This document shows positions 1 through 64,000 of a DNA stretch of 64,000 nt, in pieces; within the stretch, counting starts at the first letter, position 1, and the number at the start of each line of letters is the position of its first letter. The position numbers were made by a program, and so were the translations under genes. The notes under the pieces were generated by a model. It saw only the letters and a list, made by a program, of their open reading frames with translations. It searched no databases and had not been told where the DNA came from. Source of the DNA: Stictocephala bisonia (lineage: Eukaryota > Arthropoda > Insecta > Hemiptera > Membracidae); NCBI GenBank assembly GCA_035578905.1, contig JAQJVL010000047.1, positions 2,175,384-2,239,383 on the forward strand. Reading direction: 5' to 3'.

Positions 1-2752
1 CCGACTGGGCGTAAGTAGCTTCATAGCAAATAATAATCAAAAAACAGTACATAGATTGTTATGACTACATGAACATGTAAGTTCAAAATGGCTTGACAAC
101 CATTGTGAACAGCATTACATTATTTTAGCTCGATTCTTCAAAACATAGTATTAATATCTGTGTTTTTATATACTGTTAACATTTATTAACAATTCTGCCA
201 CAGCGGATTTATGATTGTGTAAGGTTTTAATAGACCATTATTTAAGTTATTTAATTTTATTTACTACACTTTTGATTCAGGGGCTTATATTTTCTTTTTT
301 ATTATTATATTTTTTCCTTTCATAACAGTTTAATAATTTTCATTTATAGAAAATTGTTTGTGAGTATATATTTTTTTAATTTAATAAACGTAACCAAACT
401 GTTTGAAATACGAAAAGATTCTGTCAGTTCAATAACTACAACTGTACAGATTTAACTAAGAAAAAAGAAAAATTTATGACTAATGATTCACTGTCAGGAA
501 TTATACAAGTAACCTTAGTAAATTAAATGTAAAAATATGTAAATTTACAAAAATAACCACTCACTGAGCAAAAATCAGTAAAGCACGAGCACATATGTAT
601 TGCATTACGTAATGATTTTTTTTCATCATTTATTTGCAAGCCGAGGCAGATTAATACAAATTTTATATTGTTAGCCTACGTATGGACATTGTGGGTTAGC
701 TGACTTTGGTTTAATTAATAACCGAATGACAAATTGCAGTACCAAAAAACTCTCGGTCAACTCATCACACAGTGTTCTTTAACTTTAATTATTGGGAAAT
801 CGATTTGTTGTACACAGATATAGTAATTGTCCATTTATGGTCTGTATATTGTACTATCTAACTGTCATACAGTATTTTTTATAGATTACCGAAAAATATT
901 TTATCTGTGTGTGACAGTTATTTAATGAATGCTCATTTATAAATGCAGTATGGTGCGAAATTTTCCAACTCATAATCTGTTTTGTTATTTATAGAAAGTG
1001 TACCACAGAAAATAAACTACCAATGTTACAAACCTAAATGTTAGTTTCACACCACAGATGACCCTCAGAACATCTAGATATGAAGACACTGTTATATTAC
1101 ACGAAGCACTGTTCTTCTATTTTAAGCAGATAAACTGACACAAGGTGATGCATATTGGATGGAAACCATTCCTTAGGGGCATTACCTCTTACACCACACT
1201 GCAACCTTGTCTGAATACATATATTTTGTCTATGTTGTAAAAATATATTGTTTAAATTAATGATTATCAAATTTTATTTTTTTATAATACCTCCAATTCT
1301 TGTCCGAGTTGTTTCTATATTCATAAATCCATTATTATTAAAACTTAAACCACTCATAAGTTTAGTTCAGATACAAAAACGGTAACTTATGTAGTTAAAT
1401 TGATGTGAATATGAACAAAATATTATACACTATATATTATTAAAAAATAAACTCTTTAAATTTCCAATTATTAATTTTTCATATAATGAGGCCTCTTTTT
1501 TTTAAACACAACATCATCTGACAATGTCTCATATAGTAAAAAATGTAATTATTAGAATCTTCAAGAATGCGTAGACTATTTAAATTATATATTACAATTT
1601 TGACATGAACTGTTTGGAAACTATTATAGACAATATTTATGATAGCTAATTTATAAGTACACAAATTTGTATTTGCATAAATGTTAGTCAAAGTGTTTTA
1701 TAATTTTCCATTATAAATATAAAATATCCAGACTGAATATTTTACAATTGAAATACCACTTGTTCTATTTCAGTTTATTTTATTAATTGCATTTCCTTAA
1801 TGATTGCAAATTCTTTTGCACACAATTTTATCCAATAATCTCAGCAAATCTTGAGATCGGTATTTTAACAGATTCGATAAAACTACTGTGATTCAAATTA
1901 TTATAGTTATTGCGACTTAAACTGTTATAGTAACTATTATTATGAAAAATTAAAAGATTTTATAAAACTGTGCTCACTTTGATGAGATGATAATTTTGCA
2001 ATCGTCGAATGCCCAAAATAAAAACCATCGTTACATAATCTCTTGAGCTCGATGTATTAGCCTGTCAGAAGGCCAGATTAAAAAAAAAAATAATAATGTC
2101 ATAGGCAAAATATAAAATATAAAGTAATCATTACTATTTTTTTTAAGTGTTATTCGCAAAGCTTTAAATAAGTATGACAAGCCAAATTGATGAATATAGT
2201 AACGTTCTATAATTTAAACTCTTGAAATACAGTATTAAATTAGCTGTAGAAAAATGCACAACCAAACACCTCCTTTCACAGTATATTTGTAGTATATTCC
2301 CTTTCCCTTGAAAGGCGCTTCAGTCAGTCCGCACTCCACGGCCAGGGAGGGCTTTGAAGGTAGATATTAAAATACCTTACCTTTGGGTGAACTTTACAGA
2401 CCGTGTTATCGTGGGATATATCCTTGAACCAAGGCTTACTTTGTTTAACAACACTGACTTAATATAATTTAATGTCATACTAACGGCAATAATAATAAAT
2501 AACTTAAAAATACAAAAAGTTACATACCACTAGTTATTTAGTACAATGAAACTTTACATTGTTTAGCCTTTTCAAAAATATATTAAAAAGCTCCTTTTAA
2601 TAAATATATATTTTATTCAAATGTTAAGATAATGTGTCTCAAATTATACTCACCCTGATATTTATTATTATTCTCATATTATTATTCAGAATAAGTCTTT
2701 AAACGAATTGTCAGTTTCTCAGAAAATATTTAGAAAGATGTGTATATTATTT
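1..2752. other. AT-rich non-coding stretch, no gene seen
   Basis: Very AT-rich DNA with stop codons in all frames and only short chance ORFs (70 codons at most). I see no splice-framed coding segment, no tRNA and no clear terminal-repeat element. A short GC-richer patch near 2290-2345 is unassigned. Confidence 0.6.
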
Positions 2753-3590
2753 ATACAGGGTGTTTCAAAACTCTCGTTACAAACTATGGAATATTTTTCC
2801 ATAGACCAAAAGGAAACAATAACTAAATCTATCTCTTTTCGTTTATTGTCTGTCTGTCTATACATATTGTTTACTTAAATAATTATATTTTTGTAAAAAC
2901 TCAACTAAACTTAACCAAACTTCAGAAACACATTGAAGTTTAGTTAAATCTGTCCCCTAAGTATCAAACTGGCACCGTTTAAAAAATTTAAATTGAAATA
3001 ACTAAAATAGTATTAATTTTATTAAAATACTACTACGATAACTTCTTTTAGAATATTAAAATATAAATTAAACGGTATATTAAGATTTAAAATCGAATAT
3101 CAAACGACTGAATTATTGCAAGTTTAGTTTGACCGTGCATGTTGTTACATCATTCTGTTGGTACTCAGAACATGCACAGTAAAACTAAACTTGCAATAGT
3201 TCAGTCATTTGATATTCGATCTTAAAACTTAATATACTGTTTAGTTTTTGTTTAAATAGTATTAAAAGTTATTTTAGTACTATTTTAATAAAATTAATAC
3301 TTTTTTAGTTATTCAATTTTTAGTTATTTTGAATTGCCGCCATTTTGAAACTTAGAGGTCAATTTGACCAAACTTTTTTGTTACTAGATATAATTATATT
3401 AACTACGTTTCTGAAGTTTGGTTAAATTTAGTTGAGCTTTTACAAAAATATAATTATTAAAGTAAAAGACACGGATAGACAGACAGACAATATACGAAGA
3501 TAGGCCATTACTTACATTTATTTTTTGGCTTCTTTAAGTCTATGGAGCAATATCCCAAAGTTTGTAACGAAAGTTTTGAAACACACTGTA
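2753..3590. mobile_element. Foldback MITE with ~380-bp inverted arms
   Basis: The left end reads TACAGGGTGTTTCAAAACT and the right end is its near-complement (TACAGTGTGTTTCAAAACT on the other strand). The similarity continues inward through both arms until they meet near 3140-3180; for example, the tract around 3070-3130 is mirrored at 3170-3240. There is no coding capacity. The TA at each edge suggests a Tc1/mariner-type target duplication, but the superfamily is inferred only. Confidence 0.75.
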
Positions 3591-3609
3591 TAAGTACCGG
3601 TATGTGAAA

Positions 3610-3850
3610 GTGATTTTAGACCGAACGGTCTAGGTCGTCAGGACTTTGAACCTGACATGTAGATGGCGCAAGTTCGAGTCCTGACCTTGACTGTTAGTTT
3701 TTATCAATAATATTCACCTTGTAATGTACTGGTTCTCCCCCTTACTCTGTCTGACAAGTTACCCGCACAGAGCACTGTCTGTGGGGGAATTGGTAGTAAG
3801 GTTGAAGAGGAGATCAGCCTCTCTCATTTAGAACTCGCAATTTTCATTAA
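3610..3850 (+). repeat. tRNA-Leu-headed SINE, copy 1
   Basis: A tRNA-like head carries an A-box-like segment (CCGAACGGTCTAGGTCG, near 3620-3637) and a B box (AGTTCGAGTCCT, near 3671). It is followed by a body containing the words GTACTGGTTCTCCCCC and CTCTGTCTGACAAG. The same head and body occur on the minus strand at 45485-45710, and a worn copy lies at 38050-38235. This head-body structure is a tRNA-derived SINE, not a working tRNA gene. Confidence 0.6.
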
Positions 3851-3894
3851 AGAGGTGAGTATATTGATAGAATTTAAAACATAAAAGTAAATAG

Positions 3895-4350
3895 GACAGT
3901 AAATTTAGTTAGTAATGAGTATTAAATTATGTAATTTGTTGAGAGACTATTCTTTACGTAATTTCAACAAATTATCCCTAAATATTCAAGATCTTTTTAC
4001 AAAAACCACTTGTATTACAATGGCATTAATTTGTTTAACCATCTTCCACTATCACTCAGGCTGGAATCAAGCCTAACTAAGTTTAGAAAAAAACTCAAAA
4101 ACCACTTAATAAATATTGCTTTTTACAGCGTCCGAGAATTTCTAATGGGAAATATGGAACTAGTTAGATGTGATGTGTTTTATTTTGTTGGAAATCATGA
4201 ATGATCTTCTTATTTAGGCCTACATGTATTAAATTCTTATTTTCCATATATAAAAGTTGATTTTGTACACTTTTTTGATAGACATAAGACTTAGCTAATG
4301 CAATTGTATTGTTGATTTGGCTGAATAAAGAATTTGAGTTTGTAGTAATA
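3895..4350 (+). mobile_element. 5'-truncated LINE 3' end (RT C-terminus relic)
   Basis: The 64-codon stretch at 4010-4204 has the C-terminal signature of jockey/CR1-type reverse transcriptases: YNGINLFNHLPLSLR, then a basic helix FRKKLKNHL and a YSVREFL-like ending. A short tail follows, ending near AATAAAGAATTTGAG. The rest of the element is missing, as expected of 5' truncation during target-primed reverse transcription. Relation to the large LINE at 50-60 kb is not demonstrated. Confidence 0.55.
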
Positions 4351-4584
4351 TTGAACGTTTTTGTTTCATAATTCAACTAAAATATAACTGAACAACTAGG
4401 TTTACCTCTGATATAACCATTTAATATTCTGGCTGAAGTAGTATACAGATCTGATGGTAGGTGCTTTACCTCAGCCTTAAAGGCTGGGAACCATTGGTCT
4501 TGGTAATCTAATCGATGTAATAATACAACATTAAGGACATGTATTCATTTAAACTTAAACATTAAAAGTCAGGTAATTATATAT

Positions 4585-5245
4585 AGAATAGAGGCCTTGT
4601 CAATTTTTGGCTGACATTTTTTCATATTAAATACATAGCTAAGAAACAAGAATGTGGTCATTTTTTCAGTAGAAAAGCCAAACACATTACAAATATGTGG
4701 GAAAACGGAACTATGTTTTTTCCGTAACTATAGCAATGTGGGTACTCACATTGTACGGAATATTGTCGTGATAGCAAATATGACAAGGTCTTTGATATCG
4801 AACTAATATTAAGCACGTTAGCGCCGGATATGTGCTATTTCAGTAAGGTTTCGTTCTGTTAGAATAGGGTTGGTTTGGGTACTAATAGGTTAGGTTATGT
4901 TAGGTTTGGTTAGGTTAGGTTTATTTGGACCTAAACCAACATAACCTAACAAAACCTAACTTAACCTAGCCTTATCCTAACAAAACCTTATTAAAATCGG
5001 AAAATGTCTGGATTTAACGTGCTTAATAATGGTTAGATTGCAAAAACCCTTGCCATACTCGTGATCAGGACAAAATTCCGCACAATTTGCATAATCACTA
5101 AATTAAAAAAATATAGCCTATATTTTCGTTATTTTTGTAATTTTTCCAGATTGTTCACTATATAAAACGATAATATTCTTGTTTTTTAGCTGTGTATCTA
5201 CTGTGAAAAAATGTCCGCCAAAAAATTGACAAAGCCCCTGTTCTA
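4585..5245. mobile_element. MITE with ~65-bp inverted ends and an internal TTAGG-like palindrome
   Basis: The left end (AGAATAGAGGCCTTGTCAAT) and the right end (AGAACAGGGGCTTTGTCAAT on the other strand) are inverted repeats continuing for about 65 bp. The interior holds runs of GGTTAGGTTA-type words (4885-4920) followed by their complement (4931-4985). No ORF. Class II, family unassigned. Confidence 0.65.
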
Positions 5246-6362
5246 TATAATTATCCAAAGTAGAAAGTAAGTCGTAATAATCTGCTATACAAGTTTACTA
5301 AAAACCTTAACTAATTTTGAGGATTCATGATAAAATTCTGTCTCAACATTTATACATCTGACTGACAAACTCCGCAATTCAAACATATTACAATAATTGT
5401 AATTATTTATGAATTATTTGTGAATTATTCACAAATAACAGGTGCATATAATGTACTATTTGCGAAAGGCAAACAGTTTATTTCAGCATGTAAATCTGGT
5501 CAGATGCCTTAGCTACTTTTTTTAGATAAACTTATCATAATTATTCTGTAAGACTGACTTAGCTATGTGATGTGTACCTTTTTAGAACATGGTTTTAATG
5601 TATATTTCTAGTATTAAAATAAAATAATAGACAAAAGAAGAGAGGTTTCACTTCAATAAGCTAATATCATCAAATGGATGCCAACCATATGAGTGGGACT
5701 AACTCGCACTATGCATATAAATTTATATAATTTATTATTTTTATAAGTAAATATATTTTAGATGATACCGTTTACTACAGTTATGAAAATCATTTAGGCA
5801 AATATAGTTATTATAAAAATTAAGTGAAATTAATCAAATTAGGCTACCGAAGACTTTCTATATACTACTTCATATTTTAGATAAATTTACTTTAAAAAGT
5901 ATGACAACAAGAAAATCCAAGAAATACTTTCAAATTTGTTCAACGGATTATATTTTTTACATAATAAGAAAATCATTTTATAAACTAACTTCGTAAAATG
6001 TTTGTTTGTTAAATAAATGAACAATCACACTTTTACAAACTGCAACTTCTCAACTAACCAGATGTCAGTATTCTTTTCTTCTCAAAGTTGCTGTATTTTC
6101 ACACTTAATGTACCGTTAAACATTGCATGCAGTTAAGATCAAGCAAACATGTTTTTCTCTGATGCTACATAAGAGGAATTAAATTAATTCTGATCATTTT
6201 GAGAAAATAGTTTCATTTACTTCAAAGTGTTTTGGACTTTACATTTTGAAGTGAATGATTTTTAATTTAATAAATCATTTTAACTATGAGTTGATTTGTA
6301 CTCAGATTTATATAGTATTTTCAGCGTATTATGGACTTATTAACAATTATGTTACTTGTGTT

Positions 6363-6365
<3 letters not shown>

Positions 6366-6424
<59 letters not shown>
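6366..6424. repeat. (TA)n microsatellite
   Basis: About 29 uninterrupted TA dinucleotides. Confidence 0.95.
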
Positions 6425-6426
<2 letters not shown>

Positions 6427-7275
6427 TGCAGGAATCTCAACAGTCTCCAACTCATACTCTGTGATCACCTAATCCCGTTTTGGTGGGCGTATTTTTTAAA
6501 GTAAAAGAGTAAAATTGTGTCACTTGGGCTTCAGTGAGTTAAATAATTTGAAGATAAATGTTCATTATAAATGATTAAGTTTTTTGTTTTTATATAAATA
6601 CAAGTTAACAGTGTTTATTCAAAAGATTGTCGAATGTTTCAGTTTTAAATTAGCTTAGTTATCATAGAATATACCTTATGAATACGTATTTATATTTACC
6701 TTTGTATATGAAGTATTTAATTTTTGCTTTGATTAATTAATAAATAAAAAGCAATATTAGAACTTGATTTGCTAAAAGAAATAATTGGAAACATACAATA
6801 AAGTTAAACCCTATAGTAAAAATCAAGAAACAAAAATTGATGTGTACGAAATTTCTTGTCAGTGTGATTTAAATTATTTTGCACAAACATGTGGAGTAGT
6901 AAAAAAAGAATTACAGAACATAAACATAGTATTAAAATGATTATGAAAATTATCCAAAACTCACCGATCATGTTTTGACAGAAGACCATAAAGTACAACG
7001 GTTTGCAGCAAGTATAGTGTACAAAGAAGTCGAGTGGGAAGAAAGGACAATAAAAGAAGCAGTGTTATGGCTAAAAAAAATCTGCATTTCGCAACCAAGT
7101 GCTACTTCATGACTAATGTATTTACCAATTACTAAACCAGAAATTAAAAATTAATACGTGATAGAAAAGATTGAAAAGTTTTCATCCAAATTCATAGTGA
7201 TGTGATTCAAAAATGTAATTTATAAAGTCACCTGTTTCTTTAATATTTGTCAGAACATGTGGTCAACTAAATCTA

Positions 7276-7300
7276 TTTTTTTTTTTTTTTTTTTTTTTTT
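7276..7300. repeat. Poly-T tract
   Basis: About 25 consecutive T. It could be the poly-A tail of a minus-strand retrotransposed sequence, but I recognise no element next to it. Confidence 0.8.
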
Positions 7301-7794
7301 ATTGATGTTTATGTTGTTAATAATAATTATAATGCTGAAAATAGCCTTAGAACAGGAGCAAAAATATAACAACCGTTTTTTTTTTATCTATATTGAGTAG
7401 TAGAGTCGTAGCCTATTAATTTCAAAAATCAATATAAACACGATCACAACAAATACATACGGGCAATAATTAATTTAAAACTGTCAGTTCCAGAACACGT
7501 ACAGTCTACATGTGCCCGTGTAGGCTCAGTCCCATTTATTAAAACGTATAATACTTGTTTTAAAATAAGCAAAGCCAAAAATTAAGCTACATAATTATTA
7601 TTGCTTTAGAAAGTGGTGTAATAGCAAATATTATGCACATTATTTATTAATATTATCAAACTATTAAAAAACTTTGTATTTATGGTTTATTTTATGTATA
7701 AAATGTATTAAAATATTACTATTGTAAATTGGAGAGTTGGGAAGAGATAATATCCCAAGTAGTAATTAAAAATTTTTCTATCCTGAGTTACTTT

Positions 7795-8100
7795 AAGAAG
7801 TAGTACAAGTAAACGTCACACAACACAAATTTATTACAATAAAAGCACAAAAATATTACAATACAAGTACAAAATGCACAAATATTATGGTGATCGATTT
7901 CGGTGAACCACGCTCACGTTCCTCATACCAAAGAATCTTTTGTGAATCCCTCTGGTCTAAGGAAGGTAAGCGTGGTGGTTCACAGAAATCGATCACCATA
8001 ATATTTGTGCATTTTGTAATTGTATTGTAATATATTTGTGCATTTTGTGCTTAAATTGTATACATTTGTGTTGTGTGACGTTTATTTGTACTGTATATGT
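7795..8100. mobile_element. Foldback MITE
   Basis: The outer words (AAACGTCACACAACACAAAT on the left, its complement on the right) and the inner words around ATGCACAAATATTATGGTGATCGATT are mirrored about a loop near 7930-7960. The arms are roughly 130 bp. No coding capacity. Confidence 0.65.
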
Positions 8101-11100
8101 ACCAACACGTATTTTGCTAATTAAAAAACTACTTTAATAAGGTATGTTGGACTTTTACAATTACATCGTCTGTGTGATGTTAAAACCAAATCTGTTTCAT
8201 TGTCAGTTTAGAGAACAATTAATGTTATCGACGAGTTTACAAGTACCGGTAGTAATTAATTTGTTTTCCTGGAGTTAGTTCATTGAAAGATACTTCGTAC
8301 GCATTATTTTATTTGCTTTTATGTTTAGTGTTTTATGAATTAACAATAGAGATTTCATTGAATTGACCAACTATCCTCATAAATATAACAACGTAACTCA
8401 TTGTTTAATGACAATGCACCATTGAAGGGTACGTTGTTTCCCATTGTTTTAACGCCAAAGGTTATTGAACTGCTGAATCTTTGATTGATCTGATTTTTGT
8501 TTGTTAATAAAAAAATCTGGTATATTTTACTGTCCTAGTTTTTGACGTTTTTTATTATTTTGTTTTAATTGATTTTCAAATGGCACAAATTGTTTATTTT
8601 CTCATATTTTAGTTATCTTTGGTATTGATTGATTGCTGTTAATTCATGAACTTAATATACTGATCAGAGCTCTGTTATTCGTCCGTAGAAGTTTTTTACT
8701 GTCAACAAAAACATAACTGCATATGGTCTTTACCTCTATTTGGAAACAGTTATAGATATACTATAATTATAATAATCAATTACTGTTTGCTTCATACAAG
8801 TGCTAGATACTACTATGATAAAGACACAAAAAAATATTTCAATCCTTATATACTACGTAATTTTACTCTCAAAGAGAACAATACAAAACTTAAAAGTGAC
8901 AATGTCTTTTGGAACATTTTGTTGAAAATTCATTAAAGTAATGAATTTTGTTGAAATCATTTTGTAATGAACCTTTGTAATCATTTTGTTGAAAATTACA
9001 AAGGTATGATATGCTATATACGCTTTAAATTAGAAAATAACGCAAAACAAAAATGTGTTAACAAAAAATCATAATTAATGTATGGTGTTGTGTAATTTAA
9101 TAATTCAATAAACTCCCAAAAGACCTCAAAGAAGAAAGAATTTCCAAAAACGAACATATTCTATAACCATCATAATAATGATTAATTTTTCATGAAGTTT
9201 TAACTTTTATTTTACGTTAATTTTCCATTTACTTGATAATTTTTACTTATTTATTATTTGTTTAGTTATTTGGTAGCTTATTAAATCGTAATAATCAATT
9301 AATTAATATTATTATATTCTTTTACTATATAAATGGAAACACAAAAATAAAAAAGATACTAAATAAAAAAAATATTAAAAACGTAAAATTAAAATTATTT
9401 TTACAAGACTTTTTGTTAACTTTGTTAAATTTAACATGACGACCATATAATTCATGTATTTAACATACATGAAGTATGTTACAGTTATCAGTACTCAGAA
9501 CTTTCCTGAGTCAGAGGTCAGAGGCGAGGTTCCACAGACAAAAACCTAAATTACAGTTGGAGACGTAAATCACTGTTACAGTCTACTCCACTGGCCATTT
9601 ATGTTGGCTACCAAACATATCTGATGGAGTGTGGCATAGACTTGCAGCAATGAGAATTGATTTTGTAAAATATGTTAACAGAGTATATTTAATGATGAAT
9701 ATTGTTGTGTCTTATTTATCCTCCAACAACTTATATCCTAATCAAAGATAACACCCTTCTCCCCCGCTGTCAGACCCCCACTACAATGTTATACATTTTC
9801 TTTTTGAGCTTATAATATATTTATTGAACAGTTAGTTACAAGAATAATTAAATTACACTTCACTGTATCAAAATTAACTTTTATTATATTACAAAATTCT
9901 AGCATTTTCAAATTCTTAGACGGAAATATTCTTAAAGAGTTTTGGGAGACAGAGAAGATTAAAGCTGCATGATTTTGGGAAATACATTCATTTCATGTAT
10001 TGTCATGTATAAAATGTATTGTAAAAGTGCTTGAAAGATAATTATACTGTATCGGTTACACTGTTTACAAATCATAACAAATATTTAGTTTAAAAGAAAA
10101 AAATACTGTTTTAATATGAAGTATTACAATTAAGAATTAATTTCTACAAATAATACCAAGAATCATTTTACATGATATGATTATTACTATACATATTTTA
10201 AAAGTTTTTATGTTAAAACTTTTTTGATAAAAAAATAAGCGATTTTATATGAATCTACTAACATAGTACAGCAAAACAAAATACTGGTTCAGCCCAAAAA
10301 AAACTATATTTTACTAACAATAATTTTATTTTATACAAGCTTTCTTCAAGGTCAGATTTAAGGAAACTCCAATATTCAAGAACAACCTATGTTCATATTT
10401 TTGTGAGTAATAAACTGCTTCACGTATTACTACTAGAGATAGTTTATGCCTCATAATAGTTTATTATGAGATAGTAGTGCAAGTAATAAACTGTAATTAC
10501 CCTACTTGCTATGACCACTGGCTGTTAATGAATGGCTCTTCCTGGTCCCTGTTAATGCAGGTCATGTAATAACATGTCTCCTTCACTATTCAAAATCTCA
10601 TATTCACAGCAAAATGAGAACACTGTATTTCAACGTCTAAACCTATGTAATGATCGCATCACTTTAAATGCAATTACACTAGCTAATATATGTATAATAC
10701 GTTTTATTATTCTCTGATTTATTATTCAGTTATAATAGTCATTCTGAGGACTTTACGACAACATTTGATGCTTCAACATTGTCCATATGCTCCCACCCAC
10801 CCAACGTTCGGTTATACATTGGCTCATGCGTCAAATTTAGTTTGAGCAATTTTTTTCCACAGCATATTAAACAATTTCAACTGCAGCACGTATGTGAAAA
10901 CAGTGTCTTAGTATTTACATTCTTGTTTAGTTGTTGTTATATTTAATCATTTTGCTTTACACTTTATAAGATTATGAAAGAAAAATATCTTGAATAAAAT
11001 TAATTAAATAAGATTAACATGTCATATACAATAGTTGTAGCTGCTTTTAATATCTGTGTTGTATTACGTGTTAATATTGATATTTATTTGTTTTATCAAT

Positions 11101-14100
11101 CTATTTATTTTGTTACTATTTACTCTATTGCTCTATTTAATGTTGAACTGTTATGATAAATTGTTTATTTCTTTTGTTTTCGACAGTACTATTCTTTAAA
11201 CAGTATATATTTTATTAATACTGATTTAATGTTTACTAATATTATTGTTGTATAACAATCATAACAACTTAAATAATAAACTTTTGTAGGATTGCAATAT
11301 GCAATTTTATAAATGCTACTCCTTCAATCATTCAAAGGTTACAGATTAAAATAAAAGACTGTTAACAATTTTCATGTGTTTTTAATAAATAAATTAATAA
11401 ATGAATAAAATTATGATCCCAGGAACAAAGCGTGTATATAACGAATAAGTTTCACAGTTATGCAATATTTATTATGGTTTATTTATAGAGTTCGTGCCTC
11501 CAACCAGATTGCAGTTATTAAAATCCGTAATTAGGAAACAGCGAGTGTTGTTTAAGTGATTATTTGATTACAGGACAGTTTCAAGCCTGTGAGTTCAGGC
11601 TTAAATATGGTTTGAATGTGTTTCTAATTAACTTTTTATAGGCAGCTGACTATGCATAGGATGATCTGATATTACTGTATATTACACAATCATTAAAGAT
11701 ACACTGTTCTGTCAGTAATATGTATGGTTTATACCAATATAATTTTGTAAAATAGATTTGTGAGTTTACAAAACATAGAATACTGCAAGCAACTGGAATA
11801 TCACCAAATTTTAATGTTTACAAAATTTACTTTTAAAATTACTTGAACACCGATTTAGTATGTTTGGTACAAATGCGGTATGTTTAACTGATGTTGTATG
11901 TATGTATGTATGCTGATCATTCCTGTTGGTGCAGAAATTATGTGTATCCAAGTTTGAAGGTTGTTTACTAAGAAACTAAGAGGAATATGAAAAATCCAAT
12001 CATACAATTATTTTCCTCGTTTAATTGTACATCACAAAATACACATTTAAAAAATGTTTTATAGGTTTTAAATATTGTTATCCTAGTTGGAGCACAAAGA
12101 GTACCAGAATGTTAATTAGTTTTCATTGTGCATCAACTTTACACTTGTATTACTCATAAACTTGTATTGTATTGCATTTACATTTTCAGGCATGTTAAAA
12201 AGAATATTTTCTATATACAAGTTCTGTAAATTTCAGAATTTCACTTTTCAAGAAAATAAGTTCTTATCAATTTCCTGAAGCAACATTTTCTTTGTTTCTA
12301 AAAGTCATAAAATTAATTACTTCGTTACGTTGTAATCGTTATAGGTAGTACCATTGATTTTACTATACATTTTTTCTTTTTATTTGATATAAAGAGATGG
12401 AGACAAAGAGAAAATATTTGCTGTATTGATGATTTCATAAATAGTGGCGGAGTCATAAAATGAAAAAGAAAAAAACATACACGCACACAATTCAGTTCTT
12501 CAGTCGCGTTGCCGAAAATTGTGTAATAGGCCTAACTCACTCTCTGGCCGTTAATGAGTTGCGCGCAATCCTACCTGCGTTAATTGCAATGTCCCAAGAA
12601 GGCCCCAAACCAGTACTCGAGTTGCGCGCAATACCGATCTCAAGTAGTCTGTCCAGTCTTGGCCGCTCAAAAATGCAACTTAGACCTCAAGCTGTGCTAT
12701 AGAAATATTTCCGTAAATATCACAATCCGCCAAAAATAACTTGAATTTTCACTGGTCTGATTCCGAATAGCACCAAACTTATACTACAAAATAAGCACAT
12801 ATCTGCTTATATTCTGTTACTATTAAATTACAATAATTTTTAAACATGTATAGCCTATATTACTCCCCACAGTTCTAGAGTTGAAGTGTTTGGTTATTAA
12901 AAAAAGGTCTCTGTTCTTCTACTTAGGATTAAGTTATCTCATTTGAAAGTGTATGCTTATCATTAATACGATATATATATATATATTTGTTTCAATTTGA
13001 AACCATACTATTACAGTTCAAAATATGTGCAAAACCCAAATTTACATATTATTTTTTAACTATATTATTGTTTATTTGTACTAGTTATTTGTTTATATAG
13101 TTTTGTTAGTTCTTGGCATTGTTAGTTCTGTTCATTCTCAGTTGTGTAAATAAGTCATATTCGAATTGTTATAATTAAAAACGCCACAGAGTGCGGCTAT
13201 AGTTAATTTTGTTATTATTTAGACTGTGGTTACTTAAAATTAGTTATTTCTTATGTTATTGCTGGTCACGCTACTTGTGAAGTGTTACAAGTGTAATTCC
13301 AGAGTGTCTTTTCCAGAGAAATTGAAAATATAAATAAATTGCAGTTTATCCATACGTTCACATCTAGTAAAATAATAGTATGAAAAACAGATGTGTTAAC
13401 TTTAATTATATTCACCTTAGACATACTTTTTACAATGGTCTGATTCAATCAATGTATCATCAATCAATCAATGGTATTTTTTAAAGGGGGACATAAACTA
13501 AATTTACAATAATTTCACAACCTGATTAAAATAATGAAAATTGAATCTAAATAATCAGTAGTCTAGTTATATTCTATCACGATAATATTTCCCAGTATTA
13601 TTCTATATAAATATCATAGGCCTATTTCAATATTTATTTTGTCAAAGAAATAAATAATGTCACATTTTTTAATATTTCACTATATTATATATTCCTGGAA
13701 TATTTTCAGATTAATTTCATAATTGAAAGGAGAGTCATTGATTGGATTTGAAAACAATTTATTTTTTAATCAATTACTGAATATGAAAAAACTAATGATT
13801 GAGTACAACAGTCGATTTAATCGCCTAATCGATGGTTAAAATGCAATAAATAAAGATTTTTCAGATGGGCTAAATAATATGAAAATGTTTACTTAAATAA
13901 GCAGTAATTATCACCAGCATTGCCGATAAGTTGGCGGTCTATTCAAGTGAGTCTATTTACAAATACACGGTGTGTTAATCATATAAATCAATATGGTGTT
14001 TTAATTTATTCAGTTATAAATATTTCTTTATTCAATATGAATGTCACACTGAGTTTTACTGTAATAGTATCAACACAGTATTCTTTATTATTCGAAAGAG

Positions 14101-14509
14101 ATGCAAGCAAATATAAAAACAGAGAACCCGGATTAATGTTGGCAATATGGAATAACGTAAACAATTATCTAAGCAGGATGTTGTTTGTGTGTGGGACCTG
14201 TCAGGGTCCTGTCAGGGTCAGACTGTCAGGGCTGTCTGGAGAATGGGAGAGTGGGTTAAGAGGAGGGAAGTGAGACAGAGACGGAAGAGTGTGCGAGAGA
14301 GAGAGAGGAAATAGGGCTATGCGCAGCGCAGCGTGGGGCCTCAAAACAGTTTTGGGGCCTCGCCACAACTCTCCCATATGGATGGAGTATCTCTTTATAT
14401 AGTAAAATCAATGGTAGTACATTACTTTTATACTCGTAAGTAAACGCAGTGATTTTATATTAGTTTAAATTGATAAAAATCAATTTAAATCACTGCATGT
14501 ACTTACTCA
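8101..14509. other. Long AT-rich non-coding stretch
   Basis: No exon or RNA gene that I can support. Compositionally different patches are 12520-12720, which is GC-richer with repeated TTGCGCGCAAT words and a chance 80-codon ORF, and 14190-14380, with CTGTCAGGG repeats, a GA-rich run and a GCGCAGCGCAGCG patch. Both probably mark unassigned repeats. A short ATGT microsatellite lies at about 11896-11912. Confidence 0.5.
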
Positions 14510-15755
14510 TACAGGGTTGGGCAAAAATCTGGAATATATTTATTAATTTCAATACAATTGAAAGAAACGTAATGAAACTTTACAGTTATGTAAATGTCCC
14601 TACACCAAACATTTAGACATATTTTAATTTTTTTTCGCATAGCCAGGTGATGGCCCATAAAGTAATTCTTAAAAATTTTAAATGTAAGCCTACCACAAGT
14701 TATACCTCATTTTAAAAGCCTTTATTTGTAAAACACAAGAGTGCAAATCTGATGTCAAAAGGATGACCCAGTCAGAATATATAGCCTCTCAAAGGATTTA
14801 ATTTCATAAAACTAACACTGCTTAAGTCAAATGTAAGATACGTAGATAAATTATTGCTGCGTAGAGCTATAATTTATCAAACTATGAGAAATTAAATTTC
14901 ACAAAAAATAAGTAACAAATTATTATAATAATATTCGTAACTATTTTAGGTAAACCTACCGTCAAAAGAGTTTTAATAATTTTTTCTTATTTTTATATTA
15001 GTTAAATAGCATAGCTATTTTTATAACACAGTCGTTTGTTACGATTGTTAACAATCAACAATATAATCAGCAACAGGGAGGGACCTGAAACTGTTAAATA
15101 AATAGCCTTATAACTGAGCAAAATCCGTAATATGACATTAAATTCTTTGAATCGCTGTATTTTGTGAATTGGGTGATCCTTTTGACCTCAGATTTACACT
15201 TTTGTATTTTAAAAACAAAGACCTTTAAAATGAGGTATAACTCGAGGTAGGCTTACATTTAAAATTTTTAAGATTTCCTTCATGGGCCATCCCTTGGATA
15301 TGCAAAAAACAAGTAAAATATGTCCATATGTTTGTTATAGAGACATGTTACATAACAACAAAGTTTCATTACTTTTCTTTTAACAGTTTTAAAATAAATA
15401 AGTACATTCCAGACTTTTACTTAACCCTGACATTAAGTTCTTTGAGTGGCTGTATTTTCTGACTGAGTCATCCTTTTGACCTCAGGTTCACACTCTTGTG
15501 TTTTACAAACAAAGACATTTAAAATTAGGTATAAATCGAGGTAGATCTAGAATTTTACCTAATTCAAAGATTCGAAATTGAACTCGAAAATTCAAAGATT
15601 TCCTTCATGGGCCATCACCTGGCTATGTGAAAAACAAGTAAAATGTGTATAAATGTTTGGTATAGGGATATTAGATAACTGCAAAGTTTCATTAGATTTT
15701 TTCCATTGGTTTTGAAATTAATAAATATATTCCAGACTTTTGCCCTACCCTGTAT
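14510..15755. mobile_element. Inverted-repeat MITE cluster, three related ~300-bp arms
   Basis: The left end (ACAGGGTTGGGCAAAAATCT, 14512 on) is mirrored at the right end (CCAGACTTTTGCCCTACCCTGT, to 15751). A third arm in the same orientation as the right one lies at about 15130-15430. Shared internal words include CATGGGCCATC and GATCCTTTTGACCTCA or variants. The same family recurs at 41230-41835. Non-coding; DNA-transposon derivative, superfamily unassigned. Confidence 0.7.
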
Positions 15756-16149
15756 AAAAATAATGTATCGTTACTATACAAATCATAAGGATCACAATGT
15801 CACCATACAATTAATTTTATGGCCTCTAGAAGCCAAAAAAAAACTTTTGCTCAGGAAATTGATTAAAACTTTTTTCTTGAATAGTTAAAATTCCGACATT
15901 TATAAAACTTATAGACAATATTCCTGTCATCCATGCATTAAAAGATAAATCTGATAAATAAACGATGTTTTTAGTAATAAAAATGTAAAGATGATCCAAA
16001 GTGAAAATTTCCGGTACCTTTTTGTGTTCCAACTAGGATAAACATAACAATACAATTTTAAAATTTACATTAAATACAGTACAATTAAATGATAAAAAAA
16101 TCGTGTGATTTTTTTTCATGGGCCTTTTAGTTCCGGTACATATAGTTTC

Positions 16150-16699
16150 TGTGCCAACAGTAGTTTGTGTTGTGTCCGAAAACACTGTGTAGTCGTCATG
16201 TAGAAAGCGTAGGTGTGTTGTTGTTATGTGTACAAATAATACCCCTCAAGGTCCGGACAGTTGTGGCCCTCTACATAGAAGCTGTCCTTCTCCAAGTTGC
16301 AGACCTAGACTTACCTAGGCATAAAGACATTCACAGCTACAACAGCCGACAAGCTAGGAACTACCACCTACCTACTCATCGAACTACGCTCTTTACAAAA
16401 AACCATCATTTATAGGACAGCTGATGTACAACTGCCTACCAAACCAAATTAAAACATTTCGAGGGATTTCGCTGAGAAACCATTTGTAAGAGTGGCTAGA
16501 GGACAACCCTTTCTACAACCTGAAAGAGTTCTTCAAAGCTGAAAGAAAGTTAAATTTTGAACCTAATGTTTGACTTGATTTATTGTACTTATATATTTAC
16601 TTTATCTGACACATATTGTATATGTATAGGCTTATGACACATATTCTGTTCTTGACGGTCATGAATAAAGTATTTCTGTATCTGTATCTGTACCTGTAA
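16150..16699 (+). mobile_element. 5'-truncated LINE 3' end with (CTGTAT)n tail
   Basis: In the frame from about 16300 the text HSYNSRQARNYHLPTHRT is the conserved C-terminal block of jockey/CR1-like reverse transcriptases. After a frameshift it continues with NCLPNQIKTFRG and FYNLKEFFKAE in a neighbouring frame. The element ends in AATAAAG followed by CTGTAT-type repeats at 16676-16699, a typical LINE 3' tail. It is broken by stops and frameshifts. Confidence 0.65.
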
Positions 16700-16857
16700 T
16701 AACTTATTAGAAATTAATTGTTCTGTGTATTTAGATTGTTGTTACCATATGTTTAGGTTTTTATTAATATCATCATGCCTAAATTGTAACACAGTTTCAA
16801 GTGTTTACATATTCTTACATTCTTACATATGAGACGCCGACACAACGTTGTTGGTAT

Positions 16858-18162
16858 TTTAAGGTGAATATGAATGGTTATATAAGTGTAGGATGAGTGT
16901 GGATGAGGCTAGTCTGGTTACTAACTTAGTTCAACTGTTCCTCAGGAAGGGCAATTTATTAATAGCCCAACAGCCAGGGCAACTAAGGGACCTACAGCTT
17001 TACGTGGAATCCGAACCACGTAGTGCTGGTCTGATTTTCAGCTAATTGACAAGCCTGATACTCAGTTATCTCCCCCACACAACATCCGCATAATGATTAC
17101 CACCCAACATGGACACCCCAGACGTCTCTAGTAGTGTCCACGCCGATAGCAACCATCAAGTGGACCAAGCATTAAGAGGACCATATTAAGAGGACCAAGC
17201 ATCCAACCTATCGCCTACAATCTCCCAAACACTTTGTCCCCATGTAGCTGGGTTACAGCACTGCACCACCAGTGCCGACACATAAATGGAGGTGGATTCA
17301 CAATTAATTATAACGGTTATTTTATAATTAATTAACATCTGAGAATATTTAGAGTTGTTCTATATGTGATTTCACTTCCATTAAAATACTGATAAAGGGT
17401 TGATATATTTAAGTTTAAGTAATTATTATTTAATTTTTAAATCTTTCAATTATATAAAATATAAAGTAATTGATAACTGATATAAAATTTAATTCAATTC
17501 AAGAATAAAAGTGTTTGTTTGAAAGGGCAAATTTAATGGAATGGGTGGCAAATTTTATTTATATTATTTGGGACTATTGCAATACAATGCAGTAAATTGT
17601 TTTGTATGCAATTAAAAACGTATTATTATACATTTTGAAAATGTCATACTATGGTCAGTCCTCTTAATATCGATATGGCGTCTGCTGAATTGTTTCCATC
17701 GACGTGGACACTACTAGAATACACACACTAGTCTGGAATACAATTTAAAATTCAGGAAAAATTTAAACACAATATTTCCATTTGTAGTAGCTTGCATTAG
17801 AAGATCGAGTGTGGTCACACTAACACAATATTTCCATTTGTAGAGAGCAAACACTTGCTTACATTAGAAGATCGAGTGTGGTCTCACACTACCACTACGA
17901 AATTTAAAATTCAGGAAAAATGTTGTGTCCATTTTGGATGATAATTAATGTTCAGATGTCATGTAGAGAATTGAGTCAGGCTTATCAATTAGCTGAAAAT
18001 CAGACCAACACTATGTGGTTCGAATTCCATATAAAGATGTAGGTCTCTTAGTTGCCCTGGCTATTAATAGATAGCTCTTTCTGAGCAATAGTCTAACTCA
18101 GTTAGTAACAAGGACTACACTCGTTCATCTATACTCATCTACACTCATTCGCCCCTAATATT
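16858..18162. mobile_element. Large foldback element with ~400-bp arms
   Basis: The left arm (16858-17240) carries GATGAGTGTGGATGAG, ACTAAGGGACCTACAG, TTTTCAGCTAATTGACAAGC and TAGTAGTGTCCACGCCGAT in that order. The right arm (17640-18162) carries the complements of all of these in reverse order. The middle is AT-rich. The right arm also holds a local duplication containing ATTAGAAGATCGAGTGTGGT (near 17800 and 17860). Single-arm relatives occur at 29690-30125 and 49497-49735. No transposase visible. Confidence 0.7.
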
Positions 18163-19287
18163 TTTGACGATGAATATTACGCTGGGAATACCATCTATTA
18201 TAAGTACACGTATTTACATTAAACTTATAACAGATGAAGGTAGGTTTTAAAAATAGCTATAAATTAAACCCAATGTTGACGGTCAACGTATTTAAATACC
18301 TGTAATCTGTTATTCATCAGTAAAAACTAATAACAGTCAATAATTACTGAGTGATTTATTCATAGTATTAACCTTCACAGAAATGAAATTAATTATTTTT
18401 AAGCATTGCATGAAATGATAAAACAAATATCCCTTTCAAAATGCCCAATACATTTTATGGATGGCTCATTAATAAAAGCCCATCTAAAGCTATCAATCAG
18501 ATTATTCCTCAGTGCTATCTACAATGACCAGGCTAGATTGTCTACTTGCAATTGGCATTGATAAAAAAAACTAAATTGTGACTGTAGATTGTATTATTGT
18601 CAATGAATTAATAACCATAATCTTGTATTCCAGTGAAATATTATACTTATTACATAATGTTCATCTGCAATATTTCTTCAGTTGGTCGATTGCAGTTATT
18701 AAACTATCTTCATAGTTTAAAAGTTTTCATTGTTTTCAGTTCGATCCCAACTAGAGTGAAACATCTGTTAAAAAGGAATGAGTTGATAACTAGCGGCTAT
18801 TCATTTGTCATTGGGGTATTAATAAACACACTCCGCCAGTGGGAGAGTCGATTTGGCACTTAAAAATATATATAATATTTAAGTGCCAAAAACCAACCCT
18901 AATGATGATTTTTCCCGTGGTAATTTTGTTATTTTCTCTAGAGTTAACTTATGTATTGTAAGTCATTCAAGACTATGTATAGTTATTTTTTTCTTTATGT
19001 AATGATATAATACATTTTATTTTACATAACACATTTTAAATAGGATCTAACGTTGAAATTGTGGATTTAGCTCTTTGAAAATCTTCTCATAAATACATTT
19101 TTGGTTGCATCTGTAAAAACAAATGTAATAAATTTACTCCTAGAACATTGAATGGATTTAGAATTTTTGAAATTTATACATTTTCAGTCCTTTCAGTGTT
19201 CCTTTGTAGATGTTACATTAAACTGCTGTTTTCATTTCACTCACAGTAATTATATATATATATTTACAGTATTTATTCATTTATATA
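18163..19287. other. AT-rich non-coding stretch with one strong hairpin
   Basis: No supported coding segment. A 39-nt hairpin lies at 18852-18890: arms TTTGGCACTTA and TAAGTGCCAAA around an AT loop. The 76-codon ORF at 18633-18863 has no recognisable motif. Confidence 0.55.
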
Positions 19288-20028
19288 CGAGGTACGTCCA
19301 GAAAGTAAGTTCCGTTTCCATTTATATCCGCTGCAGCGCTGCGATCGCAGTTACGCGCATGCGCGGCAGACGCTCTGTATCAAGGAGAAGAAACGTGCGC
19401 CATTTTGAGATCGCTGTCAGTCTCGTACGCTTTGTTGTGCTTGTTTAAAATGTCGGTGTGAAATCAGATCGTGATAGTGTTTTGGGACAGGAAAGGCATA
19501 TTACTGATTGATTTCTTACCGCGAGGTAAAACAATCAATGCAGAAGTTTACTGCGAGACACTGAGGAAATTGCGCCGCGCAATACAGAATAAGCGCCGAG
19601 GATTTCTGTCCAAAGGTGTTGTTTTTCTTCACGACAATGCACGACCACACACTGCAAATGTGACGAAAAACCTCATACAGGGATTTGGCTGGGACGTGTT
19701 TGACCATCCTCCGTACAGCCCTGACCTCGCTCCTAGCGACTTTCATTTGTTCTTACATCTGAAGTCTTTCCTTGGCGGTCAACACTTCAACGATGACGAA
19801 GAGCTGAAAGAAAATGTTTCCAAATGGTTGAAGACACAGGCGGCAACCTTCTATGAAGAAGGCATAGAAAAACTTGTGCCACGCTATGACAAATGCCTGC
19901 AAAATTTCGGCAGTTATATAGAAAAGTAGTTTAAGAGTTGTAGATTTTAGTGCAATAAATATTTTTTCTGTATCTGTAGACAAATTATTTTTATTACCAA
20001 ACGGAACTTACTTTCTGGACGTACCTCG
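19288..20028 (+). mobile_element. Internally deleted mariner element
   Basis: Near-perfect ~30-bp terminal inverted repeats begin CGAGGTACGTCCAGAAAGTA and are flanked by the TA dinucleotide that mariners duplicate. At about 740 bp the element is far shorter than a full mariner (about 1.3 kb). The 5' part runs directly into the second half of the transposase, so the helix-turn-helix region and the first catalytic Asp region are gone. The well-preserved ends suggest fairly recent mobilisation in trans. Confidence 0.9.
19471..19929 (+). pseudogene. Mariner transposase, C-terminal half
   Basis: A 152-codon open frame encodes the C-terminal half of a mariner (DD34D) transposase. It starts near the VFWDRKG motif and contains HDNARPH with the second catalytic Asp and the block PYSPDLAPSDFHLF with the third. 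The C-terminus (VPRYDKCLQNFGSYIEK) is intact and ends in TAG. The N-terminal DNA-binding domain and the first catalytic Asp are absent, so this product cannot catalyse transposition by itself. The first codon in frame is not a convincing start. Confidence 0.9.
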
Positions 20029-20044
20029 TATTTAAGGTCTCTTT

Positions 20045-20112
20045 CTATCCCAGTGGTTAGCACTTCTGCTTCATAAGCAGAGAGTCACAGGATCAAAACC
20101 CAGGAGGTTCAC
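20045..20112 (+). repeat. tRNA-Met-like SINE head or tRNA relic
   Basis: The segment CAGTGGTTAGCACTT resembles a box A. It is followed by a 5-bp stem with a 7-nt loop (TCTGC TTCATAA GCAGA) showing a CAT anticodon, then a degenerate B box (GGATCAAAACCC). No acceptor stem can be drawn. It is squeezed between the mariner and the hAT element. Confidence 0.4.
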
Positions 20113-20127
20113 TTGAAGGGTTTGGAC

Positions 20128-21813
20128 CAGGGGTCGGCAACTATATTTGGGTGGGGTCCAGACATATTTAAAAATAAGTTTGGGGATGTGCAGGAAAAAC
20201 TAGGCAAAACTTCGTTATATGCCTCCATCAAATTAATCAAATCAAATTAACGCTCAAATCAATACTGTTGATTATTGAATATATATCTTTGGGTTTTGAC
20301 TATCATAGATAAATAATAATAATGTTCATAGAAGAGTAACAAATTAAATAACAACAAATAAAAATATTCAAAACATTGTAATATCTGATTGTAAAAATTA
20401 ACTAAAAACCTAACCTAACCTAAATAAGCAGCTCTACTAGATTTACCTCTTTCAGAGTGTCACTAAGTTTCCCACATAGAGCTACCTGGTTAGTTATGCA
20501 TTGCTAAGATAGTAGTTACGCATTATTTTCTTTGATTCGCTTTGTAAGCTTCCTTTCTTTGCTGACCATAGTCGGAGCCCCATCAGTTGGCAAAGACACC
20601 ATTTTATCGTAACTAATGTTTGATTTGTCATGAAGTCATCAACAGTCAGTCTGGAATAAATTTTCTCTAAGAGTCTGGCCTGACTGCAAGCAATATTCTT
20701 CCATTAATATTTTATTTTCAATATCATAAAACCTCAATAAAATAGACATTTGTTCGTCGTCAACAATATAACATGATTCATCAAGTGCTAGGCGTAGCAA
20801 GGCGCCTTTTGTAGAAGTTCTAGCAAACTCCTTTTATTGTCTCCAGCCAATATTTCGGTTCTTCTCTTATTGCTTTTAGCTGACGATGGAATACCTTGAA
20901 ATGCGCCAAAACGTCCTTTTTATCTTCAAAAAGTGCTGCGACCACTCCTATCATATATTCTTTTACTATCTAAGAGTCAGAAAATGGCTTCTGGTGTTTA
21001 TTGAGCGTCCAACATATATGAAAAGCTGCGTCTGCAGATTTTCCTAGCTCGCTTATACTTCGAACTAGTATGGATGTAACATTCTTCAAGCTCGTTTCTT
21101 GCTGGATATATAATTTAATGTTATAAGATGTAACAAACACTCCAGTAAATAGTTTTTTAATTTTGCTAAGCCTTTCGGTAACAAAGTTACTATCTTCAGA
21201 CATACAAAGGTAACAAAGTCTGTGTGTCTGAAAAAGACCTAACGAAATTTAAAAATTATTTACTGGAGTGTTTGTTTCATCTTATAACATTAAGTAGTAT
21301 AAGATGTGCTTTTTTTGTAAAAAGCTAGATATTACTTGAAACTTTCTTGGCGAGCTTCACTTCCCAGACGAAAATTTGGATAAAACTGCTAATGGGTCGT
21401 TTCACGCCTTTTTAAATTCGTACTTTTAATAAGAGCGAAAGTTTTAATGCATATTAGGCAAACTGGAACAGCGTATCAAGAAGCGTAAAACAATACTGTT
21501 CAGGTAATTCAGTCAAAATATTTATATTTTCACTATCAACCTTACGCTTTTTATGATCCATATCGATAAAAAATAAAAATCAGGAGCAGCGACAATAATT
21601 ACTAAATAATTTGATGTACAGTACTAATGAGGCTGGGCAAGCTAAGCTGGGGTGGTGTTGCCAACTCGACGGTGACAATCAAACTTAGAAAAAGGCTTTT
21701 TAAAATTACATTTATAATTTATGTGATTGAGATATTAAAATATGTTTAGCGGTCCAGTCTTTGACCTTCCGTGGTCCGGACATGGACCGCGGTCCGCCAG
21801 TTGCCGACCGCTG
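20128..21813 (-). mobile_element. Decayed hAT transposon
   Basis: The ends read CAGGGGTCGGCAAC and, on the other strand, CAGCGGTCGGCAAC, a classic hAT terminal inverted repeat. They are flanked by 8-bp direct repeats GTTTGGAC and GTGTGGAC (one mismatch). The interior keeps scraps of minus-strand transposase, including DESCYIVDDEQMSI near 20780-20740 and IENKILMEEYCLQSG a little further on, similar to the catalytic start of GTF2IRD2/ZBED-type hAT transposases. Stops and shifts are frequent and the element is only 1.69 kb, so it is dead. Confidence 0.8.
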
Positions 21814-22869
21814 GTGTGGACCATTGTCCCTTAACATCATTAGTACTCAAAATTAAAAATGTCTTTGGCGTAGATAGACTTAAAAAAAAATAAAACTGAA
21901 AATGCTTAAATATATGCAATGTTAAACATTGTAGTTTTGTAATGAGGTCGTATGATAAACCCAGCTTAAGATACATTACATGGTGTTAATTACGAAATCA
22001 ATTTATTAGTGGCTTCTACTAAAGTGTGTTCTCACTAAAAAAAATGATGATCACAATCATTTCTATGTATTAAACTATAATTTACTTAAACTAGCAATTT
22101 ACAGTATTTACTTGCGTACTGTCAAATTGCTACTCAATTATAAAATGAAGAATAATTAATATTCCCTTGTGTGCTGTGGAAACAACAATCAAAACTACCT
22201 CATGTATTTATTGATAAAAAATATTACGCTGGTGGTGGTAGCTATTTGTTAGGGTTATTAGCAAAGCGCCTATTCGTTAATTATTCAGCCAATTTTGCTG
22301 AGCATTACTGGGCTTTGGTTTAACTGTGTTTGTTTCATTATTTATCCATGATTTTCAATTCAATTCTGCTCAGGATAAGTCAATTAATTCTGTTTCATTT
22401 TATGAGTATACTACTAAATGTTTTAATTTCGACACAAATATATTCTAATAAAATATTGAATTATTGTTATTTTTGTATAGAATTGTGGAAATAAAAGGAT
22501 CTACCGTTATTATTTTCATATTTTTGACGTTGTAACTAAATATGGGTAGTATAGTAGAACCTCATATTAACAAGCCTCGGATATAACAAATTCTTAATAT
22601 ACCTAATAAATACCTTGCAATTCACGTTAACGATCAAGAAATATACTTCACATTACGAATTAATCATGTTTCAGACCTTTATGTAACAAATATTTATTTT
22701 CTTCCATTTGTTACCTTTGTATGACGAATTATGAACATGGGACCTTTTCATAATGAACTGTTCTTCTATCAAATTCGGCATAGCAAACTATAACTACAGT
22801 GTTTGATGTCTTAACAGAATTACTTCTTCTCCACTTGATCCTCCTCATAGGTCTTAACCAACAAACAAA
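21814..22869. other. AT-rich non-coding stretch
   Basis: No coding segment, RNA gene or clear repeat boundary seen. Confidence 0.5.
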
Positions 22870-24330
22870 TATGACCAATAGAAGAGACAAGTCCATATAT
22901 CCAGTATTACAGGGATGAGGCCGTGGCTGCCATCTTGGCAGAACTTAGAAAGAGCAAAACATGCCTGGAAGCGTAAAACATTTTGATGTGTGCGTTTGAA
23001 ATAATCTGAGATTTAAAATAATTAGAAATTAGATAAAATTACTGAATTTTGCAAGTGTTGAAAAAATTAGTTTGTGATTATGATACTGTAGTTTGCAACA
23101 TTTAATTTAATTTCATTATTTACTAAATAAATTATTTAAGTAGATATTTGTATCGTTATGGATTTTAGATCGTGACATGGAAAAGTTAGTGGACAACCAA
23201 ATTTTTTATTTTTTGATCATAGAAGTGATGTAAGTGGGAAAGATGAAGATAAATATTAGAGAATCAGATTTTTTAAATTTCTCTGGTCTACTTTTTTGTA
23301 ATAATTTTTAAAGTTACGCATTTGACTCGACCATGTATACACAGATTCGGGTGGCGTTGTCTGTTATAGCCTACTCATTGCTCTCATCAAATCGAATAGA
23401 ACTGTTAAGTCATGAAGTTATTAATATATAACTATTACTTGTTCAATTTGAATGTTAAATAATATCAATTATTCTTAAAAAGTATTACATTTATGTTATT
23501 CGTAATCAGTTACCTGTGACAAAACCCAGATATATTAGTGATTTGATAGTTGCAATAGTATACTACAAAATGTTACTAAATTTTAATCTCAGTACCATTA
23601 AATAAATACCGAAAAAGCTTCTTCAATAACAGCTTATGGAGTGGGTAGGGGAGCATGAATCACATCCACTCTGCATTTGTCTGCCACGACACTGTTTACA
23701 TAACAAAATTATTGTATTCTAGCCAAGTGGCGATTGTTGTTTACTATATTATAATTATTTTTTCACAATTTAATACCTATATATATATATCGTATTAATG
23801 AATCAGTAATTTTTCGGTAATGAATCAGCAAATGAGGCAAGTTTTCAAATAAACCCTCTACAATAGTATGAGTAATACAGGTTATACCAAAGGTTTGTTA
23901 TACTTACACGTATAACATATAGAAGATATATAATACCGTCTATCTTCTTTTTAGGACTGCAACCAAACATTATGCAAATTCGGCATCAGACTGTTAGCAA
24001 TATAATTAACGGCATAATGTAACTTTTGAAATGAAATAGTGGAACTAGAATGTAAATTGACATATAACTAGATAATTACATGTAGTCCAATAGTTACGCA
24101 TCTCAAATACAAACATTACAAAAGTGCATTATGTCACAGAACCATAAAACAAGCATAGAACTTTTCTACTGAAGAGTTAGGAGAGTCAGGGGGATGGTGG
24201 ATCACCCGAGAGCGCTTGCCAGTGCTCTCAGGGTGACACATCGGCTGCCGCCGCCATCTTACCAGAACTTTCTGCTTTCGGCCGGCATTAACTCAGGGCT
24301 CTAATGCCCCTTCTATTGGTCTTAACCAAA
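22870..24330. mobile_element. Possible non-autonomous DNA element
   Basis: The word GACCAATAGAAG near 22873 is found inverted at 24310-24325, and both ends have a nearby GCCGCCATCTT/GCTGCCATCTTGGC word. The element would be about 1.46 kb with no ORF. The repeat is short and the outer boundary unclear. Confidence 0.35.
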
Positions 24331-27300
24331 TTTTGTTCTTTATTATTATTACCGATCAATAAAAAAAATTCATAAGGAGACAATGAAAATGAAGGAAGTC
24401 TCAATGATAAACCCAACCTTGATTCAACAATAAATACGCTCGAAGTGTATCGAAAACTGAGTTTAAAAATTTGTTAAATTAAGAAGAATTCAAATTCATG
24501 AGAAAACTGTTTTGTACCTTGAATCTCCTTGTCACTGTAGTGTGCAAATTTGTTCATTAATTTATTACATTATTCAAATTTAAAACAGCGAAAATACCTA
24601 ACTATGTTGTGTGCCCCAAAAAATACAACACTTATGAAACAAAGTCCCTAAATTATTGGTATGTATGATGAATTACTTACAAAATGTTTTATTTTGTTAA
24701 ATTAACACAATAATTATCCGACCCATGGTTTATGGCATGTAAAAAACGCATGCACGACAGATTTTTCCTCCCACCACGCACTGTCATTTGTTCTTAGTAC
24801 AGTCACTGCTAGAAGCATGGATCTGTCATTACAACAATGGTCCCACTTGCCACAATTTTTACATTGGATATCCTATTGTATTGTTGGTGTAAATGATATC
24901 GTAGTTACCAGTTTCACCAACATAATTAAATTTTTGTTCTAACGATTGTTAAAATATTTTACCATAATTGATTTAATATGTTTTATACGTGACTGTACCT
25001 TGCAGCACACTGCCGCTGGAGGGGAACAGTGGTGGGAGAAGTACTTAGTATAACGAACCTTCGACAATTTAACTTGTTGATTTTAAGACTTTGTTGAACA
25101 CTTCTATTAATGTATCAATTAATGATTGTGTTACTAAAATTTTAAAAACTTTTCCTACATTTTTTTCGAGTATCAAACACAACCTTTGGTTTATTAGTGA
25201 GGTAAATAGGGGGTATCGTAGAGTTTTTTAATTATTCCTGTACAATAGTAAAACTTGTAAAAATTATGATGATTAAATTCTGTCATTTTAGCTCTAGAAA
25301 GATGACCAACCAATCTAATCACAATTAGAAACTGGACTGCGTTTCATATTTAACAATCCATCATGAGGTCCTTGGAGATAAACTGTGGGGTTTTGTTACA
25401 CTTAATGAAGACGAAGCCTAGCAGTTTATCTCAAAGGTCCTGATGATGGATTGTTATATATGAAATGTGTAGTCTAGTTGCTACTTGTGAACAGATTGAG
25501 TGAGGTACATAAACTATGAATAATAATGATGTAAACTTTTAGAATAGTAAACAGGAATATACTTATTCAGTTTAAAGTTGTAAGATTAATTAACTTGTAT
25601 ATAAGATATTTTGACGCAGATTTAAAATAAACCTTTCCTGTGATAAGTATTATTCATAAACCTAACACAAAAAGTTTAGGTAAGATTGAGATACAAAATG
25701 AAGATGAAGCAAACAATTATTTACTGAACTTGTAAAGTTATGAAGTTTCCAAAAAGCCTGGTTTTCGAAAAGTTTCTTTATGTAGATTTTTTGATTTTGC
25801 TTACTTTACGTTTCCCCAAGTGCAGTTCAATACGTATAACTGACCTAAAATAGTTTAGTACAAATACATATTTTACATATATTTAACCATGCTAATTAGG
25901 AGTATGCACTCAACTAGATGACTCATGTTTAAGTATTACGTTTCTCAATAATGTGGCTTATTTCATGGCTTGGGCTTACTAGAGCTTATTACATGAACTC
26001 CACTGAGAACAAAACTGTGAATTTTTGATTTGTTTATAAAACATAGTAATAATAACATAACATAGGGAGAAACAAAGCCATAGTTTAAAAAGGTCTATTA
26101 GATGAAACATACCTACATTGAAATTGTTAAAATTCATCAATAGATTTTGGTGACTGATTAGAATAAAATTTGCTGAAAATATTACCAAAATACAATGGTC
26201 AAAATTACTATTAAATTGTACTAGTTAACATTTTCACCATAATATTTTGTTCAATAAAATAATATTTAAAAGATTTAGATTTCATAATCTGTAATTCTAT
26301 CAGAATTATAAATAGCTAAGAAATTTTATTTTTAAAATCTCACTAGATTAAAATACATGAATATGTAATTTATCACACAAAACAATGTTTTAAATGATTA
26401 AACATAACCATTTAAAATAATAAAAACAATTTATAGTAAACCATAAAAAACTGTGCCTTTTTCAATACGTGTGATTTAAATCAATAAATGTCTCCTGTAA
26501 TAATCCCTTTTAGTTCCATTTATCTTTACTTAATTTAGGTTTTAAAATACCTTTACATTTCACTCTTTTTTGAAGTGATCTTCATCTACCTTAGAACTTT
26601 TTCAAAAAGTGACTAGCATAAGATTCTTTTGAGCAAATTTATTTAAGTATACTTTGTATGAGATAAAACATCATTAATTTAAGTGTGCATCTAATATCAA
26701 AGTTAATTTAAATAAAATCTTTCGTCAGATTCAGAAAACAACTACAGGTCTCTCGTAGTTGAAGTAATTTATTATTTCCGCCTCTCAGACTTTGCAAGGT
26801 TGTAATTTGCTGCCTTTGGACGTCTATTAACACTTCCGTATAACGGCTTAAACACATTCGTTATTCACAGTTCTAAATGCTCCAGTTTATGTCATTAGAG
26901 CTTCCTTGGAAGTCGATTTAGCGAGGAGAATTCTCTCTCGGAACACGTTCATTACTTAGTCTCTTGTATGGGCTAGGTTTGAGTGAAATGTTAATTGAAT
27001 ACAATTGGTTGGAAACTGACACAGTCAAGACTTATTTAACAATACTATATTTCACTCACATATAATAATTTTGCTATAAAAAAATACTTACTCCTATCGA
27101 TAAAAATATTTTCAAACCATTTTCTATGACGTGAAAAATATTATGACATAATAAGCATGACAAAATAATATTTATTTATTTAAAAAAAAAAAAAAAACTT
27201 CACTTGCCAGTTCACATGGGCCTGCAAGTACAGGCCTGTGCGTGAACTTAAATCAATAAATGATGTACCATTACCTCAGTTGAGTATTTAGCCTTTTACA

Positions 27301-29297
27301 TGGCCTTCCGCAATCCGAAAGAGCAATTGACCCACCACGCTGGCACAAATTAATAACTTAATGAACTGACAAAAATACTTGCTTGGTTATCTTATTCGAT
27401 CCAAAATTTAAATAAGTAACTTGTTGTTGAAAATATTACCATTACCTTTAAGGTAATTTATATTGTTTGATTATAGGGATTTCCTTTATATTGATCTGTT
27501 TGGCTCTACACAGGTTTTATTATAATATGATATTATTTTATATATATTTAATTATGATAATGACACACACCAAAACACTTACATACAAGTGGACTCACAC
27601 GTGTGTGCACACTCACACATGCATCCACACTGTATGATCAAAATGCTTTAGGATGGTATAGTAAAATTTCCTAAATATAGTTGGAATTCCGGTAAAACAG
27701 TGCCTTGACAGTCTGTGATACTGATATTGTGCAATAGAAAATTTCTCACTGTCAAACCGATTAAATACCTTTTTGAACTGTTTGTAAAGAATTTGTTTAA
27801 GGATAATTACTTCTTGCACTTCCTGGCTAAACAATACGGGAAAGCAAGAGGTAGTGATTATTTTGTCTTCGGCAATTTTGGTATTAGGTCAGTGACAGTA
27901 ATAATTATTAATGTTATAAGCAAAACTGTAGATGGAAGGAACAATTGTAAATTGAAAATCAGAAATGTTTTACTAAGTTGAACATCGAGAACACATACAA
28001 TATTATTTAAGTAAATTGTATTATACTTATTTTATATTTATAATAATGTATTATTATAATACATAGAAGTTTAGGAATCACTCCTTTCAGATCTTTATTT
28101 CAAACTAAAACAACAAATATTACGACAAAAAAACCAGCTGATAGTAAAAACAGATATAAATAATAAAAAAAAAAAAAATAATAATAAAACAGTTCTTCCA
28201 GACAAGTTGGGGTCTAAATATAAGATAGTAAAATATAACTAGTTTTTTGTTAAATTTAAACTTTGGTTAAAAAATATCCCTTTCAAATTTCCTTCCTGAA
28301 TGTGGTGCTACTATCATTTTGAGCTAACCGCCATAGATCAGCCATCCATAAAATTAGTGGTATTGGCCCACCCACTCACCTATACATGTAACCCTATTTT
28401 GTATACAGTACTTGTGTAACATCACCCAAAATTCTGAGAGTTAAATTTGAATGAAATAATTTAATTTGTAAAAGTAATAGTGCCAAAAAGACCAACCAAA
28501 AATGATTATTGATAGTATTCAATTCAAATAAATTAAATTTAAACAGTATCCTGCCTGTCCCACTCCACTATACAGCCACTTGGACTTCAATGCTCGCTAT
28601 GAACATTAATTTTATTTCTTTAAATGTGTTTTAATTTCCAAAATTGTATAGATATATTCAGTTATGGATCTTGCAATTTAGTTCATTTTACCGTACCTCC
28701 GTGAAGTCATTAAAGAAGACATGGAAGGATGATCTTGCCTAATCGTCAAGGGTTGCTGATATCGAGAATGTTCTAAAACTCCAGTAAAATAAACCAGTAA
28801 CAGTAAAGTAGCACCACGCTTTCCTCAGTAAGTTTAAACTACCTCAAAAACAACTGTTGGAGTAGGCCAATGTTTTCATAAAATCACCCCTTCTTCACTG
28901 CTTGCCTGTGTCCAGCTGCTCTTGCACCAGACTAATTATTTACACTGCTATCATGATTTAATATAAAACCCAGTTGTATTACATAACATAATATCCTAGG
29001 TTAAAGTATTAGAGTGGGCTTCTTAGCCCTAACTTCACCTGGTAAAATAAATCATTCTTTAACTTTTTTATTATATTGCAGCTGGAAATATAAAATGTTT
29101 TGTGTTCAATACATCTCAATGATTAATAAAAATGAAAACCAAAGAAATTACCTTAATTTAAAACTAAAGAAATAATGTTAAGCATTTTTTTTGGAAGGTT
29201 ACTGGATAAGAAAACTTGGTAAAACATGGTTATATTATATCTGAACTTAAGCACATAATATTTTGTATTTACTTCTGTGATAAATAATAAAGTACAC
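24331..29297. other. AT-rich flank 3' of the protease gene, no gene seen
   Basis: No supported exon. A hairpin repeat lies at 25325-25490. The stretch 26720-26960 is less AT-rich and does not look like any repeat here; it could be conserved non-coding DNA, but nothing proves it. A segment near 28850-28960 (AATGTTTTCATAAAA, TGTCCAGCTG) recurs at 34310-34390, so it is a dispersed repeat. A possible AATAAA for the minus-strand protease gene lies near 29067. Confidence 0.5.
25325..25490. repeat. Hairpin repeat (small foldback MITE)
   Basis: The left arm (TTAACAATCCATCATGAGG, TCCTTGGAGATAAACTG) is mirrored by the right arm (CAGTTTATCTCAAAGG, TCCTGATGATGGATTGTT). A ~35-nt loop separates arms of about 60 bp. 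Confidence 0.65.
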
Positions 29298-29473
29298 TCA
29301 AGGATTGATGATAACCGGCTGCTCCATGATCCCACATATGTTTCCCTTAATAGCCACCAGTCCATAACCATCCACTCCCCAACCATTGCTCCATGAGTTT
29401 TTTACCAACCAATATTCTTCTCCATCCAGGTTCCCATATCCAACAATCAAAGCAGCATGATTCATTTTCCTAG
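29298..29473 (-). CDS. 26-29-p-like: Protease exon g: catalytic His and Asn, stop
   Basis: The acceptor TTCTAG at 29477-29474 is chosen because it alone restores phase after exon f; the earlier TTATAG would not. It encodes [20 protein letters not shown], then [17 protein letters not shown], and ends ...VIINP with TGA at 29298-29300. Catalytic His and Asn are both present. Confidence 0.93.
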
Positions 29474-32400
29474 CTAGAATAACACATCTATAATAGAGCA
29501 TTTAGCAAGCCAACAGAAAAAAAATAATAATAATAATGAAAGGAATATGTAGAGAATATAACATTTTATTAACAAAGCTTATATAACACATACGAAAGTT
29601 TGTTGATTTAGACATGAATAACTGACATTTGATGTCTGTTTGATTTGGTTTGATAGATATCCTAAATTTGACCCATTGGTAGGGATTGTTCTTATACATT
29701 CATCACACTCATTCGCCTCTCATATGGACAAATATGAGAGGCGAATGAGTGTGATGAGTGTATAAGAACGAGTGTAGTCATTATTACTAACTGAGGTCGG
29801 CTGTTCCTTAGTAAAAGCCATTTATTTATAGCCCAATAGCCAGGATAACCAATGGACCGCTTTACATGGAATACGAACCACTTAATATTGGTCTGATTTT
29901 TTACCAATCAGATACTGAGTTCTCTTCCATACACAATATCCGAATTCTGACTACCAGCCAACACAAACACCCCAAACTTCTTTAATAGTGTTCATGTCCA
30001 TGGAAACTCTTGAGCGAATGCTGTGTCTTAATACTGATTAAGAGGACCTATTGCCTACAATCTCCACAGCACTTTGTCCCCAAAGTAGCTAAGTAACAGC
30101 ACTGCACCACTAGTGCCGATATTTGGTATTTTTATAAAAATTATTGATGTGGACTGAAACTGATCCTCAGTATTTTTTAATCAGTCAATGGCTGGCCAAA
30201 TTTATAAATGCTTCAGTGGCAAAAGTAATGAATCGGGCAAGAGTATTATGAATTAGCATTGTTGTTGAATGGTGTTAATGAAGCACAATGGTGAAATGAA
30301 AGGGAGGTCAAATTTTGGAACCATCCTTTCCAGGATTGTTGGTCCTATGTACACCATAGATGTAGTTGACGATAACATAGATAAGGAATATTTTTGCTCT
30401 AAATCTATTTTTATATTGAGCTAAATGTTTTAATTTATGAGTAACTTCCCTAATATTCACATTAAAGCATTACTATGTAAAGTTAATAATACAACTGTAT
30501 TATAGATTTTGTTACAAAATGTTCAAGGTGTCTATTACTGTAACTTGGAGAATCTTATGAATAACAATGAGAGTAAACTTACGGCACTTATGATCAGCGA
30601 AGACTCCATTCTTATACGATTTAAACCGGTGGTTTGCGTGCATACCAACAGCTACAGGACCAAACTTGATCAAAGCCATCTTCAAGCAAGTGGCACAGTT
30701 CCGTTTTATATACTTAAAGTAGTTTATTTCAGCACTAGGTGTACTGTTGTTCACATGACAAAAGTTATCCTGTAAAACCAATAATAACTTTATATATATC
30801 AAGGAAATGTTCAGTAGCAAATTGTTATCTTAAAACTTTGGTTACTAATTAAATTTGGTTACTTTTAAAACCATCCATTCATATGTCTCTAAAAACACAG
30901 TAAAATCTCGATACTAAAAATTTGAAGTGGAATGAAAGAAATTTGTGATATCAAGCTATTCATGATAATGGGATGTATGGTAAATTAAATGATAAATATA
31001 ATAAAGTACCCTTTTATACATTTTTATAAAAATATATTACCGGTTTCGGCTCTTAGGCCATCTTCAGATAGTAAATAGTATAACCTAAAATCAGGTTATA
31101 TTATTTACTAAATTATTATTATTATTATATTATTATTATTATTTATTATTATTATTATTATTAATTAGTTATATTATTATTATTATCAGATAGTAAATAA
31201 TATAACCTAAAATTTACTATCTGAAGATGGCCTAAGAGCCGAAACCGGTAATATATTTTTATAAAAATGAATAAAAGGGTACTTTATTATATTTATCATT
31301 TAATTTATTTTAATAGTAGCCCTAACGTGAACTAGTTTATACATTTACAATGGATGTATGGTAGTAAGGTCAAAACGAGCAAATTAGGATTAGAGAGATA
31401 CGTTTCCACAAATAACAAGTTATCATAAGAAATAAGTTAATATTATTAATTATCCAAATTTAATTGACTTATTTTTCTTCTGAGCAAATCACTTTAACAA
31501 TTCTGTAATTCACACCATATTGAGCATTGTAATATTCTGAAATAATTAATTAATACAGATTAAATACAAAACTTTATAATCATTTAATAATTCACTAATA
31601 TCGAATATTGAAAAATTTAGTTTTTCTTTAATTAAATTAGTGCAAATTGTCATTATGTGATAAGTAGTGTAAGTGTATTATTAAAAACTAAATATAAATT
31701 GATTATCAAACTCTGGTTTGTATAGAACAGGACTGTATCGGTTATAAAGTCAAGTCGAAGCATTAAAACATCAATTAGATATCAGTGTTTGGCCTGAGAA
31801 AAGGGACCTCTTGTCATTATGACCAAATAACATAGGGCCGACAAGAGGTACATTTTCAAAAATAAATTAGAAAAGAAACATTACTTTAAAAACTAGCCTC
31901 CCATGAGTTCTAGCATCGGTTTAGAGAACTGCGGCAAATATTACCTAAATGCAGGACAGTTTCTTGTATGTTTAAAACCATCGTGACAACAGGTACCTTT
32001 TCTAAATCAGTATTGGCAGCATTTGAAACAGCTGTTTCACTACCAATCAGCTGTGACTGCATCACTTTTAGAATTGTACTCAATTAGATCGACTTGCAGT
32101 TTTATTTGATATTGATAAGATTCAATTCAAAATAATTTAGACTAGATAAAAGTAATAAAAACGTCTTTAAAAGCAACTAATGTCCTGCCCGAGAAAAGGG
32201 ACCTCTTGTCGTTATGGGAAATAACATGGGGCTGACAAGAGGTCCCTTTATCAAATTTTTAGTTTTGTGTTACATTACTTTATAAAAACGAAATTGTAAT
32301 GAATTCTGCTGGTGTTTTAAACAACTACGGCTGTTATTCTGAAATAGGAAGTGTTTAGCTTTGTTTTGATGTTTGATATATTTCTTAAATATGAAAAATG

Positions 32401-35400
32401 TGGGTTCTATGTGAGTTTAAAGTTTTTAAACCCGTTTTTCTCAAAATGCCGCTTACAATTTGTTAAATTCTGAACGTTTATTACTTAAATGAAAAAAAAT
32501 CTTAGAGACGTGAAATTTACACCAACTTGTTCATAATTTTATGCTTAATATAAAAATACCAATAAGTCAAAATCGATAATTGTAGACAAGAGGTCCCTTT
32601 TCACCCTCCACCTACATTTATTTTCATTTACAGTCACTAGATAAGTTTAAAATGTGTTTTAAAATATTGGACCTTTTCCATTAATTCACTACCACTACAT
32701 TGGTTAGGTTATGTTAGGTTTGTTAAGATTGTGTTAGGTTTAGTTTGGTTATGTTAACGTTAATGGTTATGGTAGTGAATTAAGGGAAAAGATCCAAAAT
32801 ATCTTTTATAGTATTTAAACTTGCTTTAGAGTTACCATTGCCATATACGGTCCATATGATCTGGTAGAGGGGATGCCTTTATTAGCAATAACCCATTTGA
32901 AGCCACTTACTATTGGCGCTCCTTGACATGCTTTGCCCCCATAATTCCAGGCGCAATCCATGAGGGACTAGACAGAAAAACATCTATAACTAGTGACACA
33001 GCAACCGAAATAACAATCAATGAAACTCAACAATAAACTAATTTAAGATAAGTGAATATTGATCATAAAATATATAGTGAGTCGTAAACATTTGATTTCA
33101 TGACTGTACTTAAAATAATTATTGGGAACAAACAGCTCAGCTATAATCACTAGGCTTATAACGAGCGCTTTTTATAATTCCTAATTTTAATAATTATTGT
33201 ATGCATTTGAATTGACGAATTATATCTCCAGTTATTTTAATGTCATTTTTTCTTACCAGTTATTTATATGTCTTTTGATGTAATGTTCAACAATGTAATG
33301 TCTACATGAACAATAATACACAGCCATAAACTATATACATAAATATAAAAAAGCGTTTTCCTTCTCTTATCGATTGAACATTGGTCTGTGGGCGTAGCAG
33401 TGTTGCTACTAACCATATTAACACGTTCACTGCGAATGGCAAACAGCTAGGGTAGGCCAGTGCTGACACACAAAATGTTATCATATATCCATATAAAGTC
33501 ATAAAATGATAGTTTACTATATAGTAACACTACTTTTATTGGTTTTGTAAAAAAAACTTATCTACGCCACTCGGCGTCATCCGCACACAGCATTAATTAT
33601 CGATGTTGTGCGCGGATGACGCCGAGTGGCGTCAAGTGGTATTTTGTACAATAGAGCTATTATTATACTATTTAAAACTATGAAATGGAAGTGCGTACTT
33701 ACCAATAGCTGTTTCTCTCATTTTCCAATGTTGTTGTATGTTTTGCAAAAAGTTCAATATAATATTTACAAAAAAATATATGTTTTTCTAATGTGTACAC
33801 GTGTACGAGACGTGAGACGTGTACGAGAAATATTTGCTGATACAGTAATATCTCCTAAGTCACTATCGCTATCACTAATTTGACTCAAACTATAACTTAC
33901 ACCACTGCTATAGTCTTCAATATCGGAATCACAATCATGAAGACGATCTATTTCACTTACAGTAAGTGATTCAAACTCACGTGAACAACTAGGATTTTTA
34001 TCACTCATTTTAAAATAACTTAAAACTCTAAAATCTATAACGATTATCACTTACGCACAACTAAACTTATGACACATAAGATACAATCAGTCAAAACGGG
34101 TTTCGACAATCTTTTACTTGCAAAAATGGAGGGGGAATAGATGTGCGCGAATGACGCCACTAGGAGTCACCCGCATTCCTCGAACATCTGCTATGACGCC
34201 ACTCGGCGTCATCCGCAGGGAAGGTGTTAATAACAAATAATACGATAATAAACATGAGGTAATAATAATAATAGATATTTAACACTTCTTCAAGACATCT
34301 GTTTGAATAGACTAATGTTTTCATAAAAGAGCTCCTTCTTCACTCCTTGCCTATGTCCAGCTGTCACTGGCTGTGCACTCAGACTAATTTTTCAGTCAGT
34401 ATACTAAGTCAAAAGTACCAAAACAGGTGTTGTTCTGTGCAACTATAATCGAAAAACTGACCCCGTCAACTTCTTACCCCCACCCCCATGCCGGATACTG
34501 TTCATTTAAGGTGGGCCCTACACCACTATGCCACAGACCAATGCCTCCGTTACAGCAACACAGAAAAAGTACCAACCGCAGCTGGATTCAAACTGACAAT
34601 TCTTGGCACTGTACCTGCACTTAGAAAAAAGCCATTGATCGCTTGTCCGTTTCAACACCAAAGGCTCTAAAGGGTTACAGCTAGGAAAAGAAAGAAGCAA
34701 GCCCCTGCCTAATCATGCAGATTTTAAACAATAACAACAGTATGTATGTAAGTCATGTAAACAGAGAAGTTAACAATAAAAAATAATTAGGCAGTACTAA
34801 ACCTCAAAGTAAATTGTTGTGTGACAAACCTAGTGCAGTTACATTTTAGATTTTCAAAAACAGATGAGTTTCTTCTTAAGTTGATAATATATTGATTGAG
34901 GTTAGTAGACAAGCTAAAAAATAATTTTAAAAAATTAAAGTGCCGTGTATAAACACTTTTTTGTGTCGTCTAAATGTTTTTCTACCATAAGCAGTTACGT
35001 TAATAAATAAAAGAGAAAAGAGGCACTCCGGTTCCAATTTCTATTAAGATACCATTCTTTTATTTTCTTGTACCATTTCTATGGTTTGGAGGTTGAATTC
35101 TTATTGTTCTTACTAAAAAAAGAATCTTACAGTTAGGAATTTGCCTGTTTAAAGATATTCATTAAACACAGACTCTTGATGTTATTATTTGTCAACTTTT
35201 TATTTGTAGACTCTTAAAAATTTTTATTCTCATAAAAAAGGGTTGATAAATTGAAGTGCAGTATAATTAAGCCAATATAAGATATGGTGGTTGATTTTTT
35301 CTAGATCATGTACATGGTAGAAATTTGAAATTTGATGTATTGTTTATAAGCCATATATTTACATTAGTGACCTTATCTTGTCTACCGTAAGAAATACAGA

Positions 35401-38400
35401 AGATTTCACATTTAACAAATCAAACCCGGCTTTACTACAGTTATAAAAAGAAATCTAGTAAAGTGAAACTAAGTGGAATATTGTTAAAAAACTTTTGGAT
35501 GCTACAAGGGATGGGCATAATATGAAGGAGATGTTAAGTATGTGTGGTCATAAGTGTATGCCATGGTGTATGTGAATAGGTATGTATATGGGGTTCAGGT
35601 AAATAAAAAAGATGGATGTATAGTGAGAATAAATGATGAGGAGGATAAAAATATGCTGTTCAGTTTGATAAAAAGGGGAGCAAGGGAAGATTGTTTCCAA
35701 TGACAAAGACAGAAAAGTGATAGAAAAGTGATCTTTCATTCTGCTCACATAACAAAATTTGAAACTGCTAGGCTACATAAATATGCCAAGCGATTCCTAA
35801 ACGGGGCACGGCTACCCATGATTCAAAACACATTTGTACTCTACAAAAATCAGCCTTAAGAATTAGATTACAATTACATACAATCCTGGAAAAATTTTTG
35901 TAAAGAAAATCTTATTTCCCAACATACATAATATTTATTAAAAAGCAATATATGTAAAAAAAATTAACATATACAATAAAACCTTATAAACTCAAACCTC
36001 TTAGGACACAGAGTTGAGTTTAGGGGTTCTTGAGTTATCCACAACATTTTTATTGGATTTTGTAAATGAACACGCGATAGACTTGAGATACATCATAAAT
36101 TTATTAGTTACAAGTATGTATTTATTGTATTTGCTATGAAAATGTGTTGAACAAATTGTTGTGAAAGCCATCAGCCAATGACTGTCAAGTTAGTGAGGAT
36201 TTACTGTATTTCAAAAAGGGAAAAAATATTTCAATTTACTTTGTAATTTTTTTTTTTTAACTCAAATACGAGGCGTGTTTTTAAAGTAAGTACCGTTTTG
36301 GAATCCAGCCGCTGTAGTGCTGCGGTCGGCGTTCAACGCATGCGTGCTGGGTACTACTATCTATTGGCAAGCCACAGCCGCCGTTACAGATCCAATTGAC
36401 TGTATTTAAGGTCATTTATGACTGTTTAAAATTCCTCCTCCGGTTAAAAATGCCGCCAACTGTGAATTATGCGCTGTGTACGTTTTCATAACGCTAAGGG
36501 TGTGGAAGCAGCTGACAATCATCGTGAGTATATCACAGTGACAATTAATTTGGTTTAAAAATTGGAACCATCACGACTCTAATGTTCTAGAAATGTGAGA
36601 GAACTGGTTAAACATTTTTTGTGTGATTCTTCTCAAACGTTTGTTTTTTTTTTATTCTCTGTCAGCATTTTGGGAACCTACCATAAGCATAACTTTCGGT
36701 ACTTCAAACAGTCTGTCACAATTTCAATAATCCCACTTCTTGACATTTGAAGACACACTACATAATGATACAGTTTTAAAGCGTCTGTTTTCTCTGACTT
36801 TTCATCAACATTTTGCACCAAGTCATCAGTAATAGTCAATGTTTCCGACTTCGTTCATCATCATGCACATTCCCACAACCTTAAAAGCTCTCACCCATTT
36901 CCATACCATCCCATCACTCATTCTGTTTTCTTAATAAACCTCACAGATCTCTCGATGAATGTCAGCTGCTTTCATGTCTTTATTGTTACAAAAACTTATC
37001 ACAACATGTACTTTACAGTTGGCGGCATTTTTTATCAGAGGAGGAATTTTAAACAGTCATAAGCAACCTTAAATACAGTCGAATGGGTCCGTAACGGCAG
37101 CTGTGGCTTGCCAAAAGATAGAAGTATCTATCACGCATGCACTGGACGCCGATCGCAGCGCTACAGTGGTGGGATTCTAAAACAGTACTTACTTTAAAAA
37201 CACGCCTCGTATACAGTTTATTTTAAGAGAGAAAATAAACTGAAAAGTCTATATATCACAACACATCTTTTTTAAACGTCACCTTTTTTACAACAGCATT
37301 GTTTCACGTAATAAACTGCCTCAAAATCTAAAATTGAAAAAGATATTAAACAATTCAAAATTACTTCAATTCTTATATACAAAACTACTACAAAATAAAG
37401 ACTATTATAGTAAAAATAACATCAATAATTAAAATAATAATTGAAGATATATTATAACTAAGAAAAAATGTAACATTATCATTATTAAGTATGTCAGTGA
37501 ACACATTTCAAAGCTACCCTTATATTAAGAAAATTAATATTTATTTTAATATAAACTCTATTAAAATAAATATTAATTTTCTTATGCATGTATTGCTAAG
37601 AAAATAAATGATTGATTGACTAAATAATTTAATACTGTTATTAAAGTGCTAAAAATAGTATTAATACAATTTGTGTAGTTATTTAAAATCTTACTAACTA
37701 ACCTGCTCAGACAGGGAGACAAGCTGATTAGTGTTCAAGAAGTTAACTCCTTCTATAGCTCCTGTGGACATGAAAGCCCAGCATGAGCCACAAGTTGCCT
37801 GGTCTGAAAAATAAAATAAGTTGATTGGTAGGAACATTTCTTTACAAGTTATTGTAAGATTAATATTAAGATTCTCAGAGGCTCTCAGGGAGGGAGGGAG
37901 GAGGGGGAGAGAGAGAGAGAGAGCGGAATGTCACTAATGTCAGAATTATTGATCGAGGTAGCCTATACCTCCATCAGATAATTTGAATCCTGACTTGTGA
38001 TTGGTTACGTAAAATAAAGAAATAAAGTAACTGAACCAACTTCGTGGTAAGTGCATGGTCAGTACTTTAAGTCATAACAACGCCTTAGTTTCATCAAGCC
38101 TTAGTCAGACACTAAGGGGAAGATCTAGTACTGTACAAGCTGAATGTTACTGATATGAAAACTCCGACTCAAGGTCAGGACTCCAACCCTGTATAATTAA
38201 GGCTCAAAGTTCTGATGCCTTAGACCACTAAATAATTCAATGAAAATTTATATTTAATGAATGTCAAATATATAGTCGTGGTATATGCTCTAGAAAATAA
38301 AGAGGTGCAAGACGACAGATGATTGAAAAATATATAATAAAGCCATACAAAAGTAAATTACAGGTGTATTGCAATAATTTAAAACAAATGTAGATACTAA

Positions 38401-38840
38401 GGTATAGTGAAAAAAATAAAAATTGATTTTAGAAGTTAATTATTAACTCTTTAAGAGAATCACAAATTAGGATATGAGTTTTTAGTTTAGTGAAAATAAT
38501 GTTTTTAATATGTATTGTTTCTATATTTTTTTTATTTATTTATTTATTGTGTCATACATACATAATTGTACATAAAAACTTATCAATACATAGTTACAAT
38601 AACGTAATTAAATATATAAAATAAACATGTCTTGCTAATTTGTAATAAACTAAAATATTTGCAGCACTTTACAAAATAGAATTGAAGAAATCATTAACAC
38701 TCTAAGGAACCAAATCTACTAGCATATCTTTTGATATTCTTTTAAATGTAGTTAACTTTTGTTCCAGTTTAGTTTAATTTGTTAGTTTTATTTGGTTGGT
38801 GATTGTACAGTTTAATTCCATTGTCTCCATTGTCCATTGT

Positions 38841-38907
<67 letters not shown>

Positions 38908-41900
38908 ATATGTTTGAAAACAAAGAAATGAAACGCGGAAGACCTCCGAAACGAAATATTATAAATTACCTATAGGGAAGGTTACTCTACCCTCAGGATC
39001 CTCTTGGAGATATGGATGCTACCTCTTCAGTTTGCAAAATCAACTAAGCGAAACTCGGTTTACCGGTACTTATAAATAAATAATAAGATATTACACATTA
39101 TCTTATTATTTAATGTCCCCATCTACTAATTATAATTATATAATTAGTAGATGGGGAAGGTGTCTATCGGAGAAGGAGGTTCTATGATTTGGGATGACCA
39201 GATTCAGTTGATTACGAAGATTGTATGTATGTGAGGTTGAGAAACTATGGAATAGAGGTGTGGATTTTTTTAAACAAACAACAACGTTTCTAAAATATAA
39301 ATGGACAGTAAAGTTAAAACCTTTTAAAATATTTATAAAATTTCTAAACATCCAAATTAAAAACTAGCAAAGGCATATTCATTTGGGCTTTATTGTTTAA
39401 CTTGAGGTTATTTTTAGAAAACTCAAACCTTTATAAATAAAAATTTTGATTCACATGAATGCAACACAATTTGATACAACTCATGGTTTTCATTTAGGTT
39501 TTATAAGCTCTCCATATTAATGATATAACCTGTGTTACAAGTGCCATATTAAAACAAAGAAATTTAAATATAAAGCTATTTATCATAAATGTTTTACCTA
39601 ATTAATGTTGTGTAAATGAAATAGGTATGTTAAAACATGCTGTGGATAAAAGGAGAAGGTCAATTTAAAATGGTATAGCGAGGTATTATGTAGAGCTCCA
39701 AAAAATACAATTTAAAATAATTTTAATTGTATTTTTTAATAAAATTTAACAAAATCTACAACTTATCCATCTACATTTTTATTTAAATTTTTATAGTGTC
39801 AGCTGTTAAATTAATTATTCTAAAGTTAAATATATTTATAACCCTATTTATATTCTGTTTTCAACTGATGATGGTCTTTCGAGACAGAAATCGATATTGA
39901 ACATTAAAAACATCAAGAAAAGATTGCTAAGTGTTGTTCTTGTTATATATATATATAAAAATAATTGCTTTTAAAAGAAGTGGTGTCCTCAATAAATTTA
40001 ACAACCGTGTTTTTGTGATTAAAAGTAAAAAGAAGGAAAAATATAATGAAAATCTAGTGATAAAAGAAGAAAGTTCATGATAGTGATTTAATTTCATAAA
40101 TTAAACACCAATAATTGTATGGAGAGTGGGCAGCAACTGGTCAAAATCATTATTAATTTTACATGCATGGATAAATATTATTTGTTTTATAGACGATTTT
40201 TTAGAAATCATATAATTTTGATTAAAAGCTAAAATGCATTAATTTTTAGTCAATATATTACAATTAATAAAACTATCTCAATTTATCCTATAAAATATAA
40301 CGTATTAAGTTTATTTGAGAATATTTAAATTAATTTTAAGTTGAAAAATGTTTTAATAAAAACCTTGAAAATTGATGATAATTGTGGTTTTGAATAGTTA
40401 CAAATCTACATTTTATTCACCTTATTTAAATGAAAATGGTTCTGATTAATATGTTTTAGAATACAGTACTGACATTATAATGGAAATAAGAATCGTTATA
40501 AGAATTTTTTAAAATGCGATACTTATGAGATAAATTAAAAAGAAATGAAGTGAGTTCTATTTCGGGAATGTTTTGTAAAAAAGATGGAATGTAGATTCCA
40601 AGTGCTCTTTATCAGACAGAACTGGTAAGAAGGATCAAGATAAGGAAGAGACTCAAAAGGGACATCATATCAATGGTATTCAAACACAAACTCAGTAAAG
40701 TTTGTTTTTGAATTACATTATTCCAAGTAAAGATGTAACAATTATTGTAAGTACAAGAAATTATTAATTTATTTATCAGATATGCAAAGGAAGAACAAAC
40801 CAACCTTAACCTCAATTATGATTTTTTTATATAATGCAGTTTATATTTACCCTTCACAGGAGTAACTGCACCTCTGTACCTCCAATCCCAAGAAGTGGGC
40901 AAAGCTTTGTTATCAAATTCAGTTTCAGACATTTCAAATTGTTCTCTGTCGCCAAAATGACCGTCATCAGAGACACAAGCGAGGGCTTCCATCTCTTCTG
41001 CTGTGTAGTCAGACATATGGTTGATACCCAATGAGTAGCTTAAGTTGGCTCGGTTGGCAGACATAATGAATCTGCACGATCATTACACTTGTGACAGTAG
41101 GTATTTAAAAAAATAGTTTTATCAAGAAAAATATTACAATTATATATTAAATACATTTGGTAAAAAAGAATTAAGCTGTCAAATTTTTCAGTTAACATAT
41201 AGGTCTAAAAAATAACTATCCTCGCTCTTGAGAGGCATTCGTTTTATGTCTTCAAAATCTTTTAGCAGTTGTATTTTCTGACTGGGTACTACTTTGAAGT
41301 TTGTACTTTTTAAAACTATTAACAAGTAACTTTAAAATGAGGTATAAAACCACAGTCTAATAACATACAGTTGCACCACTCCGTTAAAAATTGGCAACAA
41401 GTACGGCGCTAGCGCTTTTAGTGGTGGGAGCAGAGTAGCATGTATTTCTACACTATTTACATCCACATCTGTTATTGGTAAATGTCAATTGTTATGGCAT
41501 TTTGTCTATTGTTACTATGCCACTTCTTTGTGATACAAAATGCAATACAACGGCAATGTGGTGTAGTTGTATACTTCTGCTATTAGGGCCCTAGCATTAT
41601 GCTAGCTCCAAAGCACTGAAATGGAATTGTTGTGACTGTATATTTTTAGACTATGGTATAGCTCAAGGTAGACTTATATTTGAAAGTTTTAGGATTTCCT
41701 AGAGTGCCATCTTGTGGCTATACAAAAATTGAGTAAATGTGACTTAATGTTTGGTATAGACAAATGCATGATTTGAAATATTTATTGTATTCATTTCTTG
41801 AATTGTTTTAACATTATTAATTATATTCCAGACTTAGGCCAAATCACAGTTTGAATAAAATGCAATAATTAATTAGAATATGAAGAAGGTAGTTAATTAA

Positions 41901-44900
41901 AAATATTCTAAGTAGTAAAATACAACCTCAATCTTTGACGGAATATATTCATTCGCTTGACATCTTCATTCTTATTATAATGTTTTTTGAACTGTTGCTT
42001 GTAACTCTGCCATGCTTCATGTATATGCTCGATGTCTGAGTCAATAAACTCCTTTATTGGGTTGAACTTGTGTATCAGTTGATGTTCTATGTTGAAGGGC
42101 GCCAAATCATACAGAGGAATGCATTTTTCCACTAAACAGATATTATTAAATGTTAATGTTAATATTATTAAATTTTTATTTGACTAAACCACCTGAAATG
42201 TTTAATATGGTACATACAACAAAGCAGTTATGGCTATATTTACAAAGTTGAAGTTGCAACTATTCACAGCCACCCTTCTAAGCAAAAGCAGTGGTGATAA
42301 TTCTACTATCCTCCGATCTACAGCAACGGAGATGAAAATCTATGGACTTTAAATTTAATCAAGGTCCAACTGATCGGAGGAGGATGAGTGAGCACATAAG
42401 GTCCAATTGTTCTTAGAGAGCGTGAGTGGGTACATCAAGATCCATTTTTTCTTGAGAGTTTGAGTGGGCACATCATTCCATTTATTTTTAGGGAGGTTGA
42501 GAGGGCACATCAAGGACCATTTGTTCTATTGGAGAATAAGTGGGCACATCAAGGTCTATTTATTCTTAGATATGTTGACTGGCACATCAAGTTTCATTTG
42601 TTCTTAGGGAAGTTGGGTGGGCACATCAAGATCCATTTGTTAGAGAGGTTGGCTAGGCACATCAAGTTCAATTTGTTCTTAGGGAGGTTGAGTGGGCATA
42701 TCAAGATCCGTTTGTTCTTAATGAGGTTGAGTAGGCACGTCAAGGTCCATTTGTTCTTAAGGAGGTTGAGTGGGTACATCAAGGTCCATTTGTTCTTAGA
42801 AAGATTGAGTGGGCACATCAAAGTTCATTTGTTCTTTGGGAGGATAGGTGGGCACATCAAAAACTATTTGTTCTTAGAAAGGTTGAGTAGGCACATCAAG
42901 GCACATTTATTCTTAGGGAGGTGGAGTGGGCATATCAAGATCCATTTGTTCTTATTGAGATTGAGTGGTTACATCAAATTCCATTTGTTCTTTGGGAGGA
43001 TAGAAGGGCACACAAGGTCTATTTGTTTTTATAGAGGCTGAGTAGGCACATCAAGTTCCATTTGTTTTTATGGAGGTTGAGTGGGCATTTCAATGCACAT
43101 TTGTTCTTAAGGAGGTTGATTGGGAAAATCCAGGTACATTTGTTGTAGGGGAGGTGGAGTGGGTACATCAAGGTCATTTGATAATAGAGAAGTTGAATTG
43201 GCACATCAAGGTCAATTTGTTATTAGGGTGGTTGTATAGGCACATCAAGGTCCATTTGTTCAAATAGAGGTTAGATAAGCACATGAAGATCCATTTGTTC
43301 TTAGGGAGGTTGAGTGGATACATCAATGTCCATTGTTCTAAGAGATATTAGATGGGCACATGAAAGTCCATTTGTTCTTAGAGAGGTTAAATGGGCACAT
43401 CCATGACCATTTGTTCTTAGGGAGGTGGAGTGGGCACCAAAGTCTATTTTTCTTAGGGAGGTTAAGTGGGTACATCAAGGTCCATTTGTTCTAAGAGAGG
43501 TTAGATGAGCACATCAAGGTCCATTTGTTGTTAGGGTGGTTGTATAGGCACATCAAGGTCCATATGTTCTAATAGAGGTAAGATAGGCACATGAAGATCC
43601 AATTGTTCTTAGGGAGGTTGAGTGGGCACATCCAGGTCCAATTGTTCTAAGAGAGGTTTGATAGGCACATGACGGTCCATTTGTTCTTAGGGAGGTTGAG
43701 TGGGCACATCCAGGTCCATTTGTTCTTAGGGAGGTTGAGTGGGCACGTCAAGTTCTATTTGTTCTTAGGGAAGTTGAGTGAGCACATCCAGGTCCATTTG
43801 TTTTTAGGGAGGTTGAGTGGGCACATCAAGTTCTATTTGTTCTTGGGGAGGTTGAGTGGGCACGTTAAGTTCTATTTGTTCTTAGGGAGGTTGAGTGACC
43901 TCATCCAGGTCCATTTGTTCTTAGGGAGGTTGAGTGCACACATCAAGTTATATTTGTTCTTAGAGAGGGTGAGTGAGCACATCAAGTTATATTTGTTCTT
44001 GGGGAGGTTGAGTGGGCACGTCAAGTTCTATTTGTTCTTATTGAGGTTGAGTGAGCACATCCAGGTCCATTTGTTCTTAGGGAGGTTGAGTGGGCACATA
44101 TAGGTCCATTTGTTCTTAGGGATGTTGAGTTGGCACATCCAGGTCCATTTGTTCTTAGAGAGGTTGAGTGCACACATCAAGTTATATTTGTTCTTAGAGA
44201 GGTTGAGTGCGCACATCAAGTTATATTTGTTCTTAGGGAGGTTGAGTGCACACATCAAGTTATATTTGTTCTTAGAGAGGTTGAGTGAGCACATCAAGTT
44301 ATATTTGTTCTTGGGGAGGTTGAGTGTGCACATCAAGTTATATTTGTTCTTATAGAGGTTGAGTGTGCACATCAAGTTATATTTGTTCTTAGAGAGGTTG
44401 AGTGCACACATCAAATTATATTTGTTCTTAGAGAGGTTGAGTGCGCTCATCAAGTTATATTTGTTCTTAGAGAGGTTGAGTGCACAAACCAAGTTATATT
44501 TGTTCTTAGAGAGGTTGAGTGTGCACATCAAGTTATATTTGTTCTTAGAGAGGTTGAGTGCACACATCAAATTATATTTGTTCTTAGAGAGGTTGAGTGC
44601 GCACATCAAGTTATATTTGTTCTTAGAGAGGTTGAGTGCACAAACCAAGTTATATTTGTTCTTAGAGAGGTTGAGTGTGCACATCAAGTTATATTTGTTC
44701 TTATAGAGGTTGAGTGCACACATCAAGTTATATTTGTTCTTAGAGAGGTTGAGTGCGCACATCAAGTTATATTTGTTCTTAGAGAGGTTGAGTGTGCACA
44801 TCAAGTTATATTTGTTCTTATAGAGGTTGAGTGTGCACATCAAGTTATATTTGTTCTTAGAGAGGTTGAGTGCACACATCAAATTATATTTGTTCTTAGA

Positions 44901-47900
44901 GAGGTTGAGTGCGCTCATCAAGTTATATTTGTTCTTAGAGAGGTTGAGTGCACAAACCAAGTTATATTTGTTCTTAGAGAGGTTGAGTGTGCACATCAAG
45001 TTATATTTGTTCTTAGAGAGGTTGAGTGCACACATCAAATTATATTTGTTCTTAGAGAGGTTGAGTGCGCACATCAAGTTATATTTGTTCTTAGAGAGGT
45101 TGAGTGCACAAACCAAGTTATATTTGTTCTTAGAGAGGTTGAGTGTGCACATCAAGTTATATTTGTTCTTATAGAGGTTGAGTGCACACATTAAATTATA
45201 TTTGTTCTTAGAGAGGTTGAGTGTGCACATCAAGTTATATTTGTTCTTAGAGAGTTTGAGTGCGCACATCAAGTTATATTTGTTCTTAGAGAGGTTGAGT
45301 GTGCACATCAAGTTATATTTGTTCTTAGAGAGGTTGAGTGTGCACATCAAGTTTGCCTCTTAGATGTATACTTATGAATCACTAACAATATTCCTTTATT
45401 ACCAAACAGAGGGGAGAAAGCAATACACAAATGATACTGCCTTTGGAAAATAGTTTTCCTGCTGTACCAATTTATAAGTACATCTTATAAGGAGGCCAAT
45501 CTCCTTCTTAACCTTGCTCTGCCCATTCCTCATAGATTATTGATCTGTGCAAGGAACTTATTCAGACAGAGTAAGGGGGGCGAACCAGTACAGTAGAAGA
45601 TGAATATTACTGATAAATTTTGCAGTTTAGGCTGGATTCGAACCAGCACTATCTCTAACCCAAGCTCAAAGTCCTGACGCCTTAGACCGCTCGGCCACCG
45701 GCTCACCCATCTTTAGTTACAAATACAGATCTAAATTTTCTTTAAAGAAAGAGTAGAGAGCTTAATCAAAAAGAATAAACTTATTTTCTTGTGAAATGTG
45801 AACTAAATGAGCATTACTAACAGATGGATAGAGTTAAGCCTTGTATCAGATGCTCTAGTGTTTGATATTTGAATATGTGTTAATTGCTTAAAATTTATAA
45901 TATTTTAAGCAATATACAGATATAAAAATCTTGTTTTATATATATAGGTAAAAATCAATCACATGCACATATATATGTGCATGTGATTGATTTTTACCTA
46001 TATATATAAACAAGATTTATATCTGTATATTGCTACATATATATGGCATAAATAAAAGTAAGGTCTGTTTTTCTTTATAGTTTGGAAACAAATAATAGTA
46101 ATGACAGTTTTAAAGGCCTGAGAAAAGTAATTAAAATCACAAAAACAGGACTTTTTACTTGGGCATGTAGGAAGACAGTAAATGGCCAAAATTTATTTTA
46201 AATGGTACAAACAAACGTGGAGTAGCATGGAATACCATCAAAGAGTATTGTAAGTCAGTAAGGTATGAAACATATTGATTAATTTAAACATGTTTAGTCA
46301 TTACTTTTTCGTATGTCTTTATTATATAAAATACCAAATTAGAATATTTAATATAAATAGTAAATAGCTACTGGATAAAAATATTTATAAAATTACAGTG
46401 AAAACCATATTGTCCGTCACCCTATTTTCTGCCAGGTTCTGTTATCCATCACTGTCTGGGTTCGTAGCGCCTTGATATGACTGTTACCGTATGACTCATC
46501 TGTGTAGAAGACAACAATTCCCCCTCCAGCTGTCTAGCCCACATGAGCTTAGTTTTCAACGGCCTGCCATCCGTAAGGCCTCATCTGCCGTCTAACAGAT
46601 AACAGGTCGTTGGAACAGCTCGCCTGAGAACGCCTGACATACGGACAGGCCTTCCGGGGCTGCCTGATCAGGTCTCGTACAACATAGGGAAAGAGGTGGC
46701 ACTAAAAAGGTATGTTGTTGAAGATCAAGTTTTAAGCCGCGATGCCTACACAGGTCATGGGCCATTGGAATGGTCCTGTCTGATGATACACAGGCGAGTC
46801 GCGGCAACACTACCCGTGCACCGACATCGGGCCTGTGTTGCAAAAACACAAGCCGTGGAAACTAGGCTTTAATATGTTACTCTGTACTGCAGTTTAATTT
46901 GAATCATGCTAATAATTGGTCTGCTTATTACATAATTTACAAGCTTATGTTTTACATTAAAACTAGGCCTACTGTAATAAAAGGGTAGTTGTGACCTGCA
47001 ATATATATATTCTGAAAATGTACTTTTTCTAACCTTTTCATTCTCATTTTGTTAGTCAATATGTACTATAAAGCATTTAAATGTAACATGCATAAGCACT
47101 AATAATAATTTTCCATCTATATAAGTGGTTTGGGTGAATTCTCTATAATCCGTCTATTCTCCAATCCGTCACGGCAGCGGTCCCAACCCCTGACGGAAAA
47201 TAGGGCTTCTACTATACCTAATTTTTTTCACTAACATTTTCTGACTCCGTAATTAACAGAAAATACAGTAGAATTCCAATTATCCTAACTCCAGCTATAC
47301 GAATCCCCGATTATCCGAATCGCTTTCAGAATGTCACAAAGAAATCACAATCTTCAGTTTTTATCTATTTATTTATTTTATTTTTTTAGCTAAGAGCATA
47401 CAACAAGTAGTGTTTTTAATTCTTAAAAAGATAAATCATACATATTTGTATCACAATTAATAATACATAATATGCCTCAATGTACACTGTAACACCATCT
47501 TAAAAGAAAAAATCCTAATTCTGCAATGAAACATAATGCAACAGGGATAATGTATTGTCTACTCACGCTATTGTCCTTCCCTCTGTCAAGCGGATGTGCG
47601 CAACTGGCTGCCCAAAAACGGAGAAGGCAGACAAACATATAGAGCATATTTAACTAAGAAATTTGGCAAGCAATAACATTTGTTTACAGGATAGTACGTA
47701 ATACACACAATAGGACACTGTAGTATGTAATTAATTATGTAATAAATGCCCTTTCTCATTTAAAATATTGTTTTATATCCTATTTCAACATAAGTGCATT
47801 TAATTAAATGCATTAATTAAATAAAATGGACTGCTTTTAGACATAAATCTGATTATCCGAATAGGGTCTGGTCCCAGTTGATTTGGATAGTTGGAGTTCT

Positions 47901-48201
47901 ACTGTAAGAGACTAAATGACAATTTTACGTATTGCTTTATTTGTATCCTGAGGCTTTTTATGTGCAAGTTCATTTTATTCAAATTGAACCTGTTTAAGGT
48001 ACTTCAATAAATAATTTACTTTCACAATAAAATAGGGTATGGTTGGTTAAATATATTTGTTATATATGATTTACCATTTTTTATTACAAAGACCTCTGAA
48101 CTAGGAGGAAGATTCTCAAAACTTTCAAAATCCATGTAATAATGGTCTAAGCCTTCTTGCTTGAAGCGCAGAGGTTGGATTACTTTATTACTACCTTCAT
48201 C
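29298..48201 (-). CDS. 26-29-p-like: Cathepsin-L-like cysteine protease, insect 26/29-kDa type (gene, 5' incomplete)
   Basis: Seven minus-strand exons join with GT/AG borders and matching phases: 48201-48075, 42131-41927, 41071-40851, 37803-37703, 32967-32836, 30769-30583 and 29473-29298. Together they give 382 codons plus TGA. The order is the end of an N-terminal domain ([10 protein letters not shown]), an I29-type propeptide with an ERFNIN-like helix, then a C1A papain domain with Gln and Cys in [11 protein letters not shown], His in [10 protein letters not shown] and Asn in VKNSW. The HYY-containing N-terminal piece is what identifies the 26/29-kDa protease family, lysosomal or haemocyte enzymes in flies and cockroaches. 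The signal peptide and most of the N-terminal domain are not found and probably lie beyond 48201, perhaps past the window. An oddity is ACQGA where papains usually have GCxGG. Introns are 0.86-5.9 kb and full of repeats. Confidence 0.9.
29690..30125. mobile_element. Single-arm copy of the 16858 foldback family
   Basis: It shares the ordered words GCGAATGAGTGTGATGAG, TAGCCCAATAGCCAGG, CGAACCAC and TAATAGTGTTCATGTCCATGG with the arms of the 16858-18162 element. The tip is itself a hairpin: ACTCATTCGCCTCTCATAT and its complement at 29707-29752. It sits in the last intron of the protease gene. Confidence 0.6.
30583..30769 (-). CDS. 26-29-p-like: Protease exon f: central R domain
   Basis: Acceptor TTTTACAG, donor TGCC|GTAAGT, end phase 1. 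It encodes DNFCHVNN, then [26 protein letters not shown] and a Cys before the junction. The GPVAVGMHA and F.SYKNGVF blocks are characteristic of cathepsin-L-like enzymes just before the catalytic His. Confidence 0.92.
30985..31315. mobile_element. Foldback element with (TTA)n core
   Basis: Inverted arms of about 100 bp contain ATATTACCGGTTTCGGCTCT and CCATCTTCAGATAGTAAATA on the left and their complements on the right, around a (TTA)n-rich core (31109-31190). No coding capacity. Intronic to the protease gene. Confidence 0.75.
31316..32835. other. Intronic AT-rich DNA with an imperfect repeated motif
   Basis: No exon seen. The word GGGACCTCTTGTC and its complement recur (31804, 31840, 32208, 32238, 32585), often as GACAAGAGGTCCCTTT, suggesting a decayed inverted-repeat element. 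A GGTTAGGTTATGTTAGG tract is at 32701-32720. Confidence 0.45.
32836..32967 (-). CDS. 26-29-p-like: Protease exon e: S-S/Gly-Gly loop region
   Basis: Acceptor CTGTCTAG, donor ATG|GTAACT, exactly 44 codons in phase 0. It encodes [18 protein letters not shown] and then [12 protein letters not shown] and SYGPYMAM. The normal GCxGG of papain-type enzymes reads ACQGA here, which alters the usually invariant double glycine lining the S3 subsite. The reading frame is otherwise clean. Confidence 0.9.
33422..34226 (-). mobile_element. Non-autonomous piggyBac element
   Basis: It is flanked on both sides by TTAA (33418-33421 and 34227-34230), the piggyBac target. The terminal repeats are CACGTTCACTGCGAATGGC and, on the other strand, CACCTTCCCTGCGGATGAC. 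Subterminal words GATGACGCCGAGTGGCGTCA occur as an inverted pair near 33565-33635 and again at 34193-34216. The interior retains only the first part of a transposase. About 805 bp; located in a protease intron. Confidence 0.85.
33766..34050 (-). pseudogene. piggyBac transposase N-terminal fragment
   Basis: From an internal Met at about 34008 the frame reads [15 protein letters not shown] and then acidic text SDIEDYSSG and [11 protein letters not shown]. Such an Asp/Ser-rich leader is typical of piggyBac transposase N-termini. The DDD catalytic core is absent because the element is internally deleted. The codons upstream of that Met are probably not translated. Confidence 0.6.
34231..36266. 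other. Intronic non-coding DNA with an unassigned repeat at 34310-34720
   Basis: 34310-34390 is similar to 28850-28960. The adjoining 34440-34700 is GC-richer and contains a tRNA-like TGGATTCAAACTGAC word, possibly a SINE. The rest is AT-rich without a supported exon. Confidence 0.45.
36269..37209. mobile_element. Mariner relic with long inverted ends
   Basis: TA-flanked ends read CGAGGCGTGTTTTTAAAGTA in inverted orientation, and similarity between the ends extends about 190 bp inward, including the CGCAGCACTAC/GCTGTAGTGCTGCG region and ATGCCGCCAACTGT. The right arm, read on the minus strand (37035-36620), is a broken mariner N-terminus: [13 protein letters not shown], then [14 protein letters not shown] and DDLVQK-like pieces. 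The left arm starts the same N-terminus again. The structure looks like two 5' ends joined head to head. Confidence 0.75.
37210..37702. other. Intronic AT-rich DNA with a palindrome
   Basis: Around 37526-37585 the sequence TAAGAAAATTAATATTTATT is followed, after about 20 bp, by its complement. No coding signal. Confidence 0.5.
37703..37803 (-). CDS. 26-29-p-like: Protease exon d: active-site cysteine
   Basis: It begins after TTTTCAG with two bases completing Asp and ends at CAG|GTTAGT in phase 0. It encodes [18 protein letters not shown] and then LVSLSEQ. Gln of the oxyanion hole and catalytic Cys (second Cys of CGSCW) are present, so the exon is functional in appearance. Confidence 0.93.
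37804..38049. other. Intronic DNA with GA-rich low-complexity tract
   Basis: A purine-rich run GGGAGGGAGGGAGG followed by (GA)n lies at 37887-37922. Nothing else recognised. Confidence 0.6.
38050..38235 (-). repeat. tRNA-Leu-headed SINE, worn copy
   Basis: On the minus strand the text TAGTGGTCTAAGGCATCAGA, AACTTTGAGCC and a decayed B box match the head of the SINE at 45485-45710. The body and tail are divergent. Confidence 0.5.
38840..38905. repeat. (GT)n microsatellite
   Basis: About 33 uninterrupted GT dinucleotides. Confidence 0.95.
39105..39365 (-). mobile_element. LINE reverse-transcriptase C-terminus relic
   Basis: A minus-strand frame contains [20 protein letters not shown] followed by [10 protein letters not shown], the conserved H.YNLRN...P.HRTSF..R.LP block at the end of jockey/CR1-like reverse transcriptases. 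A short palindrome (CCCCATCTACTAATTATAAT and its complement) abuts it at 39117-39157. Confidence 0.6.
39366..40850. other. Intronic AT-rich DNA, nothing recognised
   Basis: No exon, RNA gene or clear repeat boundary. The phrase CAACTGATGATGGTCTTTCGAG near 39860 resembles tails of other foldback repeats but I cannot delimit an element. Confidence 0.45.
40851..41071 (-). CDS. 26-29-p-like: Protease exon c: propeptide end and start of mature enzyme
   Basis: Acceptor GTGCAG, donor AAGG|GTAAAT. It completes the propeptide ([18 protein letters not shown], the asparagine part of the ERFNIN/GNFD-like region) and begins the mature papain fold with [17 protein letters not shown], the usual start of C1A proteases. 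An acidic stretch ([19 protein letters not shown]) occupies the expected maturation-cleavage region. Confidence 0.92.
41230..41835. mobile_element. MITE of the 14510 family, interrupted
   Basis: 41270-41350 (GTATTTTCTGACTGGGT, AAAATGAGGTATAA) and 41645-41835 (GCTCAAGGTAGACTTA, ATTCCAGACTTAGGCC) match consecutive parts of the arms at 15130-15750. The match is broken at 41352-41650 by a separate insertion. Intronic. Confidence 0.6.
41352..41650. mobile_element. Small MITE nested in another MITE
   Basis: The segment begins CACAGTCTAATAACATACAG and ends with the complement of CATAGTCTAAAAATATACAG, a ~20-bp inverted repeat. Its removal would rejoin the two halves of the 14510-family repeat. Confidence 0.5.
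41927..42131 (-). CDS. 26-29-p-like: Protease exon b: propeptide, first part
   Basis: Acceptor TTTAG, donor AG|GTTGTA (a weak but canonical GT), end phase 2. It encodes FNPIKEFI and then [16 protein letters not shown] and IFRQRLR, the start of the I29 inhibitor helix bundle. It lies about 240 bp from the edge of the minisatellite, which fills the intron upstream of it. Confidence 0.88.
42373..45357. repeat. 39-bp minisatellite, ~76 units, with 468-bp higher-order repeat
   Basis: The unit is about 39 bp, with core words TTTGTTCTTAGAGAGGTTGA and GTGCACATCAAG. The left half (42373-43900) is divergent, with GGTCCA in the unit. The right half (about 43920-45357) is homogeneous, with GTTATA. Because 39 is a multiple of 3, long frames stay open on both strands (13-residue repeats such as [13 protein letters not shown] or [13 protein letters not shown]). 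Segments 44359-44706 and 44827-45174 translate identically, showing a 468-bp (12-unit) higher-order duplication. It lies in the intron between protease exons a and b. Confidence 0.95.
45358..45484. other. Intronic spacer after minisatellite
   Basis: Unique-looking DNA between the minisatellite and the SINE; nothing recognised. Confidence 0.5.
45485..45710 (-). repeat. tRNA-Leu-headed SINE, best copy
   Basis: On the minus strand the head reads GTGAGCCGGTGGCCGAGCGG with TCTAAGGCG (A box as in tRNA-Leu/Ser), AGTCCTGA/CAGGACTTTGAG, and B box GGTTCGAATCC. No acceptor stem closes it. The body (TACTGGTTCGCCCCCC, TTACTCTGTCTGA) matches the plus-strand copy at 3610-3850. Pol III promoter boxes are intact. 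Confidence 0.8.
45909..46033. repeat. ~125-bp near-perfect palindrome
   Basis: The two halves are complementary about a centre at 45972/45973: inner arms TAGGTAAAAATCAATCACAT and complement, outer arms GCAATATACAGATATA and complement, with only small indels. There is essentially no loop, so it could extrude as a cruciform. Confidence 0.9.
46394..47216. mobile_element. pogo/Tigger-like element (decayed)
   Basis: TA-flanked ends ACAGTGAAAACCATATTGTCC and, on the other strand, TATAGTAGAAGCCCTATTTT each lead into the word CCGTCA, as in Tigger-type terminal repeats. The GC-richer interior (46440-46860) has no intact transposase. Confidence 0.55.
47264..47906. mobile_element. pogo/Tigger-like MITE
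   Basis: The ends TACAGTAGAATTCCAATTAT and TACAGTAGAACTCCAACTAT are inverted repeats with TA at the border; inside each is a GATTATCCGAAT word. 643 bp, no transposase. The same end sequence begins at 63958. Confidence 0.75.
47907..48074. other. Intronic spacer next to protease exon a
   Basis: Short unique-looking AT-rich DNA leading to the donor site of exon a; nothing else seen. Confidence 0.5.
48075..48201 (-). CDS. 26-29-p-like: Protease exon a: end of N-terminal domain
   Basis: It follows an acceptor TTTTTTCAG and ends before GTAAAT with one base of a split codon. It encodes 42 residues including [20 protein letters not shown]. The PLRF...DHYY pattern corresponds to the segment just before the propeptide in 26/29-kDa proteases. 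Compared with the fly protein, about eight residues seem missing between PLRF and DHYY. Upstream exons were searched for by eye in the minus strand and not recognised. Confidence 0.8.
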
Positions 48202-49496
48202 CTGAAAAAATACACTTTTACAAGCTTACATTATTTTATTACATATTCTAACAGATAACAAATAAAATCTAACAGAATATGTGTCAAAAACACAATATTC
48301 AACTTTCGAGACTCTACTATGTTCATGGATATTCAGTCGTTGAATAAATTAGAGATACTGAACCTTAAGTGCAGTATATTTTAGTTGATAGAAAAAATTG
48401 TTTTAATTGCTTAACTCGATAATCTACGGTTAAAGGCATGTGTTCAATTTGTAATAATGAAAGTAGAACTAATTTAAATTTGAATTTTTGTTCAACTGTG
48501 AATACACCTTTGGCAATAAACAAAGGGTCAAACTTATAATTTACTTTATTCAAGTTTAGAGTCGAAAACAATAAATTATGTTTAATTGTGCATGCTTCAC
48601 TCTAAAACAAAATGTACTAGCTCTTCGGTTTGTTTTATGTAGAAACTGACACTAGTTTTAACGCACCCTAGGATTGTTGTTAAAGGTCTTAATGCATCTA
48701 CAACAGCTTTATATTTATAGTGAGTATACTTTTTTTCTATTTATTTCACATTTCATCTTATTATTATTGCTTGTACCGTTGCTTCAATCAGTAATCTATA
48801 ATTTTTTTGACATGATTAGGGATTAACCCATTTACGTAGTAATTAATTTAAAATAAAATATTGTAAGGGCAAGTACCTGAATAACAAGCCAAAAATGAGC
48901 AAAACTGTTGCGGTGACTGGTGATATTGACTACAAGTCAACATTACATTAGCAGCATCATACCGCTTTTATGTCATGTCACCACACCGTTCTCTAACATA
49001 CGAGCCTGAGGCTCGTCAGGTCATGTAGGCCTGTACCCGCGAAGGACGATTCTAATGCTATTGCACCAGTCACCTTTTTACACCTCGACTGGGATTCGAA
49101 TCAGGCCTCTCCGACTCCTTGGCCACAGGAAGTGACAACTTAACCACTAGACTACTGATGTGCGACGCGGCATTGGCCTAAACCGGTTCAAAGCAGCTAA
49201 CGCTCTGAGCGGGAGAATTTTGTACTGCAATTTTGAAGTCTATGGCTGTAATTATTTTTTTTGCCACTAGTTCTGGTCATAATAGGTAGTGGTATCTAGT
49301 GAAAATGTTGTCTCTCAAAAATTGAACTGATTGTTTGGTGCGTTTATTCATCATATAACAAATGCTAAACAAAGAACGAGTCCAGGTTGTGGTTTGTCGC
49401 CAATGGGTTAAGAAGTAACCATGAAAATAATTATTTCAGAGAAAATGATATTTATAGTTGTTATTATAATTAATTATTCATTATTAAGACACCGAT
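48202..49496. other. Upstream/intronic DNA of the protease gene with a SINE
   Basis: No further protease exon recognised. The 68-codon minus ORF at 48365-48571 lacks family motifs. A tRNA-derived SINE occupies about 48960-49210. Confidence 0.5.
48960..49210 (-). repeat. tRNA-derived SINE, second family
   Basis: On the minus strand the head reads GTAGTCTAGTGGTTAAGTTG (A box) and, about 40 nt on, GATTCGAATCCCAG (B box). A GC-rich body with a CGAGCCTGAGGCTCG hairpin follows at 49000-49017. It is unlike the tRNA-Leu-headed family. Confidence 0.6.
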
Positions 49497-49735
49497 CGTC
49501 AAGATATGGGCGAATATGAAGGGCGAATGAGCGTAGATGAACAAGTGTTGTCATTGTTACTAACAAAGTCGACTGTTCCTCAGAAAGGATCATTTATTAA
49601 TAGCCCAATAGACAGGACAACTAAGGGACCTACAGTTTTACGTGGAATCCAAACCATAAAGTGTTGGTATGATTTTCAGCTATCTGGCAAGACTGACACT
49701 CAGTTCTCTGTTGCCAGAAAAATTGCTCTACTACA
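49497..49735. mobile_element. Fragment of the 16858 foldback family
   Basis: It shares GCGAATGAGCGTAGATGA, CTAAGGGACCTACAG, TTTACGTGGAATCC and TTTTCAGCTA in the same order as the left arm at 16890-17050. It ends where the 3' end of the large LINE begins, so the LINE may have inserted into or next to it. The 94-codon ORF here is a by-product. Confidence 0.6.
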
Positions 49736-49875
49736 ATCTGGGCTGTACAATTTTAATTATTCAAGAATCAAGATCTTTATTGTCACATAACGTTCAATAT
49801 ATGTTACAGTATAATATATAATTATATTTTGTAAAATGAACAGGTGACTTGTCACTAAACTAATAATAAACTAAA

Positions 49876-50182
49876 CTAATTATCTACATAAAAATGTACA
49901 TCAAAAATCAATGATTGATCATTCAAAAGTTCATTCACATCATAATACTCCTTGTTAACTAATAATTTTTTTTGCAACCATTTTGAATTTATTTAAATTT
50001 AATTCTTTAACACAAATTGGTAATTTGTTATTAAATTTTAAACCCATGTAATGAGGAGTATTTTCTAATAACGTTAGTCTGTGAATTGGGTACTGGAGTT
50101 GATTTCTAAATCTCGTGTTATAACTATGGGAGTGCTGCTCATCGGAAAATACATCAATTTCTTTATGTATAAAAACTAAGCA

Positions 50183-50242
<60 letters not shown>

Positions 50243-50432
50243 ACGAGGGAAGTGTTAAAATAATAATGTCTTTGAATATTGACTTACATGATTGGTTATA
50301 TTTCATAAATAACATACTTCGAATATAAGACTTTTGAATTCTAAAAACAGTTGAGATATCTGTTGAGTTTCCCCATAATTCTAAACCGTACTGTAGTAAA
50401 GAACAAAAACAAGCATGATAGACAATTAGCCT
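49876..50432 (-). pseudogene. LINE ORF2, C-terminal part beyond the hAT insertion
   Basis: Directly continues the RT frame after the 8-bp duplication: VYHACFCSLLQYGLELWGN, then FRIQKSYIRSML and LTLPSLYIYI, the last running into a (TA)n expansion. Past the repeat it resumes KCLVFIHKEI and HSYNTRFRNQLQYPIHRL, the usual RT C-terminal block. An eight-A run near 49970 shifts the end (KLLVNKEYYDVNELL); the natural stop is TAG at 49876-49878. Confidence 0.85.
50185..50240. repeat. (TA)n microsatellite inside the RT coding region
   Basis: 56 bp of TA, growing out of codons TAT ATA (Tyr-Ile) of the conserved LPSLYI motif of the LINE RT. Confidence 0.9.
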
Positions 50433-53400
50433 CAGGGGCGCAGCCAGGAATTAAGTCTGGGGGGGGTTTATGGGCCACTAATACCAGGAGGTCTGGGGGG
50501 GTATGGAATACCCCCCAGGAAAAGCGGGGTCCCCCCACCACCGGAAAATTTTTGACATAAATTTGTGAGTTTTACAGCTTTCTGAGAGCTATTTTTTAAT
50601 CCTTACACTCGTCAATAAGTAATAGTAAATTCATTTAAGTAAAACAGATTAAACTTAAAACTATTTTATAATAATATACAGAAATTTTAAAGAGCATCAA
50701 CACAAAATTATAGTATACTGCTAAATGATTTAATGTAATATGTAATTAGTAATTAAAAACACATAATAATTCTTTTGAAATAATGAAACCGTTATTAAAA
50801 ATCACTTAAACTTTTATTCATAAAGGTTACAAAGTAATATTAATTCTTCGAGATTTTTTGGCCAGCTCATGTAGAATTTCGTCCTCTGTTATTGGAATCC
50901 TTGGATGAATAAAGGCTGAAGCCAGCCTATTAAGCCGTTCCTCTGATGTTCTGTTCCTCAAGTATGTTTTCAGCAATTTTAGGGAGGAAAACGACCTCCC
51001 TGCTGTGCATGTCGTTACTGGTATTGTTGCTAATATAGAAAGAAGGGAATGGACTGTGGGAGTGAGACCAGCATTGCAGTGTTGCAAAGCCTCAACTGCA
51101 TTTTTTGGCTTCCTTTCCTTTACTATTTCCTGCCATATTATGACTTCCCCATTTATTCCTGTCGTTTCTAGATCATAACATTCCGCCACATTCTGAATAT
51201 CGTCTGAGATGTCACATTCTTTATTGGGTTGCTGTAATATTGTTTGGAATTTGGAAAGTATTTCACTGTGCGTTTCAAACTTTTGCCCAAACGCCTCAAC
51301 CGTGTTCTCAATAAATGGGATTAACAATGATCTCGTAAAGTAATCTTCAACAGAGTCAGCTGGTACATTGTCCCTTATTGTCTGCCGCCCTGTCATTCTT
51401 GGTTTGACTACAGGTATCTCGAGATCTGCACAGAGCTCACTTGCTTTCTGAAAAATCGGTGCAAAGGTTTGGATTGCCTCTTTTCTATCCTCAGCTAACT
51501 TATTTTTTACTGTCATAGCAGTCTTCATGGCAGCCGAAAGATCAAGGTTTTCTTTCTGTAGATACACACTCAGAGGTAATGTCAGTGAAAACACATACTC
51601 AATAGAAAAGAGGCTGATAAAAAAAAACACATTTCCCAATTGAACACTGGAGAAGCTGAGCGTCCATAGCTGTTCTTTTATCACTCCAGGTTTTGATTTC
51701 ATCCAGCGCTGCCAGTATAGGGCGGAGTAACTGCACAAAAGATTGAACAGAATCATGACGTTCAACCCATCGAGTTGGACACATTCTTTTCAGCTTTTCT
51801 TTCTTTCGTTGGTCATTGTCCATTTTTTCAATCTGTGCCGATAGAATTGTTTGCCTTTTTGGTGTGTTAAAAAATTTGTATGCACTCTCAATTGTACCCA
51901 TGCAGTTTCGTACTCCTTGAACAGAACGACCTTCTGAAATGCAAAGATTCAAGCAGTGTGAGCTACAATGAACATATAAGGCTTTAGGGTACTTTTCCTT
52001 TATAATAGCTAGAACACCATTCATATGGCCACTCATAACCCCTGCGCCATCGTAACCTTGACCTACCATAAATTGAGCTTGAAGACTTAGATCGTTTATA
52101 GTTTTGCATATTACGTCAGCCAAACCTTTTCCAGTCATGTCAGTGACAGGAATGAATTGTAAAAATTCTTCGTGAACTTTTTCATTTTCTACAAATCTAA
52201 CACAGAATGTCATTTGAGCTATAGTTCCTACATCTGTTGTTTCGTCAATAAGAATAGAAAACCACTGAGCATCCTTAACTTTCTCAACTAGCTTTGTCAA
52301 AATAATTGTGTTCATGGATGTGAATATCTCGTTCTGTATTTGCCAGCTTGTGTAAGTTGCATTTGCTCCTGCATTCTCCAAGTGATTTTGCAAGACAGAA
52401 TCACCAGATTGAACCCTGAATCTCAATAAGGATTTTAAATTTCCCTCTCCTCTTTCACTAGGCTCGTTGAGCAAAACAGGTCCAGAGTCCCTGTGTCCAC
52501 GGAATGATAACCCTTTTCTTGCAAGAAATATCGCTGTAGATATAATTGGCTTTAATTGCTCTCTGTTCTTGTTTACTTGTGCAGCATGACCTGCATCTAA
52601 CACCTTGTCAATACTCGGGATGGTTTCGTTTGTTGTAGCTACAAATGTGCCTGCTGTTTTAAGACAATCAGAATGATATTTTGCCTTTTCATGCTCCCGA
52701 AAAACTTCCCTGGCATCTTTCCAGTTTTTGAATGGAACCTTTACTAGTTTTCCAGGACACGATCTTTGTTTTCCAACAGTAGTACAAAATAAAGCACAGA
52801 ACTTACAATATGCTCCGTCTTGGGATGATGAATATACGAGCCAATCCCACTCTCCACACTATTTTGCAACAAACTTCAAGTTTCTTGGCCCAGACGACGG
52901 AAATGTGTAACTCAAGGTAGGTGTCCAAGGGTTTAGAAGAAGTTGTTTCCTAGTGCTGGCATCAATCTGAAATGAATAGAAAATAATTAAACACTGTAAT
53001 AACCCACACATGAGATGGATAACGACAACAAACCATTTTAAAAATGTGTTATTAATTTTTTCTTTATTAGGGGGCCTACTAAAAACTGTTGAAAGTATTT
53101 GTTTTAAATTGAGTGATTTGTAACACAAAATTTAATTTAAATTTGTTTTATAGTACATCACTTAACTCATACTCGTGGCACCTCCCCCTCACCACAAAAG
53201 TAGGGTGAGTTGTAAACCAGGCACAGATAAAATTTTTCTCATTGGTAGTGACTGCCCATTGCAATAGGTTTATCGCGTTTATTACTACTACTTCCATTAT
53301 TATATGGAGGGACCTGAAAAAGAATTAATATGCGCGCACAGGCATGCGAGCGTGATCAACCTTAGACAACAATTAAATTCATACACAATTGATTATTACC

Positions 53401-54273
53401 TGTTTTCCAATGTATAGACCAATATCGTATTCAAAAGTTGTTGTTGTAGAGCCCATTACTTGTACAACAGTGGGGGCTGATGAAATATCCTTTTCTATTC
53501 TTGGCTTTTTAGCTGTCACGGCACTAGTACTTGGCCCATCTTTGTCTTCCATGTTTTCCAAATCTGGAGTTTTGTTGTTCACATCTACAACAATATAATA
53601 CAAAGAAACTAATTTTAGGTTTAAAAATTATTTAATTTATCTCTAACGTGTGTAACTGTGAAACTACTGTAAAAACTGTGTAACAGTTTTATAATAATTT
53701 ATCACTAAGTACTCTTTTAACAGTAGTTCATACACAATGCGGCCAAATATAGGCTATAAGAAAAATGGAAGATTACGTTTACCTGAACACGTTAATGTTG
53801 AAGATTCCTTTGATGCAGAAGCATCCACACTCTGGCTGAAGAATCTCCTAATATCCATTTGTGCTTCTGCCTACTAGCAGCCACAGCACTTATGAGAATG
53901 ATAGTCACTCCCGAACAAGCCTAAACCTAAACATAGTGACACCTAAGTGGTGCAGATTCGTTCATCGTTCATGCGTTAGGTCAAACGGTCAAACCACCAC
54001 TGCGGCGCATGCACGCTCTGTCTCCTGCGATGCAGTGTTGCCAATCCGAAAAAACATTTTATACCTACGCACCTATACTCGCCACGCCACCCACCCAGCT
54101 GACTCAATTGTAAACTCTATTCTGTGAATAGTTTGACGTTTTGTTTGTGAGTCATCCGTCCCCATAATACTAGTTTCATAAATTTGACTCATTAAAATAT
54201 TTTTTCTAAAAAAAAAACGCTGAGCTCTGGGGGGGGTTTCAACTCCCAAAACCCCCCCCTCGCTGCGCCACTG
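50433..54273 (-). mobile_element. hAT transposon (3.84 kb) inserted in the LINE
   Basis: The ends are CAGGGGCGCAGCCAGGAA and, on the other strand, CAGTGGCGCAGCGAGGGG, typical hAT terminal repeats. ATTAGCCT stands on both sides (50425-50432 and 54274-54281) as an exact 8-bp target duplication. The interior carries one split transposase gene on the minus strand (50827-53858). G-runs near both ends produce short chance ORFs. Confidence 0.95.
50827..53858 (-). pseudogene. hAT transposase gene (TTF-type zinc finger, DUF4371-like), three exons
   Basis: Exon 1 53858-53783 (MDIRRFFSQSVDASASKESS; donor CAG|GTAAAC), exon 2 53584-53400 (acceptor TTGTAG; ends GKQ|GTAATA), exon 3 52966 down to 50827 (acceptor TTTCAG). 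Phases agree. Domains: a TTF-type/BED-like zinc-binding region (GEWDWLVYSSSQDGAYCKFC, later FREHEKAKYH), RNase-H-like core with LIDETTDVG, GQGYDGAGVMSG, VHCSSHCLNL and RMCPTRWVERHDSV, and the C-terminal dimerisation block TCTAGRSFSSLKLLKTYLRN. It resembles the ZMYM1/THAP0-related hAT group. Two lesions: TAG at 52859-52861 for Tyr in FVAKYCGEW, and a frameshift at a T9 run near 51625. The exons at 53783-52966 and the long open stretches imply recent activity. Confidence 0.88.
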
Positions 54274-54281
54274 ATTAGCCT

Positions 54282-56899
54282 AACATCCAAATCCACAGTT
54301 TCTCTCAAAATATACATCTGAAAGCATAATGAACTCAGCCTTTTATTTAGTTTTTCTATTAAAGGCTTCCAAGTAACATTTTTATCAATATGCATACCTA
54401 AAAACTGTACGGTATCTGTAATGTTTATAGTGCTGTTGTCAAAGATTATGCTTCTATCAAATGTATTTTTATTCTGTTGAGTTTGAAATTTTATTATTTC
54501 AGTTTTTTCTCCATTTAATTTAAATCCATTTATATCAAACCACTGTTTTATTTCTGGTAAAATCCTTCCTATTGCCTTCCTTAGCTCATTATTATTATTA
54601 CATCTCAATAGTATTGAGGTATCATCGGCATACAAAAAGATATTAGCATGATTAATGTTCAAGGGTAAGTCATTTATGTACAAGACAAACAACAAGGGTC
54701 CTAATATTGAGCCCTGGGGTACGCCATTTTTAATCTCCTTCCAATTTGATATGTATCTAACATTGTTTTTATTTATGACAACTCTCTGTTTTCTGTTTGA
54801 CAGGTATGATCTAAACCAATTCAATGCTCCGTCACAAATGCCATAAAATTTTACTTTTTCAATTAATAAATTATGGTTAACACAATCAAATGCCTTGGAC
54901 AAGTCACAGAAAATACCTGCGGTACTCTGTGACCTATCCAATCCCTCCGTAAAATGCTTGATCAATTCTGCTGCTGCATCTACGGCACTTCGTCCAGGTT
55001 GAAAACCATACTGATTTTTACATATCACATTTTCACGATTGAGGAATGCACTTAGCTGGTCATGAACTACTTTTTCAAAAATTTTTGATAGACTTGGTAA
55101 GACTGATACTGGTCTATAATTGTCAGGATTTTCCTTGTCACATTTTTTATAAATAGGTATCACACTTGCATATTTTAACTGATTTGGGAAAATTCCTTCA
55201 TTGAAATATTGATTAACTATTAAACTCAATGGCTTTGAAATGTACTGTACAGTATTTTTCAAAATATCATCCCACCCGACTGATTTTTTATTTTTTAGAT
55301 TTGTTATAACTTTACTTATTATACTTGGTGCCACAGTATTGGAACTCAAAAACATTGTTTAACACATCCCTTTTATCTAAACAATTTTTAGCAGCTTCTT
55401 CTGAAGTTAACCTGTTTGAATTACATCCTATATTAACAAACATTTTATTGAACTTACAAGCTATTTCATTTCCATTTAAAGTTTCTTTATCATCAAACTT
55501 AATTTTGTCAAACTCTACTTACAGTTTTAACACTTTTTTTTAATCCTAATTCATTTTTAACTATGTGCCATGTAGCCTTGCTTTTATTTTCCGAGTTTAA
55601 AATAAATTTACTATTTGCCATTCTTTTAGCAGCAACACAGATATTCCTAAAGACTTTTTTATAATTTTTTACATAAATTAAAAAGTTAATATCTTTAGAT
55701 GTTTTTGATAATCTATGGAGTTCTCTTTTCTTTCTACTCGAGATACGAATTCCTATTGTAACCCAACTCTTGTTTGAATATTTAGTCTGTTTTGAATTTT
55801 TTAATTTTATAGCTTTTTTGGGAAAGAATTGATTAAAATTTGATATGAACAATGAAAAAAATGAATCAAAGTTTTGTTGAGACGAGCTAGTATGATTGAA
55901 ATTCCAATCATCAATTCGTTTTATATATTGTGCAAAACAAAGTAAGCCTGATTTTGTAAAAAATCTTTTTCTCACTGACCTAATACATAATAGTTCATTA
56001 GTATTTTCATAAAGTGTCATTAATAAGGCTCTGTGGTCAGATATGCCAAGCTCTATATTAATGAGGTACCTTTGGCCAACATGCTTATTTGAGATTATGT
56101 TATCTATACAAGACTTAGAGTCATTAGCTATTCTTGTTGGTGAATAAAAGTTGATATTAAATCCACTTGTTTCTAATATATTCAATAACATATTTTTTAA
56201 TTTTGGATTTCGACTAGTTTTTTGACAATCAATGTTGAGATCGGAGGCAATATATATATTTTTTGTCTTGGATTATTTTTTTAATCTGCAGATTCATTTT
56301 TCCAGCTTGTTTAGAAATATATTCATATTAACTGTGACTGTATTATGGTATAAAGAAACCACTATGTGTGGGATTTGATTTGGATCAACAAACTCAATAC
56401 AACAAACCTCAAAACTAAGTCTTCATCTAAACTGCGAACTATATCCTTTCGTGACTTAAATTGTATATTATCTTTAATCAGAATACAGGAACCGTCCCGT
56501 ATAGATTCTTTCCGGCAATAAAAATCTGCTAATGTGTAATTTTGAATGTTGTTCTGTAGTAAACATAACTCGTTTTCTTTCAACCAGTGCTCATTCAAAC
56601 ATATAACATCTACATGTAATTTGGTTAGTAGTAGATTGAACTCTTCGACCTTTGCTAATAACTTTAAGCCCTGTATATTATAGTGCATCAACCATTTACA
56701 GTTGTTGTAAACTCTACTATTGACATCTGTTATATCATTCAAATAATTTTCTATGTTTAATGAGTGAGTATCATAATTCTCAATACATAAATCAAAACCA
56801 TTAACAATTGCACTATGGAAGTTAGAATTTTGAATAGCTGAATCATCTTTTGAATTTATTGTCAAAATTGCAGATACATGATCCTTGTCAGTAAAATCT
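54282..56899 (-). pseudogene. LINE ORF2, 5' part: APE endonuclease and reverse transcriptase
   Basis: Endonuclease pieces: HYNIQGLKLLAKVEEFNLLL with VDVICLNEHWL (metal-binding Glu) at 56865-56400, a frame change near 56398 (VDPNQIPHIVVVSLYHNT), then DLNIDC and GISDHRALL (SDH catalytic block) near 56030. The RT follows: DNYRPVSVLPSLSKIFEKV, GIFCDLSKAFDCVNH (motif A), NGVPQGSILGPLLFVLYIND (motif B), NIFLYADDTSIL (motif C, YADD), and GFKLNGEKTEII. The longest open stretch is 55355-54282; codons beyond 54273 in that frame belong to the hAT end. Frameshifts near 56398, 56283 and 55500 kill it. No ATG survives at the expected ORF2 start. Confidence 0.88.
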
Positions 56900-57020
56900 A
56901 GTTTAAACTATGATGAGACTGCACTTTATCACTATTACCACTATTACTCTGCTCTAGCGCCTCCTTGTAAGTGAGGTCGCCGGGTACCACTTTAACTTTT
57001 TCCCATTGGCTGGATGTTCT

Positions 57021-57695
57021 TTAAGTGGGTGGGATATTTACCAGTGATTCCCTTGAAGTTGTTGGGGATGCAGAGAGTCTCGCCTCAATCTCGATGGCCT
57101 CGCTTAGAAGACAATTACTTTTTTCACACTTCTTTATTTCTTCTCTCAAGGCTTCTATAAAATCAGAATGCGAAAGTCCACTTCTGAGCCTATTAAATGA
57201 TTGTTCATTGTTGGTCACAACTTGGATCTTAGCTTCAGTATTTTTTTCTTTTTTGGAATTTAACATGTTGTGGGCAAAATGCTGAATACTGATGAGATCC
57301 CTCACACAGCCCATAGGGGAGCACAGGAGTACCTTGAGAGCTCTTGACCTAAATTCTTGCGTTAAATTCATAAAAGCCCTATCATATTCATCCACTGAAG
57401 GTTTTCCCAGGTATTTGTCTTTTGTAAGAAGGCTAAAAACTGTAACACCATCCCCCATTTTCTGGCAAGCCAGATACCTACTTAAGCAGTGTGATGGTTT
57501 AGGTCTTCCAATTATCTTACGGAACGTGACAGCTACACCTGCACTCATATGCCTATTGTCAAAGAAATCTCTTGATATACAGTGAGCGAAAGCTGCCTCA
57601 GACTCATCCTTAAAACTTTCTATGACATCTCCCATGTCTGCTTCCACAACTTCAATATTATTGCTCTCTTTTGAAGGAAGAGTAAAGGTTTTCCC
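57021..57695 (-). pseudogene. Macro domain and ORF1 tail
   Basis: From the frame's linker (NCLGKTFTLPSKESNN) it enters FAHCISRDF, MSAGVAVTFRKIIGRP, SHCLSRYLACQKMGDGVTVF, LLTKDKYLGKPSVDEYDRAF and VLLCSPMGCVRDL. AHC..D..M.AG.A..F and the S.P..GC motif are the ADP-ribose-binding loops of macro domains. The Gly-rich loop is partly altered (MGCVRD for IGCGLD). An acidic/coiled C-terminal segment (EALREEIKKCEKSN, EIEARLS) follows, then a TAA at 57021 that looks secondary. The frame is offset from the esterase by an A-run slip. Confidence 0.8.
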
Positions 57696-58236
57696 TAAAC
57701 AATTTTTTTCTTCTTGGCTCGTTTTTTTCCCTTTATATTATATACAAAATCAACAATCATGCAACCAAGTTTTTTCTTTCCTTTATAGTTTAAGTGCAAT
57801 CCCTGTCTCGTAAAATGAAAGCGTTTGAAATAATCTAAATCAATCAAATTAACATTTGTCATTCTTAAAACAATTTCTCTTATATAGCTATTAATCAAGG
57901 CTAAGTCATAATGAACTGAGTTATCATGGTGTATATCATATCGAGGAGGGATTGTCGTTACACACACCGGCTCAAAGATTGCAGTTCAGTTTCCAGTTTT
58001 TTGTATATAGTTTGAGGAGATCCTTTTAAAATATCATTTGTTCCTGCAATTATTATTAGAGGACGTTGCAGAGATTTAGCAGCTTGATTATAGACTTGTT
58101 GGATATCAGCTCCAGATTTGACTACACCATCCACATGGATCCTTCCCTTACTGCAGGAACCAATAATCTCTGGCAGTCCTTTACCTTGGCTGTCAGCGTA
58201 CAACTCTACTTTTACTTTTTCAAAAGACCATTCATA
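57695..58236 (-). pseudogene. SGNH-hydrolase (esterase) domain
   Basis: Block I is YADSQGKGL (nucleophile Ser of the G/A-D-S motif), block III is IIIAGTNDIL (GTND with the oxyanion Asn) and block V is FTRQGLHLNYKGK (catalytic His). The N-terminal part (58203-57958) and the rest (57967-57695) are in different frames; the shift sits in the GTGTGTGT run at about 57960-57968, and loss of one GT pair explains it. Such esterase domains are known in ORF1 of CR1-like LINEs, which supports assignment of the whole string to the element. Confidence 0.85.
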
Positions 58237-58739
58237 CTTGCCTCTTTGATGTTATACTCGTGAACATGATTTTTCACTTTTTTACCTATATTGTTAGTTT
58301 TATTTACATTCTTTTCATTAGCTTCATTTGTTTGCTGTGACTCCTGCTTTTCAGACAGTATATGAAAGCTATTTGATGTTGGGATGGTAGGTGTTCTTGT
58401 AGTTAATATTTTCTGCGTAGGTTTACTTTTATAGCTTTTGGACCTTTTATCAAATTGCCATACGCCTTGTGGTTGGTTTTCTTTCACACGTTTTGTATTT
58501 GTTCTTTTTACATTATTATCACCTACTTGAACTCGAGGTACAGTAGGACGAGATTTGAAGTTCTTAAACATCATGTCTGATACAGTCTGAGAATTTATCT
58601 GTAAATATGGATAGTTGTGCCACTGAAGTGCCAATTGAGACCTCTTTGTTAAGATGTCAGAGTGACGGATTGTGCATACCAATTTTCCATCCATTGAGTC
58701 CAAAAGTCCACAATCTATCAGTTGTAAAAGAATTTCCAT
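58212..58739 (-). pseudogene. ORF1 middle: end of C48 domain and basic linker
   Basis: It continues the C48 frame. The first ~25 residues complete the protease fold (FMEILLQLIDCGLL). The remainder is low-complexity, rich in Lys/Asn/Gln/Thr/Ser (KRTNTKRVKENQ, KRSKSYKSKPTQK), likely a disordered, possibly RNA-binding linker. The frame ends a few codons before the esterase, which continues in another frame with FEKVKVELYADSQGKG. Confidence 0.7.
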
Positions 58740-59384
58740 GAAAATGGTTCAGTAAATCCCAAAATCAACAGTATTAGGCTGTTGAGGAACCTCGATAGAT
58801 TGGAGAGGGATATCATTTCCCACACCTAGGTGTTTTTGAGCCTTTTTAGCAACCCATTGAGCATGCACTAGATTGTAAGTGCCACATGAGTCAAAATATA
58901 AAAATGCATGCAGGTTTCTTACAAACACCATAAGGCTCCAGTGGGACCCTTCTGTTTTATACAAGTATTGTGTGTCTTCTGGATCATTTTCTTGCCCATC
59001 TTGCTTCAGATCATGAATTGGGAAAAAGATATAGTTTCTGTTAAATAATTCTAGTGGCTCGAGAAGATGATTATAATCATTTAGGCTTTTGACAGCGTGA
59101 GTTACTACCGGATTCATAAGTAAAATTTTTTTATCAGATTGTTCAACTAAATTCGTAAGGGTATCATAATACAACCGGATAGTGTCATCGGTTACCCATT
59201 TGTTTTCTAGTAGAGAAAGACTAATTGAAAATCTCTTATCGGTATTGGTGCTCTTTCTGCTTTCAGGCTTTTTAACTTTGTCCATATCACTTAAACTTGT
59301 GATAGTCTCTGTCTGTACAGATTTAGTAAGTGGAGATTTATTAGATAGCTTTTGGTGGAGTAATGGTGTGTTTGAAGAAAACAT
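58640..59384 (-). pseudogene. Ulp1/SENP-like (C48) cysteine-protease domain, catalytic Cys lost
   Basis: After a ~55-residue Lys/Ser-rich linker the text runs WVTDDTIRLYYDTL, ILLMNPVVTHAVK, YIFFPIHD, GSHWSLMVFVR (catalytic His), FLYFDSCGTYN (catalytic Asp), VPQQPNTVD (oxyanion Gln), then FGIY and TGA. In C48 peptidases the end is DCGIYV: here the nucleophile codon is TTT (58761-58763) and the stop (58749-58751) falls three codons later. The frame then goes on as TIFMEILLQLIDCG, the normal final helix. The nearest familiar relative is SENP8/NEDP1 by the WL.DD and HWSL patterns. Function in a live copy: processing ubiquitin-like proteins. Confidence 0.85.
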
Positions 59385-59441
59385 TTTATTAATACCAGTT
59401 AAGATTGTTTTTTTGTTTATTTGATGGGGTTTTCTGATGAA

Positions 59442-59669
59442 CTAATGGTGTGGTTTACATTCACTATAATAGACAATATCAGTTTTATTAACGAAAGCAG
59501 TTTCATTTGTTGAAAAAAAGGTAACTTCATACTTTGTTACATTTTTGTAAGTTTCCTCATCAATGCCAGTTATTTTTCCAGGCCAATAGGGAAATCCTCT
59601 AACTTTGGCAAAAATTAAATCATTGATTTTTATGTCACTTTTAGAAATATTTCTTAATGAAGTACTCAT
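59442..59669 (-). pseudogene. PWWP domain at ORF1 N-terminus
   Basis: 75 codons: MSTSLRN, then INDLIFAKVRGFPYWPGKIT, and downstream YEVTFFSTNETAFV. The FAKVRGFPYWPGKI string is the PWWP hallmark (here YWP in the P-W-W-P position), and the following beta-strands with FF.T.E are as in HDGF/DNMT3-type PWWP domains that bind methylated nucleosomal histone H3. The TAG after PHH is followed in the same frame by 19 sense codons reaching the next Met, so the domain was probably fused to the protease. Confidence 0.85.
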
Positions 59670-59700
59670 TGTGGTAGTAATATTTCACAATTAAATCCAG

Positions 59701-60773
59701 TTTATCTTTAAAGCCGATAATTCAAAATGTGGGAAATATGTTATTACAACGTCTCTAATGTTATAGTATGTCTCTAATACTATAATGATTTAGTTTAAGC
59801 TCAGTGTCAAAATAGTTAATGGAGCTGATTATAAGTTGGTCATATATTAATGTAATTATATGACAATATCAAATAACTGTATCTGTCAACTTTAAGTAGG
59901 AGTTAAAATTCTTCACATTTAAATTCTTAAAAATTAATTTATTTTTTATTTTAAACTAATTAGTTAATAGAAAAATCCAAACGTCAGATATAAATTGTAA
60001 ATATCCAATGTCCAAATAAGTAGTGTATTAAAATATCTGATCCTATTTCCAGGTAGAAAGATAACAATGTTACTCTTCTCTTATCAGTTTGCTTGTACAG
60101 TTGCCAAATCCAATAGTATTTACAACTATCAATCTTCCACCTTGCCAGTAATAAAAGGGTTACATTCTTCGTCTACCTCATCTGCTTTGTAATTTTAGTT
60201 CAAGTCAACATTTCTACAGTTTCTTGATTAGTGAATTATTTGTAATATTCATCTACTACTTTGCGCTTCATCATTTTTTAACATACAGGAACTGTTCTTG
60301 TTATTTCAGTTAAACTTTCAAAACTTTAAGAATTGTTTCCTTTAAGGCCATCGAATATTTTTCTCCAGTATTGTTTCAAAGCCTCTGATTACACATTTTC
60401 TGAAGCCTGCACACACCATTAAATTACATGTTTCATATTTACAGTTTTCAGAGTTTTTTTCATGGTTTTGTTGTTATCATTATATTGCTTGATGGTACTT
60501 AACAATAGCCCACGGTAGTGTCTCTAATACACTCTGGCCTAGTAGTGGTTGAATGAGATTGGTTACATTTGCAAGAAGGAAATGGTTTATATGTGCATTT
60601 GGTGCCAAAGGAACGGTTATTCGTTATTTTTGTATTTTTGTCTGGAGCAGATTATTCCTCTGATGGAGCTTGTAATATTTTAGGCAAATTTTTGAGATTA
60701 ACTCCTGCCTTAATGCTATTGCGAATGTGGTCATAATTGAAGACCTTGGTTTAATCTTCAAAGTCTGTTTTAA
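59701..60773. other. AT-rich DNA upstream of the LINE, with a weak coding remnant
   Basis: 59701-60500 shows nothing. Read on the minus strand, 60760-60530 contains VFNYDHIRNSIKAGVNLKNL, PKILQAPSEE and, after a stop, FGTKCTYKPFPSCKCNQSHS. This is protein-like composition with regular Cys spacing but no family I recognise. Likely a decayed mobile-element ORF. Confidence 0.35.
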
Positions 60774-61574
60774 CCCTTATCACGCCGTAAGTGCATGTAT
60801 GTGCATATGTTGACTTTGCTCTAAATGCTGTAAGCGCATATACACGTAATGATTACAAAAATAATATTTTCATAATAATGTTTCTAATTTAATCCGGTAG
60901 TGCACCTGGGTTATGGGCGGTGACACATTGTGTGACTCGCGACCTTTTTTTTGGCCTGTCAATCACTACGACACTGGTTTTTTTCTGGCAGAGTACATTT
61001 CCGCTGCGCCGCCCAACGCCACAAACGCATACACGGGCAGCTACTGTTGAGCCGAGCGGTTGTCATTGTCCACCGCCTCACCTCTTGAAACTGTGTATTT
61101 AGTTGTTTTTATCATTACTTTAGTTTTATATGTTTGTAATTTATTAGTTTTAAGTGTCAATATGAATAATCCGGCCGATTTTGATTCTGTGGAAGGTACT
61201 AAATACATCATCGTATTCAAGTGCTATATGTATTTATTTATTTTTTATTATATGTGTTATGTGCAGGTCTTGTCTTTAACAGTAAATATACTCAATTATA
61301 CATATTTTATTAATAGTAATGATATTTTGTATTGATTCATACTGTATAAGTGATTTATGCCTGAGGCTTACTTTCAAATAAAAGTTTACTTATTTACATA
61401 TTCATATATAAGAAAAAAGGTAAACTAATAAAAGTTTCAAAATGATATCATATCTTTTATTTTCCTGTAAGGAACAATAAAAAAATGAGCAACTAAAAAA
61501 TATAATTTTGATTTCTTTTACAATAAATTAGCGCTTAATGGAAAATAGGCATTGTATAAATGGCGCTTTAAGGG
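60774..61574. mobile_element. Probable piggyBac-type MITE
   Basis: It starts TTAA|CCCTTATCACGCCG and ends with the complement of CCCTTAAAGCGCC; the right-hand target reads TTCT instead of TTAA. The interior includes a GC-rich patch (60990-61080) and a short open frame MNNPADFDSVEGTKYIIVFK. No transposase core. Confidence 0.45.
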
Positions 61575-62479
61575 TTCTGCAGATAATCTTTCTATACACA
61601 AATTTAGTTGTCTTGTTCTTTCTAAATCAGTCTAACCACCCAGGACAACCACAGAAATGATTTCCTTCATCATCCCTAAGCTTACCTCAAATTTTAGTTT
61701 TTTGAAGTACCTGTAGGCATACTTTTTCTGGTTGTTGCTTGAAAGATAGGAGGCTTCACTTAAGTTTTCCAAATCCAGTGTTAATTTTTCAATATGGTTC
61801 CAGAGGTGTTTCATTTGACCTGGTTTTTTTGTTAGCCTGAGTAGGGTTAAATGTGTTTCTATTGTAAAACTGAATTGCTTTTAACATTTATGACTGACTT
61901 CCTTACAAATATCTGACCGTTTTACAAATCTTATTTTGATTTAGTAGACATTGAAAAATAAGTTGTTTCTTAGATAACAAATATTAAATTTATCTTAACA
62001 AAACACAATAATGTCAAGATTTCTGTCCATAAAAAATATATTTAAATCTTAAGGGTTTCAGAAGTTGAAAGGCATTTAGGTCTGATGGGAATTGTTGTCA
62101 AGGTCAATGATGCTATGAGGCAGATGAAGGGTCAAGGGTAGGACCACAAGCTGTCCAGTCAAGCTGAGAGTGTTGATATGTATTAAAAATACACATTTTT
62201 TAGTATGATTAATAAACAAAGATGCACTTAAAGTATTGACAATTCTCTACAAAGACGTTTACAAAATGGAAAGCAAGTAAATAAAACCATTAATTGAGTC
62301 TTTATAAAATGTGTAAATAGTATACTACTAACAAATCTTAGATTAGGATTAGTCAGTAAATTAAAAATAAAAATAATGGACATTAGAAATTGTAATATTA
62401 GACACCGTCACACAAGGGACTGATTGCTCAGTATCTGAATTCTACATAGATAAAATTTTTTTTGAGAATATTAAATTTC
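61575..62479. other. Non-coding DNA around the candidate exon
   Basis: Apart from the 61686-61836 segment, no coding or RNA feature is seen. Confidence 0.45.
61686..61836 (-). CDS. Candidate orphan exon, unknown protein
   Basis: A 151-bp open segment on the minus strand is bounded by CCCTACTCAG| and GAG|GTAAGC, a consensus donor. One split base is followed by exactly 50 sense codons: LTKKPGQMKHLWNHIEKL, ENLSEASYL, NNQKKYAYRYFKKLKFE. The amphipathic Lys/Leu/Tyr pattern looks like a folded helical protein. I do not recognise the family and see no partner exon. It could be a host exon, part of a gene whose other exons are outside, or a piece of a spliced transposase. Confidence 0.4.
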
Positions 62480-62590
62480 AGTACGGTCCAGGTGGTTGAG
62501 CTGATAAGAGCGTTTGCAGTCGCTCCACAGTCTCAAGTCTGAACACTACTGTTTTTCGTTGCTACTGATACTTGTGTCGTTGTCTGTTTA
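62480..62590 (+). repeat. Possible tRNA-like SINE head
   Basis: CAGGTGGTTGAGCTGATAAG resembles an A box and CTCAAGTCTGAAC about 35 nt later a weak B box. It lies just 5' of the second LINE's ORF1. Confidence 0.3.
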
Positions 62591-62735
62591 TTCAATCACT
62601 TATATATAATTATTTTTAAATGACGGTTTTCAGTTGCGCTTGAAAATTGGCAATCGAAAAAGATGACAATGAAATTAAATGTAGTTGTACGTGATGTGAT
62701 GTCATGTTTTTCACAGTTCATGTGTCAAAGACGAC

Positions 62736-63538
62736 GTGGAGAGTAAGGAAACAAGATCGGCGTGGAAATGCAAGGATTGTAAACAAACCACATCCTCTCA
62801 GGCCAGTTTCAAATCAAGTTCTTCTTCAAGTACATTCATCACAAAAGAGTTTATCCTTCAAATGTTTGAAGATTTGAAAATAGAGGTGTTTGGGGAGTTA
62901 AAAAATTTCCAAAAGGAAATAATCGAGTTGAAAGTTTTGATGCAGTTATTATCAGATGAAGTTGAAGAAATGAGAACCGAGTTTGTGGCAATCAAGAAAG
63001 AAAATCATGACCTGCATGTTGCATCCATGTCGATGGGCAAGGACGTTGAAAAGCTGAGAGACAGAATGCAAACCCTCGAGCTGTATACCAGATGCAACAA
63101 TGTCCAGATCAGTAGGTTGCCTACTACACCTGGAGAAAAAAATTGTAGAAATCGTCAAGGACGTGAGTACAGCCTTGGGGAGTCTCAATAGCTGAGGTCA
63201 ACAATACATTGAGTTCCAAGTTTAAGAGAGACAGCATTCCAGCTATCATCGTCCAGTTTCAGCATAGGACAACAAGGGATTCATGGATCAGCAGCTTAAG
63301 AAAAAAGAAATCGATGACTTCCAAAGAAATAAATCCTCCTTATTCCTTTTAACAGACTGTTTGTGAACAAGTACCTTTCACCAGAAAATAAGCTCTTCTT
63401 AGCTAGATTGAAGAGGAAATGCCAAGACATATGTTACAAGTTTGCTTGGTTCCGGGATGGGAAATTTTTTGCTCGAAAATCCGAAGGTGAGAAAGTTCCG
63501 AAAATTAATAGTGTAAATGACATTGAACAACTCAAGTA
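62736..63538 (+). pseudogene. LINE ORF1p (nucleic-acid chaperone type)
   Basis: The N-terminus retains SAWKCKDCK, the last half of a PHD finger; the earlier Cys pairs lie upstream out of frame. A Ser-rich linker leads to a coiled coil (VFGELKNFQKEIIELKVLMQ to EKLRDRMQTLELYTRCNNVQ). The RRM-like/C-terminal domain continues in changed frames as NVQISRLPTTPGE, then LFVNKYLSPENKLFL and YKFAWFRDGKFFARKSEG, the standard ending of jockey/CR1 ORF1 proteins. A frameshift near 63140 and others between 63180 and 63350 break it. ORF1p would coat the element RNA. The first in-frame codon is GTG; the real start is lost upstream. Confidence 0.8.
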
Positions 63539-63539
63539 A

Positions 63540-63957
63540 ATATGAATAATGTAGATCATCACTAAGCATTTATATAATTTTTATCCCTATTTAATTCCAT
63601 TAATTTGTTTTTAAGAACAAAAAATACATTTCATTGTTTTATCTGAAGTATGGATTAGTAATGATGAAGTAAAGCTATTTAAAATTCCAGATAACAAAAT
63701 ATTTTGTAAATATAATGATAATTATAGATCCGGTGGAGTAATTTGTTTTGTTGATAAGATATTTGTGTACTTCAGTTAAACACCTTTAATATTTTGTCTC
63801 CTGACACATTACTTTTAGACGTACGTTATAAAAATGCTTATTTTAAATTGTTTTGCATTTATAGATAACAGTCATTTTCTGAAAATACTTTTATTTATGA
63901 GTTAGAAAATATTTTATATCAATTTAATAATAATACTATTTTAATAGGTGATATTAA
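63540..63957 (+). pseudogene. LINE ORF2 start: APE endonuclease fragment
   Basis: Scrambled by shifts but readable: FIVLSEVWISNDEV (metal-binding Glu region), KYNDNYRSGGVICFVDK, and ILIGDIN at 63944-63957 where the GDxN block of APE endonucleases begins. The insertion at 63958 separates it from the remainder. Confidence 0.65.
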
Positions 63958-64000
63958 TACAGTAGAATCTTGATTATTCGAGCCCCGATTAACCCAGCCT
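63958..64000. mobile_element. pogo/Tigger-like element, left end (runs off window)
   Basis: TACAGTAGAATCTTGATTAT followed by CGAGCCCCGATTA matches the end of the element at 47264 (TACAGTAGAATTCCAATTAT, then CGAATCCCCGATTA). A TA target is present. Confidence 0.65.

Follow-up and report, generated by a model that had tools for sequence, protein, structure and literature searches.

A decayed APE-type LINE in Stictocephala bisonia with an ORF1 that joins PWWP, SENP8-like protease, SGNH and TARG1-like macro domains

Results

The window analyzed here is a 64,000-nucleotide stretch of the Stictocephala bisonia genome (assembly GCA_035578905.1, contig JAQJVL010000047.1, positions 2,175,384 to 2,239,383). 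Positions 49761-60121 span a full-length but decayed LINE of the APE type, interrupted by a hAT-like transposon, and comprise the following features, with the basis for a boundary or assignment in parentheses.

49761-60121, minus strand: entire LINE copy between its two shared ends (5′ and 3′), nested transposon included (comparison with L029+L030)
59670-60121, minus strand: 5′ untranslated region (comparison with L029)
56898-59669, minus strand: ORF1 remnant from the ATG at 59669 to its last stop (56898-56900)
59442-59669, minus strand: PWWP domain, HDGF/LEDGF type, with a stop at its end
58716-59222, minus strand: C48-type protease, SENP8/DEN1-like, with a stop at about 58749
57734-58242, minus strand: SGNH/esterase-like domain in two frames (58242-57967 and 57973-57734)
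57123-57656, minus strand: TARG1/OARD1-like macro domain that keeps the Lys/Asp dyad
56946-56999, minus strand: short conserved ORF1 tail, KVKVVPGDLTYKEALEQS (read by eye)
55508-56907, minus strand: N-terminal part of ORF2, APE-type endonuclease (EN), broken (PF03372 and the equivalent region in L029)
54282-55358, minus strand: ORF2 reverse transcriptase (RT) as far as the insertion (PF00078, E 8.3e-38)
50433-54273, minus strand: nested 3.8-kb hAT-like DNA transposon (8-base duplication, terminal inverted repeats, transposase-like text)
49761-50432, minus strand: remaining ORF2 and LINE 3′ end, terminating AATAAAGATCTTGATTCTTGA (comparison with L029+L030)

The window LINE and a second copy (L029+L030, on C1351) share large blocks that are 92-98% identical, and their flanks are unrelated. 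Both element ends, placed to within a few bases in the window, are common to the two copies, which marks the LINE as a discrete insertion unit with a constant 3′ end; inspection by eye gave no clear target-site duplication. Relative to L029, the window copy carries about 133 surplus bases in its 5′ untranslated region (near 59723-59855) and lacks 92 bases at the stop that ends the PWWP. Both copies of this family that we saw, the window and L029, are broken. The insertion within ORF2 is flanked by an 8-base duplication, ATTAGCCT, at 50425-50432 and 54274-54281, and has imperfect terminal inverted repeats; from these and its transposase-like text, we tentatively take it to be hAT-like. The window EN matches PF03372 below cut-off (E 9.5e-5; 22.7 bits against 24.5), with a weak second piece. 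In the ORF2 of L020 and L026, PF03372 and PF00078 both score above cut-off, with the APE endonuclease upstream of the RT.

A sequence-only reading of the window had reported four domains in order in ORF1, and they are present as PWWP, C48-type protease, SGNH and macro, though interrupted by stops and frameshifts. Tails resembling that of the window ORF1 were recognized by eye in P0004, P0005, L025, L027 and L031. To follow the arrangement through the same genome, 20 PWWP places were chosen for long open frames from the 150 matches listed, which are drawn from 949 first-look candidates and make any count weak; RT lay downstream on the same strand at 19 of them. The exception, L009, matched none of the domain queries and is perhaps a host gene. 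A PWWP/C48 part standing by itself as a host gene, the other outcome named as refuting the sequence-only reading, was not encountered among the places compared. The macro matches are similarly limited (150 of 2274), and within those listed a listed PWWP lay upstream on the same strand within 4.5 kb at 17, with none in the wrong arrangement; four of the remaining 133 were also chosen for long open frames. Because of this choice, none of the fractions given here describes a random sample.

In L020 (960 aa), L024 (940 aa), L025 (966 aa) and L027 (965 aa), an uninterrupted ORF1 contains all four domains and is followed by RT in the same orientation. The proposed check of other copies thus yielded an intact frame in four same-genome relatives, bearing out the assignment as a LINE ORF1 followed by EN-RT. 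The ORF2 of L020 is likewise uninterrupted (945 aa), with RT and EN models above cut-off, and that of L027 (892 aa) matches the RT model only. L022 has a 1272-aa frame that continues from the ORF1 domains into EN, and in L034 the macro match sits inside a 1675-residue open frame in which the ORF1 domains run in frame into EN. Among the matches listed, at least seven places, L020 included, have PWWP and macro matches together with a common 980-residue open frame, favoring recent spread.

EN-RT lacking these domains had been named as an outcome that would speak against the sequence-only reading, and it was encountered in part: 15 of the 19 RT-linked elements lack at least one domain (L021, whose terminal remnant starts like a macro domain, was scored as lacking it), and 4 of the 19 keep the full set. 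The protease and macro domain are therefore dispensable for such LINEs in general. ORF1 in the relatives starts with PWWP, MBD or FLYWCH, and the protease and macro domain are variably present. Given that copies end at common points and that some open frames continue past ORF1 into EN, we take the incomplete sets as modularity rather than as chance neighbors.

The RT tree, built from own-genome copies and four database matches, places four-domain ORF1s on at least three RT lineages. With groups fixed before the macro tree was inspected, the macro data reject a clade of the window and L029 with L025 and L027 (p-AU 0.0095) or with L022 (p-AU 0.031). With groups set after inspection of the RT tree, the RT data reject joining the window group (window, L029, P0022 and P0023, the last two compared by RT) to L025 and L027 (p-AU 9e-77), and joining both of these to L020 and L024 (p-AU 0.0002). 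The ORF1 parts and the RT thus seem to differ in history.

Among database proteins, 11 of the 21 ORF1 matches carry a species name, in every case Homalodisca vitripennis. A search for database proteins in which ORF1 and ORF2 are fused gave none; its seven matches of 941-1076 aa were all among those already known. Equal source-sequence size gave no pairing between the ORF1 matches and the 120 RT matches listed of 3330. P0019 and P0075, whose source sequences are of equal size (3329), were rejected as one element, as the sources differ and a sequence of that size could not accommodate the two proteins. No relative emerged when IMG/VR was scanned with P0004.

Identity between the window domains and their counterparts in other families is mostly 30-63%. 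The nearest solved relatives of the window and L020 PWWPs are those of HDGF and LEDGF (window E 6.2e-14 and 4.7e-12, respectively). A predicted structure of P0010 (mean pLDDT 63.8; domains mostly 70-92) agrees, with Foldseek retrieving the HDGF PWWP at 3.0e-5. LEDGF is the host tether of lentiviral integrase; the PWWP described here resembles it in sequence and is borne by the mobile element itself. Pfam reported no RNA-binding domain in the ORF1s examined.

Among C48 proteases, SENP8 (DEN1/NEDP1) is nearest to the ORF1 protease, with likeness in sequence, predicted fold and active-site His, Asp, Gln and Cys; the ORF1 version differs in sitting within a multi-domain retrotransposon protein. 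A profile search against the PDB returned SENP8 at 4.2e-36, a bacterial effector and NopD at about 2e-23, and Ulp1 and SENP1 at 6.4e-11. L020 alone gave SENP8 at 1.2e-23 and SENP1 at 5.8e-7, and Foldseek with the P0010 model gave DEN1 at 2.9e-11 and Ulp1 at 5.4e-8. Ubiquitin rows among the protein matches were discarded as summed weak repeats. The catalytic Cys is present in 31 of 32 protease-bearing sequences, several of them near-copies of each other, and the His in 29 (L029 has a deletion; P0007 and L034 start after it). The window protease keeps His, Asp and Gln and has Phe at the Cys position.

The SGNH domain has the Ser, Asn and His motifs of Type IV esterase ORF1s. GDSL models score above cut-off in L011, L031, P0017 and P0019, and Foldseek with the P0010 model retrieved GDSL at 5.2e-6. 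Asp three residues before the His, usual in SGNH hydrolases, occurs in only 2 of 38 sequences (L011 and L012); the others have His (19), Gln (11), Arg (3), or Ala, Lys or Glu (1 each).

The macro domain is closest to TARG1/OARD1 (profile search against the PDB, OARD1 4.8e-11; Foldseek with the P0010 model, TARG1 2.4e-7), from which it differs in being joined to other domains. Equivalents of TARG1 Lys84 and Asp125, whose catalytic roles are described in PMC6397177 and PMC8501950, are found with a spacing of 41 residues in all 28 complete macro domains scored by motif, several being near-copies; P0006 and P0014 are incomplete and fall outside this set. The TARG1 pattern TKx(30,35)Px[IL]GxGxD, as given in PMC6397177, matched none of 46 sequences scanned, including the 28 with a complete macro domain. 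Loop 3 reads GCGLD in TARG1 and GCx(R/H)D in the ORF1 macro domains.

Discussion

Sequence and predicted fold show that, in several unbroken elements, one ORF upstream of EN-RT encodes an HDGF/LEDGF-like PWWP together with a SENP8/DEN1-like protease, an SGNH domain and a TARG1-like macro domain, with conserved active-site residues. We lean towards reading the window element as a decayed APE-type LINE in which the ORF1 product is a particle protein equipped with a putative chromatin reader and putative modification erasers. This domain content suggests that the element may find its own chromatin site and erase host marks there. By analogy with LEDGF and lentiviral integrase, the PWWP would dock the RNP onto H3K36-methylated nucleosomes. 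The protease may strip NEDD8 from a host target, for example a cullin ubiquitin ligase that would otherwise destroy the RNP, and the macro domain could remove ADP-ribose placed by PARPs on proteins or DNA at the nick of target-primed reverse transcription. Loss of both modifications would lift a hindrance to reverse transcription at the target, and the SGNH domain might serve RNP assembly or membrane binding, as put forward for ZfL2-1. We infer that ORF1 may counter host silencing. The sequence-only reading had ORF1 strip or read host modifications, perhaps against SUMO- or PARP-based silencing; it is supported in part, with NEDD8 a likelier protease target than SUMO and the macro domain, given the preserved dyad, more likely to remove ADP-ribose than just to bind it.

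The domains could instead be fossil enzymes, kept as structural modules that stabilize ORF1 particles or as non-catalytic binding modules for ubiquitin-like proteins and ADP-ribose. The mostly missing SGNH Asp and the changed TARG1 loop 3 fit such a role, as does the slow turnover of the ZfL2-1 esterase described in PMC3905857. The near-invariant protease Cys and macro Lys/Asp dyad, maintained despite the divergence of these domains, argue for catalysis, and we regard the fossil alternative as unlikely though worth serious attention. Less probable again is a protease that targets SUMO or ubiquitin and counters SUMO-dependent silencing. In its favor, the Pfam family takes its name from Ulp1, and two bacterial C48 proteases, the type III effector and NopD, rank second in the profile search; against it, SENP8 leads in all three comparisons, and since SENP8/DEN1 is a NEDD8 protease, NEDD8 is the likelier target than SUMO, similarity being no proof of substrate. 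Finally, the broken state of the window copy and the absence of LINE domains at L009 might recall a retroposed or host PWWP/C48/macro gene lying beside a LINE. We rejected a host-gene or chance origin as extremely improbable, given RT linkage at 19 of the 20 PWWP places chosen, element ends common to two copies, and open frames that continue past ORF1 into EN.

The closest known arrangement to our favored reading, an ORF1 with reader and erasers, is the Type IV (esterase) ORF1 of CR1/L2 LINEs (PMC4120745; ZfL2-1, PMC3905857), which likewise places SGNH/esterase upstream of an APE-type EN and RT and whose ORF1 types are common to several RT lineages. To this the elements described here add a reader, either an HDGF/LEDGF-like PWWP or a different one, as well as a protease of the SENP8 type and a macro domain resembling TARG1; the terms "ulp", "macro", "pwwp" and "protease" do not appear in the main text of PMC4120745. 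PMC4640811 describes an Ulp1-like protease in nematode NeSL and Utopia-1_TSP elements, which are also LINE-type retroelements and likewise have a C48-like cysteine protease close to the N terminus. According to that paper, a single protein in these elements carries a restriction-like endonuclease, whereas the present elements mostly have two ORFs and combine an endonuclease of the APE type with a SENP8-like protease and additional domains. We found no description of the four-domain set in the literature searched.

LINEs are usually held to choose their targets with the help of host factors and to escape silencing by passive means. Those described here appear to encode a tether resembling LEDGF, together with two erasers of the kinds that act in ubiquitin-ligase control and DNA repair. 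Tentatively, and with more doubt than for the window element, ORF1 in many LINEs of this lineage may be a self-guided chromatin toolkit, in which an exchangeable reader (PWWP, MBD or FLYWCH) would pick the chromatin and the host would be disarmed there by a NEDD8 protease together with an ADP-ribose eraser, whose substrate might even be ADP-ribosylated DNA at the priming nick. If so, reader swapping would partition the genome among competing element families. Same-genome relatives that differ by single domains make reader-based target choice, and restriction of LINEs by NEDD8 and ADP-ribose, directly testable.

Results

The four-domain ORF1 of the decayed LINE copy is followed directly downstream, on the same minus strand, by an APE-type endonuclease (EN) and then a reverse transcriptase (RT). 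Frames -3, -2, -1 and -3 are needed to align relatives along this ORF1.

Features of the window copy
59669-56898, minus strand: broken ORF1, in the order PWWP, C48-type protease, linker, SGNH, macro
~59442, ~58749 and ~57021, minus strand: in-frame stops in ORF1
50433-54273: hAT-like DNA transposon splitting the LINE copy, with an 8-base duplication, ATTAGCCT

Together with the adjoining L030 on contig C1351, L029, another copy from this family, matches the window from ~60121 to 49761. Because the two copies share their start (AAATACTATTGG) and end (AATAAAGATCTTGATTCTTGA) and have unrelated flanks, ORF1, EN and RT constitute one insertion unit. A target-site duplication of the LINE could not be clearly made out. 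The protease Cys is Phe in the window copy, with DCGIY at the same site in L029, from which the GSHW stretch of the protease is absent. On its minus strand, the hAT-like transposon has stop-to-stop frames that are 419 and 320 residues long. The ORF1 tail (56946-56999) is short, conserved and resembles VVPGDLTYSEALKQS, and also occurs in database proteins P0004 and P0005 and in L025, L027 and L031. Near the window end (62700-64000, plus strand), another LINE apparently starts in the opposite orientation and is cut off; coiled-coil ORF1 text is followed there by endonuclease-like text, and no family scored above its cut-off.

Relatives were sought in the genome from which the window comes, 1.68 Gb in 11105 contigs, and 20 of the 150 scored loci matching the PWWP query were fetched, chosen for long open frames. 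A same-strand downstream RT is present in 19 of the 20; L009 matched none of the domain queries used on them. The sequence-only reading had assigned all four domains to a single ORF1, and among these loci four carry them in one uninterrupted frame of 940-966 residues (L020, L024, L025 and L027), with the residues at the protease Gln lost in L025. Pfam was run on the ORF1s of the fetched loci except L012, L019 and L025. Many copies with equal open frames occur in this genome.

Domain content of other fetched loci
L026, L018, L011/L012: PWWP, protease, SGNH (in L011/L012 of another sort, detected by Pfam)
L016, L022, L023: PWWP, SGNH, macro
L010, L017, L021: PWWP, SGNH
L013, L014, L015, L019, L028: of the four domains, PWWP only
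L031: MBD, then protease, SGNH, macro
L033: protease, SGNH, macro
L032: macro, protease, then SGNH start at the end of the stretch
L034: protease, SGNH, macro, continuing into EN

Uninterrupted ORF2s
L020: 945 aa
L027: 892 aa, with no Pfam match to EN
L026: 943 aa
L011/L012: 961 aa
L021: 967 aa
L028: 947 aa

L031-L034 are macro-query loci without a listed PWWP, picked for long frames; their SGNH and macro domains were mostly identified by eye, and the macro Lys-Asp dyad by motif scan. The 1077-residue frame of L032 (L032:1-3231) has a long N-terminal region before its three domains, with no Pfam match. The first look gave 2274 macro candidates, of which 150 were scored, so this LINE group may be very large in the genome.

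The protein-database search found 21 ORF1 relatives, 11 of them from Homalodisca vitripennis; in P0010 and P0012 all four domains stand in one uninterrupted protein. P0011 contains an MBD (E 9e-17), P0008 a weak PHD match (E 0.011), and P0020 and P0021 FLYWCH above cut-off, in the domain order macro, protease, SGNH. The macro motif was not found in P0001-P0003 or P0007.

By sequence and predicted fold, the protease is closest to SENP8/DEN1, ahead of Ulp1 and other SENPs; in the profile search, bacterial NopD and a related effector rank between them. Its Cys is kept in 31 of the 32 sequences having the domain. By the same two measures, the macro domain has TARG1 as its closest match. Its Lys and Asp lie 41 residues apart in all 28 complete domains (P0006 and P0014, being incomplete, are not counted), the same spacing as in human TARG1 (Lys84, Asp125); the published TARG1 pattern matched none of the sequences scanned. 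PMC6397177 describes Lys84 as the nucleophile and Asp125 as completing hydrolysis, and PMC8501950 reports thymidine in DNA as a further substrate from which TARG1 takes off ADP-ribose. The SGNH domain keeps its Ser, Asn and His motifs, with Asp in only 2 of 38 sequences; this and the preceding counts include L031-L034. The Pfam OSK domain, that of Oskar, matched the SGNH part of P0001, P0007, P0011, P0014 and L031 below cut-off (E 2.5e-4 to 1.7e-3). The PWWP most closely resembles HDGF and LEDGF, the latter of which tethers lentiviral integrase to H3K36-methylated chromatin.

Discussion

Domains have repeatedly been gained or lost among these LINEs. Identity between the window element and L027 falls from 68% (PWWP) through 63% (protease), 59% (SGNH) and 45% (macro) to 43% (RT); with L022 it is 47% for both RT and macro and 28% for SGNH. 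In the RT tree, in which some rows, L029 above all, were assembled from fragments and the deepest fork is weakly supported, four-domain elements occupy three groups: L020 and L024 (among six, not sisters), L025+L027 (among seven) and window+L029. Their single grouping, named after the tree was seen, is rejected by the RT data (p-AU 0.0002), and the tree implies at least 5 macro-domain changes and 6 protease changes.

Already known are LINEs with an esterase ORF1 (PMC4120745 and PMC3905857) and, in nematodes, elements that carry a Ulp1-like protease (PMC4640811). Among the titles and abstract openings listed from open-licence PubMed Central, with one listing covering 10 of 30 papers and another 20 of 21, we found no description of a LINE ORF1 with a PWWP, SENP8-like protease or macro domain; as the search was confined to that collection, the novelty of the domain set is provisional.

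The sequences show a single insertion unit with a single ORF1, and active-site residues that are conserved. We infer a working in which the ORF1 reader domain would guide docking, the protease may take NEDD8 off a host target, the macro domain could clear ADP-ribose at the priming site and SGNH would help assemble the particle.
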